Source: Phragmitibacter flavus (GTDB lineage Bacteria > Verrucomicrobiota > Verrucomicrobiia > Verrucomicrobiales > Verrucomicrobiaceae). From it: 64,000 bases of DNA. The notes below the pieces were generated by a model. The model was not told the DNA's origin. It ran no database searches and was given only the letters and a program-made list of their open reading frames with translations. The DNA is taken from the NCBI RefSeq assembly GCF_005780165.1, contig NZ_VAUV01000003.1, positions 1-64,000 on the forward strand, given 5' to 3'. Positions 1 to 64,000 of this stretch are shown in pieces (within the stretch, counting starts at the first letter, position 1; every line of letters starts with the position of its first letter). A program made the translations under genes and the position numbers.

Positions 1-1
1 A

Positions 2-287
2 GCCTCCAGCCGAGCGTGGATGCAGGGCAAAATCTTGGTGGCATTACTCATTGAGCGAATGATGTGCGAAGCACGATATTTTTCCCCTTGGGGCTACCCC
101 TTGCGAAGAACTCCGGCAGTGGAATCTCTTCAAGGAGATGCGTGACTCGGTGCTGGTGCAATTGGCTCAACCGATGGGGTTGGTTCATATGATGAACGCC
201 CCACACCTGTGGTTGGAAGAACTAAGCGAGCGCAGACCCCGCCGACCGCGCCAGTTGGCAAGAGTCAAGCGATGCATGGCGCGTTAG
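2..287 (+). pseudogene. C-terminal fragment of a DDE (IS4-like) transposase, frameshifted
   Basis: The frame starting at base 2 reads RAWMQGKILVALLIERMM and then a SPWGYPLR stretch, which resembles the C-terminal part of IS4-like DDE transposases. That frame ends at a stop near base 167. A different frame takes over near base 102 and reads WNLFKEMRDSV, then HLWLEELSERRPRRPRQL, ending at TAG 285-287. The two halves join well if one frameshift occurred around bases 95-105, so the gene is probably dead. The 5' part lies outside the window. The family call rests on resemblance of the tail only; the catalytic DDE residues are not in view. Confidence 0.6.
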
Positions 288-317
288 GTATATGCTTATG
301 GGCTTGCAGCCTGTGGG

Positions 318-342
318 TGGGACAGGCATTTTGCCTGTCTTT
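318..342. repeat. Hairpin with GACAGGCA arms, possible dispersed repeat
   Basis: GACAGGCA at 321-328 and TGCCTGTC at 332-339 are perfect inverted arms around a three-base loop, followed by TTT. It lies just downstream of the transposase remnant. It could end transcription of the element or be one copy of a dispersed palindrome; only one copy was noticed in this window. The rest of 288-517 shows nothing convincing. Confidence 0.45.
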
Positions 343-517
343 AACGTCTCCGCGCCCAAATCCCGTCAATCAAAAAGCAGAATCCATCATTCCAAAAACG
401 TATTTGGGAATAAGCCCAACATCAAACCCTCTCATTTCACAAAGGTTGTCCCATTTCCCCTAACCCGACGGTTTGTCTACCCAAGCCCACGCTCACGCCA
501 AACTCCTTCTCCATCCC

Positions 518-2287
518 ATGCCCCTTCCCCGCCTGTCCCTGACTCTCCTCCTCGCCCTGCTGCCGCTGACGACGCCCGTTTTCGCCCAGCCCGCCAAACC
601 CGTCACCGGCACCCTCATCTCCGAAAAAAGCACCATCGCCCCCGGTGAACCCTTCCGCGTCGCTGTCCGACTCGATCACCAACCCGGCTGGCACGTCTAC
701 GGCAAAACCATCGAACCCGGTGCCGCCGCCAAACCCACCCGCCTCCTCTGGAAACTCCCCGAAGGCTGGACCACCGAAGACCTCCCCTGGCCCGCCACCC
801 ATGAATTGATCACCACCGGCGGCGGCAAATCCGCCGGTTATGAAGGCGTCGTCCATCTTCCCACCAAAATCATCCCCCCCGCCAGCCTCAACCCTGGCGA
901 AAAAGTTACCCTTGAAATGACCGTCGACGCCCTTGTCTGCGACCCCAAAAGTTGCATGCCGGTGAAAATCCCCCTCACCCTCGAACTCTCCGTCGACACC
1001 ACATCCCTCCTCAACGCTGACGCCAGCCAGGCTTTTGCCGACCTGCCTTCTGCAGAATACCCTCCACCTTCAGCCGCCGACGCAAACGCCGCCACACCAC
1101 AAAAAAGCCTCGGCGTGATGCTTCTCTTCGGCTTCCTCGGCGGACTCATCCTCAACATCATGCCCTGCGTTTTCCCCGTGCTCGGCATCAAAATCACCAG
1201 CATCGTCAACCAGTCCGGCGACGACAAACGCCGCGTTCTTCTGCACGGCCTCACCTATACCTTCGGCGTGCTGTTTTCTTTCTGGGTGCTCGTCGCCCTC
1301 CTGCAAACGTTCGAGGTCTCCTGGGGCGGCCAGTTCCAGTCGCCGATGTTCACCTTCGCCATCGTCCTGCTCTTTACCGTTTTCGGACTCAACATGGCCG
1401 GACTGTTTGAAGTCGGCTCCTCCGCTGTCGGTGTAGGCAGCGACCTCACCCGCCAGTCTGGACTGCGCGGCTCCTTCTTTTCCGGTCTGCTCGCCACCCT
1501 CGTCTCCACCCCGTGCTCCGCCCCCTTCCTCGCCCCTGCCCTCGTCTACGGCCTCGCCCTCGACGTGTTGCCTTCGATGCTCTTCTTCACCGTCATCGGA
1601 CTCGGCCTCGCCGCCCCTTTCCTGATCCTCTCCATGTCCCCTGGTCTCATGAAACTCCTCCCTCGCCCTGGTGCATGGATGGAAAGCTTCAAACAAGCCA
1701 TGGCCTTCCTCATGCTCGGAGCCGCCGCCTACTTCGCCTGGAGCTTGCAAGGTCTCATCAGCGACACGGCCCAGCGCGACCTGCTCATCGGCCTCGTCGT
1801 GATCGCCTTCGCCCTGTGGATCTACGGGCGCTGGTGCGTCATCTCCAAGCCCACCAAAACCCGCCTAAGAGGGGCCTTCGCCGCCGTTTTTTTCCTCGCC
1901 CTCGGACTCTGGTGGGGCTGGCCGCATCCCAAAGACACTTTCTGGAAAGAATGGAGCCCTGAAATCGCCCAATCCTATCTCGATGAAGGCAAAACCGTCT
2001 ACATCGACTACACCGCCCGCTGGTGCACCACCTGCCAGTTCAACAAACGTGTCTACAACGACGACATCAAAAAACAATTCGAAGCCCAGGGCATCGTCGC
2101 CCTCAAGGCCGACTGGACCGACTACGACGAGCGCATCACCGCCGCCCTTGCCAAGCTCGATCGCGCCGCCGTCCCGGTCAATGTGCTGGTCATCCCCGGC
2201 AAAGACGATCCCATCATTCTCCCCGAAATCCTCACCGAGGACATCGTTAAAAACGCCATCCAGCAAGTCCCGTCGCCCGCGTCATAA
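518..2287 (+). CDS. dsbD: Thiol:disulfide interchange protein DsbD
   Basis: Inner-membrane protein that carries electrons from cytoplasmic thioredoxin to periplasmic disulfide-handling proteins. The ATG at 518 is chosen over the TTG at 473 because it opens directly on a signal peptide (cleavage near residue 22, VFA-QPAK). All three cysteine pairs of the family are present: VCDPKSC in the N-terminal periplasmic domain (Cys141, Cys146), NIMPC and STPC in the membrane domain (Cys217, Cys333), and a thioredoxin-like WCTTC near the C terminus (Cys503, Cys506). About 8 hydrophobic helices lie between about residues 197 and 470. The length of 589 aa is normal for DsbD. The gene is monocistronic as far as can be seen, with a small unrelated ORF 78 bp downstream. 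Confidence 0.93.
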   Translation: MPLPRLSLTLLLALLPLTTPVFAQPAKPVTGTLISEKSTIAPGEPFRVAVRLDHQPGWHVYGKTIEPGAAAKPTRLLWKLPEGWTTEDLPWPATHELITTGGGKSAGYEGVVHLPTKIIPPASLNPGEKVTLEMTVDALVCDPKSCMPVKIPLTLELSVDTTSLLNADASQAFADLPSAEYPPPSAADANAATPQKSLGVMLLFGFLGGLILNIMPCVFPVLGIKITSIVNQSGDDKRRVLLHGLTYTFGVLFSFWVLVALLQTFEVSWGGQFQSPMFTFAIVLLFTVFGLNMAGLFEVGSSAVGVGSDLTRQSGLRGSFFSGLLATLVSTPCSAPFLAPALVYGLALDVLPSMLFFTVIGLGLAAPFLILSMSPGLMKLLPRPGAWMESFKQAMAFLMLGAAAYFAWSLQGLISDTAQRDLLIGLVVIAFALWIYGRWCVISKPTKTRLRGAFAAVFFLALGLWWGWPHPKDTFWKEWSPEIAQSYLDEGKTVYIDYTARWCTTCQFNKRVYNDDIKKQFEAQGIVALKADWTDYDERITAALAKLDRAAVPVNVLVIPGKDDPIILPEILTEDIVKNAIQQVPSPAS

Positions 2288-2365
2288 CCGATTTCTTTTT
2301 CAACGCCCCCCTCCAGGGGTTGTCTAAACCTTCGAATACCAACCGTTTTCGAAAGGAGACCTATT

Positions 2366-2545
2366 ATGCCAAATCCAAGTTTAGAACAAATGGAACGCGA
2401 AGTCGCCAAACGTCCGCCAACCGACCAACTGCATCAGCCCGACCAAAGTCTGCACCAGTTGGAAATTGAGCGCCTTCGCCATCAACAAGATCAATCCCAA
2501 GACAATGACCGGGACGAGAATTCCCAATCGCAATCTCAGTCATAG
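2366..2545 (+). CDS. Small hydrophilic Gln/Asp/Ser-rich protein of unknown function
   Basis: A 59-residue ORF starting MPNPSLEQMEREVAKRPP and ending in an SQSQSQS tail. It has no cysteine, aromatic cluster, signal peptide or membrane segment, and is rich in Gln, Asp, Glu and Arg, so it is probably disordered. The case for a real gene is a strong Shine-Dalgarno sequence, AAAGGAG at 2352-2358, seven bases before the ATG; this is stronger than at most genes in the window. A hairpin terminator lies about 70 bp downstream. I do not recognise the family. It is convergent with the RNase R gene and shares the terminator region with it. Confidence 0.6.
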   Translation: MPNPSLEQMEREVAKRPPTDQLHQPDQSLHQLEIERLRHQQDQSQDNDRDENSQSQSQS

Positions 2546-2613
2546 TCCTAACACCGATTTCGACAAATTCGCTTGAGCCCAACTCAGGCACACAACACGA
2601 AACTAACCTAACC

Positions 2614-2652
2614 AAAAAAAACGGCAGCCTCCATCGGAGTTTGCCGTTTTTT
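2614..2652. terminator. Bidirectional rho-independent terminator
   Basis: AAAACGGCA and TGCCGTTTT arms surround a short loop, with an A-run on the left and a T-run on the right, so it can act in both directions. It separates the small plus-strand ORF (ends 2545) from the convergent RNase R gene (stop at 2681). Confidence 0.8.
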
Positions 2653-2680
2653 GCGCCTTGTGGCGGTTAAGTCATGAAAA

Positions 2681-5161
2681 TCAATCCCGACGCTCTCGCT
2701 GCGCTCCGCCAGTCGTCGGCCCTTTCGGACCCGACCCACGCTTGCGACTAAATCCCGGCTTTTTATCTCCCGATTTGCCCTCCGCCGGCTTCCCTCCAGA
2801 ACCACCCCCCGACTTCGTCGTGGCCGATGCACCACCTCCTGACGAAGATGACGACGACTTCCCGCGGCCACGCCCTTTGAGCTTCTCAAATTTTTTCTCG
2901 CCGCCGCCACCACCCCGGGCTTCCGGCTTCCTGCCGTTGCGCCCGCCTTGCGACTCCCGGCCGCGCCCGCCGCCACCACCCGGTTCATCGCGATCCCGAT
3001 CCCGATCATCGCCGCGTCGACCCCGCTTCTTCGCTGGGCCGCTTCCACCATCAGTTCCTGCCAGTTGGAAATCGACCATCTTCTTGAAATCATCCACCCG
3101 GCAAACCTGCACCTTGATGTCATCTCCGAGCTTGATCACCTTCCGTGTATGCCTGCCGGTCAAGTTCCCGCGCGTCGGATCAAACTCATAAAAATCATCC
3201 TGGATCGATGACAAATGCACCAATCCGCTCATTCCGAGCGCGGGCACATCCACAAAAAATCCAAAGTTCCGCACATCCGTCACCAACGCCTCATACACGT
3301 CGCGTTTCTCCGCTTTGATTTGCGCCTTCAAATACGCATACATCTTCACGTCCTTGCTGTCGCGCTCCGCATCCGCCGAGTTCCGCTCCGTCGCACTGAT
3401 GTGATCCGAAATCTTCTTCAACGACGCCACCGTGCCCGGCTCCTTGTCAAACAACGCCCGGTGCACCACCAAGTCCGCGTAACGGCGGATCGGTGAAGTG
3501 AAATGCGCATACTTCGCCTTGTTCAATCCATAATGCCCCAACGGCTCCACCGCATAACGCGCCCGCATCAGCGACTTCAAAAATCCGATCTTCAGCGCCT
3601 GCCCGATGGCAAGCCCCTGCAAACGTTCAAACAACTTCTGGATCTCCGGCCGCAACGAAAGATCGCCACACGCCACCTTGTGACCCAGCACATCATCCCG
3701 GTAAGCCTGCAAGCGTTGGGGTTTCGGCGACTCATGCACCCGATACACCGCCGGCAGCCTCAGCTTCATCAAACGACCCGCCACCTCCTCATTCGCCAGC
3801 AGCATGAATTCCTCAATCAACTGGTGCGACACATCATTTTCCATCCGCTCAATGCGCAGCACCTTGCCCTGCTCATCCAGACGGATCTTGTTCTCCGGAA
3901 AATCCAGATCCAGTGATCCCGCCTTGAACCGCGCCTTGCGGATCATCTGCGCCAGATGGTTGGCATCATGCACCATCCTTTCCAAATCGTCCGTCGCCGG
4001 TTTCTCAATGATCGCCAGCGCCTCCTTGTATGTGTAACGACGCTTCGAATGAATCACCGCCGGATAAAAGCGCGTCTTCAGCACCTCCCCCTTGTTCGAC
4101 AAATCAAACTCCACACACTTCGTCAAACGATCCAACCCCGGCTTCAACGAACACAACTCATTGCTCAACGCCTCCGGCAGCATCGGTATCACCCGGTCCA
4201 CCAAATACGTCGAATTGCCGCGCTTGCTCGCCTCCACATCCAGCGCACTCCCCGGTTTCACATAATGCGAAACATCGGCGATGTGCACCCATAACTTCCA
4301 CATGTCCCGCGACACCCGACGCACACAAATCGCATCATCAAAATCCTTCGCATCATCCGGATCGATCGTGATCACCTGATGCTTGCGGCAATCCACACGC
4401 CCATCGCGCTCATCTTCTGCTGGCTGATTGTCCGCGCGGCTCTTCGCAATCGTGTTTGCCTCATCCAACACCGGCTTCGGAAAATGCAGCGGCAGATTGT
4501 AATTGCGGATCACCCCCAGCATGTCGACCCCCTCCTCATCCGGAGCCCCCAACACCTCAATGATCTCCCCTTCAGGATTGGTATTGCGCGACTCCCAGGC
4601 CAGCAACTCCACCACCACCTTGTCGCCAATGTTCGCAGGTCGACCCACATCCTTCGGCGGCGGCACCATAATATTCTGCTGAATGCGCGGATCATCCGGA
4701 ATCACAAAAAGGAACTGTTTGCTCTTCTGCAAGGTTCCCACCAATTGCGACCGGTTGCGCTCCAAAATTCGCACCACCGTGCCGCGCTCATCCTCCTCCG
4801 TCGTCTGCCGCAACCCCTTCAGCCGCACCTCTTTGCGCACCAGCACACGATCCCCATGCAACGCTGTTCCCGTCGCATTCTCCGGCACCACGATCTCCTT
4901 CATCCCCGCCTCATCCGGCTGGAGAAATCCCTTGCCTGCACGATTGATCTGCAGCACGCCGGAAATCAAATCCGCAGCGTCCGCCATGATATACCGATTC
5001 CCTTTGGTGCGGATGATCTTCCCCTCTCTCTCCATCTCCTTCAGCACTTCTTGTAAAGCCTGTTGCTGACCCGGCTTCAAGCCCACTTGGGCGAGTATTT
5101 CTGGCACATTCGACGGCGTATAATCCTTCCGTCCGAGTAAATTAATGATTTGTTTATGCAT
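2681..5161 (-). CDS. rnr: Ribonuclease R (RNB-domain 3'-5' exoribonuclease)
   Basis: Processive 3'-5' exoribonuclease that degrades structured RNA, including rRNA and tmRNA-tagged messages. The 826-aa protein has an N-terminal winged-helix region, cold-shock-type domains (about residues 60-200), the RNB catalytic core with the acidic signature DPDDAKDFDDAI at about 267-278, the HFTSPIRRYADLVVHR motif, and an S1 RNA-binding domain at about 630-700. A tail of roughly 120 residues follows, made almost only of Gly, Arg, Lys, Ser and Asp (RDRDRDE, GGGGGRGRE, SSSSSSGGG). Basic tails are known in RNase R, but this one is long and glycine-rich like an RGG segment. The gene stands alone and its promoter should lie in 5162-5410. 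Confidence 0.95.
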   Translation of the reverse strand: MHKQIINLLGRKDYTPSNVPEILAQVGLKPGQQQALQEVLKEMEREGKIIRTKGNRYIMADAADLISGVLQINRAGKGFLQPDEAGMKEIVVPENATGTALHGDRVLVRKEVRLKGLRQTTEEDERGTVVRILERNRSQLVGTLQKSKQFLFVIPDDPRIQQNIMVPPPKDVGRPANIGDKVVVELLAWESRNTNPEGEIIEVLGAPDEEGVDMLGVIRNYNLPLHFPKPVLDEANTIAKSRADNQPAEDERDGRVDCRKHQVITIDPDDAKDFDDAICVRRVSRDMWKLWVHIADVSHYVKPGSALDVEASKRGNSTYLVDRVIPMLPEALSNELCSLKPGLDRLTKCVEFDLSNKGEVLKTRFYPAVIHSKRRYTYKEALAIIEKPATDDLERMVHDANHLAQMIRKARFKAGSLDLDFPENKIRLDEQGKVLRIERMENDVSHQLIEEFMLLANEEVAGRLMKLRLPAVYRVHESPKPQRLQAYRDDVLGHKVACGDLSLRPEIQKLFERLQGLAIGQALKIGFLKSLMRARYAVEPLGHYGLNKAKYAHFTSPIRRYADLVVHRALFDKEPGTVASLKKISDHISATERNSADAERDSKDVKMYAYLKAQIKAEKRDVYEALVTDVRNFGFFVDVPALGMSGLVHLSSIQDDFYEFDPTRGNLTGRHTRKVIKLGDDIKVQVCRVDDFKKMVDFQLAGTDGGSGPAKKRGRRGDDRDRDRDEPGGGGGRGRESQGGRNGRKPEARGGGGGEKKFEKLKGRGRGKSSSSSSGGGASATTKSGGGSGGKPAEGKSGDKKPGFSRKRGSGPKGPTTGGAQRERRD

Positions 5162-5410
5162 AACACCTTGGCAGGAAAATCCCGCAATGGCCTTGACCGT
5201 AACAGGTTCTGCGCACTGAGCACAGCCATTTCCGTTCCAGTCAGCAGCCCACCTCCAATAGATTGATTGATTGAATCATCGATCCTTTGATCCGGCAGCG
5301 CCGCCCAAGCCTCTTATTCTTGGTCTTGTCCTATTTAATTTGATTGATTTAGCTCAACATACGTCGCCGTTTTCTCTTTCGGCTGCAAATGATTTTTTCC
5401 AACGCTCCTT

Positions 5411-6190
5411 TCACGAGGCCACCATCGTCGATCCCTCCGCACGTGCCTGCATCCGCGCCCGCCACAGTTTTTGACCCCCATCAATCCTGCGCATAAACCT
5501 TTCCCCCGACTTCACCGCCATTCGAAAAACCTCTCCTTTCCCCACTCCCAACGCCTTGAAACAATCTCGATGCTCCCAAGCCAAAACCATCGCAATCGCC
5601 CTCAAACAAACTCCGAACTGCCATCCCCACCACGTCTTCTTTTCCTCCGACCAGTCCTCCGCCCTGCTGCGGAAAAACTCCGCATGGAACGCCAGATGCC
5701 GCATCTCGTCTGACAATATCTTGTGGCAATAAACCCTCACCACCTCGTCCCCCGACCTCCGATACAACAGCCCATAATAAACCTCCGCCATCAGCTCTGC
5801 CGTCAGCAGAATCTGCAGATTGAACTCCAGCCCCAGCCCATGGCGTATTTTCCGAAACACCGAATTGCTCCACTGTTTCTCGATTAAATCCCCTCCCAGA
5901 TACTTCACCAAATTCACCAGCAATCGCGCGTGGTTCTGCTCTTCGGCGACAAAATACTGCACCGCCCTTTCATACCCTGTAAAGCCATCTTCCTCCGCCA
6001 CCGTCTGCCGCACATACCGCATCAACCTCGTTCCGCCACCCGACTCCCCCAACTGAAAAACCGCCAGCGAACGCGCCAATGGCTTGCGCACCAACTCCGG
6101 CAATCTCGATCCCCCAGGCACCGTCACCGGCTCCACAAACCCAAACTGATTCCTCTCAAAATGTTCGATCCAGGACTTCGTGTTCATCAT
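5411..6190 (-). CDS. Ferritin-like di-iron protein
   Basis: A 259-aa helical protein with the spaced Glu and ExxH signatures of the ferritin-like fold: EEQNHARLL near residue 92, a lone Glu in ELMAEVYYGLLY near 135, and DEMRHLAFH near 165, which together could bind two iron ions. It has no signal peptide, so it is probably cytoplasmic. It starts 22 bp downstream of the ispH stop codon on the same strand, so the two are likely co-transcribed; a di-iron protein beside a 4Fe-4S enzyme suggests iron supply, repair or oxygen protection, but that is inference. The exact reaction cannot be read from sequence. MM at the start gives two possible ATGs three bases apart. Confidence 0.75.
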   Translation of the reverse strand: MMNTKSWIEHFERNQFGFVEPVTVPGGSRLPELVRKPLARSLAVFQLGESGGGTRLMRYVRQTVAEEDGFTGYERAVQYFVAEEQNHARLLVNLVKYLGGDLIEKQWSNSVFRKIRHGLGLEFNLQILLTAELMAEVYYGLLYRRSGDEVVRVYCHKILSDEMRHLAFHAEFFRSRAEDWSEEKKTWWGWQFGVCLRAIAMVLAWEHRDCFKALGVGKGEVFRMAVKSGERFMRRIDGGQKLWRARMQARAEGSTMVAS

Positions 6191-6212
6191 TCAAAAAGTA
6201 GAAGTTCCAAAC

Positions 6213-7073
6213 TCAGTTAGCCGCTCCCGCCTCCGCCGCAAAGCGCTGCAACCGATCCATCACCGCCCGCACCGTCTCATCCAGCGTCGACGTCCCCGCC
6301 GTCACCCCCACCTCTCGCGATCGCACAAACCATTCCCCCTCCAGCTCCTCCGCCCTTTCCACCTGCCATACCTTCAACCCCCGCTCCCGCGCCGTCTCCG
6401 CCAATTGCTTCGTGTTGTTGCTGTTCCTCCCGCCGATCACCACCATCGTATCACACCGGCCACAGAGCTCCTCAAGAGCCGACTGCCGCTGCTTCGTCGG
6501 ACGGCAAACCGTGTCCACGAACCTCACCTCCGACTCTGGATGCCTGCACTTCAGCACCTCCACCAACCTCAACACCTTCATCAAAGGCTGCGTCGTCTGC
6601 GCCACCACCCCGAAATGTTTCTGAAACGGCAACCCCTCCACATCCATCTCGTCCAACACCACCATCGCTCCCGGAAAATCACCGCGCAATCCTCTCACCT
6701 CCACATGCCCCGCCTGACCCACAATCACCGGAAAATACCCCTCCCGCACCAACCCCTCCAATGCCTGATGCGCCTTCCTCACCAATGGACACGTCGTATC
6801 CGTCACTTCAAAACCCGCCACCTTCCAAGCCTCACGCTGACGATCCGCCGCCCCATGCGCACTGATCACCACCCGCCTGCTCTCCGACTGACCTACCCGA
6901 TCCAACTCACCCTGCCTCACGCCCAGTGATCGCATGTGTTCCTCCACCAGGGGATTATGCACCAGCTGCCCCAGCAAAGTCACCGGACCGGACTTCGCCA
7001 CCTCATGAGTGCTGCGCAACGCCGCGCGAACGCCAAAACACATGCCGAAATGAGTCGCTAAATGGATTTTCAT
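6213..7073 (-). CDS. ispH: 4-hydroxy-3-methylbut-2-enyl diphosphate reductase (IspH/LytB)
   Basis: Last enzyme of the MEP isoprenoid pathway; a 4Fe-4S protein that reduces HMBPP to IPP and DMAPP. The three cluster cysteines are present at 12 (MCFGV), 95 (TTCPLV) and 190 (DTVCRPT). The substrate-site residues are kept: His123 and Glu125 in GQAGHVEVRG, Thr in AQTTQP, NSNNT, and GVTAGTSTLDE in place of the usual GAS. At 286 aa it is slightly short and somewhat divergent, so it may be a second, specialised copy rather than the only one. A palindromic 17-mer lies 33 bp upstream and matches one in front of the next operon. The ferritin-like gene follows 22 bp downstream. Confidence 0.88.
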   Translation of the reverse strand: MKIHLATHFGMCFGVRAALRSTHEVAKSGPVTLLGQLVHNPLVEEHMRSLGVRQGELDRVGQSESRRVVISAHGAADRQREAWKVAGFEVTDTTCPLVRKAHQALEGLVREGYFPVIVGQAGHVEVRGLRGDFPGAMVVLDEMDVEGLPFQKHFGVVAQTTQPLMKVLRLVEVLKCRHPESEVRFVDTVCRPTKQRQSALEELCGRCDTMVVIGGRNSNNTKQLAETARERGLKVWQVERAEELEGEWFVRSREVGVTAGTSTLDETVRAVMDRLQRFAAEAGAAN

Positions 7074-7105
7074 ATTTGGTTCATTTTATTGTTTATCTTG
7101 ATTTC

Positions 7106-7122
7106 ACTTTGCATCACAAAGT
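7106..7122. promoter_or_regulatory. Palindromic operator upstream of ispH
   Basis: ACTTTGCATCACAAAGT is an inverted repeat (ACTTTG/CAAAGT) between the ispH start (7073, minus) and the end of the winged-helix gene (7139). A 15/17 match lies at 8097-8113 before the membrane protein/regulator operon. Two near-identical palindromes beside a small regulator gene suggest it binds both; this is inference. Confidence 0.55.
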
Positions 7123-7138
7123 TAAAGGTTAAAAAAAC

Positions 7139-7447
7139 TCATCCCGGCTTCGACGCCTTAACGATTGCTTCAAGCACATTCAGATAAGCTTTGAACGCCC
7201 CCTTGCCCGCCCCCGTTACCTCATAAGTCGTCAACGATCTCCCGCTATCCACCGCCGTCGACTTCAACTCCCGAACATAACCTTCCTTGCTCAGCGTTCG
7301 TAAATGCGTCACCAAATTTCCGTCACTCATCCCCAGCTCCGCCTTCAAATCCTGGAACGCCCGCGGACTGCGCGCCGTCAAAAGCGTCATGATCGAAAGC
7401 CTTCCTTTCTCATGAATCACCTTATCAAGCTGGGAGAAATCAATCAT
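7139..7447 (-). CDS. Winged-helix transcriptional regulator
   Basis: A 102-aa protein made almost entirely of one winged-helix DNA-binding domain: helices RLSIMTLL, AFQDLKAELG and the recognition helix SDGNLVTHLRTLSKEGYV, then a wing with SGRSLTTYEVT and a C-terminal helix that could dimerise. It resembles the small MarR/ArsR-like regulators that are paired with membrane proteins in several phyla. The ATG lies four bases after the stop of the upstream membrane protein gene, so the two are certainly one operon. Likely targets are the two ACTTT...AAAGT palindromes at 8097-8113 (own operon) and 7106-7122 (ispH). No effector-binding domain is visible. Confidence 0.8.
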   Translation of the reverse strand: MIDFSQLDKVIHEKGRLSIMTLLTARSPRAFQDLKAELGMSDGNLVTHLRTLSKEGYVRELKSTAVDSGRSLTTYEVTGAGKGAFKAYLNVLEAIVKASKPG

Positions 7448-7451
7448 CGCT

Positions 7452-8090
7452 TCAGACCTCTTTCACCTCACGATTCATGAACACCGCCACCGCATAAATC
7501 AGGTGAAACAACCCAAACGTCATCGCCATGAAAATCGACGCCGTCGCCACCGGTAGAAGCGGAAGCATTTCCCCCGTCGGAGAAAAACAAAGCACCGTCA
7601 GTCCAAGGCCGCTCCATAGGAAAAGATGTCCCAATCGCACAATGGACCTCGGCGCAAATCCTCCCGTTGCCAGCAAGGCAAGTCCATAACACAAGATCCA
7701 CATCAACGCTGCCAGCAGCACACTCTGACGGAACACCAACAAACAACCTCCCATCACCCCTCCCACCAGCAACGGCGGCAACACCGCTCTTAATGCCGTC
7801 CTCAATTCATCCGTCACAAACGCCCTGCCGTGCATCCGCGCCTCCCGCATCAGCAACCACAAATTAAGGACCGTGCAAATTATTAAAAGCCCCAACCACA
7901 TCACCAAAAAAACTCCCGTCGTAACCCCAGATCCAAGCACACCATAGATCCCCAAACCTACTGCCATCACCCCCCCAAACAACGCCGCTGGAGCCGACAC
8001 TGCCCGATATACATGCGCTCGTTCCATCAAAGTGCGGATCACCCGCAAGTGCTCCAAAGCCACAGCCGGAGAAGCAGAAGACTCATTCAT
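7452..8090 (-). CDS. Six-helix integral membrane protein of unknown function
   Basis: A 212-aa protein with a short charged N terminus (helix HLRVIRTLMERAHVYRAVSA) followed by about six hydrophobic helices, for example APAALFGGVMAVGLGIYGVL and LFHLIYAVAVFM. There is no signal peptide. The ATG at 8090 is preferred; the frame extends to a TTG at 8126 but that extension would code through the operator palindrome. It is the first gene of a two-gene operon with the winged-helix regulator. Such pairs often respond to membrane state or a transported compound, but nothing here shows a substrate. I do not recognise a named family. Confidence 0.75.
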   Translation of the reverse strand: MNESSASPAVALEHLRVIRTLMERAHVYRAVSAPAALFGGVMAVGLGIYGVLGSGVTTGVFLVMWLGLLIICTVLNLWLLMREARMHGRAFVTDELRTALRAVLPPLLVGGVMGGCLLVFRQSVLLAALMWILCYGLALLATGGFAPRSIVRLGHLFLWSGLGLTVLCFSPTGEMLPLLPVATASIFMAMTFGLFHLIYAVAVFMNREVKEV

Positions 8091-8096
8091 AAATTC

Positions 8097-8113
8097 ACTT
8101 TTTATCACAAAGT
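8097..8113. promoter_or_regulatory. Palindromic operator at the start of the membrane protein/regulator operon
   Basis: ACTTTTTATCACAAAGT matches the ispH-side palindrome (7106-7122) at 15 of 17 bases. It lies six bases before the ATG at 8090 (minus strand), so a bound protein would cover the ribosome-binding or early transcribed region, as expected for autorepression. Confidence 0.55.
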
Positions 8114-8147
8114 TTAAATCGATCAACCATTTATTTCAAATGGGAGC

Positions 8148-8164
8148 ACACGCGTCTCGCGTGT
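8148..8164. repeat. Short hairpin ACACGCG/CGCGTGT
   Basis: A seven-base perfect inverted repeat with a TCT loop, followed on the plus strand by CGTTTTT. Both neighbouring genes are on the minus strand, and the T-run is on the wrong side to terminate them, so it looks more like a dispersed palindrome than a working terminator. Confidence 0.4.
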
Positions 8165-8223
8165 CGTTTTTGGCGTCCCGCCGAAAACACGAACGACTCC
8201 ACGTTCTCCAACCTCACCTCACC

Positions 8224-8604
8224 TCACCTTCGACCATTCGCTCCACGAGCCAGACACGTCCACCACACCCAAACCATAAACACCAACTGAAACGGCAGCC
8301 TCGCCCACAATACCCAGTTCGGAATGTCATAACCCGGCCACCCAAACATCGCGATCTGCACATTTGCCGGAAACACTGCCACTAATATCGCCATCATTCC
8401 CCATCCCGCCAATCTTCTCAATCTTGGAATCAACACCGCGACCCCAGCCACCACTTCCACCACCCCGGCCATTAAATGCAAAAATTCCGGCCACGGCAAA
8501 TATTTCGGCATCATCGCCAAATACGGTGCCGGATTGAGAAAATGATTCACCCCCGCCACCACGAAAAACACCGCCAGCAACCATCTGAAAATCCTGCGCC
8601 ACAT
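8224..8604 (-). CDS. DoxX-family membrane protein
   Basis: A 126-aa protein with four hydrophobic helices. The first reads FRWLLAVFFVVAGVNHFLNP, a pattern common to DoxX/DoxD-like proteins; PWPEFLHLMAGVVEVVAGVAVLIP and a final LPFQLVFMVWVWWTCLA complete the four-helix layout. The ATG at 8604 is preferred over a TTG at 8640. It follows the DUF4105 gene by 40 bp on the same strand and is probably co-transcribed. Members of the family are linked to redox or quinone processes, but the role of this one is unknown. Confidence 0.75.
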   Translation of the reverse strand: MWRRIFRWLLAVFFVVAGVNHFLNPAPYLAMMPKYLPWPEFLHLMAGVVEVVAGVAVLIPRLRRLAGWGMMAILVAVFPANVQIAMFGWPGYDIPNWVLWARLPFQLVFMVWVWWTCLARGANGRR

Positions 8605-8644
8605 GCCCGCTATCTTGCCCGGAAGCCCGACCTCCTGCAAGCCC

Positions 8645-9682
8645 TCACTCTCCCTGCCCTTCCAACTCTCGCCGAATCCTCTCCGAAAAATCCGCCGGGG
8701 TTTCTTGCGAAATTACCTTGTCATCAATCAACGCCCTTCTCCTAAGTTCCTCAAACGGCACCGAGGTATCCAGAACACCTTTCTCATACATGAACTGATC
8801 CACATAGCCGTTCAGCAAAAGCCGTAAATCAAATGGACTGCCTTTCCCATCCCGACTCGCATGCCGGTCAATGTTCACCGTGCAGTTGTTGCGCAGCAAA
8901 TGATAGAACTCCGGCTGATCTGCCAGCTCATTGATGCTCTCAAGATAAGTCACGAACAACCGTCGCGCCTGCTCAGGCGTTGCCCGGGTGCGATACCGAT
9001 ACACCTGCTCCCCGCGCACCCCCATGCGCGAGCCAACAATGTCCCGCTCCTCCCCCACCACATAAATCAACTCCGCCTGTTTGAAACAAGACGCCAGTGC
9101 CGAATAAACCTCTCCATTCTCCAGCCGTGCCTCAATCGACACACAAACCGGCGGCGTGTCCTCATCCTCAAAAACAAAACTCACAAAAGTGTGCGCCACC
9201 GGCCCCGGTTTCCAATAGGAGATAAAAAAATCCACCGCCTTGATCTTCGCCAAATCCACCACCCTCTCCTCATAGCGCACCTCAAAATCCGACTTGGTCC
9301 GATAATCAAAATTCCGCATCCCGTTCAACATCACCATATCTCCCTCCACCACCGCTCTTGGCAAAACCCCTTGCTCAATTTTCCACACCCGATCATGCGT
9401 CGGTCGAATGGAAGCCCACCAGATCAGCAATCCCACAAACACCCCTGCAAAAATCCGCCAGCCTTTCACCGACCTCACCCGCCACAACAAAACGAAACCC
9501 AGCACGACAAATCCCACTGCCGTCAAAACCCTCATCCATCCCCAAGGCAAATTGGACCAGTATATCGCCAGTGCGCCCCATAAGACCAAGATCACCCGGC
9601 ACATCAAACTCCCCGCCTCCAGCACCCTGCGTCTGCCGTTTGCCCAAACTCTTCCCGCCCCAGCAATGGAAAAAAACCGCAT
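8645..9682 (-). CDS. DUF4105 (Lnb-type N-terminal domain) membrane-anchored protein
   Basis: An N-terminal region with two or three hydrophobic segments (VILVLWGALAIYW, VLTAVGFVVLGFVLLW, IFAGVFVGLLIWWA) anchors a large extracytoplasmic domain. That domain contains HTFVSFVF and NNCTVNIDRHA, the His and Cys motifs of DUF4105, a family with a papain/NlpC-like arrangement. Activity is unproven; the family includes the periplasmic domain found in Lnb-type proteins. The start is uncertain: the frame is open to 9739, with other ATGs at 9700 and 9604. It precedes the DoxX gene in the same transcript. Confidence 0.75.
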   Translation of the reverse strand: MRFFSIAGAGRVWANGRRRVLEAGSLMCRVILVLWGALAIYWSNLPWGWMRVLTAVGFVVLGFVLLWRVRSVKGWRIFAGVFVGLLIWWASIRPTHDRVWKIEQGVLPRAVVEGDMVMLNGMRNFDYRTKSDFEVRYEERVVDLAKIKAVDFFISYWKPGPVAHTFVSFVFEDEDTPPVCVSIEARLENGEVYSALASCFKQAELIYVVGEERDIVGSRMGVRGEQVYRYRTRATPEQARRLFVTYLESINELADQPEFYHLLRNNCTVNIDRHASRDGKGSPFDLRLLLNGYVDQFMYEKGVLDTSVPFEELRRRALIDDKVISQETPADFSERIRRELEGQGE

Positions 9683-9817
9683 GCAGACAACAAAGATCAT
9701 CTCGCACAAAGCGCAACCCGCCGGCTCTTTTCGCACCACATAAACCGCCTGCCCTAAGCTTTTTGATTGTCCTCCAACGGCGATTCATCTATTCCTAAGC
9801 CACCAAAATCTTACCCT

Positions 9818-10360
9818 ATGAAACTTACCTGTTCAATCCTGCTATTATGCCACCTTTCCGTTGCTTTCGCCTTCGCGGAACTGGAGAACGGAGATTTCTC
9901 GGAAGGCAAAGCCAAGTGGCGCGGAGATGGCAAAGTGGAAAAGATCGGTGACGACACCGTTCTTGCCGTTACTCTCTCCAAAAACAATTTCTCCGAAACC
10001 ACCCAGGACCTCAAGATGCCCGCCACCGTCAAGCGCATCAAAGTCACCGTGCAAGTTCAGCCCGGCAAAGACTACGTCTTCAATGAAAAATCCCGCAACA
10101 TTTCCGACGTCGACTGGACCCCGGGCGGCAATTACAGTTGGTCAGCCCTGGTCCATCCCAAGTCCGACTTCCACATCCGCGTCAAAGACGACTCTTTTCG
10201 ATACAAACTCGCCAAAGCTGAATATGGCGTGTGGACCACGGTAGAGGCCGAAATTCGCGGCATCAAAAATCCCAAAGACCTCGAGCTTGCCCTCGTGTTC
10301 CCTCCAGGTGACGGCGTCATGATGGTCAAAAGCGTCAAAGTCGAAGAGTTGAAGGAATAA
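9818..10360 (+). CDS. Secreted protein of unknown function, possibly carbohydrate-binding-like
   Basis: A 180-aa protein with a clear signal peptide (MKLTCSILLLCHLSVAFAFA, cleavage about residue 20). The mature part starts ELENGDFSEGKAKWRGDG, a pattern seen at the start of many galactose-binding-like jelly-roll modules, and stays beta-rich through YVFNEKSRNISDVDW and VMMVKSVKVEELKE. No catalytic residues stand out. The ATG at 9818 is chosen because it begins the signal peptide; the frame opens 17 codons earlier. It stands alone and is divergent from the DUF4105 gene. Confidence 0.65.
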   Translation: MKLTCSILLLCHLSVAFAFAELENGDFSEGKAKWRGDGKVEKIGDDTVLAVTLSKNNFSETTQDLKMPATVKRIKVTVQVQPGKDYVFNEKSRNISDVDWTPGGNYSWSALVHPKSDFHIRVKDDSFRYKLAKAEYGVWTTVEAEIRGIKNPKDLELALVFPPGDGVMMVKSVKVEELKE

Positions 10361-10491
10361 CCCAGCTGAGTCGCTCACGACCTCAGCGCCTTTGCGATCA
10401 CCGTGGTGTCAGGGGATCAGCCCTCTAGCCACCGCTTCCGACCGTATTTCCCAGTCTTCCATCCATTGAACTGGTGCTATAAGTTCCCGTC

Positions 10492-10896
10492 ATGGAGATC
10501 GACCTCACCACGCCATCCCTCTTGTTTCCGGCCATCTCGTTGCTCCTGCTTGCCTACACCAATCGATTCCTCGGCCTAGCCACCGTCGTCCGCAGCCTCC
10601 ACAGCAGCTTCAAAACCTCCGCCGACCCCGTCTACATCGGCCAGATCCACAACCTCCGCAAACGCATCAAGCTCATCCGCAACATGCAAATCCTCGGCGT
10701 GCTCAGCATCTTCTTCTGCACCGGATCCATGTTCTGCCTATTCATGGGTTGGTTGATCGCCGGCCAGCTCATCTTCGCCGGAAGCCTCGTTCTCATGCTT
10801 CTCTCCCTCGCCGTCTCCCTCTGGGAAATCGCCATCTCTGTCGGTGCCCTCAACCTCCAACTCCAGGACATCGAAGCCCATCAGAAGCAATCTTGA
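10492..10896 (+). CDS. DUF2721 family membrane protein
   Basis: A 134-aa protein with an N-terminal hydrophobic helix (LLFPAISLLLLAYTNRFLGLATVVRSLH), a charged middle with the typical IHNLRKRIKLIRNMQILGVLS segment, then two more helices and a short polar tail. This matches the DUF2721 layout of three membrane segments. The function of the family is unknown. The VC0807-like gene starts 80 bp downstream on the same strand and may be co-transcribed. Confidence 0.8.
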   Translation: MEIDLTTPSLLFPAISLLLLAYTNRFLGLATVVRSLHSSFKTSADPVYIGQIHNLRKRIKLIRNMQILGVLSIFFCTGSMFCLFMGWLIAGQLIFAGSLVLMLLSLAVSLWEIAISVGALNLQLQDIEAHQKQS

Positions 10897-10976
10897 ACGC
10901 CTCATGCGGTTTTCACCTGCAATCTCGCGCAGGAATGATTCAATTGGCCCCCTTTCTCATTTCCAATTTCTTTTCC

Positions 10977-11711
10977 ATGTCTGAAACCGCCACCAAATCC
11001 CCTCCCAACCCCCTTCTCGAAATCCTTCTTACCATCGCGCTGCCCTCCGTGGCGCTCGATCAACTGAGCAAACCCTCCAGCGTCGGACCGTTCTGGGCGC
11101 TGGTCATCTCCCTGCTCTTTCCCATCGGCTTCGGCCTTTGGTGCTTCTACAAAAAAATGGGCTGGAACCTTTTTTCCATTCTCGGCTTCCTCACCATTTT
11201 GCTCAGCGGTGGACTCGGACTCTTCAAACTCGACGCCTTCTGGTTCGCCATCAAGGAAAGCGCCATCCCCATCATGATCGCCATCGCCTTCCCCCTCAGC
11301 CACCGCTGGAAAAAGCCGATGATCAACGCCCTGCTGATGCAACCCCAGTTGATCAACCTCCGCGCCTTGAACGAATCCCTCGCCATCGGCACCCGCAAGG
11401 CCCAGTTCGACCATGCCCTGTTCCGCGCCTCCTGCGGCATGGGACTCGGCCTCATCGGCTCCTCCGTCGCCAACTTTTTCCTTGCCATGCATCTGCTCGG
11501 CGGCAAAGAACCCGGCAGCGAAGCATTTGTCCGCAGCATCGGCACGCTCACTTGGATGGGTTTTATTGTCATCGGCGTCCCCCTCCTCGCCGTCATGATG
11601 ATCGTTTTTTTCATCCTCCTCCGATCCGTCGAAAAAATCACCGGCCTGGAACGCAACGACCTCCTCAACCCCGGCCAGACCGTGCGCCGTCAGGTCGTCA
11701 AACGCCCCTGA
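10977..11711 (+). CDS. VC0807-like multi-pass membrane protein
   Basis: A 244-aa protein with about six hydrophobic segments. The stretch FWALVISLLFPIGFGLWCFYKK followed by LLSGGLGLFKLDAFWFAIKESAIPI is characteristic of the VC0807 family. The ATG at 10977 is used because the earlier part of the open frame (from 10749) overlaps the DUF2721 gene and is low-quality coding. The function of the family is not known; the transporter-like hydrophobicity suggests transport or membrane maintenance only in general terms. Confidence 0.75.
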   Translation: MSETATKSPPNPLLEILLTIALPSVALDQLSKPSSVGPFWALVISLLFPIGFGLWCFYKKMGWNLFSILGFLTILLSGGLGLFKLDAFWFAIKESAIPIMIAIAFPLSHRWKKPMINALLMQPQLINLRALNESLAIGTRKAQFDHALFRASCGMGLGLIGSSVANFFLAMHLLGGKEPGSEAFVRSIGTLTWMGFIVIGVPLLAVMMIVFFILLRSVEKITGLERNDLLNPGQTVRRQVVKRP

Positions 11712-11798
11712 CAAAATAGATGGCGTGTCCCGTTTCAACACGCTTTAATGTCCTCCACAAATAGCACCCCCATTCATTCAACTTCCTCAATTCAAACC

Positions 11799-12503
11799 AT
11801 GATCATCCGCCGCGCCTTTCTCGCCACCCTCCTGCTTTCCTCCCTGTCACTCAACCTCGTCCAGGCCGAGACTGACAAAGACGGCTTCACCCCCCTCTTC
11901 GACGGCAAAACTCTCAACGGCTGGAAAAATCCCTACGAATGGGGCAAATCCGAAGTCGTGGACGGCGAAATTCATCTCACCGCCGATAAAAAATTCTTCC
12001 TCATCACGGAAAAAGCCTATGGCGACTTCGTCTTTGAAGGCGACGTGCATCTTCCCGAAGGCAAGGCCAACAGCGGCTTTATCTTCCGCGGCCTCGTCGA
12101 ACCCAACAAAGTTTATGGCTACCAGGCCGAAGTCGACGGCGACGACAACCGCAAATGGTCCGGTGGACTTTATGACGAAGGTCGTCGCATGTGGTTCATC
12201 AGCCCCATCAACCTCAAGCTGAAGAAAGACGCCACCCCAGAAGAACTCGCCAAACAGGAAGCCATCAACAAAGAAAGCATCGCCGCCTTCCGCGCCCGTG
12301 CCGGTGACGCCTTCAAGCGCAACGACTGGAACACCTACCGCATCACCTGCAAGGGCAACAAGATCACCATCGAAGTTAACGGGGTCGTCACCACCGACAT
12401 TGAGGACAGCCTGGACGCCAGCGGCCCTATCGGCATCCAGCATCACGGCGAAAAAGGTGCCACCTACCGCTTCCGCAACCTCCGCATCAAAGAGCTGAAG
12501 TAA
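11799..12503 (+). CDS. DUF1080 (3-keto-disaccharide hydrolase-type) secreted protein
   Basis: A 234-aa protein with a signal peptide (ends LNLVQA-ETDKDG). The mature part starts GFTPLFDGKTLNGWKNP, the hallmark of DUF1080, and has the usual NSGFIFRG and PIGIQHHGEKGATYRFRNLRIKEL segments of a lectin-like jelly roll. DUF1080 members are abundant in Verrucomicrobiota and Planctomycetota and some cleave 3-keto-glycosides. Here it is a single-domain, extracytoplasmic protein. It is followed by a strong terminator and probably transcribed alone. Confidence 0.85.
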   Translation: MIIRRAFLATLLLSSLSLNLVQAETDKDGFTPLFDGKTLNGWKNPYEWGKSEVVDGEIHLTADKKFFLITEKAYGDFVFEGDVHLPEGKANSGFIFRGLVEPNKVYGYQAEVDGDDNRKWSGGLYDEGRRMWFISPINLKLKKDATPEELAKQEAINKESIAAFRARAGDAFKRNDWNTYRITCKGNKITIEVNGVVTTDIEDSLDASGPIGIQHHGEKGATYRFRNLRIKELK

Positions 12504-12531
12504 ATCTTCTCCTCACTCACCCGTTCCTTTT

Positions 12532-12573
12532 CATGAGGCGCACGCGACCCGGGTCGCTGCGCCTCATTTTTTA
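12532..12573 (+). terminator. Rho-independent terminator after the DUF1080 gene
   Basis: A long stem with arms ATGAGGCGCA/TGCGCCTCAT and an inner GCGACCC/GGGTCGC pair is followed by TTTTTTATT. It lies about 30 bp after the DUF1080 stop codon. Confidence 0.85.
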
Positions 12574-12589
12574 TTCTCTATCTGAGCCA

Positions 12590-12667
12590 ATCTGAGGACA
12601 TCTGCACCCGTCTGAGTTTTTCATTTTTTTCACAGATGAACTCAGATGTCCGCAGATGAGCACAGAT
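12590..12667. repeat. Imperfect inverted repeat with TCTG motifs every 11 bases
   Basis: Two 27-base arms (12590-12616 and 12641-12667) match about 19 of 27 positions as inverted copies. Within each arm the word ATCTG or TCTGAG recurs at 11-base steps, close to one helical turn. It lies between a terminator and the AraC gene end; no gene is present. Function unknown. Confidence 0.5.
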
Positions 12668-12691
12668 AATCGTCAGCAATCACCACTCCAC

Positions 12692-12719
12692 CACTCCGTC
12701 ACTCCGTCACTCCGTCACT
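12692..12719. repeat. 8-bp tandem repeat (CACTCCGT, 3.5 copies)
   Basis: Three exact copies of CACTCCGT and a half copy, directly upstream (plus sense) of the AraC gene's stop. Non-coding. Confidence 0.8.
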
Positions 12720-12750
12720 TCACCTACAGCCTGTTACCAGTAAATTTAAC

Positions 12751-13752
12751 TCAGGTCTCGGACGGATTCTCGCCAAAAAGCGCCCGGTATTGCGCTGCAA
12801 AGCGCCCCAAATGAGTGATGCCATGGTCGAGAACCACATGTGACACGTTGCCGGTTGGCCCATCCGAACGACGCAGCGCACGTCGGATGGCGTTGAGGCG
12901 CAGTGCCTGGAGAAAGCTTCGGGGACTTTGATCGAAGGTGTGGCAGAAGGCATATTCCAACTCACGTCGGCTCACGCGCAGGGCAAGGCAGATGTCGGGC
13001 ACACCTATGGGTTCGCTCAAATGATCTCGCATCCAAGCCTCCGCACGACGGGCGAGGCGGACGCGGTTGCGCAACGATTCACGGGGAACCCTTACGGAAG
13101 AATGAAGTTCCCAAGTCATCGTCATGACCTGAGTGATGAACGCCACCGCCTCCTCCACTGCATGCACCGCACTGGCATCTTGCCGCAGAAGTCCGCGCAA
13201 CCGGCAAAGCTGTCGCTCAATTTTTTCAAAAATTGGCGGCGGAATTCTCGTCGCAGTGCCAGCGCCAAAATGCTCACGCTCCACCCCTGCTAGCAATCGA
13301 CAGCGATCCCACAACACTGGCGAAACACTGACGGCGAGACACTGAAAACCGGGAGTAATTCTCCCATCAATGACCTCTCCGGGCGGAGTGCAGGCCAGCA
13401 TGCCTTCCCCGCCCTCCATCCCATACCACGAAGAACTGGCCGGGCTGCGCATCAGCCCAATCGCTGCCCAACCTGGAGGCAGCGAGGCACTGATACGAGC
13501 CCTGACGTGAGCTTCTTGAAAGTCCAGCGCACAACCAAGCCCTTGAAACTGCTCAACATAAGTCGGCTCGGCCTGACGACTAAAAAAATCCGCCACCAAA
13601 CTGGCACCGGAGACCGCAATGCCGAATTCATCGGGATCGCGAAGGCGATGCACAAAATGCCGGAAACCTGGAGCGCTGTCAGCAACACGAAGCACACCGA
13701 CATTGTGCGCAAAATGGATAGCAACGAAAGCGGTTTTTTCGCTATTGCTCAC
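12751..13752 (-). CDS. AraC-family transcriptional regulator
   Basis: A 333-aa protein with a C-terminal AraC/XylS-type double helix-turn-helix (about residues 232-330): RRAEAWMRDHLSEPIGVPDICLALRVSRRELEYAF then SPRSFLQALRLNAIRRAL and the second HTH ending AAQYRALFGENPSE. The N-terminal 220 residues would bind a ligand or partner and are not assigned to a named domain. The start is a GTG at 13752, only 20 bp from the divergent sulfatase ATG, so this start may be too early or the promoters may overlap the coding ends. Its position suggests it controls the sulfatase. Confidence 0.85.
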   Translation of the reverse strand: MSNSEKTAFVAIHFAHNVGVLRVADSAPGFRHFVHRLRDPDEFGIAVSGASLVADFFSRQAEPTYVEQFQGLGCALDFQEAHVRARISASLPPGWAAIGLMRSPASSSWYGMEGGEGMLACTPPGEVIDGRITPGFQCLAVSVSPVLWDRCRLLAGVEREHFGAGTATRIPPPIFEKIERQLCRLRGLLRQDASAVHAVEEAVAFITQVMTMTWELHSSVRVPRESLRNRVRLARRAEAWMRDHLSEPIGVPDICLALRVSRRELEYAFCHTFDQSPRSFLQALRLNAIRRALRRSDGPTGNVSHVVLDHGITHLGRFAAQYRALFGENPSET

Positions 13753-13772
13753 CCTTACTCAAAATCCACACC

Positions 13773-15218
13773 ATGAATTCACGGCCCAGTCTTCACCTCA
13801 CCGTCTTGCTCCTATTTTGCTCACTGGCAAACGCCATTGCAGGAGGCGAACCACCATCCAGCAAGCCCCACATCATCCACATCGTCGCGGATGATTTGGG
13901 CTGGAAGGATGTCGGATTCAACGGCTGTGCTGACATCAAAACTCCTCACTTGGACAAGCTTGCCGCCGAAGGCGCGAAGCTCACCCAGTTCTACGTGCAG
14001 CCCATGTGCACCCCAACCCGCGCGGCCTTGATGACCGGTCGCTACCCGTTCCGCTACGGCTTGCAAACGTCCGTCATCCCCTCCGTCTCCGCCTACGGCC
14101 TGGACACCGCAGAATGGCTCATGCCCCAGTGCCTCAAGGAAGTCGGTTACAAAACCGCGATCATCGGCAAATGGCACCTCGGCCATGCCGACAAAAAGTG
14201 GTGGCCGAAACAACGCGGCTTTGACTACCAATACGGAGCCATGATCGGCGAACTGGATTACTTCACCCATGAAGAGCATGGCGTTCTCGACTGGTTCCGC
14301 AACAACGAACCCGTCAAAGAACAAGGCTACACCACCCAGCTCATCGGCAAAGATGCCGCCAAACTCATCGAAACCCACGACACCTCCACCCCGCTCTATC
14401 TTTACCTCGCCTTCAACGCACCTCACACCCCTTACCAGGCACCTCAGGAATACGTTGACCGCTACGCTCATATCGAAGACCCCACGCGCCGCACCTATGC
14501 CGGCATGATCACCTGCCTTGATGACGAGATCGGACGTGTCGTGGCCGCACTCGAAAAGGCCAAGATGCGCGAGAACACCATCATTCTTTTTCACAGCGAC
14601 AACGGTGGCACCCACAACCCCCTGTTCGCCGGCGTCATGGCCGACGTGTCAAAAATCAAAATCCCCTGCGACAACAGCTCCTACCGCGATGGCAAAGGTT
14701 CCCTTTATGAAGGCGGAACTCGCGTTTGCGCCTTCGTCAACTGGCCCGGTAAAATCAAAGCCCAGCCGGTAAACGGCCTCATTCATGCCGTGGACATCTA
14801 TCCGACCCTTGCCGGACTTGCCGGTGCCTCCACCGCCAAATGCAAACCGCTCGACGGCCTAAACGTCTGGAACACCCTCGCAGAAAACCAACCCTCACCG
14901 CGGTCCGAGATCATCTATAACATCGAACCCTTCCGCGGTGCTTTGCGACAGGGGGACTGGAAACTCATCTGGCGCACCATGCTGCCTTCAAGCGTGGACT
15001 TGTATAACCTCGCCCAAGACCCGTCCGAGCAAACCAACCTCGCCGCCCAACACCCTGACAAAGTCATCGCCTTGCAACAGCGACTGGACACCCTCGCGAA
15101 GGAATCTGCCAAGCCCCTGTTCCTCGCCGACCAGTTTAAAGTCATCATGAAGAACATGGCTGGCGAGCCAGTCTTGCCCATTGATGAAGGCTTCGGCGAA
15201 GCCGACCACGCCCCCTGA
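13773..15218 (+). CDS. Secreted type I sulfatase (formylglycine-dependent)
   Basis: A 481-aa protein with a signal peptide and the sulfatase fold. Metal-binding aspartates lie in HIVADDLG (Asp40, Asp41). The CTPTR motif at Cys79, followed by AALMTGRYP, is the CxPxR site at which a modifying enzyme converts Cys to formylglycine. GKWHLGH and HSDNGG supply further active-site residues. The family releases sulfate from polysaccharides, glycosaminoglycans or aryl sulfates; the substrate cannot be read here. It resembles arylsulfatase B-like enzymes. It is divergent from an AraC regulator, which fits induction by a sulfated glycan. Confidence 0.92.
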   Translation: MNSRPSLHLTVLLLFCSLANAIAGGEPPSSKPHIIHIVADDLGWKDVGFNGCADIKTPHLDKLAAEGAKLTQFYVQPMCTPTRAALMTGRYPFRYGLQTSVIPSVSAYGLDTAEWLMPQCLKEVGYKTAIIGKWHLGHADKKWWPKQRGFDYQYGAMIGELDYFTHEEHGVLDWFRNNEPVKEQGYTTQLIGKDAAKLIETHDTSTPLYLYLAFNAPHTPYQAPQEYVDRYAHIEDPTRRTYAGMITCLDDEIGRVVAALEKAKMRENTIILFHSDNGGTHNPLFAGVMADVSKIKIPCDNSSYRDGKGSLYEGGTRVCAFVNWPGKIKAQPVNGLIHAVDIYPTLAGLAGASTAKCKPLDGLNVWNTLAENQPSPRSEIIYNIEPFRGALRQGDWKLIWRTMLPSSVDLYNLAQDPSEQTNLAAQHPDKVIALQQRLDTLAKESAKPLFLADQFKVIMKNMAGEPVLPIDEGFGEADHAP

Positions 15219-15277
15219 TGTCCGCCCAATCCACCCACGCACCGAACCCATTGGAGCCAAGAAAATCATCCATCTTT

Positions 15278-15499
15278 ATGCGCCCCCACTCCACCATCCT
15301 TCTCACCTGCATCGCCATCACGATCTTATCCTCCTGCGTCGCGGGCCGGATCGATCGCACCGAAGACCGGTATGACCGCCGTGAAGATCGCGTCGACCGC
15401 CGACATTACGATGGCCCGGGTGACCACCTCGAAGACCGCATCGATCGCCGCGAAAACGTCAATGACAAGGCTCGCGGACGTCGTCACCTGCTCCACTAA
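15278..15499 (+). CDS. Small lipoprotein with repeated EDRxDRR motifs
   Basis: A 73-aa protein with a lipoprotein signal (hydrophobic stretch ending LSSC-VAG, Cys22 or near). The mature part is extremely charged and repeats a unit close to EDRxDRR: RTEDRYDRREDRVDRR, then LEDRIDRRENVND, ending in a basic RGRRHLLH. The frame is open from 15218, overlapping the sulfatase stop, but the ATG at 15278 gives the lipoprotein signal. I do not recognise a named family. The alternating charges suggest a helical, envelope-associated protein. It lies between the sulfatase and the barrel protein on the same strand. Confidence 0.6.
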   Translation: MRPHSTILLTCIAITILSSCVAGRIDRTEDRYDRREDRVDRRHYDGPGDHLEDRIDRRENVNDKARGRRHLLH

Positions 15500-15550
15500 C
15501 CAATCATTATCAACATCAACAACACCAAGAACAACACACACACACCACCC

Positions 15551-16321
15551 ATGAAACTACCGCATCTCATTGCCCTCCTCACCCTGACCAGCGCCGCTTA
15601 TGCAGGCCCCGACACCTCCAAAAATCCCATGACCACCGCTCCGGAAGAAAGCCCCTGGCACTTCCGCTCCGTCGTCTATGGCTGGGTCACCGCCATTGAA
15701 GGCGATGTCGGCATCGGCCCGCTTTCCGCACCCGTGGACATCAGCATGTCGGACACGCTCGACACCCTGGACATGGGTTATATGGGTGCCCTGGAACTGG
15801 GCTACAACAAGTGGGCTTTTGGCGTGGACATCGTCTACGGAAAAACCTCCCAGGATATTGATGGCGGTGGTATCTTGTTCGACAGCTTCCGCTACGAACA
15901 GAAACAATGGATCATCACTCCTGCAATTTCCTATCGCGTTGTTGAAACCAACGACTACCACATGGACATCTTTGCCGGAGCACGCTTCACCGTCCTCGAC
16001 GCTGACCTAACCGGTCGCCTGGCTCGCGGCGGCGAGATCGCTCTCGGCAGCGACAAAGATTGGGTGGATCCTATCATCGGCATTCGCGGCCAAGCCGCCT
16101 TGACCGAAAAACTCTTTGTCCGTTACAACGCCGACATCGGCGGCTTTGGAGTCAATTCCGATCTCGTCTGGCAAGCCTTCCTCGGCCTCGGCATTCAATG
16201 CACTGACAACGTCAGTGTCGCCATCGGCTATCGCGGCCTCGGCATCGATTACAGCGAAGACAACCTGACCCTCGACACCGTCACCCACGGCCCCGTCGTC
16301 GGTTTCGAATTGCGCTTCTAA
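15551..16321 (+). CDS. Outer-membrane beta-barrel protein
   Basis: A 256-aa protein with a signal peptide (ends SAAYA-GPD) and alternating hydrophobic strands such as WHFRSVVYGWVTAIEG, GALELGYNKWAFGVDIVYG and VSVAIGYRGLGIDYSED, ending in the aromatic VVGFELRF typical of outer-membrane barrels. The size fits an 8-12 stranded barrel. It is 51 bp after the small lipoprotein and may share its transcript. No channel specificity can be inferred. A terminator follows 40 bp downstream. Confidence 0.75.
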   Translation: MKLPHLIALLTLTSAAYAGPDTSKNPMTTAPEESPWHFRSVVYGWVTAIEGDVGIGPLSAPVDISMSDTLDTLDMGYMGALELGYNKWAFGVDIVYGKTSQDIDGGGILFDSFRYEQKQWIITPAISYRVVETNDYHMDIFAGARFTVLDADLTGRLARGGEIALGSDKDWVDPIIGIRGQAALTEKLFVRYNADIGGFGVNSDLVWQAFLGLGIQCTDNVSVAIGYRGLGIDYSEDNLTLDTVTHGPVVGFELRF

Positions 16322-16362
16322 TTTTTGTCCAGCTGCTCAGAAACTTCCCCATCAACCTCAAC

Positions 16363-16396
16363 CAGGCGCACTCTCACCAGGTGCGCCTTCTTTTCG
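16363..16396 (+). terminator. Rho-independent terminator after the barrel protein
   Basis: AGGCGCAC and GTGCGCCT arms are followed by TCTTTT. It lies between the barrel gene and the convergent PVC haem protein gene. Confidence 0.75.
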
Positions 16397-16412
16397 TGCC
16401 CCATCCCCCCCC

Positions 16413-19400
16413 TCAACGCAAGCCTTCGATAAACGTCAGCAAATCCGCCATCTCCTGTTCACTCATCCCCGCCTCCAAACCCTCCGGCATAAAGCTCGAT
16501 CCCGCCGCACTCACCCGCCTCACCTCGCTACGCGGAATCACCACCTCCGCCCCACCCATCAGCAACAACGTCATCCCGCTCGCCCCATCTTCCTTGATCA
16601 CGCCCGTCAACGTCTGCCCCTCCTTCGTCTCCACCACATAACCCACATACTGCGGTGCAACCTCACGCGCCGGATCCAAAATTGCCTCCATCAATCCCGC
16701 CCGACCGCGACCCTTTACCGTCACCAAATCCGGTCCCACCAACACGCCCAGTCCATCCGCCCGGTGACACGCAAAACACCGCTGCACAAACACCTCGCGC
16801 CCTTTCACTCCATCGCCCTTCAAATCCAGCGCCCCCTGAAATTTCGCCAACACACTCACCCGCGACGGTGGGATCACCTCCGCCAACACCTCCCGCGCCA
16901 AAGCCGCCAGAGTCTCATCCCGCTGCCCGATCAAACCCTGCACCTGCGAAGCCGACAACATCCCCGCCTTCAACCCCGATTCTCCATCCTTCATCGTTTC
17001 CAACAACACCCGCACCCACTCCGGCCTCTCCAGCAACACTCCCACCGCCGCCGCACGCCCCACGACATCATACCCCTGCCACTCCCTCAAAATCATCTCC
17101 GCCACTTCTGCATCCACATACCTTCCCAAAGCCCTCATCGCCGCCACCTGCAATGCCACTGGCCGCCCCTTCGTCAAACACCGTCCCAACACTTCCCCAC
17201 TACGCTCAAACCCATCCGCTCCCAATAACCCTACCGCTCCCACTCGTTCCTTCTCTCCGACCGACTCATCCATCACCACTTCCGCAGCCCGCCCAAAAAC
17301 ACCCGCCAAACTCCCGCCTTGATCACGCTCAAAAAGACTCGTCCCCGCGTGCTTCAATCCTTCCGACAACGCCCCAATCACCTCCGCATCCGCCCAACGC
17401 GACGCCACCAATTCCACCAGTTCCACCTGCCTCGCTTCATCCGCCCACGCAGCCACAATCCTTATCAAATCCGCCATCACCAACGCACCCCCGTCAACTT
17501 CCCCATCCTCGAACTCCACCAAAATTTTCGCCACCTGAGCAGGCCGTGCCGACAACACTGCCGAACGCACCCAATCATCCTCAAAATCTGCCACCAGCAG
17601 CTTCGCCATCTCCCGCGCATGCACCATCTCCCCACCCACCTCCGCCAAAGTAAACGCCGCCTGCATCCGCACCCGAGGTTTCTCATCCCGCAACGCCACC
17701 ACCACCCGTTCCACCACTCCAATCAAATCCTCACCCTCCGATTCCTCCGCCAATCGCAACGCCCTCTCCCGCACATGCTCACTCCCATCCTTCATCGCTT
17801 TCAACAACACCTCTGCCGACAACGCCCTCAAACCATCAAGAGCCGACAACGCGTGCAACCTCGCCACCTCACTTTGCGACACCCGCACCATCCGCTCCAG
17901 CAGCGGCACCGCCGTCCGATCCTGACGCTCATAAATCAACCTCGACGCCGTGTCCCGATGCCACCCATTCTCGTGCTCCAGCATCTCCACCAGTTCACTC
18001 ATCCCCAATCTCCCAACATCCACATTCGCACGCCTCGTCCATTCTCCACGCACCGGTGCCACCCTCCATAAACGCCCCCGATCCCGACCACTCGTCAAAT
18101 CCAGGTGCTTCTTGATCTCGTCCGGGATGCTCCACGGATGCTCAATCACCTCCCGATACATGTCACACGCATACAAACACCCATCCGGAGCATTCGCAAA
18201 ATTCACCATCCTCACCCACGTGTCCGTGCTTGCCGCAAACTCAACCCCCGTCTCATCCACCGGTCGACGCCCCACCAAACTCACCCCGTCCTCAGTGATC
18301 ACCTTGCGATGAATCAACGCACCTCCCGCATCTCCGGTAAAAGTATTGTTCACAAACTCCGACCCATAAGCATCCCCACGATAAACCGTCGTCCCCGTCG
18401 CCCCGGTAAAATAACCACTTACCCTTCCCCCGCCCTCCATCGCTCCCGGCACCACCCCGCTCACCCGCCAGCGGGTCCGCAAAATCCGCCACGGCTCATC
18501 CGGACTGATCCGAAACACCTCCGCCGCTCCACCATCCGCCGCGATGCTCGCCAAACTCCCGGGCATTTTGTAAAACGGATTCCGCGCCGCATACCGACCG
18601 TCATAAACATAAAACCGTAAGTGATCCGAGTTATTGCACACAAACCGCCGACCAAAATCATCATAACTCATCCCATACTGACCACCCCCGGGCTCCAACC
18701 CAAATTCATAAGTCAGTGGATCAAACCAGAAATCATGACCCGCTATTTCCAATTCCGGCAGATCCGGACGCTTCAAACATTTTAATTTACCCCGATTGCC
18801 GTTGCCCGACTGCACATGAATCCGGTTATCCGGCCCCCATTGCGGACAATTCGCCAACGCCTGCACATTCAGAATTTTTAACCCCACCCCAATCCCGGCA
18901 AACACCTTCTCCCGCACATCCGCACGCCCATCCCCATCCGTGTCCTTCAAAAACCAAATGTTCGGCGTCGCCACCACATAGATACCCCCCATCGCCGCAA
19001 TCACCCCCGTCGGCCATGGCAAATCATCTGCAAACACGCGGCTCGATTCATAAAATCCATCCCCATCCCGATCCTCCAACATCGACACCCGGCCCAGATG
19101 CGGCTTCTCATCCCGCTGCTCCGAATAATCAATCATCTCACAAACAAACATCCGCCCACGCTCGTCAAAACTCATCGCAATCGGCGACCTCACGCCTGGT
19201 TCATGCGCCACCAACTCCATCCGAAACCCGTCCTTCACCTTAAAAGTCCCCACCGCCTCTTTTGGCTCCACCGCAGGATATCGCCCCAGCTCTTTTCCCG
19301 GATCCACCTTTAACTCCCCCTTGGTCGCCCCATAAGCCTCCCGATAAGTCCTCACACTCCTGATCTCATCTGCAACCCCCAAATCGACACCTCCAAACAT

Positions 19401-19439
19401 CCAACCCATAAGGCATAACATCAATGTTCTCATCAGCAT
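16413..19439 (-). CDS. PVC-type haem-binding CxxCH protein with HEAT-like repeats
   Basis: A 1008-aa secreted protein. After a signal peptide comes a membrane-bound-dehydrogenase-like beta-propeller (VKDGFRMELVAHEPGVRSP, GRMFVCEMIDYSEQ, DRDGDGFYESS, KDTDGDGRADVREKVF), then alpha-helical HEAT-like repeats (about residues 480-860), then a c-type cytochrome segment with CFACH at 888-892 (haem ligation) and a final domain with GQTLTGVIKEDG. This order is typical of PVC-type haem proteins in Verrucomicrobiota and Planctomycetota, thought to oxidise sugars or related compounds. The reaction is not established. It begins 7 bp after the ceramidase-like gene stop, so the two form one operon. Confidence 0.9.
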   Translation of the reverse strand: MLMRTLMLCLMGWMFGGVDLGVADEIRSVRTYREAYGATKGELKVDPGKELGRYPAVEPKEAVGTFKVKDGFRMELVAHEPGVRSPIAMSFDERGRMFVCEMIDYSEQRDEKPHLGRVSMLEDRDGDGFYESSRVFADDLPWPTGVIAAMGGIYVVATPNIWFLKDTDGDGRADVREKVFAGIGVGLKILNVQALANCPQWGPDNRIHVQSGNGNRGKLKCLKRPDLPELEIAGHDFWFDPLTYEFGLEPGGGQYGMSYDDFGRRFVCNNSDHLRFYVYDGRYAARNPFYKMPGSLASIAADGGAAEVFRISPDEPWRILRTRWRVSGVVPGAMEGGGRVSGYFTGATGTTVYRGDAYGSEFVNNTFTGDAGGALIHRKVITEDGVSLVGRRPVDETGVEFAASTDTWVRMVNFANAPDGCLYACDMYREVIEHPWSIPDEIKKHLDLTSGRDRGRLWRVAPVRGEWTRRANVDVGRLGMSELVEMLEHENGWHRDTASRLIYERQDRTAVPLLERMVRVSQSEVARLHALSALDGLRALSAEVLLKAMKDGSEHVRERALRLAEESEGEDLIGVVERVVVALRDEKPRVRMQAAFTLAEVGGEMVHAREMAKLLVADFEDDWVRSAVLSARPAQVAKILVEFEDGEVDGGALVMADLIRIVAAWADEARQVELVELVASRWADAEVIGALSEGLKHAGTSLFERDQGGSLAGVFGRAAEVVMDESVGEKERVGAVGLLGADGFERSGEVLGRCLTKGRPVALQVAAMRALGRYVDAEVAEMILREWQGYDVVGRAAAVGVLLERPEWVRVLLETMKDGESGLKAGMLSASQVQGLIGQRDETLAALAREVLAEVIPPSRVSVLAKFQGALDLKGDGVKGREVFVQRCFACHRADGLGVLVGPDLVTVKGRGRAGLMEAILDPAREVAPQYVGYVVETKEGQTLTGVIKEDGASGMTLLLMGGAEVVIPRSEVRRVSAAGSSFMPEGLEAGMSEQEMADLLTFIEGLR

Positions 19440-19446
19440 CCCTCCG

Positions 19447-20805
19447 CTAAGGTTTACCCAACAGTTTTTTCATGACTCCCATCACCTTCTCCTCCGCCTC
19501 AGGCCCCACATTGCTGACATCATCCCGCGTCTCATAACCTCCCTCCGCATAAGATCGGGCCAATCCAATATAAGTCGGACCATAGTCCCCGTAAGCCGCC
19601 ATCGCCACCTTTAGATCCGGCCGCATCGCCTTCGCCGCCAGCTGATACTCCACAAACAACTCACCCGGCATGTGCAACACCCGCGCTGAACCCACCCTCA
19701 AACAAGGCACCGAAATGCCCTCTCCTTTCTGACACCGCCTCAACCAGGCCAGTCGCGATGCCCCATGCAACAAAGCCAGTCCCTTCTCGGTCATCATATC
19801 GGCCTTCAACGCCTCCTCCCGAATGTGCTCCGCTGCATCCAACTTCAGCGACTCATTCTCCCAGCCGACATCCTCCACACCAATCGCCGTCTTTTCCGTC
19901 GCCTCCCACGCCCGCTTCATCCCGTCCGCCAGCCGCTGCGCCAGAATCACCCGGTTCTCAAAATTCCCATCGTTGTATTTGCCCGCTCCGACATTGCCAC
20001 CCGCACCGTTGAAATGCACCTGCAACGCCGCCGGCACTGACTGACCACGCATGAATCGCGCAATCCCCGGAAAGTCCGGACTCGCCATTCCTGTCCGATA
20101 ATAACTCTGCGGATGACACGCATAATAACTCAACACCGCCAGCGGCTTCTCCCCATTCCAAAAACTCAGCACACTCACCACCGGATCAATCACTCCCTCC
20201 GGCTCCGCCCGCAGCGCCACATCCTTCGTCGTCGTCAAACGAATCGCCCGAATCCTACCCCCGGGCCCCATCAAGCGCCGACTTGATGCAACCTCCCTCA
20301 CTTCCGCCTCCCCCCAGCCCATGTGCGACACCAACACCGCCTTTCCCACCGCTACCTCAACCGCCACCGCCGCACGCGTGATCACCTCCCTCGCAAAGGC
20401 CCCATCCCAAGCCCCCGTCGGCTGCTCCGCTTCTTTCAATATCTGTTCCGCACTGAAATCACAACGCGGCGCATCATGCTGATGCAACGCATGCAACGCC
20501 ACCCGATCTGCATCTGTCCCCGCCGCCTTTGCCAAAGCCTCCCGAAAAACCCGATGCCCATCGTTGCCTATCCCAATCCAATCCACCGCACACAACACAA
20601 TCGGCCGCTCCATCCCCATCAACACCACTCCCCGACAACTCAGCTCCAACTCACCCACCGCCTTCACCGGATCATAGGCCATCTGCTCCCCCACCCCCGG
20701 TGTCGCATCCACCTGAAAAGTCGCCAGTCGCAACCCCTCCGCATTCGCCATCGACCCGCCGCCGCAAACAACGAAACACAGCACCAATCGGATCAGGAAT
20801 CTCAT
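19447..20805 (-). CDS. Neutral/alkaline ceramidase-like secreted protein
   Basis: A 452-aa protein with a signal peptide ([20 protein letters not shown]...). The mature protein reads [16 protein letters not shown] and [13 protein letters not shown], followed by ACHPQSYY and [22 protein letters not shown]; these resemble the neutral/alkaline ceramidase N-terminal domain, whose zinc site uses His residues in HxHD and ACHP motifs. In PVC genomes such proteins are common and their substrates are mostly unknown. The ATG at 20805 is preferred to the frame start at 20832. The PVC haem protein gene follows 7 bp downstream. Confidence 0.75.
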
Positions 20806-20922
20806 GCGCAAAAGAACCAGGAGTGAAATCATTCACCCACCAATACACCCGCCCATTCCCGAAACTTCAGCGGAATCCGTCCAAAAAAATACCAATTTTT
20901 ATCCACCCACCGATCATCACCT

Positions 20923-23541
20923 TCATCTCTTCACTTCCAGCGCCTGATCAATCTTGAACAACACATGCGCAAAATGCGCCTCATTCGGCCCCGCAACTTT
21001 TCCCGCCTGCTCGCGAATCCCCCGCAACTGCGCCAACGCCACTGACCGCACCGCCTGCATGTGTTTTGTCCCTTTCAAAATCCCAATCAACCGGTCCACA
21101 TAATCCAATTGCAAATTCTGCCGGATCGTGCTGATCGCCGCCCCTTCGGCCTCGCCACTCATCACCGCCTTGGTCAAGTCCGCCATCATCAACTCCACCG
21201 GATATTCATTCCCCAACAGCCCACTTTCCACCATCCGGTTCTGCGTGTTCGAATGCATCAAATGCTCCAGCAAACGCTGCTGAATTTTCAACACCCGCTC
21301 ATGCGGTTTCGGATTTTCGCTCTCCTTAAAAAATTCAAACCCGCGACGCTGCTGCTGGAGATGACTCAACAATTCCCCCGACATCGGCCACGCATCCGGC
21401 GCAAACGCAAACTTCGCCAACGCCTGCATCGCCGCCACCTGAGTTTTCCCCTCCACCGGTCGCAATGGCAAAGAACCCTTCTCCTTCACCTGACCGGGAA
21501 TCGCCCGCTCCACATACATGCCGCCGACATAACGTGAGATCGTCGTCAACGCATACCCCTGATCCGTCGTCAGCGACAGATACGCATTGGTCAACTCCTG
21601 CCAGCTTGGCTCATCACTCGAAAAACGTTCCATCAATTTCCCATTCGCCTCCCTCACCAATCCAATGCGCTGCACCGCATAACCAATCGGATCACTGCTC
21701 ATGTCTCCAATCATCGCCCGAGGATCAATCGCCTTGCCCGGATCACGCATGTCATCCGCATCATTGCCAAACATCAATTGCGGCTCATGACTCCGACCCG
21801 CCAACGCCGCCAGTCGCTTCACTTCGTCCTCCCGATTCGGCAATGCCTGACTGTAACCAAAATCAATCGCCCAGTCATCATAGGGACCCGGATTGGTAAT
21901 GTAATACTGCCCCTGCCGCTCCTTGTCCGGCCCCAGGTTCATTGGCATGTAATCCATTACCGATCCCGTCAATCCCGTGCGCTCCGTTAAGGCCCGGTCA
22001 TTCACCTCCTTCAATCCATGCAAATGGCTCGCTTTAAAATTGTGATTCAACCCCAGCGTATGCCCGATCTCATGGAGCACCAGCATCGTCAAAGCCTCCT
22101 TCATCATCTTGTCCATCTCCACCTCATCCGCTGCACGCAGGCGAAGCATTTGCTGACCAAACATCACCCCCTGATGCACATGCAAACCCGCCTCACAACA
22201 CACGCCCGATGCATCATGTCCATGGTCCCCCGATGACTTAGGCAGCCCCGCCTCGCTCCATAACTTCCTCGCAAACAAACGATTCTTCACAAACACAAAC
22301 TCCAGCATGATGTCCGCCCCAAGAATCTGCCCGGTGCGCGGATTCACAAAGCTCGGACCATATCCCCCAAACGGCGGATTCGGCGACGAGGTCCAGCGCA
22401 GCACATTGTAGCGAATGTCCCCCGCATCCCAATCCGCATCATCCGGCTGTTGTTTGATCACAATCACGTCCTTCAATCCAATCTTCTCGAACGACTTGTT
22501 CCACTGCAAAGCCGCCGAGCGAATGGTATCTCGAAACTCCATTGGCGTGGTGTTCTCCATCCACCACACAATCGGTTCACGAGGTTCGCTCAATGCCGCC
22601 GCCGGATCTTTTTTTCGCAAATCCCAACGATGAATCACATCCCTCCACGGTGTCGCTTCGGTCGAAGTCTGATCGGTGATCTTGGTCGCGAAATAGCCAA
22701 TTCGCGCATCATCAAAACGCGGTTCATAATCATTCTTCGGCATCTCAATCAATGAATGCTGCACCGTCACACTGATTGCCCGCCGGTCGGCAAACTCCCC
22801 ATCGACCCGCTCATCATCACCATCCTTCGAAGCGGGTGGCAACGGGGTATCATAAACATACTCGACCTTGATCGCCGTGTTCTGCGGGTAGTTCTTGATC
22901 GACGTGATCTTCGTCTTCGAATCGGATAACTTGCCCAACAACGAATCCTTCCCCTCCTTCACCGACGGCTTCACCTGAAGCAGCGTTTCCTTGAGAAACA
23001 GATTGCCTCCTTCAATCAACACCCCCTTGTCATCTTCCGCCACAATCGGCTCGACCGCCAGCAGTGCATGACTGGTGTTTGCCTCCGCCGCGCGCGCCAG
23101 CGGATGCGACGGATCAAAGTAAAACGCCGTGTTCTGTCGGGTGAACTCCACCTTCCCGAAATGACGCGAAATCTTGATGATACTCTGATCCCCAAACCGC
23201 CCGCGAAAACTTCCGGCAGCCACCACGCCATCTTCTTCGTGACTGAAATAAATGAACTCCCTGCCCAATTGTTCCTTCGTCACATAAAGATAAACCGTTC
23301 CTTTTTCCCGGTCACGCCACACCCTCATCAACCCAGGAAACTCCTCACAATCCTTGATCACCTCAGCGACCGTCTTTTTCTTTTTTTTGTCGTCTTTTTC
23401 CTCATCCTCAACTTTCTTCTCCTCCACCTTCTTCTGACCAGCGGACTCATCAGCCACGGGCGCTTTGTCATCCTCGCCCAAAACAAGACCTGACACCGAC
23501 ATTAACACAAATACCGGCAGGAAGAGGGCGGCGCGAATCAT
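20923..23541 (-). CDS. Zinc-dependent metalloprotease (DUF5117/DUF4953-like)
   Basis: An 872-aa secreted protein with a signal peptide (to about VLGEDDK) and a Lys/Glu-rich linker, then a DUF5117-like N-terminal region and a catalytic domain with HEIGHTLGLNHNF at about 489-501, the extended HExxHxxGxxH zinc motif of metzincins, plus MDYMPMN as a likely Met-turn. C-terminal helical segments follow. Predicted to act outside the cytoplasm as a peptidase, but substrates are unknown. It is on the same strand as the ceramidase-like gene; 117 bp separate its stop codon from that gene's start, so read-through is possible. Confidence 0.88.
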   Translation of the reverse strand: MIRAALFLPVFVLMSVSGLVLGEDDKAPVADESAGQKKVEEKKVEDEEKDDKKKKKTVAEVIKDCEEFPGLMRVWRDREKGTVYLYVTKEQLGREFIYFSHEEDGVVAAGSFRGRFGDQSIIKISRHFGKVEFTRQNTAFYFDPSHPLARAAEANTSHALLAVEPIVAEDDKGVLIEGGNLFLKETLLQVKPSVKEGKDSLLGKLSDSKTKITSIKNYPQNTAIKVEYVYDTPLPPASKDGDDERVDGEFADRRAISVTVQHSLIEMPKNDYEPRFDDARIGYFATKITDQTSTEATPWRDVIHRWDLRKKDPAAALSEPREPIVWWMENTTPMEFRDTIRSAALQWNKSFEKIGLKDVIVIKQQPDDADWDAGDIRYNVLRWTSSPNPPFGGYGPSFVNPRTGQILGADIMLEFVFVKNRLFARKLWSEAGLPKSSGDHGHDASGVCCEAGLHVHQGVMFGQQMLRLRAADEVEMDKMMKEALTMLVLHEIGHTLGLNHNFKASHLHGLKEVNDRALTERTGLTGSVMDYMPMNLGPDKERQGQYYITNPGPYDDWAIDFGYSQALPNREDEVKRLAALAGRSHEPQLMFGNDADDMRDPGKAIDPRAMIGDMSSDPIGYAVQRIGLVREANGKLMERFSSDEPSWQELTNAYLSLTTDQGYALTTISRYVGGMYVERAIPGQVKEKGSLPLRPVEGKTQVAAMQALAKFAFAPDAWPMSGELLSHLQQQRRGFEFFKESENPKPHERVLKIQQRLLEHLMHSNTQNRMVESGLLGNEYPVELMMADLTKAVMSGEAEGAAISTIRQNLQLDYVDRLIGILKGTKHMQAVRSVALAQLRGIREQAGKVAGPNEAHFAHVLFKIDQALEVKR

Positions 23542-23691
23542 AGGGATCGAAAAATACCCGAACGGACAAAAAGACGCGAATCAATTCCGTGAAATTGTGG
23601 AAAAAATCACAGGCTATGGGTCGCCCCGTGGGGCTCTGCCCACCAATATCGCTTGTCCCTTTGCGAAATCTGCCGATAGGAAGATCCTGAT

Positions 23692-24357
23692 ATGGAATAC
23701 CACGTCGGACGCAACAACCAGCAACTTGGCCAATTCACCGAAGAAGCCATTCGCGAAGGACTCTTCAACGGCCAATTCCTCAAGACCGACCTCGTTTGGA
23801 CCGAAGGAATGGAGGGCTGGAAACCCGTCGCTGAAGTGCTGGCCATCGAGAGCGAAAGTCCCGCATCCGCCCTTCCTCCTCCTCCGCCGCCGTTGGAAAC
23901 GTTCTCCGAATCCCCTTCCTCCTCCACCGCTCTTCCGCCTGCGGTTCCGCCATCCTACTCCTCCGGTGCCGCACCCACCTCCAACTTCCCTACCCTCGCA
24001 GTCGGCAAACCTACTTCCGGACTGGCCATCGCCAGCCTCATCCTCGGCATCACCAGCCTGCCCACCACCTTCTGCTATCTCGGACTCTTCATTGGCATCG
24101 CCGGCATCATCTGCGGCCACATCGCCTCCGGTGCCATCAAACGCTCCAATGGCACCATCGACGGAAAAGGCATCGCCCTCGCAGGACTGATCCTCAGCTA
24201 CATCGGCACTCTTATCAGTCTGCTGTTCATCGCCATCGTCGCTTTCGCCATCATCGTGGCAGACTCCGACAATTCCTCCACCAAAGTGGCCATCCCCGAA
24301 GGCTGGCCAACTCACGCCGACACCACCCCTTCCGAAGGCACGGACGTCAATCCCTAG
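23692..24357 (+). CDS. GYF_2 and DUF4190 domain membrane protein
   Basis: A 221-aa protein with an N-terminal GYF_2 domain (about residues 1-50: YHVGRNNQQLGQFTEEAIREGL and VWTEGMEGWKPVAEV), a proline/serine linker (55-100) and a DUF4190 region with two to three hydrophobic segments (SGLAIASLILGITSL, GLFIGIAGIICGHIA, GIALAGLILSYIGTLISLLFIAIVAF). The GYF part probably binds a proline-rich peptide on the cytoplasmic side. The function is unknown. It is divergent from the metalloprotease gene. Confidence 0.85.
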   Translation: MEYHVGRNNQQLGQFTEEAIREGLFNGQFLKTDLVWTEGMEGWKPVAEVLAIESESPASALPPPPPPLETFSESPSSSTALPPAVPPSYSSGAAPTSNFPTLAVGKPTSGLAIASLILGITSLPTTFCYLGLFIGIAGIICGHIASGAIKRSNGTIDGKGIALAGLILSYIGTLISLLFIAIVAFAIIVADSDNSSTKVAIPEGWPTHADTTPSEGTDVNP

Positions 24358-24371
24358 CTTAGGCCTTGGTC

Positions 24372-24773
24372 CTAAGCCGCAAAACTTTCCCCACAGGAGC
24401 AGGTCACCACTGCATTCGGATTCTTCACTTTGAATCCGCCGCTCTGCAAATCGTCGCTGTAATCCAGCTCACTGCCGGAAACAAACAACGCACTTTTCGG
24501 ATCAATCACCACCCGCACCTCGGCGGAAACCACCATGATGTCGCGGTTCGCCGGGCCATCCACCAGGTCCATCTTGTATTGCAATCCCGAGCATCCACCA
24601 CCGATCACCTTGATGCGCAATGCCCCATGCTCCGCACGCCCCTGCTTTTTCAAAAGCCCAAGCAGCCGGTTCGAGGCATTCGGCAACACCTTGATCAGCT
24701 TCTCATTGCCAAGCTTGTAGGTCGGTGCGGGGGCCGTGGGTGCAGATTCAGTCACCCCCCAACGTTCGGTCAT
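24372..24773 (-). CDS. A-type iron-sulfur cluster carrier (IscA/ErpA/HesB family)
   Basis: A 133-aa protein carrying the three cysteines of A-type carriers: Cys61 in GGGCSGLQY, and Cys125 and Cys127 in TCSCGESF. The family binds a 2Fe-2S or 4Fe-4S cluster and hands it to target enzymes. The ATG at 24773 is chosen; the frame continues upstream through a heptanucleotide repeat that would code for FLVLGSW copies, which is clearly not coding. An unusual 20-residue Ala/Pro/Thr leader precedes the domain. It is not next to other isc or suf genes. Confidence 0.85.
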   Translation of the reverse strand: MTERWGVTESAPTAPAPTYKLGNEKLIKVLPNASNRLLGLLKKQGRAEHGALRIKVIGGGCSGLQYKMDLVDGPANRDIMVVSAEVRVVIDPKSALFVSGSELDYSDDLQSGGFKVKNPNAVVTCSCGESFAA

Positions 24774-24803
24774 TTCGCCGCGATGCAAGGAGGAATTGCC
24801 CCG

Positions 24804-24879
24804 AAGAACCAAGAACCAAGAACCAAGAACCAAGAACCAAGAACCAAGAACCAAGAACCAAGAACCAAGAACCAAGAAC
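24804..24879. repeat. Heptanucleotide tandem repeat (AAGAACC, about 11 copies)
   Basis: Ten perfect copies of AAGAACC and a partial one, between the start of the Fe-S carrier gene and the end of the helicase gene. Being seven bases long, the unit cycles through all frames and creates a spurious FLVLGSW-repeat ORF on the minus strand. Confidence 0.95.
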
Positions 24880-24885
24880 AAGACC

Positions 24886-26895
24886 TTACCCCCCCTCCAG
24901 CATCTCCTTCCGCAATTTCGCAAAATAATCCAGCGCATCGTCTGGCTCGATCTCCTCCTTCATGAACGCCGCATGGTCAAACTCCTCCAAATAAGTCCGG
25001 TCCAGCTCCTTCAAAAAGCTGCTCGGCATGCACGTCTGCTTTTGACCCCACTTCATCCGATACCGCACGTAACTCAGCGTCAGTCGGCGCTTCGCCCGCG
25101 TGATCCCCACATAAAAAAGCCGCCGCTCCTCGTCCTTGCGATTCTCATCAATCGAACGCTTGTGCGGCAAAATCCCCTCCTCCAGCCCTGGAAGATACAC
25201 CACCGGAAACTCCAGCCCCTTCGCCGCATGCATGGTGATCAAACACACCCCCGTCTTCTTCTCGATGTCATCCTTGTCCTCCCGATCATCATTCAAACTG
25301 ATCTCATCCAAAAACGCCTGCATGCCATCACCCCTCCGACGCGCGTCAAACCCATGCAATGCATCAATCGTCATTTTCATCCCGTTCTCCGCCACCGCCG
25401 AATCATCCGGCTCCTTCGCCCCCTTGCGCAAATGATCCACATAAGCAATCTCATGCAAAAACCGCTCCGCCATCACCCCATACGCCGTTGAATTCGTCCG
25501 CGCCATGTCGCCATACCTATCCATCATCTCAATGAACTCCAGCAACGGCGTCTTCGTTCTTTCCGACAACAGCGCCTGAAACTCCGGATCCTTCATCGCC
25601 ACAAAAACGCTGCACCCATTGTCAATCGAATGCTGCCGCGCCAGCTGCGCCGTGCTGTTGCCAATTCCCCGCGTCGGCGTGTTCAGAATCCGCAGCAGAC
25701 TCGTGTCCTCATCCGGGTTCACCATCACCGTCAAATACGCGATGATGTCCTTCACCTCGCGACGATCAAAAAAGCTGCGCGCGCCAATGATCCGATACGG
25801 AATCTTCCTCTTGCGAAACTCCCCCTCCAGCACCCGGCTTTGTTCATTGGTCCGAAACAGCACCGCCATGTCATCCCATGTATCCCCCTTCTTCGTCTGC
25901 AGCTCAATCATCTCATCCGCAATGATGCGCGCCTCCTCCTTCTCATCCTCCACGATCACCATCCGCACCGGTTCATGCCCCGGATTTTTGCTCCACAAAT
26001 TCTTCCCACGCCGACCCAGGTTGTGTTTGATCAGACTGTTCGCCGTATGCAGAATCGCCGTCGTGCTCCGGTAATTTTCCTCCAGCTTGATCACCGTCGC
26101 CCCCGGGAAAAACGACTCATAATCATTGATGTTCGTGATGTCCGCCCCGCGCCAGCCATAAATGCTCTGGTCATCATCCCCCACCACGCAAATGTTGTGT
26201 GGCGGCCCCACCAGCGCCCGCAACAACCTCATTTGCAGCGTGTTCGTGTCCTGGAACTCATCCACCATCACGAATTTGTATTTTTGCCGCACCTCCTCGC
26301 GCACCTCATCATGCTGCTCCAGCAACTCCACCGCATAAAGCAGCAAATCATCAAAATCCATCGCGTTCAACGACCTCAAATCATCCCCATACTGCTGCAT
26401 CACCGCCGCATCCAGATCCCGCTCCGGATTCCCCAAGGTCGACCCATCATTCTTCGCCTTGCTGATCCGCATCAACGCCATCGACGGATCCAACGTCTCC
26501 TCCTTCGTCAACAACCTCCCTAAAATCTTCTTCACCAGCCCCTGCTGCTCTCCCTGACTGTAGATCACGAAATTCTTTTTATACCCGATCTTCTCCGCAT
26601 AAACCCGCAGCAACCGCATACAAAACGCATGGAAAGTCCCCAGCGTGATGTGTTTGCTCTTCGCCGCCCCCAGCATCTCCCCCACCCGCTCGCGCATCTC
26701 ATTCGCCGCCTTGTTGGTGAACGTCACCGCCAGAATATTCGCAGGAGAAATCCCCTCCTCCACCATGTAGCGAATCCGCATCGTGATCACCCGCGTCTTC
26801 CCCGTCCCCGCCCCCGCCAGGATCAACACCGGACCATGAATCGTCTTCACCGCCTCACGCTGCTGCACATTCAGAAGAGAATAATCAAACGCCAT
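24886..26895 (-). CDS. UvrD/Rep/PcrA-family ATP-dependent DNA helicase
   Basis: A 669-aa superfamily 1A helicase. Walker A GAGTGKT is at 28-34, TFTNKAANEMRERV is motif Ia, DEFQDTN near 220 is motif II, DDDQSIYGWRGA motif III, ENYRST motif IV, TMHAAKGLEFPVVY motif V and VGITRAKRRL motif VI. The layout and wording are closest to E. coli Rep, slightly shorter. It would unwind DNA with 3'-5' polarity in replication restart or repair. It is a single gene; its start at 26895 has no obvious Shine-Dalgarno site. The stop lies seven bases from the heptanucleotide repeat. Confidence 0.93.
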   Translation of the reverse strand: MAFDYSLLNVQQREAVKTIHGPVLILAGAGTGKTRVITMRIRYMVEEGISPANILAVTFTNKAANEMRERVGEMLGAAKSKHITLGTFHAFCMRLLRVYAEKIGYKKNFVIYSQGEQQGLVKKILGRLLTKEETLDPSMALMRISKAKNDGSTLGNPERDLDAAVMQQYGDDLRSLNAMDFDDLLLYAVELLEQHDEVREEVRQKYKFVMVDEFQDTNTLQMRLLRALVGPPHNICVVGDDDQSIYGWRGADITNINDYESFFPGATVIKLEENYRSTTAILHTANSLIKHNLGRRGKNLWSKNPGHEPVRMVIVEDEKEEARIIADEMIELQTKKGDTWDDMAVLFRTNEQSRVLEGEFRKRKIPYRIIGARSFFDRREVKDIIAYLTVMVNPDEDTSLLRILNTPTRGIGNSTAQLARQHSIDNGCSVFVAMKDPEFQALLSERTKTPLLEFIEMMDRYGDMARTNSTAYGVMAERFLHEIAYVDHLRKGAKEPDDSAVAENGMKMTIDALHGFDARRRGDGMQAFLDEISLNDDREDKDDIEKKTGVCLITMHAAKGLEFPVVYLPGLEEGILPHKRSIDENRKDEERRLFYVGITRAKRRLTLSYVRYRMKWGQKQTCMPSSFLKELDRTYLEEFDHAAFMKEEIEPDDALDYFAKLRKEMLEGG

Positions 26896-27103
26896 AATAG
26901 ATCAGAACAATCAGGCCGCCCACAATGTCCCGACTCCGTCCCGACTCAAGCAGCAATTCATCCCTCATTCCCGCCAGCCCCCATCTGGAACAAGACAGTC
27001 GGCACCCGGGATCGCGCAAGCTGCATTCGAAAGACAACGTGCACCACCCGGACCGCCACGTGCAGCGTCCCGAAAGCCCCATTCGCCAACCGGGAAGCTT
27101 TTG

Positions 27104-27148
27104 CAGACGAACCATCGGCCCCCCATGGAGTTCCGACGTGTTGTCGGA
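27104..27148. repeat. Degenerate copy of a palindromic dispersed element
   Basis: CCATGGAG followed by CCGACGTGTTGTCGG (27133-27147) matches the intact element at 36743-36786, but the left arm has decayed. Two copies in one window indicate a dispersed family. Confidence 0.6.
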
Positions 27149-27310
27149 CAGCACCCAACCCATCAACAAATACAATCCACCACCCGCTTGCAACAAACTT
27201 GCCCTTCATTTAGCCACTCGCCAGCATCGCCCGCCTCATCCAACGTTCCGGGCGCACCCCTGCAGGCCCCGCCATGATCTCCGCCTATCAAACCTCGCGC
27301 ATCATCCGCA

Positions 27311-27399
27311 ACATCAGACATCAGACATCAGACATCAGACATCAGACATCAGACATCAGACATCAGACATCAGACATCAGACATCAGACATCAGACATC
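27311..27399. repeat. Heptanucleotide tandem repeat (ACATCAG, 12.7 copies)
   Basis: Twelve exact ACATCAG units and a partial one. Like the AAGAACC array 2.4 kb away, the unit is seven bases long. There are no spacers, so it is not a CRISPR. Confidence 0.95.
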
Positions 27400-27640
27400 G
27401 GGCATCGAACATCGTTTCGAAGACACCACCGTCACTCCCCCTTCCGCGTAGCAGACGCCTCGGTGGAACACGAGTAATGGGTGTTTTTGTGCGGGTGGTA
27501 TTCCTCTCACACAAAAGCACTAGGCCACGAACGACCAAGAGCGATGAAGCGGGGGGCATCCCTGATTACCGGAAGACAAACAGCACCGACAATCCCCGAA
27601 AACCACCTCTCGATTCTCGCGCAAATCTCCATTTTTGAAG

Positions 27641-27712
27641 AATAACACCCGAAAATCCGTGTTATTTGTATGCCAAATCGGATCTACTCTCGAAAAATCT
27701 TCAAATTTGAAG
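27641..27712. promoter_or_regulatory. A+T-rich palindromes before the accessory island
   Basis: AATAACAC (27641-27648) and GTGTTATT (27659-27666) form a perfect 8-bp inverted repeat, and CTTCAAATTTGAAG (27699-27712) is a perfect 14-bp palindrome. Both lie 80-150 bp before the first island gene and look like operator or recombinase sites; which one is unknown. Confidence 0.4.
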
Positions 27713-27793
27713 GATATAGTGTGCTATTAATCTTCAAAACGACGTATTAACCGACTTTTATTTCGCAGGCCATTAATTACTTAGACGATTTTC

Positions 27794-28273
27794 ATGGACG
27801 ACGCAAAACTCATTGCCGCATGGATCGCAGCTGCCGTTGCGATTGCCGGAACATGCTTGACCGTAATCTCGCAATTCGTATTTCGCTTTATGGACAATCG
27901 CGCTAAGCGACGTCACGAATTTATGTCCGCCCGAAGGGACGCTCTGCTGAAAGCGCTCGAGGTGTTGGATCACTGCTATTCCAACATGAGCTTCGATAAA
28001 AAACCGCCGACCAATCCTCACACCTGGGATCTTTCTGAATCACATGCGGCAATGAACGGCATGATCGTCTTCTGTGCGAATCCACAGAAAGCCGTCGACA
28101 CCTTCACGGATGCGCTCGGGCTCAGAGATGGCGATACATTCAATCCGATGGAGAGACTTCACGCATTTCGATGCGTTGTGTGCGATGAACTCGGACTACC
28201 ACGGACGAATTACGATGATCCGAACATCACATGGATTGGCCAACTTGCGGGCACATCCAAAGAGGCGAAATAA
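27794..28273 (+). CDS. Hypothetical membrane-anchored protein (first island gene)
   Basis: A 159-aa protein with one N-terminal membrane helix (LIAAWIAAAVAIAGTCLTVISQFVFRF) and a soluble C-terminal part with no recognised motif (HEFMSARRDALLKALEVLDHCY, NPQKAVDTFTDALGL). The layout is common among small unknown genes on mobile elements. The ATG lies seven bases after TTAGAC (27781-27786), which resembles an integron core-site end, and its stop codon TAA overlaps the left box of an attC-like site. Base composition is more A+T-rich than the flanking chromosome. Function unknown. Confidence 0.65.
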   Translation: MDDAKLIAAWIAAAVAIAGTCLTVISQFVFRFMDNRAKRRHEFMSARRDALLKALEVLDHCYSNMSFDKKPPTNPHTWDLSESHAAMNGMIVFCANPQKAVDTFTDALGLRDGDTFNPMERLHAFRCVVCDELGLPRTNYDDPNITWIGQLAGTSKEAK

Positions 28274-28357
28274 CCAGTCGTTGAACGCGAGCAGGCGTTG
28301 ACGTCGGTCCTGAAAGCAAAGTTGAATGCGCCCGCCGCGTTTACTTTGTCGTTAGAC
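28271..28357 (+). other. Candidate integron attC recombination site
   Basis: The ends are TAAC (28271) and GTTAGAC (28351-28357, fits GTTRRRY). Reading inwards, both arms have a spacer and then AACGCG (28284-28289) paired with CGCGTT (28336-28341), an unpaired A at 28290, then GC and GGCG (28294-28297) paired with CGCC. Equal arm spacing and one extrahelical base are features of attC sites. The left box is only a partial match to RYYYAAC. The next gene starts 9 bp later, as in cassettes. Confidence 0.6.
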
Positions 28358-28366
28358 AAAATCCCG

Positions 28367-28870
28367 ATGATCTCCACGCGAGTTGCCGTTCTGACCGATA
28401 TTCCCGCGCTTGTGGCGATGATGCGTGAGTTTTATGCGGAGTCTAATTATGCGCTCGATGCCCGCTGGGCCGCGGAAGCGTTTTCGGTGGTGTTGCGAGA
28501 TAGCTCCCGTGGGATTGCGTGGATCGTGTCCGAGGGTGAGGAGCCGATGGGTTATGTGGTGGTCACGTTTCGGCTGAGCATGGAATTTGGTGGTTCAGAT
28601 GCGTTCATCGACGACCTCTTCGTGAGCGCGAGGCATCGACGGCGCGGGATAGCCAGGACTGCATTGGAAACGGCGTTCGCTGATTGCCGTCGCCGTGGGG
28701 TGCTGGCGATACATGTGGAGACCGGAGCAGACAGTGTTGCCGCCAAATCGCTCTACCGCAGCTTCGGTCTCGAAGATCGCAAGCGTCTACTTCTGACGAC
28801 GCGACTGACTACGAGGTGCGAATCCTTGCTCAATGAAAAACACCAACAGATAGACAGAGAAAGCAAATAG
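28367..28870 (+). CDS. GNAT-family N-acetyltransferase
   Basis: A 167-aa protein with the GNAT fold: TRVAVLTDIPALVAMMREFY at the N terminus, central strands GYVVVTFR and AFIDDLFVSARHRRRGIARTALE containing the acetyl-CoA pyrophosphate loop (RRRGIA), then AIHVETGADSVAAKSLYRSFGLE. It would transfer an acetyl group from acetyl-CoA to an amine; the substrate is unknown. The ATG at 28367 is preferred to 28298, which lies inside the attC-like site. Acetyltransferases are among the most common integron cassette genes, which fits its location. Confidence 0.85.
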   Translation: MISTRVAVLTDIPALVAMMREFYAESNYALDARWAAEAFSVVLRDSSRGIAWIVSEGEEPMGYVVVTFRLSMEFGGSDAFIDDLFVSARHRRRGIARTALETAFADCRRRGVLAIHVETGADSVAAKSLYRSFGLEDRKRLLLTTRLTTRCESLLNEKHQQIDRESK

Positions 28871-28934
28871 ACAGGCTATTGAACCATACAGAAAAACACG
28901 CAATGGATCGGTCAAATCACCCGTCAGTTCACAG

Positions 28935-29618
28935 ATGAACCTACAAGCCATGCAAGAATGCGATTTTTACCCACCTCCCTACTATGAACGCATTAGAGAG
29001 ATGGGTATGCTCGCCCATCGCCTGCGTCTCTGGGATTTCGACTGGATGGCTGATGAGGACCGTTCGAATTGGCAGTTCCCCGATTTCAGCCGACCTACGT
29101 TGCCTGGTCTGTTTCCATTTGCCCAGGACTACTCGGGCGATCCTTATTGCTGGTTACAAGGCCGTTTAAGCCGATTCGGTGAGCCAGACATCCTTTTGTG
29201 CGACCATGAGGACGGATTTGCTTGGCTTTATGCGCCATCCTTGGCTGGTGCCATTTTTCGCACCGCAACAACTTTTGCCGCAGCAGCGCGAGAGGATTCA
29301 GTTGCGCCCATGGTGGAGATGATTGAGCAGGTGATCGAAGTTTATGGTGAGTTGCTACCTGATGATTGGGTGCAGAGGCTATCTCACTTAACCAAGCGAG
29401 AGCCTAGAATTTTTCGAGGAGCCACAGTCACGAAGGTTGCGCTTCACGCCCCTTGGGATTCTGACGAGGTTATTAAGCAGCTATTCGGGAGTCCATATGC
29501 CGAGAAGAACACACAGTGGGCAAACATTGGTGCCGAACAGGGGGTGGTGGGCAGCGGGCTGGCAGCCGCGCGTGAGACCAAGGACCAACACAGACAGGCT
29601 GATCCACCGCAACCATGA
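28935..29618 (+). CDS. Hypothetical cytoplasmic protein
   Basis: A 227-aa acidic, tryptophan-rich protein (LWDFDWMADEDRSNWQFPDFS, GDPYCWLQGRLSRFGEPDILL) with no signal peptide or membrane helix. The last 30 residues (GVVGSGLAAARETKDQHRQADPPQP) look unlike the rest and may be a read-through end after a truncation. No family recognised; the style is that of immunity or SMI1-like proteins, but I see no defining motif. It overlaps the next gene by four bases (ATGA). Confidence 0.55.
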   Translation: MNLQAMQECDFYPPPYYERIREMGMLAHRLRLWDFDWMADEDRSNWQFPDFSRPTLPGLFPFAQDYSGDPYCWLQGRLSRFGEPDILLCDHEDGFAWLYAPSLAGAIFRTATTFAAAAREDSVAPMVEMIEQVIEVYGELLPDDWVQRLSHLTKREPRIFRGATVTKVALHAPWDSDEVIKQLFGSPYAEKNTQWANIGAEQGVVGSGLAAARETKDQHRQADPPQP

Positions 29619-30097
29619 CTCGCGTCTTTGCCATTCTCTCCGCCATTTTGGGTCTCGTCTATCTGAGCAGCTCGTCCGACTTCTGGCGGCAGCTTCGAAC
29701 GTTTGGTTGGTCGGCGGTTTCGGTGACAGTTATATCGCACACCCTTGAGCCAAGGAGAATGGGATTCTGGGACGCCGGAACTTTCGGTGAAATTCGCTTT
29801 AAAAACTCAGGAGATTCAGAGCGGGTTGATCGCATTTTTCAACGTTTTTCCTTTGATCGATCGACATCCAAGACCGCATCCTACATTGCGAGTCTTGCCC
29901 CAGGAACGACGCACACCGCATTCATTTCTCCCGACGTGTCAGAAGTATCGTTCGGTCGATTCCCATGTTCTTATGGCCCTCGATTTGCACTCGGAGGGTT
30001 GGGATATCTTCTTTTGGCATACTTCGTCTTTCAGCCATGCCCTAGGAGAAGATGTGGCAATCCCAACGAGTCTGAGACCAACGGGCGAACCAATTGA
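29615..30097 (+). CDS. DUF3592-like two-helix membrane protein
   Basis: A 160-aa protein with a hydrophobic N-terminal segment (MTRVFAILSAILGLVYLSS), an extracytoplasmic loop of about 90 residues and a C-terminal helix (FALGGLGYLLLAYFVF) followed by a basic, polar tail. The loop has the GTTHTAFISPDVSEVSF turn seen in DUF3592 proteins. The ATG overlaps the previous stop codon, so translation is coupled. Function unknown. A competing ORF at 29745-30353 in another frame lacks this architecture. Confidence 0.5.
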   Translation: MTRVFAILSAILGLVYLSSSSDFWRQLRTFGWSAVSVTVISHTLEPRRMGFWDAGTFGEIRFKNSGDSERVDRIFQRFSFDRSTSKTASYIASLAPGTTHTAFISPDVSEVSFGRFPCSYGPRFALGGLGYLLLAYFVFQPCPRRRCGNPNESETNGRTN

Positions 30098-30162
30098 ACA
30101 ACCTTTTCGAAGTGACAGACAAGGACACGCCTTGAACATCAATCGCCGCTCACAGGATTTCA

Positions 30163-30405
30163 ATGAATCAGATTGGACTGCACCCTGGCAGCGATTGTCC
30201 TGCCTACCTCTGCTGCGTCAACCACTACGCCGAGATTACGTCCACGGTGGTCCCGAGCAGGCACACCGTTGTTTTTCTCGCGGAAGACGCATCTGGCCGT
30301 TCGACTGCCAGTGCCTTCAAGGATTTGTCATATCTCGCCATTCTGATCGGTGACGTCCAGCGTGAAGCGGGCGAAATCGCCGCCATCATCAGTGATGCCC
30401 ATTAA
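30163..30405 (+). CDS. Small hypothetical protein
   Basis: An 80-aa ORF with two cysteines near the N terminus (CPAYLCC) and an acidic C-terminal half (LIGDVQREAGEIAAIISDAH). An ACAGGA sequence lies before the ATG as a possible ribosome-binding site. No family recognised; the call depends on its position in a run of same-strand island genes. Confidence 0.4.
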   Translation: MNQIGLHPGSDCPAYLCCVNHYAEITSTVVPSRHTVVFLAEDASGRSTASAFKDLSYLAILIGDVQREAGEIAAIISDAH

Positions 30406-30521
30406 GTAAAGCGCAATCAGATAAGTCACGGCAAGAAAGTCTCCGGGCTTTCATGTCGAATCTTTCTTTCAAATGCCTTGTCTTTCATCCAAGTTTGAAA
30501 CTCCTCCGACCCTGACATCTC

Positions 30522-31100
30522 ATGAATGAGTTCCTCCAACCCACAGACATCATCGACAGCACCCATCCGACCATTGTCGCTGCCGCTGTGGAGATCGCTG
30601 GCGACGCCATCGACGATGAGGATGTCGCCAGCCGCTGTTTCATGTGGGTTCGTGATGCCGTGCGCCACAGTTCGGACCATCCAATCGAAATCGTTACCTA
30701 CACGGCGTCCGACGTTCTGAAACATCGCGTTGGATTCTGCTATGCGAAGAGCCATCTGCTCGCCGCATTGCTGCGGGCTCGTAGCATTCCGACCGCTCTT
30801 TGTTATCAGCGGTTGGCCTTTGATGACACCGCCTCCAGCTTCTTTCTGCACGGACTGGTTGCTGTTCATCTCAAGCGTCATGGATGGTATCGGGTTGACC
30901 CACGTGGCAACAAGCCCGGCATCTTTTCCGACTTCACCCCGCCCGTCGAAAGTTTGCCATACTCTCCGACTTTGAAAGGTGAAATGAACGTCCCGGGGAT
31001 ATTCCCAGATGCGATGACTTGTGTGGTGTCAACCCTTCGACAATGGACAACCGCCGCCGACGTTCGTGCGAACCTGCCGGATTTCGCACCAGAGGTTTGA
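30522..31100 (+). CDS. Transglutaminase-like (cysteine-peptidase fold) protein
   Basis: A 192-aa protein with the transglutaminase-like triad in order: Cys in RVGFCYAKSHLLAALLRA, His in FFLHGLVAVHL and Asp in GWYRVDPRGNK. It has no signal peptide and is short, corresponding to the core domain only. Members cut or crosslink peptides or act on unknown cytoplasmic substrates. It is the last gene of the island; an attC-like site starts 104 bp after its stop codon. Confidence 0.8.
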   Translation: MNEFLQPTDIIDSTHPTIVAAAVEIAGDAIDDEDVASRCFMWVRDAVRHSSDHPIEIVTYTASDVLKHRVGFCYAKSHLLAALLRARSIPTALCYQRLAFDDTASSFFLHGLVAVHLKRHGWYRVDPRGNKPGIFSDFTPPVESLPYSPTLKGEMNVPGIFPDAMTCVVSTLRQWTTAADVRANLPDFAPEV

Positions 31101-31203
31101 CCATCAAAATTGGCTTCGATTGTTGAAAGATTCGCGTCTCGCTGACGGTCAACCTTACCGCCCCAGTCAAGGCACCCTCAAACAAGCCCATCCAATCCTG
31201 CTT

Positions 31204-31256
31204 ATCTAACATACGTTGAACCCGTTGAGTTCCGAGTCATTGAAGTTCCGTTAGAT
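31204..31256 (+). other. Second candidate attC site
   Basis: ATCTAAC (31204-31210, fits RYYYAAC) and GTTAGAT (31250-31256, fits GTTRRRY) are perfect inverted copies. Five-base spacers on each side lead to TTGAA and its partial complement TTGAA (31240-31244), a weak L-box. The left arm, CGTTGAACCCG, is nearly the same as CGTTGAACGCG in the first site. At 53 bp it is at the short end for attC sites. Confidence 0.45.
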
Positions 31257-31597
31257 TCAATCACCTCACCCCAAACCTTCGCAATCAACCGAGCCGACTG
31301 CGCCAACGACGATGGTGACCGAAATAAGTTGGCGGCTCAAGTTAACTCGATGTTCAAGCGAGTTATCTTTTGTCGAGCTATTAACCTTATTCCAAATTTA
31401 GCTAAACACTCTATTTTGGCGGCATCGTTGGAGATATCAACCACTCCTTCCACTAACTCCGCAATTCTTGTCATGAAACCGCAAACATAGGTAGTCGCCT
31501 TATTTTTTCTAAGATGGAATAATGATCCTATCTATTATCCGCTTCGTGAGCATACTTCGATTTAATTGGCGGCTTATTAACCATTAAATTCGATAAT
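31257..31597. other. A+T-rich intergenic region between the island and the autotransporter
   Basis: Contains an inverted repeat with GCCAAC (31302-31307) and GTTGGC (31328-31333) flanked by GAGCC/GGCTC, which could be a decayed third recombination site, and a strongly A+T-rich stretch (31490-31597) likely to hold the autotransporter promoter. No convincing gene; a 46-codon ORF at 31350-31490 was not accepted. Confidence 0.4.
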
Positions 31598-34231
31598 ATG
31601 ATAACTACACGCTCGGTTAGGCTTGCAGGGTTGCTTCGAGGAATCTTCGGAGCATTGATGACGGGAAGTTTGATGATTGAAGGGGATAATCTTTGCGCGG
31701 CGCCCATCGAGCTGGGATCGGCAACGGACTTTGCGGTGCTTGCCGGTTCAGGCATCACCATATCGGGGGCGATCAACTCGACTGTCATTAATGGGGACAT
31801 TGGCTCGGCGCCCACGTTCTCCATCACTGGCTTGGAAAACGCGGTTTTCGTCACCGGCGTAAATCACGGCGGCAATGCGGTTACCGTATCTGCCAAGGCC
31901 TCCTTGCTTACCGCCTACAACAATGCAGCCGGCCAGACCGCCACCGTTACCTACACGCCGATCACCGACTTGGGAGGGCAGACCTTGTTTGCGGGCGTGC
32001 ACTTTAACTCCAGTTCGTTTGACATCACCGGCATGTTAACGCTCGATGCCCTTGGGGACCCGAACGCGGTATGGATTTTCCAGATGGGATCCACACTCAC
32101 CACCGCTAGCAACAGCCTGGTCAATCTGATCAACGGTGCACTGGCCAGCAATGTCTTCTGGCAGGTGGGCAGCTCGGCCACGCTTGGCTCGGACTCCGAT
32201 TTTGCAGGCAGCATTCTGGCTTTCACCTCCATCACCGTCAACGATGGGGCCTCCGTTCAAGGCAGGTTGCTGGCGCTGAATGGAGCCGTCACTTTGCTGA
32301 ACAATACCATCGTGGTTGTGCGGGCTCCCGCCGTTGTCGACTCCGTCGAATTTGACGGCGGCGGCACGGTCGTGGTCACCGACACTTTGGTGGTGGCGAG
32401 CGGTATCTTTGATGTGGCCAGCGGCACAGGCAACGTCAGTGGCGGCACGGTCATCACACCCGGAGATTTGCATAAGGTGGGTGCAGGGGAACTGGTGACT
32501 GACAGCTTCATTGATGTGGGAGGCACGGCCTATGTTGACGAAGGGGCGCTCTATGTGAATGGAACTCTGAAAGCTTCCGCCGTGAATGTTCTGCCCAACG
32601 CCCTGCTTGGCGGCACCGGTCTAATCATTGGCGATGTGCACAATGCAGGCACCGTGGCCCCTGGTGATCACGGCGTGGGCACCTTCACCATCGATGGCGA
32701 CTACACTCAAACCCCGCAGGGAACCCTGCAGATTGAGATCTCCGGTGATTCCAGTTTCGACCAGCTGATCGTCACGGGAACCGCCTCACTAAGCGGCACA
32801 CTGGATGTGCTCAGCCTCGGAAACTATTCGTTTGAATATGGCCAGCAGTATCCCTTTTTGGTGGCAGGTAATATCATTGGCAGTTTTGATGAGATACTGA
32901 TGCCCAATAGCGATCTGTATCGTGGAAGATTTATCATCGAAGATAACGTCGGTATCTTGTTGGTCGCACCCGCCAGTTACACGCTGGTGGCTGAAACTCC
33001 GAATCAGACTCGCGTAGCCATCGCGCTGGATGAATGGATCGGAGTCGAAGACGGAGACATTGGCGAGGTCACGCTCGCTCTGGATGTGCTGACGACGGAC
33101 CAATATGAAGCCGCCTTCGAAGCCATCATGCCAAGTTATTATGCCTCCGCGATTTCGACTGGCATTGAACTTAGTCAGACCCAGGGTCAGCTCCTCAGCC
33201 AACAATTGGGATCAAGACGCCTGGGCAATCGTCGCCGCAATCAGGCGCAAAACGAAGCGCCAGCAGAACAGGGCGAGATCGAGCAGGCAGGCGGCAAAGG
33301 CGCCAGATCGGTGCAGCCCTCCGGCGGCAAAAACGCGAGGCGGGTGCAGTATGCGGAACAACCCATCCTTCTAGCACCAGGGCCGCTGGAAGATGAGACC
33401 CGTTGGAACGTCTGGATGCAGGGCACCGGCATGTTCTCCGAAGGGGGCATGAGTCTCACTCCCGGCGAATCGTTTGAGAGTGGCGAATTCATGATTGGTG
33501 CCGACTACGCCCTCTCTCAACATCTTTCCATCGGCCTGTTCACCAGCTATCAGGAAGGTTGGGGCGATTATGACAATGGCGGCAGCATCGATCTGGAAAC
33601 CGTTCGCCTGGGGGCCTATGCCACCGTGGATTTCGAAGGCTTCTACGCCCATGGCGCCGCCGGGTATGGTCAGACCGACTACTCAATCCATCGCCCCATC
33701 CAATGGGCCACGCTGGATCGCACCGCTACCAGCAACCCTGACGGCTCAGAAGTCTTCTTCATGCTTGGCACCGGCTACGACTTCCACGCAGGAAACTTCA
33801 CCTTTGGTCCAGCCGCGAGCATCCAGTATACCCGGCTGAAGCTCAATGGATTCACCGAACGCGGTGCGGACAGCCTCAATCTTCAAGTCGATGACACGAC
33901 CGCAGAAAGTCTGCGCACCTACATCGGCGGAAGAGTCGCCTACGCTTGTGTGATCAATGAGGGGCTCACTCTCGTGCCCGAACTGCGGATGTTCTGGCAA
34001 CATGAATTCATGCAGGGTGGAGACACCATCCACAGCACCTTGGACAGCGGCAACGGACCTGGCTTTGACTATCTCACCGAGGAACAGGGAAGCGATTCCC
34101 TGTATGCCGGAGCCGGCGTCTCCATGCTGCTGGGAAGCAACGTTACCATCAGCCTCTACTACCACGCGAACATCGGCCGCAACGACGATACCCAGCACCT
34201 CGTGACCGCTGGCCTGAACTGGAAGTTCTGA
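31598..34231 (+). CDS. Autotransporter with DUF3494 ice-binding-like domain
   Basis: An 877-aa protein. A signal region (about 1-35) is followed by an ice-binding-protein-like DUF3494 domain (about 38-220: ATDFAVLAGSGITISG, DIGSAPTFSITG, DPNAVWIFQMGSTLTT, SNVFWQVGSSATLG, GSILAFTSITV), a beta-strand repeat passenger (SGGTVITPGDLHKVGAGELVT, GGTGLIIGDVHNAGTVAPG), a Gln/Arg-rich linker (about 525-590) and an autotransporter barrel ending GLNWKF. It should be exported and shown on the cell surface. DUF3494 proteins bind ice or act as adhesins. The fusion with an autotransporter barrel is the notable point; ice binding is not proven. Confidence 0.85.
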   Translation: MITTRSVRLAGLLRGIFGALMTGSLMIEGDNLCAAPIELGSATDFAVLAGSGITISGAINSTVINGDIGSAPTFSITGLENAVFVTGVNHGGNAVTVSAKASLLTAYNNAAGQTATVTYTPITDLGGQTLFAGVHFNSSSFDITGMLTLDALGDPNAVWIFQMGSTLTTASNSLVNLINGALASNVFWQVGSSATLGSDSDFAGSILAFTSITVNDGASVQGRLLALNGAVTLLNNTIVVVRAPAVVDSVEFDGGGTVVVTDTLVVASGIFDVASGTGNVSGGTVITPGDLHKVGAGELVTDSFIDVGGTAYVDEGALYVNGTLKASAVNVLPNALLGGTGLIIGDVHNAGTVAPGDHGVGTFTIDGDYTQTPQGTLQIEISGDSSFDQLIVTGTASLSGTLDVLSLGNYSFEYGQQYPFLVAGNIIGSFDEILMPNSDLYRGRFIIEDNVGILLVAPASYTLVAETPNQTRVAIALDEWIGVEDGDIGEVTLALDVLTTDQYEAAFEAIMPSYYASAISTGIELSQTQGQLLSQQLGSRRLGNRRRNQAQNEAPAEQGEIEQAGGKGARSVQPSGGKNARRVQYAEQPILLAPGPLEDETRWNVWMQGTGMFSEGGMSLTPGESFESGEFMIGADYALSQHLSIGLFTSYQEGWGDYDNGGSIDLETVRLGAYATVDFEGFYAHGAAGYGQTDYSIHRPIQWATLDRTATSNPDGSEVFFMLGTGYDFHAGNFTFGPAASIQYTRLKLNGFTERGADSLNLQVDDTTAESLRTYIGGRVAYACVINEGLTLVPELRMFWQHEFMQGGDTIHSTLDSGNGPGFDYLTEEQGSDSLYAGAGVSMLLGSNVTISLYYHANIGRNDDTQHLVTAGLNWKF

Positions 34232-34402
34232 CATTCCTTACGCGTGTCGCCCCTGCTCACAATGGGTGGAGGCGACTGGCCGCATCCAAGAGACCGTGTG
34301 CGGCTTCCTCATCAGGGAGTTGGGTGAAAGCATTTAAGCAATGAGAAACCTGAGCAGCTTTCTTCTATAGCCCATCGACAACCCAACCTCCTCCCCCTAA
34401 TC

Positions 34403-34416
34403 TGTGCACATGCACA
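34403..34416. promoter_or_regulatory. Palindrome over the MocR start codon
   Basis: TGTGCA and TGCACA are separated by two bases and overlap the ATG at 34410. MocR/GntR proteins often bind such sites before their own genes, so autoregulation is possible. Confidence 0.35.
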
Positions 34417-35855
34417 GCAGCAAAAGCCATAGCGCCGACGCACCGCTTTACCTCCAGCTTGCCGACCGTCTCCAGAATCTCATCAAAGCAGGCACCTTCA
34501 AACCCGGCGACCGCATCCCCTCGGTTCGTCACCTCAGCGCCCAACATCACGTCAGCATCCCCACCGTGCTGCAGGCTTATGTCACCCTGGAAGATCGCCG
34601 CCTCATCGAAGCGCGACCCAAGTCCGGCTATTTCGTGCGGGCCGATCTCGATGCCCCACTGCGCCCTTCCGCCCGCTCGCGCCGCCAGCTTCAGCCCAAA
34701 AGCCTTGCGCAATTCCCGCCCTTGATGTCGCTGGTTCACGACGTCGCCAATCCAAACCTCGTCCCCATGGGCGGAGCGAATCCCAGTGCCGATCTGCTGC
34801 CCGGCACCAAACTCGCCCGCATCACCGCTGCCATTGCCCGCAGTCACACCAAACAATCCATCAGTTACGATCCCGTTCCCGGCTGTCCCGCCTTGCGCGA
34901 GCAACTCAGCCGCCGCTCCCTCGACTGGGGTTGCGCGCTTTCTCCCGACGACTTCATCATCACCAACGGCGCCACCGAAGCCCTGCACCTCGCCCTTTCC
35001 GTCACCACCCAACCTGGCGATACGGTGCTCATCGAATCGCCGACTTACTACGGCGTCCTCACCATCCTCAGCCATCTCAAACTCCGCGCCATTGGAGTGC
35101 CCACCTGCCCACAACGTGGACTCGACCTCAACGCAGCCAAAAAAATCCTCAGCCGTGACCGCGTCGCTGCCATCGTCGTGATGCCCAATTTCAACAACCC
35201 CCTCGGCAGCCTCATGCCGGACTCCAACCGCAGCGATCTCCTCGCCCTCGCCGCCCAGCATCAAATCCCCATCATCGAAGACGACATCTACGGCGACCTC
35301 CAACATCACGGCGAACGCCCCGCCACGCTCAAGTCCCTCGACAAAAACCACCAAGTTCTGCTCTGCGGTTCCTTCTCCAAAACCCTCGCCCCCGGCTATC
35401 GTGTCGGCTATCTGAGCGCCTCCCGTTATCAAGACAAAATCATCCAGCTCAAAACCGCGCAGAACTTCTGCAGCGCTCCACTCCCCGCCCTCACCATCGC
35501 CGAGTTCCTCAAAAACGGCGGTTACGATCACCACTTGCGCACTCTCCGCAATGCCTTCCACCATCAAGTCACCCAAATGCGCGAAACCCTTCTCGCGCAA
35601 CTTCCCTCCGACACCCACATCAGCGAACCCACCGGCGGTTTTGTCCTGTGGGTCGAACTCCCTAAAAAAGTCGACACTCTCGCCCTCTTCCATCAAGCTC
35701 GTGAAGCCGGCATCAGCATCGCCCCCGGCCATCTCTTTTCACCCGCTGCCGAGTTCAAACATCACCTGCGCATCAGCTGCGGCCATCCATGGAATCCCGC
35801 CATGGAAAAAGCCGTCGCGCAACTCACCCGCATGATCCATCATCAACTTCGCTGA
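34410..35855 (+). CDS. MocR-type regulator (GntR HTH plus class I aminotransferase domain)
   Basis: A 481-aa fusion. The N-terminal GntR winged helix (about residues 8-78: PLYLQLADRLQNLIKAGTFKPGDRIPSVRHLS and YVTLEDRRLIEARPKSGYFV) is followed by a fold type I aminotransferase-like domain with the PLP lysine at 324 in GSFSKTLAPGYRVG, GATEALHLAL, and PNFNNPLG. MocR proteins use PLP or its adducts to sense vitamin B6, amino acids or amines. The target is not evident: neighbours do not suggest a pathway. The frame opens at a GTG (34404); the ATG six bases later is used. Confidence 0.92.
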   Translation: MHSSKSHSADAPLYLQLADRLQNLIKAGTFKPGDRIPSVRHLSAQHHVSIPTVLQAYVTLEDRRLIEARPKSGYFVRADLDAPLRPSARSRRQLQPKSLAQFPPLMSLVHDVANPNLVPMGGANPSADLLPGTKLARITAAIARSHTKQSISYDPVPGCPALREQLSRRSLDWGCALSPDDFIITNGATEALHLALSVTTQPGDTVLIESPTYYGVLTILSHLKLRAIGVPTCPQRGLDLNAAKKILSRDRVAAIVVMPNFNNPLGSLMPDSNRSDLLALAAQHQIPIIEDDIYGDLQHHGERPATLKSLDKNHQVLLCGSFSKTLAPGYRVGYLSASRYQDKIIQLKTAQNFCSAPLPALTIAEFLKNGGYDHHLRTLRNAFHHQVTQMRETLLAQLPSDTHISEPTGGFVLWVELPKKVDTLALFHQAREAGISIAPGHLFSPAAEFKHHLRISCGHPWNPAMEKAVAQLTRMIHHQLR

Positions 35856-35912
35856 CATCTTTTCACCTCGCCATTCGTTAATCATTTCCATTCAGCATCC
35901 AACCACGCCTCC

Positions 35913-36710
35913 ATGAACTTCCTCTCCCGCCTTCTTCTTCTCGCCACCGCCATGCCCCTGTTCACTGCTTCAGCCCTTCAAGCCTCCGAAACTTCTGCCA
36001 GTGCCACTCCCGTCTACGAACTGCGCATCTACACCACCAACGAAGGCAAGCTTCCCAATCTCCTCGCCCGCTTCCGCGATCACACCTTTGGCCTGTTTGA
36101 AAAACACGGCATCACCAACATCGGCTACTGGACCCCGATCGAAAAAGAAGACGGCGCCGACACCACACTCATCTACCTCCTCTCCCACAAGTCACGCGAA
36201 GCCGCCAAAGCTTCCTACGCCGCTTTCGGTCAGGACCCCGCCTGGAAATCCGCCCTCGCGGCCAGCGAAGTCAACGGCAAAATCCTCGCCAAACCACCCG
36301 AGTCCATCTTCCTCGACATCACCGCCTACTCCCCAAAAATCGAGATCACCAAAAGCGCCACTCCCCGCGTTTTCGAACTCCGCACCTACACCACCACACC
36401 TGGCAATCTCGACAACCTTCATGCCCGTTTCACCAACCACACGATGAAGCTGTTTAGCAAATACGGCATGTCCCACCTTGGTTACTGGACCCCGTCTGAT
36501 GCCGACAAAGGCAAAGACAACACCCTCATCTACCTTCTTTTCCACAACAGCAAGGAAGCCGGACTTGAATCCTTCACCAACTTCCGCAAGGACCCCGACT
36601 GGATCGCCGCCAAAGGTCTCAGCGAAAAAGACGGCTCCCTCACCATCCCCCAACCCGACGGCGTCAAATCCGTCTATCTCAAAGCCGTCGATTTTTCGCC
36701 GATTGAGTAG
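35913..36710 (+). CDS. Secreted protein with two NIPSNAP domains
   Basis: A 265-aa protein with a signal peptide (ends SALQA-SETS) and two tandem NIPSNAP modules: VYELRIYTTNEGKLPNLLARFRDHT... (about 31-135) and VFELRTYTTTPGNLDNLHARFTNHT... (about 150-262). The halves are clear copies of each other, so the protein folds as an internal dimer of the ferredoxin-like fold. The family is common in PVC bacteria; the reaction is unknown. It lies 57 bp after the MocR gene on the same strand. Confidence 0.85.
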   Translation: MNFLSRLLLLATAMPLFTASALQASETSASATPVYELRIYTTNEGKLPNLLARFRDHTFGLFEKHGITNIGYWTPIEKEDGADTTLIYLLSHKSREAAKASYAAFGQDPAWKSALAASEVNGKILAKPPESIFLDITAYSPKIEITKSATPRVFELRTYTTTPGNLDNLHARFTNHTMKLFSKYGMSHLGYWTPSDADKGKDNTLIYLLFHNSKEAGLESFTNFRKDPDWIAAKGLSEKDGSLTIPQPDGVKSVYLKAVDFSPIE

Positions 36711-36742
36711 CGACCTACGGAGCAAACGGCATTGAGTTTTTG

Positions 36743-36786
36743 CCGACGACACGTCGGCACTCCATGGAGGTCCGACGTGTCGTCGG
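36743..36786. repeat. Dispersed element of three nested palindromes
   Basis: CCGACGACACGTCGG (36743-36757) and CCGACGTGTCGTCGG (36772-36786) are perfect inverted copies; each arm is itself a hairpin, and CTCCATGGAG between them is a third palindrome. It lies between the convergent NIPSNAP and DUF1501 genes. A degenerate copy is at 27104-27148. Confidence 0.75.
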
Positions 36787-36801
36787 ACTAAGGTAACCTC
36801 C

Positions 36802-38217
36802 TCACCCCAAAATCCCCGTAGCCACCTCACCCCCCACATTCGTCAGCCGGAAGTTTCTTCCCCCATAATCAAACGTCAGCCGTTTGTGATCCAGCCCCAG
36901 CAAATGCAGCATCGTCGCATGCCAGTCATGGATGTGCATCGGATTCACCACCGCCCGATGCCCAAACTCATCCGTCGCCCCATAAGTTAATCCGCCCTTC
37001 ACGCCGCCGCCCGCCATCCAGATCGAATAGCCTTTGTGGTTGTGATCGCGCCCATCCAGATTCTGCGCATACGGCGTTCTCCCAAACTCACCCGCCCACA
37101 CCACCAGCGTGTCATTGAGCATCCCTCGCGCCTTCAAATCCGTCAGCAACGCTGCCACCGGTTGATCCGTCGCCGCACAATTTTTCGCCAACCCATCCTT
37201 TAACAAATTGTGGTGATCCCACTGCACCGTTGAAGTCACCTCAATGAACCGAACCCCCGCCTCCGCCATGCGCCGCGCAAGCAAACACTGCCGCGCAAAC
37301 TGGTCATTACCCTTCCCTGCGCCGATCCCATAAAGCTTCAACATCGACTCCGGCTCATCGCGCATATCCAAAACCTCCGGCACCTCCGCCTGCATTCGAA
37401 ACGCCAGTTCGAACGCCCCAATCGCTCCCTCCACCTCGCGATTCACCCCATCGCGCCGAAGCTTCTCCTCATTCAATCCCCGCACGAGGTCCAACTGCGC
37501 GCGCTGCGCTCGTTCTGAAACTCCCGCCCTTCGCTCAATGTTCTTCATCGGCGGACCCGGCAACGCCTCGCGCTTCATCAACGCCGCATACAAATCCGGC
37601 AACTGACCGCTGCCGATCCTCGTCCCCTGATGTTTCGCCGGCAAAAAACCGCTGCCATAATTCTGCGCGCCACCGTTGTCCGCCGGTGGATTCAATGTCA
37701 CAAACCCCGGCAGATTCTCGTTCTCGGATCCCAATCCATACAGCGTCCATGCCCCGATCGATGGCCGCACAAACTGGAAACTCCCCGTATGCATTTGCAC
37801 AAACGCCTGTGCATGATTTGGCAAATCGGTATGCATCGAGTTAATGATGCATAAATCGTCCGCATGCTCCGACAGCTTTGGATACAAAGTCGTCATCCAC
37901 TGACCCGACTTCCCAAACTGCGCAAACGGAAACGCCGGTCCCAGCAACCTTCCCCCTTCCAATCCGCGACCTAACTTCGCCTGCTTCATCAACTCCGGCT
38001 TGTAATCAAACAAATCCACATGCGACGGGCCACCGCGCATCGTCAAAAAAATCACCCGTTTCGCCCGCGCCGGAAAATGCGGCAGCCCAACGCCGCCCTC
38101 CACACCATTCCCATTCCCATTCGCCTTCCCAGCAGCCAAAGCCGAAAACGCCAGCCATCCAATGCCCGAAGACATCGTCTGCAAAACCTCCCGACGTGAA
38201 ATCAATAGCTTGTTCAT
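36802..38217 (-). CDS. DUF1501 domain protein with twin-arginine signal
   Basis: A 471-aa protein that starts with a Tat-type leader (ISRREVLQTMSSGIGWLAFSALAAG). The rest matches DUF1501, a sulfatase-fold family: KRVIFLTMRGGPSHVDLFDYKPEL near the start, FVTLNPPADNGGAQNYGSGFLPA, DTLVVWAGEFGRTPY, GRDHNHKGYSIWMAGGGVKGG and DWHATMLHLLGLDH. It is nearly always encoded beside a DUF1549/DUF1553 protein in PVC genomes, as here, though a 252-bp repeat-like spacer separates the two. Exported folded; the substrate is unknown. Confidence 0.9.
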   Translation of the reverse strand: MNKLLISRREVLQTMSSGIGWLAFSALAAGKANGNGNGVEGGVGLPHFPARAKRVIFLTMRGGPSHVDLFDYKPELMKQAKLGRGLEGGRLLGPAFPFAQFGKSGQWMTTLYPKLSEHADDLCIINSMHTDLPNHAQAFVQMHTGSFQFVRPSIGAWTLYGLGSENENLPGFVTLNPPADNGGAQNYGSGFLPAKHQGTRIGSGQLPDLYAALMKREALPGPPMKNIERRAGVSERAQRAQLDLVRGLNEEKLRRDGVNREVEGAIGAFELAFRMQAEVPEVLDMRDEPESMLKLYGIGAGKGNDQFARQCLLARRMAEAGVRFIEVTSTVQWDHHNLLKDGLAKNCAATDQPVAALLTDLKARGMLNDTLVVWAGEFGRTPYAQNLDGRDHNHKGYSIWMAGGGVKGGLTYGATDEFGHRAVVNPMHIHDWHATMLHLLGLDHKRLTFDYGGRNFRLTNVGGEVATGILG

Positions 38218-38251
38218 AAAATAAATCCCCTCTTAGGTTATTTCTACGGAG

Positions 38252-38465
38252 TTACACCTTCAGTCTCTGTTGAGTTAGGCACACCATCCCAAAGCCTCGA
38301 AGCCCCCGCGAAGTTAAAGATGCTTCCCATGAGCGCCGAAGGTGCGGCGTCATGACAGCCTTGGGCAACGCCCAAGGTTTGCCAGATAACATCGGATAGG
38401 GCTGAAGGCCCGCTCCAACAACGGTGCGCCCCGGCTTTGGTGCTCTAAAGATTCGCAACATAACC
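38252..38465. repeat. Repeat-like spacer inside the DUF1549-DUF1501 pair
   Basis: Contains a perfect hairpin CCTTGGGC/GCCCAAGG (38359-38377) and a further GC-rich stretch, but no believable gene; the ORF across it (38252-38473, minus) is unlikely. Its position splits two genes that usually abut, so it may be an inserted dispersed repeat. No second copy lies in this window. Confidence 0.4.
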
Positions 38466-38469
38466 ATCA

Positions 38470-40599
38470 TCAATCCGCATTTCTAAATTCCCCGCTCGCC
38501 AGCAACGCCTGACAAAAAAGCTTCATCGCATCTGCCTCCGACACCGCCATCTCGCTTCGCGTTCTCGCAAAAAACTCTCGCGCCATCTCCAACTCCTCCG
38601 ACGTGGCATCCCGATTGTAACAAATCTCAAACGGCTTGTTCACCCGCGCATCATCCCCCTCCACACCCGCCTCCATCACCCGCTGCGCCAAACCCTCCGC
38701 CTGCTCCTGCACAAACGTTCCGTTCATCAAATACAACGCCTGCAATGGACCATTCGTCACCGATCGATCCCCCGTTACCAAGCTCGGATTCGCCACATCA
38801 AAATGCTCCATCGCCTCCGGCAGCAAATCCCTCAACACCGGCAGATACACTGACCTGCGCCGCGACCCATCCAGGTCCTTCGGAATCTTCTCATTGAACC
38901 CAATCAACGAAGCCGCCTGCCCCGGAATTTCCGCCACCAACGATCCCGGACGACGCGAAAAATCCATCAACCCCGACACCACCAGCATCGAATCACGGAT
39001 CACCTCCGCATCCAATCGACGCTTGCTCATCCTCCACAAAAACCGGTTGTCCGGGTCCTTCTCAAATCCCTCCTCCCGATAGTCCGAAGCCTGCCGGTAA
39101 GTCCGCGACAACACCATCTCCCGCACCATCGCCTTCACCGACCACCCGCGCTCCATGAACTTCACCGCCAGATGATCCAGCAACTCCGGGTGACTCGGCA
39201 ACTCCCCATCAAATCCAAAACTGTCCACCGTCCGCACCAGTCCCGCTCCGAACAAATGCCGCCAAACCCGGTTCACCATCACCCGCGCCGTCAACGGATG
39301 CTCCCTGCTCGTCAACCACCGCGCCAGTTCCAATCGACCGCTCGATCCCGACCCCGGAGCCTCCACCCCATCCACCTCAAACACTTTTGGAAACCGCCGC
39401 TTCACCACCGACCCCGGTTGCCCGATCTCCCCGCGCTCATACATCGGCGAATCGATCACCTCCCCATCCATCACCCCCATCGCCAAAGGCAACGCACGAC
39501 CCTTCTCATCCACGGTCCGCAGCTCCCCACCAATCTGCCCCCGCTGCCAGTAACGACCAATCCCGCGCTGCAACAAGCGCGTGTAATCCGCACTCAGATC
39601 ACGCCCCTCCGCTTTTGCTTTTGCCATGAACTCATTGTCCTCCTTCTCCCCCAAATCCAGCGCCACCAGACTCGCCTCCAGCTCCGCCTTGCGCTTCAAC
39701 GTCATCGACCGGTTCGGAATCAACTGACCCTTCACCTCCGGCAGCCTCAACACGTCCCCGTCATTGTTATTCTCCGAATCCACCCAGTTCCCAAAATACG
39801 TCTTCGTGCTCTTAAAAATCCCCGCCAGCGCATAATAATCCTCCATGCTGAACGGCTCCGTGAAGTGATCATGACAACGCGCACAAGCCACCGAACTCGC
39901 CATCACCGACCGCGACACCGCATCCAGTTGTTCATCCGCCAAATCCGCCGCAAACAGCTTCTTGTCAAACTCGCCAAGCCCCTTCGCCCCCATCGCCAAA
40001 AACCCCGTCGCCACCAGCAATCGCGCCCGCTCCTGCGCATCCTTCGCCGGCAACAAATCGCCCGCCACCTGCTCCGTGATGAAACGATCAAAGGGCACAT
40101 CTGCATTGACCGCATCGATCACATAATCCCGATACCTCCACGCATGCGGAAACGTCAAATTCGCCTCCCGCCCGTTCGACTCCGCGAACCTCGCCACATC
40201 CAGCCAGTGCCTCCCCCAGCGTTCCCCAAACCTCGGACTCGCCAGCAATCCATTCACCGTCTTCGCCAGCGCCAGGTCAACATCAACGCTCGCAAGCTTC
40301 ACAAACACTTCCACTTCATTCGGTGAAGGCAGAAACCCCACCAGATCAAAATACACCCGTCGCAACAACGTCACCAACTCCGCATCTGCCGACGGCTCCA
40401 GGCCCTCCGCCTCCAGCTTTGACAGCACAAAAAAATCCAATTCCCGCCGCGCCCAACCCTCGCGCACCGTCACCGGCAATTCCCCTTCCACCGGCTTCCG
40501 ATAACTCCAAAACTCCCGCGCCGACTCCACATCGCGCTCATTCGCCAGCACCGCCGTCAGCGAGCAAAGCCCCAAGAAAAGTAGCCGACACGCACTCAT
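38470..40599 (-). CDS. DUF1549/DUF1553 domain secreted protein
   Basis: A 709-aa protein with a signal peptide. DUF1549 occupies about residues 45-260 (LDFFVLSKLEAEGLEPSADAELVTLLRRVYFDLVGFLPSP, RFGERWGRHWLDVARFAESNG, VACARCHDHFTEPFS with a CxxCH motif) and DUF1553 about 415-690 (RLELARWLTSREHPLTARVMVNRVWRHLFG, DRFLWRMSKRRLDAEVIRDSML). The N-terminal cytochrome c domain of longer relatives is absent. The family is strongly PVC-specific, with a suspected role in outer-envelope glycan metabolism. Its ATG overlaps the stop of the propeller lipoprotein gene. Confidence 0.9.
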   Translation of the reverse strand: MSACRLLFLGLCSLTAVLANERDVESAREFWSYRKPVEGELPVTVREGWARRELDFFVLSKLEAEGLEPSADAELVTLLRRVYFDLVGFLPSPNEVEVFVKLASVDVDLALAKTVNGLLASPRFGERWGRHWLDVARFAESNGREANLTFPHAWRYRDYVIDAVNADVPFDRFITEQVAGDLLPAKDAQERARLLVATGFLAMGAKGLGEFDKKLFAADLADEQLDAVSRSVMASSVACARCHDHFTEPFSMEDYYALAGIFKSTKTYFGNWVDSENNNDGDVLRLPEVKGQLIPNRSMTLKRKAELEASLVALDLGEKEDNEFMAKAKAEGRDLSADYTRLLQRGIGRYWQRGQIGGELRTVDEKGRALPLAMGVMDGEVIDSPMYERGEIGQPGSVVKRRFPKVFEVDGVEAPGSGSSGRLELARWLTSREHPLTARVMVNRVWRHLFGAGLVRTVDSFGFDGELPSHPELLDHLAVKFMERGWSVKAMVREMVLSRTYRQASDYREEGFEKDPDNRFLWRMSKRRLDAEVIRDSMLVVSGLMDFSRRPGSLVAEIPGQAASLIGFNEKIPKDLDGSRRRSVYLPVLRDLLPEAMEHFDVANPSLVTGDRSVTNGPLQALYLMNGTFVQEQAEGLAQRVMEAGVEGDDARVNKPFEICYNRDATSEELEMAREFFARTRSEMAVSEADAMKLFCQALLASGEFRNAD

Positions 40600-42086
40600 C
40601 GTTTCAAAACCTCCTCACCCTTCGCTGGCACCGCAGCCTCTTCAAACTTCAACCAATCCGCCGTCGCCGCATCCAACCAACCTTCATTGATGCACCGCAC
40701 CCCATGCCCTTCCGTCCACAACCACCACTTTGGTTTCCCCTTTCCGTCCACCGCCGCGAACGTCAACTCGTCCGCCGTCCGCCACGCTGGCAAAGTCCGG
40801 CAGCTCCAGCCCGAGTGTGGGGGTGAAACCAGTTCCACCTTGCCCGTCGCGATCTCCACCACGGCCACCACGTCCGTCTCACTCTCCACCACCGCCACCC
40901 ATTGCCCATCCGGCGAAGCCACCACATAACCAAGATCGGTTGGCAACCCACCCGGCACCGTCTCCACTTTCTGCACCGATTTCCCATCCTCCGAAATCAA
41001 AAAAAGCCGTGGATCCAGCTCGAGTTCCCCGCCTGCCGCAGGCAAGACCGCTGGCTGACTGGCAAACAACACCCGCCCATCGGGCAACACCTGCAACACC
41101 GGACGATGCAACAAAATTGCCGTTGCCACGACCCGCGCTTCCACCAGTCGGTCCGCCCCTTTCACCGCCACCATCACCCCTTCCGGATTACGCTCATGGG
41201 CGGCCTTCATCAACTCCCCGTTGCCCTGCACCACCGCCACCTGCTGAATCGTCTGCAACGGCCCCTCATCTCCCCCCAATGTCGCGGTAAACACCAACTG
41301 CTCCCCATCCGGCATCCAGTCAAACGCCCCCGATGCCTTCTCCACCACCGTCAACGCCTCTCGTCCTTTTAACGAAACCACCTCCAACGAAGCCCGTTCC
41401 TCATCCTCATGAATCCGCAAAAAGGCCACCGCCTGATGCTTCGGCGACACCTTTGGCAACACCGGCAATTGCAGCAACCCGCTCGCCAACACCTCCCCTT
41501 CCGACACTTTCCACCCGTCCAGTCTGAACGTGCAAATTTCCGTCACCAAATACCCTGCGTCCTTCCCTTCCAACCCCGTCAAGATTTCGCGTCCCTTTGT
41601 CGAACCCGACAGCAATCCTCTCACCTCATCTGGCTTCTCCTCGAACGACCGCATCAACGCTGCCATCAAACGCCGATGCCCCACCCCCTTGACCAGCCCA
41701 CTTAAAAAATCCTCAGAGCCCGCCTCTGTTCCCTCCATTGCCACCTCCATCAACGGCAACACCGAAGGCAGCAACTCATCCACCGCCGCCAATTCTTCCT
41801 GAGAAATCATCGGCTTCACCTCCGCCCACGATTTCTTCAACCGTTCCCTCTGACACACAAACCCCGTCCCGTCCCTCAGCCACGCCACCGACCTCACCAC
41901 ACCGCCGTCACCACCCAATTCCAGCGGCTCCCCCAGCTCCCCGTCCATCTCCACCAAGTGAAGTCGATCCTCCACCAGCACCAACGCGCGATCCCCCTGC
42001 GGCGACCACCAGAAGCGCTGCTCGGGGAAACATCCACACAACCCCATCACCCCCACGCATAAAGCCATTCGAAGCAAAAAACTCAT
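40596..42086 (-). CDS. Beta-propeller lipoprotein of unknown function
   Basis: A 496-aa protein with a lipoprotein signal (GLCGC, Cys at about 19) and repeated propeller-blade motifs of the TolB/WD40-like kind (FWWSPQGDRALVL, VRSVAWLRDGTGFV, FDWMPDGEQLVFTA, YVVASPDGQWVAVVES). A helical insert lies at about 100-200. Probably attached to the outer membrane or periplasmic face. It overlaps both neighbours by four bases (ATGA), so its translation is coupled to the anti-sigma-like gene before it and the DUF1549 gene after it. No named family. Confidence 0.75.
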   Translation of the reverse strand: MSFLLRMALCVGVMGLCGCFPEQRFWWSPQGDRALVLVEDRLHLVEMDGELGEPLELGGDGGVVRSVAWLRDGTGFVCQRERLKKSWAEVKPMISQEELAAVDELLPSVLPLMEVAMEGTEAGSEDFLSGLVKGVGHRRLMAALMRSFEEKPDEVRGLLSGSTKGREILTGLEGKDAGYLVTEICTFRLDGWKVSEGEVLASGLLQLPVLPKVSPKHQAVAFLRIHEDEERASLEVVSLKGREALTVVEKASGAFDWMPDGEQLVFTATLGGDEGPLQTIQQVAVVQGNGELMKAAHERNPEGVMVAVKGADRLVEARVVATAILLHRPVLQVLPDGRVLFASQPAVLPAAGGELELDPRLFLISEDGKSVQKVETVPGGLPTDLGYVVASPDGQWVAVVESETDVVAVVEIATGKVELVSPPHSGWSCRTLPAWRTADELTFAAVDGKGKPKWWLWTEGHGVRCINEGWLDAATADWLKFEEAAVPAKGEEVLKR

Positions 42087-42586
42087 CTCACCACCTCCTC
42101 AAACTTCGGCTTCGATCCCACCCTCACCACTTGCATGCCGCCATCACGCGCATTCACCTCCAACCGATACCTCGCCCATGGCCCCGTCCCCGGGTTCGCT
42201 TCCTTCACCTCAGTCGCCTCCGCCACCATCATTTCTGGCGGTGCACTTGACGCCACCTCCGGCATCGAACGTCCCGCCAGAAATCCACCCGCGCCCGCCA
42301 GCAACATCAACCCCGCCGCCCTCGCCAGCCAACCCGTTGCCCAACCTTTCCTCGCCGGATTGGCCTTCAAATCGATCACCTTCATCTCCTCCGACGGCAG
42401 CACCGGCATCACCGCCTGCCCCATCACCCCGAGCGAACTCAACACCCGCTCCGTCTCCTTCATCGCCTCCGGATTGTGCGTCAGATAAATCTCCAGCAAC
42501 TCGGCCGCCTCCGCCGAAATCTCGCCGAAATGCCGGTCGATCACCAAAGCCTGCAGTGTTTTCGAATCAATCGTGTTCGTCTTCAT
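42083..42586 (-). CDS. Anti-sigma-factor-like single-pass membrane protein
   Basis: A 167-aa protein with a cytoplasmic N-terminal helical region of about 80 residues (QALVIDRHFGEISAEAAELLEIYLTHNPEA), one membrane helix (WLARAAGLMLLAGAGGFLAG) and a small outer domain. This is the usual anti-sigma topology, and the gene follows an ECF sigma factor. The ATG at 42586 is used because GGAAGGG lies 12 bases before it; the frame starts at a TTG (42607). No zinc-binding anti-sigma motif (HxxxCxxC) is present. Confidence 0.7.
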   Translation of the reverse strand: MKTNTIDSKTLQALVIDRHFGEISAEAAELLEIYLTHNPEAMKETERVLSSLGVMGQAVMPVLPSEEMKVIDLKANPARKGWATGWLARAAGLMLLAGAGGFLAGRSMPEVASSAPPEMMVAEATEVKEANPGTGPWARYRLEVNARDGGMQVVRVGSKPKFEEVVR

Positions 42587-42612
42587 CTTGATAGTCGTCC
42601 CTTCCAATTCAA

Positions 42613-43179
42613 TTACAAAACATCATCGTCCTCCATTCGACGCCGCACTTCCGCCACCGCATGGTGCAAGCGTGACCGCACCGTCCCCACCGGAATGCCC
42701 AACGCCGCCGCCGTCTCCGCATAAGACAGCCCGTAAGAAAATCGCATCTCCAGCACCTCCCGCTGCAACGGCTCCATCGCCGCCATCGTCTCCCGCGCCG
42801 CCACCACCCGATCATCCTCCACCGGCGCCGCCATCTCCTTCACTTCACTTATCACCCGCAGCCCCCTGTCCTTCCCTCCCTGCCGCCACGCCGCCACACT
42901 CATGCGCCTCGCAATTCCAAACAAATACCCCCGCGGACACTCCACCTTCCTCTCCGACCCCGATCCCGACCCTGCTTCCATGCCCTTCGCCATCTGCAAA
43001 AACGTCTCCTGCACCAAATCCTCCACCGCCTCCCGCCCCTCATGCCGGTGCGCAAAATAACGCTTCAGATCCTCAGCACTGTCTCTGAAGAGCTGCTCCA
43101 ACGTCGGCAATGATCCAGTCGTAGTCGTTTCCACCTCCACGTTATCGTTTTTGAATCGAATGGTCGCACAGCTGCGCAC
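42613..43179 (-). CDS. ECF-type RNA polymerase sigma factor
   Basis: A 188-aa sigma-70 family member with region 2 (LKRYFAHRHEGREAVEDLVQETFLQMAKG, CPRGYLFGIARRMSVAAWRQ) and region 4 (AMEPLQREVLEMRFSYGLSYAETAAALGIPVGTVRSRLHHAV). The linker holds an Asp/Glu-rich stretch. The apparent start is a GTG at 43179; a later GTG is possible. It heads a unit of five genes running to 36802 and probably directs their expression, as in many PVC sigma/anti-sigma pairs that control DUF1501-type genes. Confidence 0.85.
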   Translation of the reverse strand: MRSCATIRFKNDNVEVETTTTGSLPTLEQLFRDSAEDLKRYFAHRHEGREAVEDLVQETFLQMAKGMEAGSGSGSERKVECPRGYLFGIARRMSVAAWRQGGKDRGLRVISEVKEMAAPVEDDRVVAARETMAAMEPLQREVLEMRFSYGLSYAETAAALGIPVGTVRSRLHHAVAEVRRRMEDDDVL

Positions 43180-43388
43180 CCACTCCCATCCTTAACGTGG
43201 TGATTCCCCGCCAAAAGGTTCACAAAATAAAAAAATAACAAAAGCAATCAGAGATCGTTCAGCATGACAGCAGCGCGTTGCCCTTGAGGATTGGGCCGCT
43301 GGCGTGGCCCATGCATCGGGGCCTGAGGCGCGTAGAGGCCATGCGGCCCGAGCCTGTATGCGACGAACGAGCCTGCGAGTGAAGGAGC
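43180..43388. other. Intergenic region before the 268-bp repeat
   Basis: No gene. GC-rich with small inverted repeats (GGGCC/GGCCC), and two 16-bp tandem units beginning GCCTGCGAGTGAAGGA at 43371-43402 that run into the 268-bp repeat. The sigma-factor promoter should lie in its first 80 bases, which are A+T-rich. Confidence 0.5.
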
Positions 43389-43656
43389 CTGCGAGTGAAG
43401 GAGCCTATCTCTGTGGAGGGAGGTAAGTTGATACAACGTCAAGTAGAGTAACACGGCTGGTGGCCAGCGAGCGGGTCAGCGGCGGGGGCAACCGAGACGA
43501 CTGGCAGGAGCCGAGATAGACAGCCAAAGGCTGCCCGTAGGGCGAGACGAGCGTGAGGCGCGAGCGAGTCAACCGCTTTGCTCTACACAGCGTTGCATCC
43601 ATCTTACCGAGCGGAGGGCGCGGAGCCGTGAGGCGCGCCGAACGCTATGGTCTTGG
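43389..43656. repeat. 268-bp dispersed repeat, copy 1
   Basis: Matches 46085-46352 over the same length with about 20 differences and no visible gap. It contains small hairpins such as AGCC-AAA-GGCT. It begins near the 3' end of the minus-strand gene at 43701-44429. No protein-coding content is convincing. Confidence 0.9.
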
Positions 43657-43700
43657 CCGATTGCGTCTGTGAGTGCGAACCTTGTGCAAAGCGAAAGCAT

Positions 43701-44429
43701 TCACGAACGGCGTTTGAGCGTAAACCCTGCGGCTAACAGCAGCAATATTCCGCCAGCAATCCAAGGCCATATGCTGTCTGCTTTTTCCTCCACCGCTTGC
43801 TTTGTAACTGCGGGGACAACCAATGTTGGCTTTGCCGATGATTGCGGAGGACTGATTGTATTATTCTTGTGTGACGGAGCTTCGGGTTGTGGATTTTCCT
43901 TGGAAGCAGGTGCATCTCGTAGTGCGCTTTCACGCAGATCGATCAAGTCAGGTTGTTTCCAAATGCCCGCGTTGGGTAATTCCATGTTGTTCTGAACGAA
44001 CAACGTCCTAATGTCCTCTTCGTTTTCCCATGTCAACGTGATTTTGCCGCTCGCATCCCACACCACGTATCGACCGCTTTCAGTCCTGCGATCTTCGGTG
44101 ATCTGGTTCTTGGTGATCATCAGCACTTGTTCTGTTCCACGCTTCGGCCCCCTGTTTCCAAACAACTCAATGCGCGCGGCTGGATCAGATCTAGCTTCGC
44201 TCTTCATCATCTCAAGATTCAAATGCTTGCCTAAGTCGTGGATACTGACTGATTTAAGATTGCCTCCATCTTTCCGAATTCGCATTAAGGCCCATTGCAC
44301 GTCTGCGCTGATACGAAATGCTGGGGTGGACTCTGTCACCTCAATAGCGACAACATTACACGACCCGCAAAAGAAGTATGCGAGGAGCAAGAACAAGCTT
44401 GGCAGGCACGGTGTATGTAATGTAGACAT
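43701..44429 (-). CDS. Secreted protein with C-terminal membrane anchor, copy 1
   Basis: A 242-aa protein with an N-terminal hydrophobic leader (LFLLLAYFFCGSCNVVA), an extracytoplasmic domain of about 150 residues (AFRISADVQWALMRIRKDGG, KITLTWENEEDIRTLFVQNN), a Pro/Ser/Lys-rich stalk and a C-terminal helix with a basic end (WPWIAGGILLLLAAGFTLKRRS). The C-terminal tripartite layout resembles sortable surface proteins. It follows a truncated metallopeptidase ORF almost without a gap, as the analogous gene at 46341 follows a larger one. No family recognised. Confidence 0.65.
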   Translation of the reverse strand: MSTLHTPCLPSLFLLLAYFFCGSCNVVAIEVTESTPAFRISADVQWALMRIRKDGGNLKSVSIHDLGKHLNLEMMKSEARSDPAARIELFGNRGPKRGTEQVLMITKNQITEDRRTESGRYVVWDASGKITLTWENEEDIRTLFVQNNMELPNAGIWKQPDLIDLRESALRDAPASKENPQPEAPSHKNNTISPPQSSAKPTLVVPAVTKQAVEEKADSIWPWIAGGILLLLAAGFTLKRRS

Positions 44430-44431
44430 AA

Positions 44432-44848
44432 TTAAGGCCATCGTGGTTGCTTTCTGAAACGGAGTATTGTCTCTGATGAAAAATCGTGGTCGTTGTCCGG
44501 TTTCTCTTTCATTAAGCCTGTGGATTCAGGATGGCCCGGCACCCTTCCAAGACCATGCCCCAACTCATGGGCGGCTATAGCATCCAATCGCTCCTGATAG
44601 GCTTCTGGACTGTTTTCAATTCGCAGTTTGACGAATTCACGAATCGATTCCAGGAAGACAATTGACCAACCTGAAGGCGCTGTTGCACCTTCTCGAAGCC
44701 CAGCCCCATTTGGATCATCTGATTTGCTTGGCGTAGGCTGATAAGCATGTATCAAATAAACGCACCAAAACGCATCGGAGTCAAACCCTGTCGAATCCCA
44801 GGAGGCAAGCAAATCCCAAGACCTGAAGATCGGCGGCAACTCTGTGAA
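44432..44848 (-). pseudogene. 5'-truncated metallopeptidase fragment
   Basis: The ORF contains DAIAAHELGHGLGRVPGHPESTGLM, an HExxHxxGxxxGH-type zinc site, and would encode the C-terminal part of a secreted metallopeptidase. Upstream the frame passes into REP-like repeats (44850-44908) that code for RGLTPF copies, so the original start and N-terminal portion are gone. The break coincides with the transposase element, which suggests that its insertion removed or displaced the 5' part. A short functional start inside the fragment cannot be excluded. Confidence 0.65.
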
Positions 44849-44849
44849 A

Positions 44850-44868
44850 GGGGTCAGTCCGCGCATTG
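44850..44868. repeat. REP-like unit, extra copy
   Basis: GGGGTCAGTCCGCGCATTG, the same word that makes up the ends of the transposase element at 44883-45967. It lies 15 bp outside the element's left end in the same orientation as the left end. Confidence 0.8.
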
Positions 44869-44882
44869 AAAGGGGTCTGAAA

Positions 44883-45967
44883 GGGGTCAGTCCGCGCATT
44901 GCAACATTTGGTTGAGCTTTTCATATTTTTTGCGACCTGATTTCGAGTCTAGCACACGCCTCACCATCCGCGCCAGCCCTCTCTCATTCCCCATAACAAG
45001 CTGGTTGCTAATCCAACCATTCCCAACTGTCGTGTTCTGCTTCAACCAACTCGCCAGCAACACCTTGTCTTCTTGCCCGCATCCAAGCGCCTTCAGCGCC
45101 TCCCTCTCCTTTGGGAGTTCCAAAAACCCCATGCCGCGCATCAACTTGACCTCTGCTTCCTTCCTTTCATGCAATCGAACCGCCTCGCCAGTTACACTTC
45201 CTTTCGCAACGCGCCCCACCAATGCCTTAGCCTTGTCCACTAACTGATCGCGAAACGCCTCGTTGCCCATATACCAACCCCGATACAGCATCAACTCACT
45301 CGACTCCGTCTTCAAAGCCTCACGATTCTTCGCCCTCTCCTCTAGCGACTTCACATACGCCAGCCTGCCACGTCGACTGCCAGACAACGCAAAAGCATCC
45401 AGCACCCGCTGCCGTTCCAGCCATTCTGGACATTGGTTGCGGCGATAGTGAGGCAAACTGCTCCATTCATAACTCAACAACTCCTTCTTTGAGGTTCCTC
45501 CCACCAATCCCGCTCTCACCGGATTGAGATGAATGTAATCCGCCACCACCTGGAAAAACTCTCCATCACCTTCGTCCCCATTGACCACCACTGCCTTGTA
45601 GCGCCCCTGAAACACATGCCCTCGCCTGCGCCTTCGCCGATTCCAGCTCTGGCTGAACTCACCCAACAACCCCTTCATCCCGATCACCAAATTGGGTTCA
45701 GGCGTTTCAAGCAGCACATGAAAATGGTTCGACAAAAGCACCCACGCATGCACCCGCCAGCCGCAACGCGCACAAGACTTGGAGAGTAATTTGAGGAAAC
45801 TCAAAGCATCGTCCCTTTCCTCAAACACCGCTTTGCCTCCATCTCCCCTCGCCATCACATGATAGAGCGCCCCAGCAAATTCAATTCGCAACGGTCTGGA
45901 CATTCCTCAGGATGCCTGATGTTCTGAAACAAGCAACAACCAATGTTGCAATGCGCGGACTGACCCC
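44883..45967 (-). mobile_element. REP-associated transposase element with 26-bp inverted ends
   Basis: The 26-bp ends (44883-44908 and 45942-45967) are perfect inverted copies; the outer 19 bases read GGGGTCAGTCCGCGCATTG. They frame one intact HUH transposase gene, whose last eight codons, stop included, lie within the left repeat. This is what is expected of a RAYT gene with its REP palindromes. The right flank carries a 19-bp tandem array; the left has an extra REP copy. Confidence 0.8.
44887..45903 (-). CDS. REP-associated tyrosine transposase (TnpA_REP, Y1/HUH family)
   Basis: A 338-aa protein with the Y1 transposase fold: MSRPLRIEFAGALYHVMARG at the start, the HUH motif in LLSNHFHVLLETP (HFH), and VFQGRYKAVVVN and VADYIHLNPVRAGLV with the candidate nucleophilic tyrosine. 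An extra C-terminal helical region of about 150 residues follows. The gene looks intact. Single-strand transposases of this type act on REP hairpins like those that flank it. It truncates the neighbouring metallopeptidase gene. Confidence 0.9.
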   Translation of the reverse strand: MSRPLRIEFAGALYHVMARGDGGKAVFEERDDALSFLKLLSKSCARCGWRVHAWVLLSNHFHVLLETPEPNLVIGMKGLLGEFSQSWNRRRRRRGHVFQGRYKAVVVNGDEGDGEFFQVVADYIHLNPVRAGLVGGTSKKELLSYEWSSLPHYRRNQCPEWLERQRVLDAFALSGSRRGRLAYVKSLEERAKNREALKTESSELMLYRGWYMGNEAFRDQLVDKAKALVGRVAKGSVTGEAVRLHERKEAEVKLMRGMGFLELPKEREALKALGCGQEDKVLLASWLKQNTTVGNGWISNQLVMGNERGLARMVRRVLDSKSGRKKYEKLNQMLQCAD

Positions 45968-46056
45968 TTCCCGAGACCCCGACCCCTTCCCGAGACCCCG
46001 ACCCCTTCCCGAGACCCCGACCCCTTCCCGAGACCCCGACCCCTTCCCGAGACCCC
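45962..46056. repeat. 19-bp tandem repeat, five copies
   Basis: Unit GACCCCTTCCCGAGACCCC repeated five times from the right REP end outwards; the unit begins with the outer bases of the REP word (GACCCC), so the array seems to have grown from the REP terminus by slippage. Confidence 0.9.
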
Positions 46057-46084
46057 TTCCCGACGGACTGACCCCTTCCCGAGT

Positions 46085-46352
46085 CTGCGAGTGAAGGAGC
46101 CACCCCATGTGGAGGGAGCTAAGTTGATGCAACGTCAAGTAGAGTAACACGGCTGGCGGGCCGGGAGCGGGTCAGCGGCGGGGGCAACCGAGGCGACTGG
46201 CAGGAGCCGAGATAGACAGCCAAAGGCTGCCCGTAGGGCGAGACGAGCGTGAGGCGCGAGTGAGTCAACCGCTTTGCTCTACACAGCATTGTATCCATCT
46301 TACCGATAGGAGGGCGCGGAGCCGTGAGGCTCGCCGAACGCTATGGTCTTGG
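46085..46352. repeat. 268-bp dispersed repeat, copy 2
   Basis: Equal length to copy 1 (43389-43656) and about 92% identical by eye. It overlaps by 12 bases the 3' end of the minus-strand gene at 46341-47282. The transposase element and its arrays lie between the two copies. Confidence 0.9.
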
Positions 46353-47282
46353 GGGTGGTCGACGTCGGGCGCGGAGCTTGAGTGCGAACCATGCAGCGAG
46401 CATCAGCGCAATGATTCCAGCCACAACCATCAACTCAACGGGAATGCCTCTATCTCTACTTTGAGGGTAACTAGATAACGTTGGTCGTAACAAGGAAGTT
46501 GATTGAGAGTCATGAACGACGGGTTGGTCAGTTTGACTTTCATGATCGGATGATGGCAGGCCAGCCGAAGAGGGTTGTTTTGGCTGCATAATACGTCGAA
46601 CAAAGGGCAGAGGATCCCGTTTGAGAACACCTTTTAACCATTCAATGTTTCCTTCGACATTTTGAAGCGCGGCAATTCTTTCCGTTGCTTGAGGTAAAGG
46701 CGATTCGTCATATCTTTGTCTCAACTTTTCGATAAGACGCTTGTCACTGGCGGTTCCGTGAATCAGCAAATATTCTGCTGAAGCTCCGATTTCTAAGGTA
46801 TCTAAAGGAGCAGGTGGCTTGTCGTTTGGCACATTGTCAATCAGCCAGTTCACGCGTTTTCGAACCAAAGGCAGCAGTTCCTCTGTTCGACGAGGATCAC
46901 GAATGAGGAGCATAAGCATTTCCCCTTTTTCTTTGCTGTCCTCGGTGACGGCAAAATGTCGAAAGTCAGGGTCAGTTTTAGGAATCGATTTCATACGGAG
47001 TGAAAAGCGTTCTACACCGGCCATCTGTTGGTAGAATATCAAAAGCGCTCGACTCATGGTGTCTTCACCAATTTCGTCGATACGGCTCCATTCATCGAGT
47101 GCCTCACGCATTTCTCGCTCACTGCCATCAGTGCCGTCACGCAATGGACTTGCCCGTTGCCAGAGCTTCGCAGCTTCCACCAAAATCTGAGGGGGTATAT
47201 CTTGCTCTGCCAAAACGGAAGCCGGATGTAGCAACACCACGCAAGCGTATAAAATAGATATGTTTGTTCGAAAAGCATTCAT
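46341..47282 (-). CDS. Secreted protein with C-terminal membrane anchor, copy 2
   Basis: A 313-aa protein with a signal peptide (ends SVLA-EQD), a helical extracytoplasmic domain (ILVEAAKLWQRASPLRDGTDG, EELLPLVRKRVNWLIDN, DKRLIEKLRQRYDESPLPQATERIAAL), a Ser/Gln stalk and a C-terminal membrane helix with a basic tail (VAGIIALMLAAWFALKLRARRR). The topology equals that of the gene at 43701, although the domains differ. It starts 8 bp after the giant metallopeptidase frame ends, so the two belong to one transcript. Family unknown. Confidence 0.7.
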   Translation of the reverse strand: MNAFRTNISILYACVVLLHPASVLAEQDIPPQILVEAAKLWQRASPLRDGTDGSEREMREALDEWSRIDEIGEDTMSRALLIFYQQMAGVERFSLRMKSIPKTDPDFRHFAVTEDSKEKGEMLMLLIRDPRRTEELLPLVRKRVNWLIDNVPNDKPPAPLDTLEIGASAEYLLIHGTASDKRLIEKLRQRYDESPLPQATERIAALQNVEGNIEWLKGVLKRDPLPFVRRIMQPKQPSSAGLPSSDHESQTDQPVVHDSQSTSLLRPTLSSYPQSRDRGIPVELMVVAGIIALMLAAWFALKLRARRRPPPRP

Positions 47283-47290
47283 GGCCGCAT

Positions 47291-49525
47291 TTAATTGGAG
47301 GGCTGCTGCTGGGTGTAAGACGAGACATCCAGGACCGAGCTAATCTGCTCTCGAAGCAATCTCCTTCCAGATTTTCCTGCGTTTTGGGGTTCAAGTCCCC
47401 ATCTGGTAAACCCATCCCTCATCAAATTATTCTGCGGAGGATCGATGATTGCACCATCCGAAGAAAGATATTTGTGCTCCAGTCCATGAACGTGTCCGCA
47501 TTCATGAGCAGCAGTGTAAAGCTTGAGATTGGGTGTGTTGGTTAACCTCATCAATGTGTAGAGGGACATCAATACATAGCCTTCATGGGTTCCAGACTGC
47601 TTTTGTCCAACGGCGTCGCCGTCCGCGCCAGAAAGAGATGCATTCACATACACAAGCACTATATTTGCATCTGTTTTCTTCGAGACAACATTTTGATCAG
47701 ACAAAATGGTGTTGCGATCCGTGCCTGGACCCGTGCCAGCAATATTGACAACATAGTCACTTAGAATGGCATGGATGTCCGCTTTATTGGCTGCATCTAT
47801 GGTAATCACGCCGCCGTCCGTGTGACGCACTTCCACACCATACGGCCTGTAAGCTTGTTTCATCCAGTTGGCCTGACTGTTCATTTTGGTCTGTGCTGGG
47901 CCAATTTCAAGATCGTCTCCCGGCACATCAAGAATGACAGATGTAACTTCAAAAAAGTGAGTTTGTTTCTTGATAGGAACCTTGATCTTGCTTGTGCCCA
48001 ATGCATCAGACTCGATCACCAGGGTTCCTCCTGCCTGCCCTTTGTGAGTGCGGTCATTTTTATGATTATCTGCACCGCCCGGTGTTCCGGCAATGGCATC
48101 GTCATCTTGGGTATCGCTGACCACAACAAACGGTAAAGATTCAAAGACGCCGGATTGAGGGGTTGTTTCCTGCATTTCCACTTCAGTTGGATCATCGTTG
48201 AAATCAGCATCCCCTCCTTCAGTGGACACCTTAATGGTCAAACCAGATTCCCCTTTTTTATGGGGTAAGGGAATGCGCACCACAATACGATCGGCATCTT
48301 TGTCAGGGAAGTTGGTGAGTTTGATGGAGCCGTCACCTGTTTGATCATTATCCAACCAGCGGCAGGGGCGGATTTGACTTGTTTGTTCCAAATTTCCCTG
48401 TGCCTCACCATCCTTCGGCTGCATTACCTCCACCGGGAGGAGGACCAAGGCCTGGGATTTGAGCATGCCTGCAAACGGGGCGGGGGCTTTGATTTCGGTG
48501 GGCTGGCTCTGGGCCATAAATTCCTTCAAGGGCTTCACCCATTTATACTCAATGGTCTGCGGGCCGCTTTGATCATGGGGTTCGGTCACGTCAACTAATG
48601 CCACCAAATATCGTGACTGCCAGGCGTCCTTCGCGGTTTCATCCAGCATGCCGCCCCATTCGCTGGTCCAGATCACCCTGACCTTGCCATGCTGCGCGGT
48701 GCCAAAGTAGCCTGTCATGGTTTGTTCGCCTCCAGGTCCTGTATATTGGATTTCACGCTCTTCCAAATGGTTTTTTGCCACGGCTACAGGTCCTCCGTTC
48801 CATTTGATGGGAACGCTTTTGATGAAAAAGTCTCCGTTCGTCAGGGTTTCGAGCTTGGGACTGAGGTTGACGCTTTCACCTTGATGCTGTTCGCTTTGGG
48901 ACTGGACGGGATAGCTCAACAGATTGCCATACCATCCCGGGGTCGGAGAAGTGTAGGTGTGCGTGGGCGGATTATTTTGTTCGGGAACGGCCTCAATGAT
49001 GTATTCCTCCATCGCTGGTTCGCCGGGTTCTGGGTTTTCGACCGGGCCGCCTCCCGTGTAGGCGCTTTGCCAGGTGGTGACGGGGCCCAACGCATACTTC
49101 GTGGGCTCCGGGTTGCGATTGAGATTTTGATAGGTGGCTTCGTCGATGGCTTCCTGTTGGGTGTTGACCGGGGCGTTGAACGAATCGGTGGTGATGAGGA
49201 TTTTGTGGGTTTGAATGAACCTACCGTCGAGTTCGCGCTGGGCTTCCACGCTGGTTTTGATGATGTGATAGGCTGGTTGCGGGGTGCTGTTGGCTGTGAC
49301 CCACGCAGCGGAATCGCCTGTGAGACCGGGGTGCTCGATGACGTCCCCCACAGGTTCCGGGAAGGGTGCGTCATTCGCTCCCTGTTGTTTGTATTGATAT
49401 TTTTGAATGTAGCCGGTGAAGGTGCTTGGGGTTGATGGCGCAGGTGACGCAACGGGACGCCGACGCTTTCGGGAGTTCCTGGAGAGTAACTGCCTCCTGC
49501 GGAACTGATGGAGTCGCCTTTCCAT
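47291..49525 (-). CDS. C-terminal fragment: metallopeptidase domain
   Basis: Real coding starts near 49450, after the frameshift. The region contains beta-rich segments (GLTIKVSTEGGDADFNDDPTEVEMQET, GTLVIESDALGTSKIKVPIKKQ) and near the end LYTAAHECGHVHGLEHKYL, an HExxHxxGxxH zinc motif typical of metzincin-like peptidases. Without the N-terminal fragments it would lack a signal peptide. The gene for the anchored protein follows 8 bp downstream. Confidence 0.65.
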   Translation of the reverse strand: MERRLHQFRRRQLLSRNSRKRRRPVASPAPSTPSTFTGYIQKYQYKQQGANDAPFPEPVGDVIEHPGLTGDSAAWVTANSTPQPAYHIIKTSVEAQRELDGRFIQTHKILITTDSFNAPVNTQQEAIDEATYQNLNRNPEPTKYALGPVTTWQSAYTGGGPVENPEPGEPAMEEYIIEAVPEQNNPPTHTYTSPTPGWYGNLLSYPVQSQSEQHQGESVNLSPKLETLTNGDFFIKSVPIKWNGGPVAVAKNHLEEREIQYTGPGGEQTMTGYFGTAQHGKVRVIWTSEWGGMLDETAKDAWQSRYLVALVDVTEPHDQSGPQTIEYKWVKPLKEFMAQSQPTEIKAPAPFAGMLKSQALVLLPVEVMQPKDGEAQGNLEQTSQIRPCRWLDNDQTGDGSIKLTNFPDKDADRIVVRIPLPHKKGESGLTIKVSTEGGDADFNDDPTEVEMQETTPQSGVFESLPFVVVSDTQDDDAIAGTPGGADNHKNDRTHKGQAGGTLVIESDALGTSKIKVPIKKQTHFFEVTSVILDVPGDDLEIGPAQTKMNSQANWMKQAYRPYGVEVRHTDGGVITIDAANKADIHAILSDYVVNIAGTGPGTDRNTILSDQNVVSKKTDANIVLVYVNASLSGADGDAVGQKQSGTHEGYVLMSLYTLMRLTNTPNLKLYTAAHECGHVHGLEHKYLSSDGAIIDPPQNNLMRDGFTRWGLEPQNAGKSGRRLLREQISSVLDVSSYTQQQPSN

Positions 49526-50937
49526 CCGCTATACTGAACGATAAAGGGAGTGAGGCGTGTGGCGTTGTCGAGATCTTCCTCGGTGGGTTGAGGACCATTG
49601 TTATTGCCGTTTCCACTGCCACCTCCTGAGTTCCCGCCGCCTGTCCCGGAGTTACCGCTGCCGGTGCCGCCTCGGAGATGGATGCCGCTAAGTTCGAGGT
49701 TGATTCTCGGCGGGGTGATCGGGGTGACGGTAGTTGGCTTGGAGTTGATGTCGGTGGGGTTGCTTCCAGCCTGCACTTCGGTGCCATCATTGATGCCGTC
49801 ACCATCGGTATCGGCAATCTTCGGATGGGTGCCAAGCAGGTATTCGCGCAGGTTGCTCAACCCATCCCGGTCAAAATCTCCCAAGACGGCAAGTTCATAA
49901 GCCTGCCATTCGGATTCGGTGCTTTCGTTTCTTCCTTCGGTGGGTTCGGTGGCGACCACGAAGCCCGTCGCCGGCCCGGCATCGCGAGAATCACGCGGAT
50001 CGAATTGGTGCCGGTGCTCCCATTCATTGCTCATGCCATCGTTGTCTTGATCCACCGGATGGGTGGGACCGTTGGGAACAGTATGACCATCGTTGACAAA
50101 GGCGGCGTAGCCCTCGGGAATACCGTCGCCGTCCCAATCGGCTTGCTCGCCATGAGAGGGCGGTGTTGAGATGGGTTGGCCGTCAAGGTAGCCATAGTAG
50201 CCAGAGGTGCCGATGGCACGTTGCCATGCCGCATACTGGCCGTCGGTGATGCCTGTGAACCGGCTGTAAGGATTGCCGGGATCCAGATTCTGTTCGATTT
50301 CTTCGTAATTGAAGAGGCCGTCCTGATCGTAGTCTTCGACCGCGTCGGCAAATCGATTTTTGTTGAAGCTGCCGGGGTAGATGGAGCTCCAGTAGTCTTC
50401 CTGAGCATCTGTCATGCGGTCGAGGTCGGTATCATATTGGCCACGGTAGGCAATGAGGCTCCAGCCTTGCTCGTAAGCGGTGCGATTGTTGATGCGATCA
50501 CCGTCGAGGTCGCCGCCGCCATCGGCGGGGTTGGTGTAGTCCATAGGTTCTCCATTGGCAGCATACCATTGTTCAATGCGGTCGGGGATGCCGTCGAGGT
50601 CGGTGTCGGTGGCGTCAACCATTTGGTAGTCGAGGTAGACGCCGCTAAGGCTTTTGGGATTGGTGGGACTTATGGTAGGGTGGGTAAGTTTGTAGATCAT
50701 GACTTCCTCGTAGTCAGTGAGGTCGTCGTTGTCGGTGTCGATGGCGTAGGGATCGGTGCCAAGTCCTTGGACGGAGCCGAAGCCGATTTCCTGGAGGTCG
50801 GTAAGGCCGTCGCTGTCGCTGTCGGCGTTGTTCCAGGGGTCGGTTGGATAGGCGTCGTTGGAATCGATGATGCCGTCGCCATCGGTGTCAGGTTCAGTGC
50901 TGTCGTTGATGCCATTGTAGTTCCAGTCGTCCCACAA
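48916..50937 (-). CDS. Middle fragment: further TSP3-like repeats
   Basis: Same frame as the first fragment, after the stop codon. It carries more DTDGDGIIDSNDAYPTDPW-type repeats (DTDNDDLTDYEE, DQDGLFNYEEIEQNLDPGNP, DTDGDGINDGTEVQAGSNP), then a Gly/Asn-rich linker (GTGGGNSGGGSGNGNNN). From about 49450 down to 48916 the ORF is out of frame with the real gene and is not coding. It is unlikely to be translated alone, since it has no signal peptide. Confidence 0.6.
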   Translation of the reverse strand: MWDDWNYNGINDSTEPDTDGDGIIDSNDAYPTDPWNNADSDSDGLTDLQEIGFGSVQGLGTDPYAIDTDNDDLTDYEEVMIYKLTHPTISPTNPKSLSGVYLDYQMVDATDTDLDGIPDRIEQWYAANGEPMDYTNPADGGGDLDGDRINNRTAYEQGWSLIAYRGQYDTDLDRMTDAQEDYWSSIYPGSFNKNRFADAVEDYDQDGLFNYEEIEQNLDPGNPYSRFTGITDGQYAAWQRAIGTSGYYGYLDGQPISTPPSHGEQADWDGDGIPEGYAAFVNDGHTVPNGPTHPVDQDNDGMSNEWEHRHQFDPRDSRDAGPATGFVVATEPTEGRNESTESEWQAYELAVLGDFDRDGLSNLREYLLGTHPKIADTDGDGINDGTEVQAGSNPTDINSKPTTVTPITPPRINLELSGIHLRGGTGSGNSGTGGGNSGGGSGNGNNNGPQPTEEDLDNATRLTPFIVQYSGWKGDSISSAGGSYSPGTPESVGVPLRHLRHQPQAPSPATFKNINTNNRERMTHPSRNLWGTSSSTPVSQAIPLRGSQPTAPRNQPITSSKPAWKPSANSTVGSFKPTKSSSPPIRSTPRSTPNRKPSTKPPIKISIATRSPRSMRWAPSPPGKAPTREAARSKTQNPANQRWRNTSLRPFPNKIIRPRTPTLLRPRDGMAIC

Positions 50938-50994
50938 CGATGAGTCATACGGGTGGGAGTCGGCGATATCTTCGTAGGCATCGCCATCGGAATT

Positions 50995-51870
50995 TTAAGT
51001 ATTGGTTTCTTGATCATCATTGACCCCGTTGTAGTTCCAGTCGTTCCACAAAAGATTGTCACCAACATGACTGTCGAATGAGTCGGGGACACCATCGCCA
51101 TCAAGGTCCCATTGATCCCACAGCGATGAGTCCCAAGGGTGCGAGTCGTAAGAGTCGTCGTAACCATCGCCATCGGAATCGTAAGTGTAGTTTTCTTGAT
51201 CGTCGTTGACGCCGTTGTTGTTCCAGTCATTCCAAAGGGAACTGTCATCGGGATGACTGTCCGAGCCATTTTGATAGCCGTCGAGATCATTGTCGTGCAT
51301 CGAGTATTCGTTTGACGCATCCGTGGCATCACTCACTCCATTGCGATTCCAGTCATCCCAAAGACTCGCATTGATTGGGTCGCTGTCGTCCTGATTGTGC
51401 GCCCCATCGTTGTCGGCATCGTAGTAGCTCGAAAACCAAAACATCTGAGCGATGAGGTCGATGTAGTTGACCGTATAACATTGATAAAATTCGTCGTGAT
51501 CCGAAAATCCATTGTTATTGCTGTCCCATTGCCAGGGGTTGGTCTGGGAAAGGTCGCGTTCGTCGCGGTCGGTCAATCCATCGCCATCTGAGTCGATGGA
51601 GTAGGGGTCGGAACCGAAGGTTACTTCTTCGGCGTTGGTGAGTTGGTCGCCGTCGCTGTCGATTGCCCACCAGTTGTCATTGGGGTCAGTGGGGTTGTCG
51701 TGTTCTTCCGGATCCCCATCCCCGTTAGAGTCGTGTTGGTAGGAATTGACGACGGGGAGGGGCTGCAAGGTCCAGAAGAAAGTGCAAAGGAGTTGCAGGG
51801 CAGCGACCCAGCGGGAGCGGAAGTGAATCAGGAATTGGTTATCTTTTTGAGGGAGTGATACCTGATTCAT
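50995..51870 (-). CDS. N-terminal fragment: signal peptide and calcium-binding TSP3-like repeats
   Basis: 291 residues from the ATG at 51870 (the frame opens at 52008). After a signal sequence (WVAALQLLCTFFWTLQPLPVVNS) come many acidic repeats such as DSDGDQLTNAEE, DSDGDGLTDRDE and DNDLDGYQNGSDSHPDDSSLWNDWNNNGVND. The Asp-rich loops fit calcium binding as in thrombospondin type 3 or EF-hand-like repeats. It ends at the premature TAA described for the full gene. Upstream, 51871-52188 holds no gene. Confidence 0.7.
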   Translation of the reverse strand: MNQVSLPQKDNQFLIHFRSRWVAALQLLCTFFWTLQPLPVVNSYQHDSNGDGDPEEHDNPTDPNDNWWAIDSDGDQLTNAEEVTFGSDPYSIDSDGDGLTDRDERDLSQTNPWQWDSNNNGFSDHDEFYQCYTVNYIDLIAQMFWFSSYYDADNDGAHNQDDSDPINASLWDDWNRNGVSDATDASNEYSMHDNDLDGYQNGSDSHPDDSSLWNDWNNNGVNDDQENYTYDSDGDGYDDSYDSHPWDSSLWDQWDLDGDGVPDSFDSHVGDNLLWNDWNYNGVNDDQETNT

Positions 51871-52188
51871 GAAGAAAAAAAGGTTAATCCATATCGGGGA
51901 TTTCCGCGATGAAATCAGATTTGGATTGGAGTGTCGAGAATATTTGCTAGCGAGAGAAAGTTTTCTAAGGAACGTAAAGATCATTCGAATTAAACCATCG
52001 TGTTTCATTTTCGCCCGTGCAATATGCCTCGGGGACCCCCGCTAAATTATTTACCGGAGGAAAAAGTTACCGCGCGCGATGCCGGATGCTTTAGCAATGT
52101 CTGCCCGCCGCTTTAAAATGAACGGAAATTCCTTTGGGGGACCGCTTCCAAGGGACGACCATCTGTCATTCACGACAATGCTGTAAAA

Positions 52189-52815
52189 TCACAACCCCGT
52201 CAAAAACGGATTTCCCACCCGCTCATCCCCCACCGTCGTTTCCCCACCATGCCCCGGCAACACCCGCGTCTCATCCGGTAGCGTCAGCACCTTGGTTTTT
52301 ATCCCCTCCATCAACAGCGCGGAACTTCCGTTCGGAAAATCTGTCCGCCCGACCCCGCCCTCAAACAGCACATCGCCCCCAAACCAAAGCCCCAGCTCCC
52401 CCTGGTAAAACGTCACGCTGTCCAGCGAATGCCCAGGCACATGCGCCAGCTTCCACTTCAATCCCGCCACCTCGATCTCATCACGTCCCTCCAAAATCTC
52501 GTCCACTTCAAAGGCCGCCACCTCAAACCGCGTCCCGCTCACAAACCCCATCAAGAACTCCAGCGTCAGTTCCCGCGAGAACTCCGCAAACGAATACACT
52601 TTGGCCCCAAACTCTTTCTGCACCGCCGCCGCATCCTGGCAATGATCAAAATGCTGATGCGTCAGCAGCAACGCCTCCACCGACATCACCCCGCTTTTCT
52701 TCACCCACGCCGCAAATCCTTCCGGTGCATCCACCACAAAGTTCCCCTGCGATGACTCTACCAGATAACCATTTGTCTGCGCAATCCCACCCGTAAAACA
52801 CGAAATATGAACCAT
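52189..52815 (-). CDS. MBL-fold metallo-hydrolase (glyoxalase II-like)
   Basis: A 208-aa protein with the metallo-beta-lactamase motifs: THQHFDHCQD (HxHxDH variant with Gln in place of the usual second residue), PGHSLDSV, GGDVLFEGGVGRTDFPNG and VLPGHGGETTVGDE. It has no signal peptide, so it is cytoplasmic. The pattern is nearest to the hydroxyacylglutathione-hydrolase/YcbL group that cleaves thioesters; the substrate is not proven. The ATG at 52815 is used; the frame is open to 52926. It is divergent from prc with 111 bp between. Confidence 0.85.
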   Translation of the reverse strand: MVHISCFTGGIAQTNGYLVESSQGNFVVDAPEGFAAWVKKSGVMSVEALLLTHQHFDHCQDAAAVQKEFGAKVYSFAEFSRELTLEFLMGFVSGTRFEVAAFEVDEILEGRDEIEVAGLKWKLAHVPGHSLDSVTFYQGELGLWFGGDVLFEGGVGRTDFPNGSSALLMEGIKTKVLTLPDETRVLPGHGGETTVGDERVGNPFLTGL

Positions 52816-52926
52816 ATAGCTCGCATAGAGTCGGAAAGCGTTGGACAATTCAATACGAAAAAGCGACAATTCCGTCGTTTTTCTCACTCGTTGCAACGTA
52901 TCTTCACTATCAAACCTGCCGAGCAT

Positions 52927-55284
52927 ATGCGCAAAGCCCCATCGCTTCTTCCCGTGGCGGCCATTCTGGCCCTTTTAAGCGCAACCCCTTCTCCCGCTCC
53001 TGCCGAGACCAATTATGGCTCCATCGCCATGAACGTGGCCCGCATGTTGGAAGGTCACCACTACTCGCAGCAGTCCTTTGACTCCAGCATGTCCCAGCGG
53101 GTCCTTGATGGCTACCTCAACCTGCTCGATTTCAATCGCATCTACTTCACCCAGGAAGACGTCGACAAGTTCAAGGCCAACTACGCCGAGACCCTCCACA
53201 ACTACATCGTCACCAGCAACAGCATCGATCCCGCGTTCGAGATCTACGACATCTACCGCGAGCGCGTTCAGGAACGCATCGACTTCGTCGCCAAAACGCT
53301 GAAGGAAACCAAGTTCGACTACGCCAGCACCGATGTCGTCACCATCAAACGTGACAAACTTCCCTGGCCTGCCAACAAAGCCGAAGCCGACAAACTCTGG
53401 CTGAACCTCATCGAGGCGGACCTCCTTTCCGAGCGCCTTTCCGACATCACCAAGGAAGAAGCCCGCGTCAAAAAAGCCGAGGAGAAAAAAGCCAAAGCTG
53501 AAAAAGACCTCGCCGAAGGCAAAAAAGCCGACGAAAAACCCGCCAAGGAAGCCAAAGAGGCCACTCCCGAAAAAGAGGAAACTCCTGCAGAACGCGTCGC
53601 CAAACGCTACGAGCGTCTCATTGAGCAAATCGACGAGAACGAAAAAGAGGACATCGCCAACTTCTTCCTCTCCTGCATCGCCAACGCCTACGATCCTCAC
53701 ACCGAATACATGAGCCCTCAGGAAACGGACAACTTCCGGATCCAGATGAACCATTCCCTCGTCGGCATCGGTGCCCTCCTCCAGTCCAGCGAAGACAACC
53801 TCGCCGAAATCCACGGCATCGTCGTCGGTGGCCCTGCTGACAAACAAGGCGAGCTCAAACTGAAAGACAAAATCCTTGCCGTCGCCCAGGGCGAAAAAGG
53901 CGAATACGTCGACATCAAATACATGAAGCTCAACAAAATCGTTGAGATGATCCGCGGCAAAGACGGCACCGTCGTCCGCCTCAAGGTCATCTCCGCCGAT
54001 GAGCCCGACATCAACAAGGAAATCGCCATCATCCGTGGCGAAGTCGAACTCAAAGAAAAACTCGCCAACGCCGAACTCATCGTCACCCCTCCCCTCAACG
54101 GTCGCACCAAAAAACTCGGCTGGATCCACCTGTCCTCCTTCTACGCCGACATGGAAGGCGGCACCGTCAGCTGCTCCGCCGACGTCGAACGTCTCCTGCG
54201 CCGTCTGATGGCCGAAAAAATTGAAGGCCTCATCATCGACCTTCGTGGCGATGGCGGTGGTTCCCTTGAAGAAGCCATCAAACTCACCGGCCTCTTCATT
54301 CCCAAAGGTCCCGTCGTCCAGTCCAAAGACTACCGCGGCAACATCCAGTGGCGCGACAGCGAAAACGATCGCCCCGTCTATGAAGGTCCCCTCCTCGTCC
54401 TTACCGACAAAGCCAGCGCCTCCGCCAGTGAAATTTTCGCCGCCGCCCTCCAGGACTACCGCCGCGCCGTCATCGTCGGTGAAAAATCCTCCTTCGGCAA
54501 AGGCACCGTGCAGACCATCATCCCCGTCGATCGTTTCATGAACAGTGGCCTCGGCATGTTCAGCCTCAACAAACCCCGCGCCGGACACCTCAAGGTCACC
54601 ATTCAAAAATTCTACCGCATCGCCGGTGGTTCCACCCAGCTTCGCGGTGTCGTTCCCGACATCATCATCCCCAGCCTTCGCGACGTCATGGAAATCGGTG
54701 AAGACGCCCTCCCCCACGCCCTTCCTTACGACACCATCCCACCCCGCACCTTCACCTACGCCACCAAAGTTCCCCTTCCCTTCAAGGAACTGGAAACACG
54801 GGTGAAATCGCGCCTCACCGTCAATCCTGAGTTCCAATACATCACCGAAGACACCCTTCGCCTGAAGGAACGCATCGACAAAAACAGTGTCAGCCTCAAC
54901 GAAAAAGAGCGCCTTAGCGAAATCCGCGAAAACAAAGCGCGCATCGAGACTCGCAAAGAGGCCCGCAAAGAACGCGTGCAGAAACTCGCCGATGCCAAAA
55001 CCGAGCCCTTCACCAACTTCCGCTTGAACCTCGACAACGTCGACGCCCCCGGCCTTACCGAAGAATCCAAATTCTCCGAGGAGGACACCACCGGCATGCG
55101 TCTCGCCGCCAAAGAGGATGAGGAGGACGAAGACATCGCCGCCGATGACAAAAAGCTCCTTCCCTTCGGCATTGAACCTTTCAAACTTGAATCCCTCTAC
55201 ATCCTTTCCGACCTCATCGACCTCGACGGCAACAGCCCCAAAACCGCCAATACCAGCGAAATCAAAAAGCCCGCAGGTTCTTGA
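52927..55284 (+). CDS. prc: C-terminal (tail-specific) processing protease Prc/Tsp
   Basis: A 785-aa periplasmic S41-family serine protease. A signal peptide (to about SPAPA-ETN) is followed by the Tsp N-terminal domain (QRVLDGYLNLLDFNRIYFTQEDVDKF), a Lys/Glu-rich insert (about 185-230), a PDZ region (about 270-360) and the catalytic domain with KASASASEIFAAALQDYRRAV (serine near 500) and GEKSSFGKGTVQ (lysine near 525). It trims C termini of periplasmic proteins and affects peptidoglycan enzymes. The Lys/Glu insert is longer than in E. coli. The ATG at 52927 is chosen because it begins the signal peptide; the frame opens at 52807. Confidence 0.92.
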   Translation: MRKAPSLLPVAAILALLSATPSPAPAETNYGSIAMNVARMLEGHHYSQQSFDSSMSQRVLDGYLNLLDFNRIYFTQEDVDKFKANYAETLHNYIVTSNSIDPAFEIYDIYRERVQERIDFVAKTLKETKFDYASTDVVTIKRDKLPWPANKAEADKLWLNLIEADLLSERLSDITKEEARVKKAEEKKAKAEKDLAEGKKADEKPAKEAKEATPEKEETPAERVAKRYERLIEQIDENEKEDIANFFLSCIANAYDPHTEYMSPQETDNFRIQMNHSLVGIGALLQSSEDNLAEIHGIVVGGPADKQGELKLKDKILAVAQGEKGEYVDIKYMKLNKIVEMIRGKDGTVVRLKVISADEPDINKEIAIIRGEVELKEKLANAELIVTPPLNGRTKKLGWIHLSSFYADMEGGTVSCSADVERLLRRLMAEKIEGLIIDLRGDGGGSLEEAIKLTGLFIPKGPVVQSKDYRGNIQWRDSENDRPVYEGPLLVLTDKASASASEIFAAALQDYRRAVIVGEKSSFGKGTVQTIIPVDRFMNSGLGMFSLNKPRAGHLKVTIQKFYRIAGGSTQLRGVVPDIIIPSLRDVMEIGEDALPHALPYDTIPPRTFTYATKVPLPFKELETRVKSRLTVNPEFQYITEDTLRLKERIDKNSVSLNEKERLSEIRENKARIETRKEARKERVQKLADAKTEPFTNFRLNLDNVDAPGLTEESKFSEEDTTGMRLAAKEDEEDEDIAADDKKLLPFGIEPFKLESLYILSDLIDLDGNSPKTANTSEIKKPAGS

Positions 55285-55314
55285 ATTCTTGAGCAATTAC
55301 TGCGACCCACTTGC

Positions 55315-55349
55315 AAAACAGGCCACCCAAAAGGTGGCCTGTTTTTTTT
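55315..55349 (+). terminator. Rho-independent terminator after prc
   Basis: ACAGGCCACC and GGTGGCCTGT arms with an AAAA loop and a run of eight T. The rest of 55285-55591 is A+T-rich and probably carries the promoter of the next gene; no other element is evident except a small IR (GTCAC/GTGAC) near 55520. Confidence 0.9.
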
Positions 55350-55591
55350 ATCGTTGCCGCGGCCATTGACTGAACACGAGAAAAATCTCGCCTTCTATTT
55401 AAAAACTTGTGGATAAAAATTAACGAAATTGGTATTTTTGCGGTTGCGTCATTTTTAGAAGAACCTTTGGGCACCTGAAGGTCAATCTCTCAATCGTCGC
55501 AAAAAGTCGTCCTCGCTGTCACCCCAAGTGACACGGGGATTTTCTTTCGAAAACCCACCTTCCGCACCCTGCGACCACTCTTCCCTAATTC

Positions 55592-58500
55592 ATGATCATG
55601 CTCTCACTTCCCCCCCTGGCGCCAAAATCCGAGATTGATCTTCCACTGAAGCATTCGCGCAACATAGCCACCAAAACACTGCTCGCCTGGATGGCCCGCA
55701 TTTCGGTCATGGGTGCCGTTCTTGGAGTAGTGAGCAATTCCCGGGCTGCCGACATTGACTGGGACGGCGGAGCAGGGGATTTTCTCTGGTCCTCATCTGC
55801 CAACTGGCTTCCCGACGGTCTCCCCGCCACCGGTGACGCCCTTCAATTCACCACTCCTTCCGCCGCGTTCATTCATCTGGATGGCAATCGCCTTGGGGCT
55901 TATTCCGGTCTCGAATTCAGTGGTGGCGGCACCATCAATTTCGGTGTTGCAGGTGCTCCCAATCTTCTGAGCCTCAACCCAGTAACCGCTCCCAACATCA
56001 CCATCGCCAGCGGCACCACAGTCAATCTCAATGCCTTTGTCACCGGACCGCTCAGCTTCAGTGGCGGTGGAACCGTCGTTCTCGACAACTACTTTGCTCC
56101 CAACGGCAACATCACCGCAGACGGCGCGGGGACCACAATTAAAGTTTTTTCCCACTCCGTTCTTGCCCATAGCTCAGGCGGTCTCGCCGGCACCCGCGGT
56201 GATATCCCCACTCTCGGACCCATCGCCGGTGCGACGGAAACCCTCACCCTCACCAACGGAGCCAGGCTCCAGTTTGTTGGCTACGGCATGAATCCTGACG
56301 CCAACAGCAAAAATATCATCATCGGCGAAGGCGGCGGCATTCTTGATGTGCGCAACGGTTCCATCCAGTTTGACGACGCCAACCAGGTCAGCGGTGCTGG
56401 CCTCGTAACCAAAGCAGGGATTGGCCGCCTCCTCATGTTTGGAAATGCCACCACCAACTTCAACCTTTCTGGCGGCTCTTTGGTGCAGGAGGGTTTTCTG
56501 GAACTGAATTCCGCCTCCAATGCCTTCCCGGCCACCGCTTCCCACACCGTGAGCGGCGGCGTCCTCGGTCTCGCCCACACCACCACGGTGTTCAGCATGT
56601 CGTTCAATACCATCACCCTGAACAGCGGCGGCAGCCTTGGCGTCGGCAGCGCCAGCCACCGCTTTGGCTCCACCACCGCAGCCTCCACCATGATCCTCAA
56701 CGGCGGCAACTTGCTTGGAGCCGACTACATCGACGGTCGCACCAGCCGCAACGTCATCATCAACAGCCATCTGCAGGGCTCCGGCACCATCCAGGTGATG
56801 GGCGGACTCGGCAGTGGCAGCGGCAATCCCAACCTCGGCAATCATCGCATCATCTTTCAGCGCGCCGACAGCACCAACACCACATTCAACGGTCGATTTG
56901 TGCTCAACAACTCCGCCGGCATTGAAAACAACACCTCCAATGACTCCGGACCCGGCACCGGCAACGCCCTCGGCAATGCCACCATCGAATTTAAAGGCAC
57001 CAATACTGCCCTCGACCTCCGCGACAACGGCACTGGCAACAATCAAACCATCGGAGGCTACACCGGCGTCAACCTCGAACTCACCTCCACCCAAAAAGGC
57101 GGCACCGCCAGCCTTGCTGTCACCCGCGGATCCGGCAGCAACGCCGGCAACACCATCGAGCTCGGCGACCTCACCATCGGCAGCCAATACTTCGACATCA
57201 ACGCCCAGAACAGCTACCGCGCCGCCTTCACCGGAGACGTTCTCATCACTGGCAACGCCACCATTGCCACGCGCTACAACGGCAGCCTCACCAACAACGG
57301 TTCCATCCAGTTCAACAGCGCCATCAACGAAGACATCGCCGACCGTTCCCTCTCCAAAGTTGGCCCCGTCAACAGCCAGATGAACGCCCTCAACAGCATC
57401 AATGTCACCAACCTCAACCTCGTCCAGGGCATCCTCAGCCTGCGCGGCCCCTCCGGAGCCATCGGCCTCGGCCTGGGCGGCACCGGCACCGTCAATACTT
57501 CCATCAACGGCAGTCTTGTTCTCGACGACAACGCTGAGGGCACCGCCACCGGCAATCGCCTCAACGCCGACCTCGACGTCAACATGCGCGGCGGCACCCT
57601 CTCACTCCTCTCCGGCGCAGGCGGAAGCAACCAGTCCGTCGAAAATCTCAACCTCGCCGCCGGTTACAACACCTTCAACGCCACCGCCAACAGCAGTGCC
57701 GCTGTCCTCCAGCTCGGCAACGCCACCACCTGGACCCGTGCCACCAACGCGGTCGTCAACTTCACCGGCACCAACCTCGGCACCGCCGGCAACAACGGTC
57801 GCATCCTCATCGGTGGACAGGCCGACTCCGCCTTCCTCGGCGGCTGGGCCGTGGTCAGCCCCACCGCCACCACCCTCGAGTTCGCCAAATACGACGCCAC
57901 CGGCGGCCTCGGCGTCAGCGCCTTCACCGCCTACACTTCAGGAGTGGCAGCCATCGATTACGTTTCCGGCAACCACATCAAAAAAACCGACAACGTCACC
58001 ACCACCCTCGGTGCCACCTCCGTCAATTCCCTCAATCTCCAGCTGACCACCGCCATGGCTGCCACCACCGACACCATCAAGCTCGGAGGAGCCGCCAATC
58101 TTCTGCGAATCGAAAGCGGCGGACTCATCTCCAGCACCCAACCCGCCTTCATCGACCATTTCACCCCCGGCGTCGATAAGGGCCAAATCACCGCAGGGGC
58201 TGCTAACGACGACGCTGCCAGCCTCTACATCACCAACACCGCCAACCTCAGCATCGGCGCACGCCTCGTCAACAACGGCACCGGCGCACTCACCGTCGTG
58301 AAATCCGGCAGCGGCACCCTTTTCCTCACCAACACCAACGCCCTCGCCACCAACAACAACTTCACCGGCGGCCTCATCATCAACGCGGGACTTGTTCACG
58401 TCTACGCCAACTCCACCACCGCCATCGACGCTCTCTCCAGCAACATCACCCTGGCTGGCGGCGCTCTTGGGGTAAACACGAACAACCAGAACGGCAACAT

Positions 58501-61500
58501 GACCAGCGCTCGCACCATCACGGTTGCTGCCAGTGGAAGCTCCCTGCTGCTTGACAACAACACCTCCGCCGCCCACGCCGACCCAGGTGCCAACACCGAT
58601 AAAAACGTCACTTTTGCCGCCCTTAACTTCACCGCCCCAGCCTCCGGCGAAGGTGCCCCCACCCTCAACTTCGGCGGGTTCAGCAGTAACGACGCCATTT
58701 TCCAAACCGTCGACATCAGCAACGCCCCCACCATCAACATGGTCACCACCGACAGCAACTCGTGGATGCGCTTCAACAACCTGACTGGCAGTGGCGGCTT
58801 CACCCTCACCCAAACCGGCACCACCTATAACACCAGCACTGCCGAACACATCATCCTCGGAACCGGTGCCGCCGACACCACCGCCAACACCTACACCGGC
58901 GACATTGTCCTTCGCGGTGGCCGACTCCTCCTCAACAAAGGTCTTAACACCACCGCCATCACCGGCGATGTGATCATCAACGGCGGCACCCTCTCCTGGG
59001 CAGGCACCAATCGTGGCAACCAGTTCGCCGCCGGCAGCAAAGTCTACCTCATCGCAGGCAACCTCGGTCAGGCCGATGAAGGCACCACCAACGGCTTCAC
59101 CAACGACTACGACGGCTACGTCTCTGAACTGATCATGACCGGCGGCCAGCTCAACAGCGGTCGCGTCAGCATGACCATCGACAAGGCCACCATCTCCGGC
59201 GGACTCATCGACGTCCAGGGCATCTCCAACCTTGGTGCCATCCTCACTCTCAACAACACCGAACTCCTCCAGGGTGCCCCCGCCATCAGCGTCAAAGGCG
59301 ACGCCCTCACCGACCTCACCACCCTTGTTCTTGGCGGCGACTACTTCAAAACCACCGGCCAAAACATCAACCTCCTTTCCGCTCCTGCCACCTTCTCCGC
59401 CGGGGCCGAAGTTAGGCTCCTTACCGACATCACCGTCGCCACCTCCCCCTTCATGGCCAACAGTTACAGCTCCGGCATCAACGTCGCCGCCGGTCGCGAA
59501 CTCGCCGCCATCGCCCGCGTCGACCTCGACGGTGCCACCCGCGATTTCAATATCGCCGACGCCGCCTACTACACCATCCAGCCCAACATCATCAATGGCG
59601 GCATCTCCAAGTCGGGTCTTGGCACCATGGTGCTCAGCTCCTTCCTCAACCAAAACACGTTTGACGGAGCTGTGGCTGTCAATGCCGGTGTCCTGGTGAT
59701 CCGCAACAACAGCAGCCTCGGCAGCACCGTCGGAGCCACCACCATTGCCGCCGGAGCCACCCTCGAAGCCGAATCCGGCCTCGTCAGCGCTGAAAACATC
59801 ACCCTCTCCGGCTTCGGAGCCGCCGACAAAAATGCCGCACTCCTCTCTTACCGCAGCGCCAACATTTTTACCGGTAACGTCGCCATCAGTGGTGACACCG
59901 CCCTCTCTACCTACGCCAGCAGCATTGCCTTCGACAGCAGCGCCCGCCCAGGCACCCTGGTCCCCATCTTCTCCCGCTCCGAACTGCGCTTCACCCAGGC
60001 TCTCACCGGCACCGGCAACCTCCTCGTTCGCGGTGACGGCCACCTTTACCTCGACGGCGGCCTCGGCAACACCGGCAGCCTCCTTAAAGATGGCGGTGGC
60101 TACGTTTACCTCAGCGGCCCCAGCACCTACACCGGCATCACCGACATCGGCGCTGGCGTCCTGCGCACCTCCACCACCCTCGGCACCACGGCCCAGGGCA
60201 CCCGCGTCCTCGGGGGAGCTTCCCTCCAGCTCACCGGCAACACCAATCTCGGCAACGAATCCCTCGAACTGCACGGCATTGGCCACACCAGCCAGCGCGG
60301 ATCTCTCGTCAACCTCTCCGGAAACAACACCGCCAGTGGCGTCATCAACCTCGTCACCGACACCCAAAATCCCCTCGCCGCCATCCACTCCATCGACGGA
60401 CTCATGACCCTCACCGGCGGCGTCATCAGCGCCACCAATGCCAACCTCGCCGTGTCCGGACCCGGCAACGGCAGCATCGCTGGCGGCATTGCCACCGGCA
60501 CCGGCACCCTTACCAAACGCGGCTCCGGCAAATGGACCCTCTCCGGCCCCACCGCCAGCACCTTCACCGGAGCCACCACCATCGAAGGCGGCACCCTCGA
60601 AGTCGACACCGCCTCCAGTCAGCTCTCCGACACCGCCGCCCTCAACCTCAACGGCGGCAATCTCGCCCTCACCGGCAGCGGCACCGAAACCGTCAACGGC
60701 CTCAACCTCAACGCCGGTGGAGCCGAAATCGCCCTCGGCAGCGCCACCCTCAACATCGGCACCCTCTCCCGCAGCGCCGGAGCCACCGTCAACTTCACCA
60801 CCGCGGGCAACCTCCCCACCACCGCCACCAACACCAACGGCATCCTCGGAGCCTACGCCACGGTTGGCGGACGGGACTGGGCCAGCGTCAATGGCACCAC
60901 CGTCACCGCCCTCGCCACTTACACCACCCTTTACGAAGACACCAACCTCGCCAACGGCACCCTCGCTCCCACCCCCACCCTCACCACCGCCGACAATCTC
61001 CTTGTCGACCGCACCCAGCAAAACGTCACCACCACCGCCGTCAATGCCAACAGCCTAAAAATCACCACCGGTCTCGGCCTCGCCCAAAAAGCCCTCGGCA
61101 TCACCCTCGGCAGCGGCGGCGTCCTCTACGATGGCACCCCCGGCTCCACCTTCGGCATCGCCGGAGCCACTGCCAGCCTCAACGCCGGCAGCAACGAACT
61201 CGTCTTCCAAATCCACGAAGGCACCCTTGATGCCAACATCATCCTTGCAGGCACCGGCGGCCTTACCAAAAACGGCACCGGCACCCTCATCCTCAACGCC
61301 GGCAACACCTTTACCGGCGACATCAACATCAACAACGGCACCCTCGCCATCCAGGGCGCTACCGGAGATCCCACCGCGCTCGGTGCCATTGGGGCACGCA
61401 CCGTCAACATCAACGGAGGAACCTTCTCCGTTGCCACCGGACTCTACGACCCCGCCGTCACCACCAAATCCTTCGTCATCGGCACCGACGGCGGCACCAT

Positions 61501-64000
61501 CCACGTTGGAGGCGGCGACCAAATTCATACCTCCACCACCATCATCAGCCAGATGATCCTCAACGACCCCGGCCAGTTCTCCGGCACCGGCACCCTCACC
61601 AAAACCGGCGACGGACGCCTCAACCTCAACAACACCTACGACTTCACCGGCGACATCAACGTCCAGGACGGTATTCTTATCGCCGGTGCCACCGCCATCG
61701 GCGGACGCCAGCCCGGCCAGACCATCACCGTCGGTAAAGGAGCCACCCTCGCCCTCGCCGCCACCGAATTCGACGGCACGCTCAACTTCAACGACGGTTC
61801 CACCTACATCGCCAATGGCAACGGCATCACCACCGCCTTCAACGGCCTCGTCAACCTCAACGGCACCGTCCACACCTACCTCCAAAACATCGGCAGCTTT
61901 GTAAACGGAGCCAACCTCGCCTTCAACAACCGTGTCACCCTCGGCTCAGCCTCCACCTGGAACATCTACGGTCGCGACGGCGGCACCGTTGGAGCCTCCG
62001 GCAACGCCCTCTACCTCAACAGCCCCAACGACATCTCCGGCACCATCCGCATCAACGCCAATGCTCTTGTGGTCGCCTCCAACGCCGGCTCTCTCGGCAA
62101 CGCCACCAATCGTGCCACCGTCGAACTCGCCGGTCCGAATGCCCGACTCATGCTGCGCGAAAACAGCACTGCCGACTTCAATTTCAACCTCAATGTCAAT
62201 GCCAACTCCGTCTTGGAATTGCGCAACGCCGGAGCCAACGCCGGCCACTATTTCAGCATCAACAACCTCAATGTTGCCGACAAGGCCATCTTTACCCTCA
62301 ACGGAGGCAACAACGAACAGCTCCAAGTCGCAGGCACCGCCAACTTCGCCGGCAGCGCCATCTTGAACCTCAGCACTGCCAGCATCAACGCGGTCTTCCG
62401 TGAAGTGACGGGCGGCAGCAACATCAGCAAACTGGGCGCCGGCAGCCTCTTTCTCACCGGCGCCACCGGCTGGAGCAACACCTATACCCAATACTTCGGC
62501 AACACCCAGCTCTTGCAAGCTGGCACCCTGAACGGCATCGACTCCCTCGTCATCAAAGGCGGCCGCTTCTCCATCGACAATTCACAAGGCAGCTTCAACA
62601 TCAACCGCCTCTCCGACACCCTCGCCGTCACCATGTGGGGCGGCGATTTGATCAGCAGCGGCACTGAAGCCGTCGGAACCCTCACCGCCCGTGGCAGCCT
62701 CGACATCCGCCAGCTCTACGCCAGCGCCACCCTCGGCTCCAATGGCCCCACCGCCAGTGTCCTCAGCTTCTCCAACTCCATCACCGCCGCCCGTCAACTG
62801 GGTGCCACCATCGACTTCCGCGCTGAAAGCGGCGGCACCCTCGGTGGCACTGGCGTGAGCCCTCGCATTGTCTTCAACGGTCAGGCCACCACCACCTTCC
62901 TAGGCGGCGGCATCGTCAACGGCAACGACTGGGCCCAATACAACGCCGCTGTCGATGGCGGTTTCCAACGCGGTGTATTGTCCCAAGGCACCTATGCCAG
63001 CAATGGCGCTGAAACCGGCTGGCTATCCACCCAAAACATCAACCTCACCACCATCAGCCCCACCCTCACCGGCTCCCGCACCATTCAAAGCCTCCGCTTC
63101 GACACCGGCACCGCCCGCACCCTCACCCTCGGCTCCAACAACCTCACGATCACCAGCGGCGGCATCATGGTTACCACCGCAAACGGCACCCACACCATCG
63201 GAGCCAACATCACCGACACCGGCGTCCTCACCGCAGGCATCGCCAGCGACGGCATTGCTGATGAACTCTTCGTCCATCTGGTCAACGGCGGCGGTGCCCT
63301 CGTCATCAATGCCCTCATCGCCGACAACGGCACCGATCCGCTCAGCTTCGTCAAGGCCAGTGGCGGCAACGTGACCCTCAACAACCCCAACAACAGCTTC
63401 AGCGGTGGACTCTACCTCAACGAAGGTGGCATCACCCACACCAACCTCACCACCGGCCTCGGCGCAGCCAACAGCACCATCTTCCTCCAGGGTGGCACCC
63501 TTGCCCTTCGCCACGACAACGGCGGCACCAGCACCGGCACCCTCAGCTACAACCACAACATCAACACCCGCGCCAACAGCACCCTCAGCCTCGACCGCGC
63601 CACCGGCACCAGCAGCATCACCGCCAACACCATGGTGTTCCAAAAACTCACCATCGACGACGCCACCCTCACGGTCCGCAACAACATCAACACTGGCACC
63701 GCTGCCTCCAACTACAACGCCCGCTTCACCCAGGGTGCCACCTTCAGCGGCCTCGCCATCCTCGACATCGCCCGCAACGGCACTGCTGGCAACCAGGCCG
63801 CCGCCACCATCGTCGGCGAAACCAGCGGCACCGGCACCCTCATCAAAAACAACGCCGGAGCACTCGAATTCGGCACCGCCGACCTCCTCGACAGCATCGC
63901 CAACACCTGGAACGGCGACCTCATCGTCAACGCCGGCGACATCCGTCTGCAAAAAACCGCCGGCACCCAGGCCATCGGTGGAAACATCATCATGAACGGC
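55592..64000 (+). CDS. Giant autotransporter-type beta-strand repeat protein (3' end outside the window)
   Basis: One frame stays open from the ATG at 55592 (or 55598) to the end of the window, 2,803 codons, with no stop. An extended signal region (to about residue 52, SNSRA-ADIDWDGG) is followed by dozens of autotransporter-associated beta-strand repeats of the form GTLTKRGSGKWTLSG, GLTKNGTGTLILNAGNTFTG and GTLTKTGDGRLNLNN, rich in Gly, Thr, Asn, Ala. This predicts a long right-handed beta-helix secreted to the cell surface; the barrel domain would lie beyond the window. The many long ORFs on the opposite strand and in other frames are shadows of its GC-rich, biased codons. Confidence 0.88.
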   Translation, partial: MIMLSLPPLAPKSEIDLPLKHSRNIATKTLLAWMARISVMGAVLGVVSNSRAADIDWDGGAGDFLWSSSANWLPDGLPATGDALQFTTPSAAFIHLDGNRLGAYSGLEFSGGGTINFGVAGAPNLLSLNPVTAPNITIASGTTVNLNAFVTGPLSFSGGGTVVLDNYFAPNGNITADGAGTTIKVFSHSVLAHSSGGLAGTRGDIPTLGPIAGATETLTLTNGARLQFVGYGMNPDANSKNIIIGEGGGILDVRNGSIQFDDANQVSGAGLVTKAGIGRLLMFGNATTNFNLSGGSLVQEGFLELNSASNAFPATASHTVSGGVLGLAHTTTVFSMSFNTITLNSGGSLGVGSASHRFGSTTAASTMILNGGNLLGADYIDGRTSRNVIINSHLQGSGTIQVMGGLGSGSGNPNLGNHRIIFQRADSTNTTFNGRFVLNNSAGIENNTSNDSGPGTGNALGNATIEFKGTNTALDLRDNGTGNNQTIGGYTGVNLELTSTQKGGTASLAVTRGSGSNAGNTIELGDLTIGSQYFDINAQNSYRAAFTGDVLITGNATIATRYNGSLTNNGSIQFNSAINEDIADRSLSKVGPVNSQMNALNSINVTNLNLVQGILSLRGPSGAIGLGLGGTGTVNTSINGSLVLDDNAEGTATGNRLNADLDVNMRGGTLSLLSGAGGSNQSVENLNLAAGYNTFNATANSSAAVLQLGNATTWTRATNAVVNFTGTNLGTAGNNGRILIGGQADSAFLGGWAVVSPTATTLEFAKYDATGGLGVSAFTAYTSGVAAIDYVSGNHIKKTDNVTTTLGATSVNSLNLQLTTAMAATTDTIKLGGAANLLRIESGGLISSTQPAFIDHFTPGVDKGQITAGAANDDAASLYITNTANLSIGARLVNNGTGALTVVKSGSGTLFLTNTNALATNNNFTGGLIINAGLVHVYANSTTAIDALSSNITLAGGALGVNTNNQNGNMTSARTITVAASGSSLLLDNNTSAAHADPGANTDKNVTFAALNFTAPASGEGAPTLNFGGFSSNDAIFQTVDISNAPTINMVTTDSNSWMRFNNLTGSGGFTLTQTGTTYNTSTAEHIILGTGAADTTANTYTGDIVLRGGRLLLNKGLNTTAITGDVIINGGTLSWAGTNRGNQFAAGSKVYLIAGNLGQADEGTTNGFTNDYDGYVSELIMTGGQLNSGRVSMTIDKATISGGLIDVQGISNLGAILTLNNTELLQGAPAISVKGDALTDLTTLVLGGDYFKTTGQNINLLSAPATFSAGAEVRLLTDITVATSPFMANSYSSGINVAAGRELAAIARVDLDGATRDFNIADAAYYTIQPNIINGGISKSGLGTMVLSSFLNQNTFDGAVAVNAGVLVIRNNSSLGSTVGATTIAAGATLEAESGLVSAENITLSGFGAADKNAALLSYRSANIFTGNVAISGDTALSTYASSIAFDSSARPGTLVPIFSRSELRFTQALTGTGNLLVRGDGHLYLDGGLGNTGSLLKDGGGYVYLSGPSTYTGITDIGAGVLRTSTTLGTTAQGTRVLGGASLQLTGNTNLGNESLELHGIGHTSQRGSLVNLSGNNTASGVINLVTDTQNPLAAIHSIDGLMTLTGGVISATNANLAVSGPGNGSIAGGIATGTGTLTKRGSGKWTLSGPTASTFTGATTIEGGTLEVDTASSQLSDTAALNLNGGNLALTGSGTETVNGLNLNAGGAEIALGSATLNIGTLSRSAGATVNFTTAGNLPTTATNTNGILGAYATVGGRDWASVNGTTVTALATYTTLYEDTNLANGTLAPTPTLTTADNLLVDRTQQNVTTTAVNANSLKITTGLGLAQKALGITLGSGGVLYDGTPGSTFGIAGATASLNAGSNELVFQIHEGTLDANIILAGTGGLTKNGTGTLILNAGNTFTGDININNGTLAIQGATGDPTALGAIGARTVNINGGTFSVATGLYDPAVTTKSFVIGTDGGTIHVGGGDQIHTSTTIISQMILNDPGQFSGTGTLTKTGDGRLNLNNTYDFTGDINVQDGILIAGATAIGGRQPGQTITVGKGATLALAATEFDGTLNFNDGSTYIANGNGITTAFNGLVNLNGTVHTYLQNIGSFVNGANLAFNNRVTLGSASTWNIYGRDGGTVGASGNALYLNSPNDISGTIRINANALVVASNAGSLGNATNRATVELAGPNARLMLRENSTADFNFNLNVNANSVLELRNAGANAGHYFSINNLNVADKAIFTLNGGNNEQLQVAGTANFAGSAILNLSTASINAVFREVTGGSNISKLGAGSLFLTGATGWSNTYTQYFGNTQLLQAGTLNGIDSLVIKGGRFSIDNSQGSFNINRLSDTLAVTMWGGDLISSGTEAVGTLTARGSLDIRQLYASATLGSNGPTASVLSFSNSITAARQLGATIDFRAESGGTLGGTGVSPRIVFNGQATTTFLGGGIVNGNDWAQYNAAVDGGFQRGVLSQGTYASNGAETGWLSTQNINLTTISPTLTGSRTIQSLRFDTGTARTLTLGSNNLTITSGGIMVTTANGTHTIGANITDTGVLTAGIASDGIADELFVHLVNGGGALVINALIADNGTDPLSFVKASGGNVTLNNPNNSFSGGLYLNEGGITHTNLTTGLGAANSTIFLQGGTLALRHDNGGTSTGTLSYNHNINTRANSTLSLDRATGTSSITANTMVFQKLTIDDATLTVRNNINTGTAASNYNARFTQGATFSGLAILDIARNGTAGNQAAATIVGETSGTGTLIKNNAGALEFGTADLLDSIANTWNGDLIVNAGDIRLQKTAGTQAIGGNIIMNG

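Follow-up and report, generated by a model that had tools for sequence, protein, structure and literature searches.

A probable decayed integron array headed by an attI-like leader in a genome of Phragmitibacter flavus without a detected integron integrase

Results

Gene content and boundaries of the locus

The analyzed window, the first 64,000 nucleotides of contig NZ_VAUV01000003.1 from Phragmitibacter flavus (assembly GCF_005780165.1), carries six plus-strand ORFs between uvrD and a gene for an ice-binding-like autotransporter (Table 1). Family searches gave nothing above cut-off for genes 1, 4 and 5, and Rfam and tRNA searches of the window returned no matches. An original prediction made from the letters alone had described this region as integron-like cassettes, and its gene placements were correct: TTAGAC (27781-27786) lies 7 bp before the gene 1 ATG at 27794, the GNAT gene starts 9 bp past GTTAGAC, and the gene 1 stop codon falls within an R''-like box, AAATAAC. 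The DNA, described there as richer in A+T, is so by a small margin only (G+C 0.50-0.54). To the left, an ATCAGAC tandem repeat of about 12 units occupies 27310-27400, between uvrD and the stretch that we call leader A. Beside uvrD, the ORF of an Fe-S biosynthesis gene (24372-24938, minus strand) has N-terminal repeats that encode LVLGSWF several times (24800-24880), and its true start may lie further in.

Table 1. Features of the window and of related loci elsewhere in the genome (contigs C1, C4 and C23).
Feature	Position	Strand	Remarks
uvrD	24886-26895	minus	left neighbor of the ORF run
Leader A, attI-like platform copy	27602-27760	plus	1 of 12 in the genome; blastn copies, profile, alignment
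Junction region TTAACCGACTT	27748-27758	plus	G^TT of intact copies reads TTT here (G to T)
Putative scar, about 22 bp	27759-27780	plus	leader end to first cassette-like start; from sequence
Cassette 1, TTAGAC... to G of GTTAGAC	27781-28351	plus	limits from sequence; attC match
Gene 1, 159 aa	27794-28273	plus	
attC site 1, plausibly eroded, 90 nt	28268-28357	plus	profile scan and covariance model
Gene 2, GNAT acetyltransferase	28367-28870	plus	PF00583, E = 7.2e-15
Gene 3, weakly SMI1/KNR4-like	28935-29618	plus	distant relatives behind attC sites
Gene 4, 160 aa	29615-30097	plus	without family match
Small ORF 5, 80 aa	30163-30405	plus	
Gene 6, transglutaminase-like	30522-31100	plus	PF01841; relatives behind attC sites
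Proposed second attC-like site, unsupported	31204-31256	plus	outer boxes alone
Ice-binding-like domain and autotransporter beta-domain fusion	31598-34231		directly right of the region
IS91-family transposase and tyrosine recombinase genes	C23:36834-38910 (L070 11134-13210)		
Leader B copy	C4:255059-255284		
Leader B copy	C1:57956-58118		
Leader B copy	C1:65785-65911		
Leader B copy	C1:73511-73673		

One of two proposed attC sites is supported

Two attC-like sites had been proposed, and the inverted repeat of the first is real. L'' GTTGAACGCG and L' CGCGTTTAC pair except for a single unpaired base, and the spacers measure 5 and 6 nt; the pairing of R'' with R' is imperfect, as expected where R' ends in bases contributed by the next cassette. 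We derived a site profile from 76 attC sites outside the window, and site 1 had the top score of the window (16.2, with a same-strand runner-up of 7.2). In 217 kb of strand sequence drawn from six further loci of this genome, every score stayed below 14, and 1 of 300 shuffles of the 4-kb region reached the score of site 1. A covariance model, for which we used 30 sites from P. flavus and related genomes but again none from the window, also ranked site 1 first, matching its full length at 16.5 bits (runner-up 8.7); the E-value of 0.061 per window is modest by itself and becomes several if scaled to the whole genome. The hairpin was no more stable than shuffled sequence. A strict scan demanding R''/R' pairing did not recover the site, since the R'' and R' bases come from different cassettes. 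Site 1 is plausibly an eroded attC, being ranked first by two models trained without it and lying one cassette length behind the leader described below.

The second proposed site has matching outer boxes but failed the profile, covariance and fold tests. Extending it to a 155-nt attC (31204-31358) was rejected, with a chance-level score of 6.1 and an unremarkable fold. No attC above chance was detected between genes 2 and 6, and in place of the supposed cluster of attC sites the window has a single detectable one. The prediction had itself objected that five ORFs between two sites are too many for one cassette; this objection stands, and we infer that attC sites between genes 2 and 6 have eroded and been lost. 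Taken alone, the E-value of site 1 and the chance-level second site would suit an ordinary small accessory gene cluster with fortuitous attC-like repeats. That reading is very improbable given the leader upstream of the genes, the geometry of its junction, the attC arrays behind sister leaders, and the cassette relatives of genes 3 and 6, all of which are described below.

A leader upstream of the genes is repeated across the genome

The decisive evidence for a cassette reading lies upstream of the region originally described, in a leader at 27602-27760 that had been overlooked. A blastn search with 27600-31560 against 38 related genomes matched only the P. flavus genome itself, where six other places matched the first 150 bp alone. 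Searched by itself, the leader stretch had 11 clear copies in this genome, and a profile built from these (R1) added a distant twelfth at C9:259006; the window copy matched the profile at 129.1 bits (E = 2.7e-37). Leader A copies align over about 160 bp with a mean column identity of 81% and end at ATTAACCCTCTGTT, the intact ends reading AACC(G/C)(A/T)CTGTT or close variants.

Nine copies are intact: their G^TT junction leads straight into a cassette gene, and canonical attC sites follow downstream. The sequences 3' of the GTT are unrelated to one another. A cassette ORF starts there, from a few to some tens of bases on, and R' ends of attC sites such as GTTCGCC, GTTCTGC and GTTAGGC come before it. 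All nine are followed by attC on the same strand (profile score of at least 19), the first one 405-4322 bp downstream; no attC was found near the copies at C7:214k and C9:259k. The window copy reads ACCGACTTTTATTTC, with the G of GTT altered and about 22 bp separating it from TTAGAC. Site 1 lies 507 bp behind this copy and on the correct strand, a position that makes it more credible than its score by itself.

A covariance-model search had been suggested as a check. Across the whole genome it yielded 61 attC matches at E<=10 (about 45 with E below 0.01), lying in arrays on contigs C1, C3, C4, C7, C8, C10, C14, C23 and C31. A textbook array stands behind the leader copy at C8:246k, directly downstream of a long RNA-polymerase-like gene; its attC sites include GGCGAACAAGACGCT...AGCTAGACGTTCGCT. 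An ORF in the C8 array (L067 8555-8899) runs against the array direction and may be an inverted or degenerate cassette.

A second leader family, leader B, heads the C1 and C4 arrays; its four copies are unrelated in sequence to leader A and again show a G^TT junction (CTATCTGTATG^TTCGGCC). Leader B contains direct repeats (CTGCAAAAACGCAGACTAT), and the copy at C1:65785 lacks the segment between them. Two copies sit inside the C1 array region at the heads of sub-arrays. With 12 leader A and four leader B copies, the genome holds about 16 platforms.

Leader A is A+T-rich with short inverted repeats, and we never saw it beside intI. Together with its 12 copies, these properties would suit a dispersed MITE-like or promoter repeat, in place of an attI, whose G^TT acted as an attG-like off-target into which an integrase inserted cassettes; such off-target insertion, and the formation of CALINs (attC clusters without an integron integrase, a term of Cury et al., as cited in PMC8618304) in this way, have been described. 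We regard this origin as improbable: cassettes sit at an identical base in each of the nine intact copies, the unrelated leader B shows the same pattern, and the repeat at array heads in relatives is the attI beside intI itself. A TATA motif lies 42-45 nt before G^TT in leaders A and B and in the type II head found in two relatives (the G103/G085 type). A search for sigma-70-type promoters found no match in the leader, and a LexA link sought for the leader palindromes gave nothing usable. Profile searches of 68 family genomes found no DNA relatives of leader A; one match in G049 (E = 9e-4) was taken as chance.

No integron integrase is detected in the genome

The region had been described as lacking an integrase, with the advice to look for intI elsewhere. 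No protein in the whole genome (99.89% complete, 44 contigs) exceeded the cut-off of the integron integrase family TIGR02249, which was passed in 103 of the 289 genomes of the order. As the assembly is a draft of 44 contigs, an intI could lie in a gap. The best candidate, a tyrosine recombinase at C23:38 kb, reached 163.9 bits (whole protein) against a cut-off of 265; with profile positions 180-227 unmatched and an IS91 neighbor, it was rejected as a divergent IntI. This IS91/recombinase pair is inserted between a leader A cassette and its downstream attC. On the same locus (L070 10686-10847), an inverted repeat of about 52 bp (AAGTTAGCTTTGGTCGCGAAGCGCACCAAAGCTAGCAGTTGTTG) occurs in three tandem copies right behind a cassette gene. 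The TIGR02249 family search found no intI remnant at any leader copy in the genome.

Several relatives of genes 3 and 6 lie behind attC sites

Relatives of gene 6 in G091 (69% identity), G075 (66%) and G031 (50%) each start 10-22 bp behind an attC (E = 8.6e-8, 1.4e-9 and 0.0072, respectively, in 39 kb); at those in G057 (71%) and G099 (63%), these models found no attC. Gene 3 has two distant relatives (31-32%), both behind attC sites (E = 0.0012 and 0.013). We therefore assign genes 3 and 6 to cassette families, represented in other Verrucomicrobiota. Gene 1 had no relatives in the 289 genomes of the order. A comparison of related strains had also been proposed. Verrucomicrobium sp. BvORR034 and BvORR106 keep uvrD and the Fe-S gene together (71%), and genes 1-6 and the flanking ice-binding gene are absent beside uvrD in Verrucomicrobium sp., which provides no exact empty site; the absence of genes 1-6 there fits a variable region.

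Relatives with intI carry additional attI copies

The attC model found arrays in 61 of 68 family genomes, often on several contigs, and 20 array heads were each compared with the intI region of their own genome. In G106, three arrays on other contigs are headed by copies of the intI-side sequence, 98-100% identical over 124, 248 and 411 bp, the identity ending at AACAACG^TTCG. The same core heads four arrays in G083 and two of the compared arrays in G097, in which no intI was found. Array heads of G085 match the attI beside the G103 intI at 86-93% over 200-245 bp. The G106-type core (type I), searched for with a 69-bp query, was found in 41 of 289 genomes. This core lies about 500 bp from intI in G059, G106, G173, G204, G207 and G210, most of which carry further copies elsewhere without intI; at most three candidates were scored per genome, which makes these copy numbers lower limits. 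The type-I core ends in AAACAACGTT, close to the attI1 core published as AAACAAAGTTRRRY (PMC12901181).

Judged by sequence, the repeated array head in these relatives is attI, and leaders A and B are therefore read by analogy as attI copies of this genus, clear sequence likeness between them and the attI heads of relatives being absent. For leader A an attI copy is the most likely identity, and it would have served an integrase that has since been lost. The copies may have arisen by duplication of attI itself or of whole integrons that then lost intI. Alternatively, instead of attI duplicates loaded in trans, the arrays may be integrons of separate origin, gained or broken up by rearrangement, that lost their intI genes independently. 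The G106 copies do share different upstream lengths with the intI side, and intI loss is a proposed route to CALINs (PMC8618304). We nevertheless consider separate integrons less likely, since the three near-identical G106 copies need recent duplication and the P. flavus copies showed no intI remnant in the TIGR02249 search.

Discussion

Integrons are described as a single attI beside a single integrase. In P. flavus, the region from 27602 to about 31.1 kb is likely a decayed integron array that has an attI copy, leader A, at its head and lacks an integrase. The idea of integron-like cassettes lacking an integrase is supported by the leader family, site 1, the negative intI search and the cassette nature of relatives of two genes (3 and 6), though not by a cluster of attC sites in the window. 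With an altered junction, a single weak attC and five further ORFs without recognizable attC, the window platform ranks among the most decayed of the dispersed integrase-less ones.

In our model, the window platform was once loaded, probably in trans. An integron integrase whose gene lay elsewhere, and which is now missing from this genome, would have joined circular attC cassettes to each attI copy at G^TT, the leader providing the site and perhaps also a promoter region for the first cassette. Loss of the integrase would then have frozen the arrays, and subsequent mutation of the window junction and most attC sites would have fixed the genes in place.

Earlier work has described CALINs and their movement in trans, as well as attG insertion at off-target sites and short remnants of attI within arrays. 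The P. flavus arrays resemble CALINs in having attC sites without a nearby intI and small cassette genes, many without a known family; genes 3 and 6 have counterparts beside attC in other genomes. They differ in that repeated attI-like leaders stand at their heads and join the first cassette exactly at G^TT, and the window, with one site, falls short of the two-attC threshold that sister arrays pass. Sedentary chromosomal integrons likewise have an attI-like site, a first cassette at G^TT and attC arrays in one orientation, but here no intI was detected, which also sets the genome apart from a complete integron, and there are about 16 platforms rather than one. Extra attI-derived sites away from the intI-proximal position also occur in the Delta-attI-type cassettes of class 1 and 2 integrons, but these are mostly 14-18 nt remnants in one array (PMC12901181), whereas the long copies here head separate arrays at many places in the chromosome. 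As with attG sites, cassettes occur outside the intI-proximal attI; attG sites, however, are unrelated sequences, and the receiving site here is a homologous repeat. In the open-access literature searched, we found no account of a genome with many dispersed long attI copies at the heads of separate arrays.

More broadly, we tentatively propose, at somewhat less than even confidence, a distributed form of integron in Verrucomicrobiaceae and relatives, in which scattered attI copies, each with its own array, are served by one integrase in trans that can later be lost, with many arrays headed by promoters left behind. If attI copies were duplicated and loaded in trans, one integrase could put genes behind promoters at many chromosomal positions, and CALINs would have a further source besides off-target insertion and intI loss.
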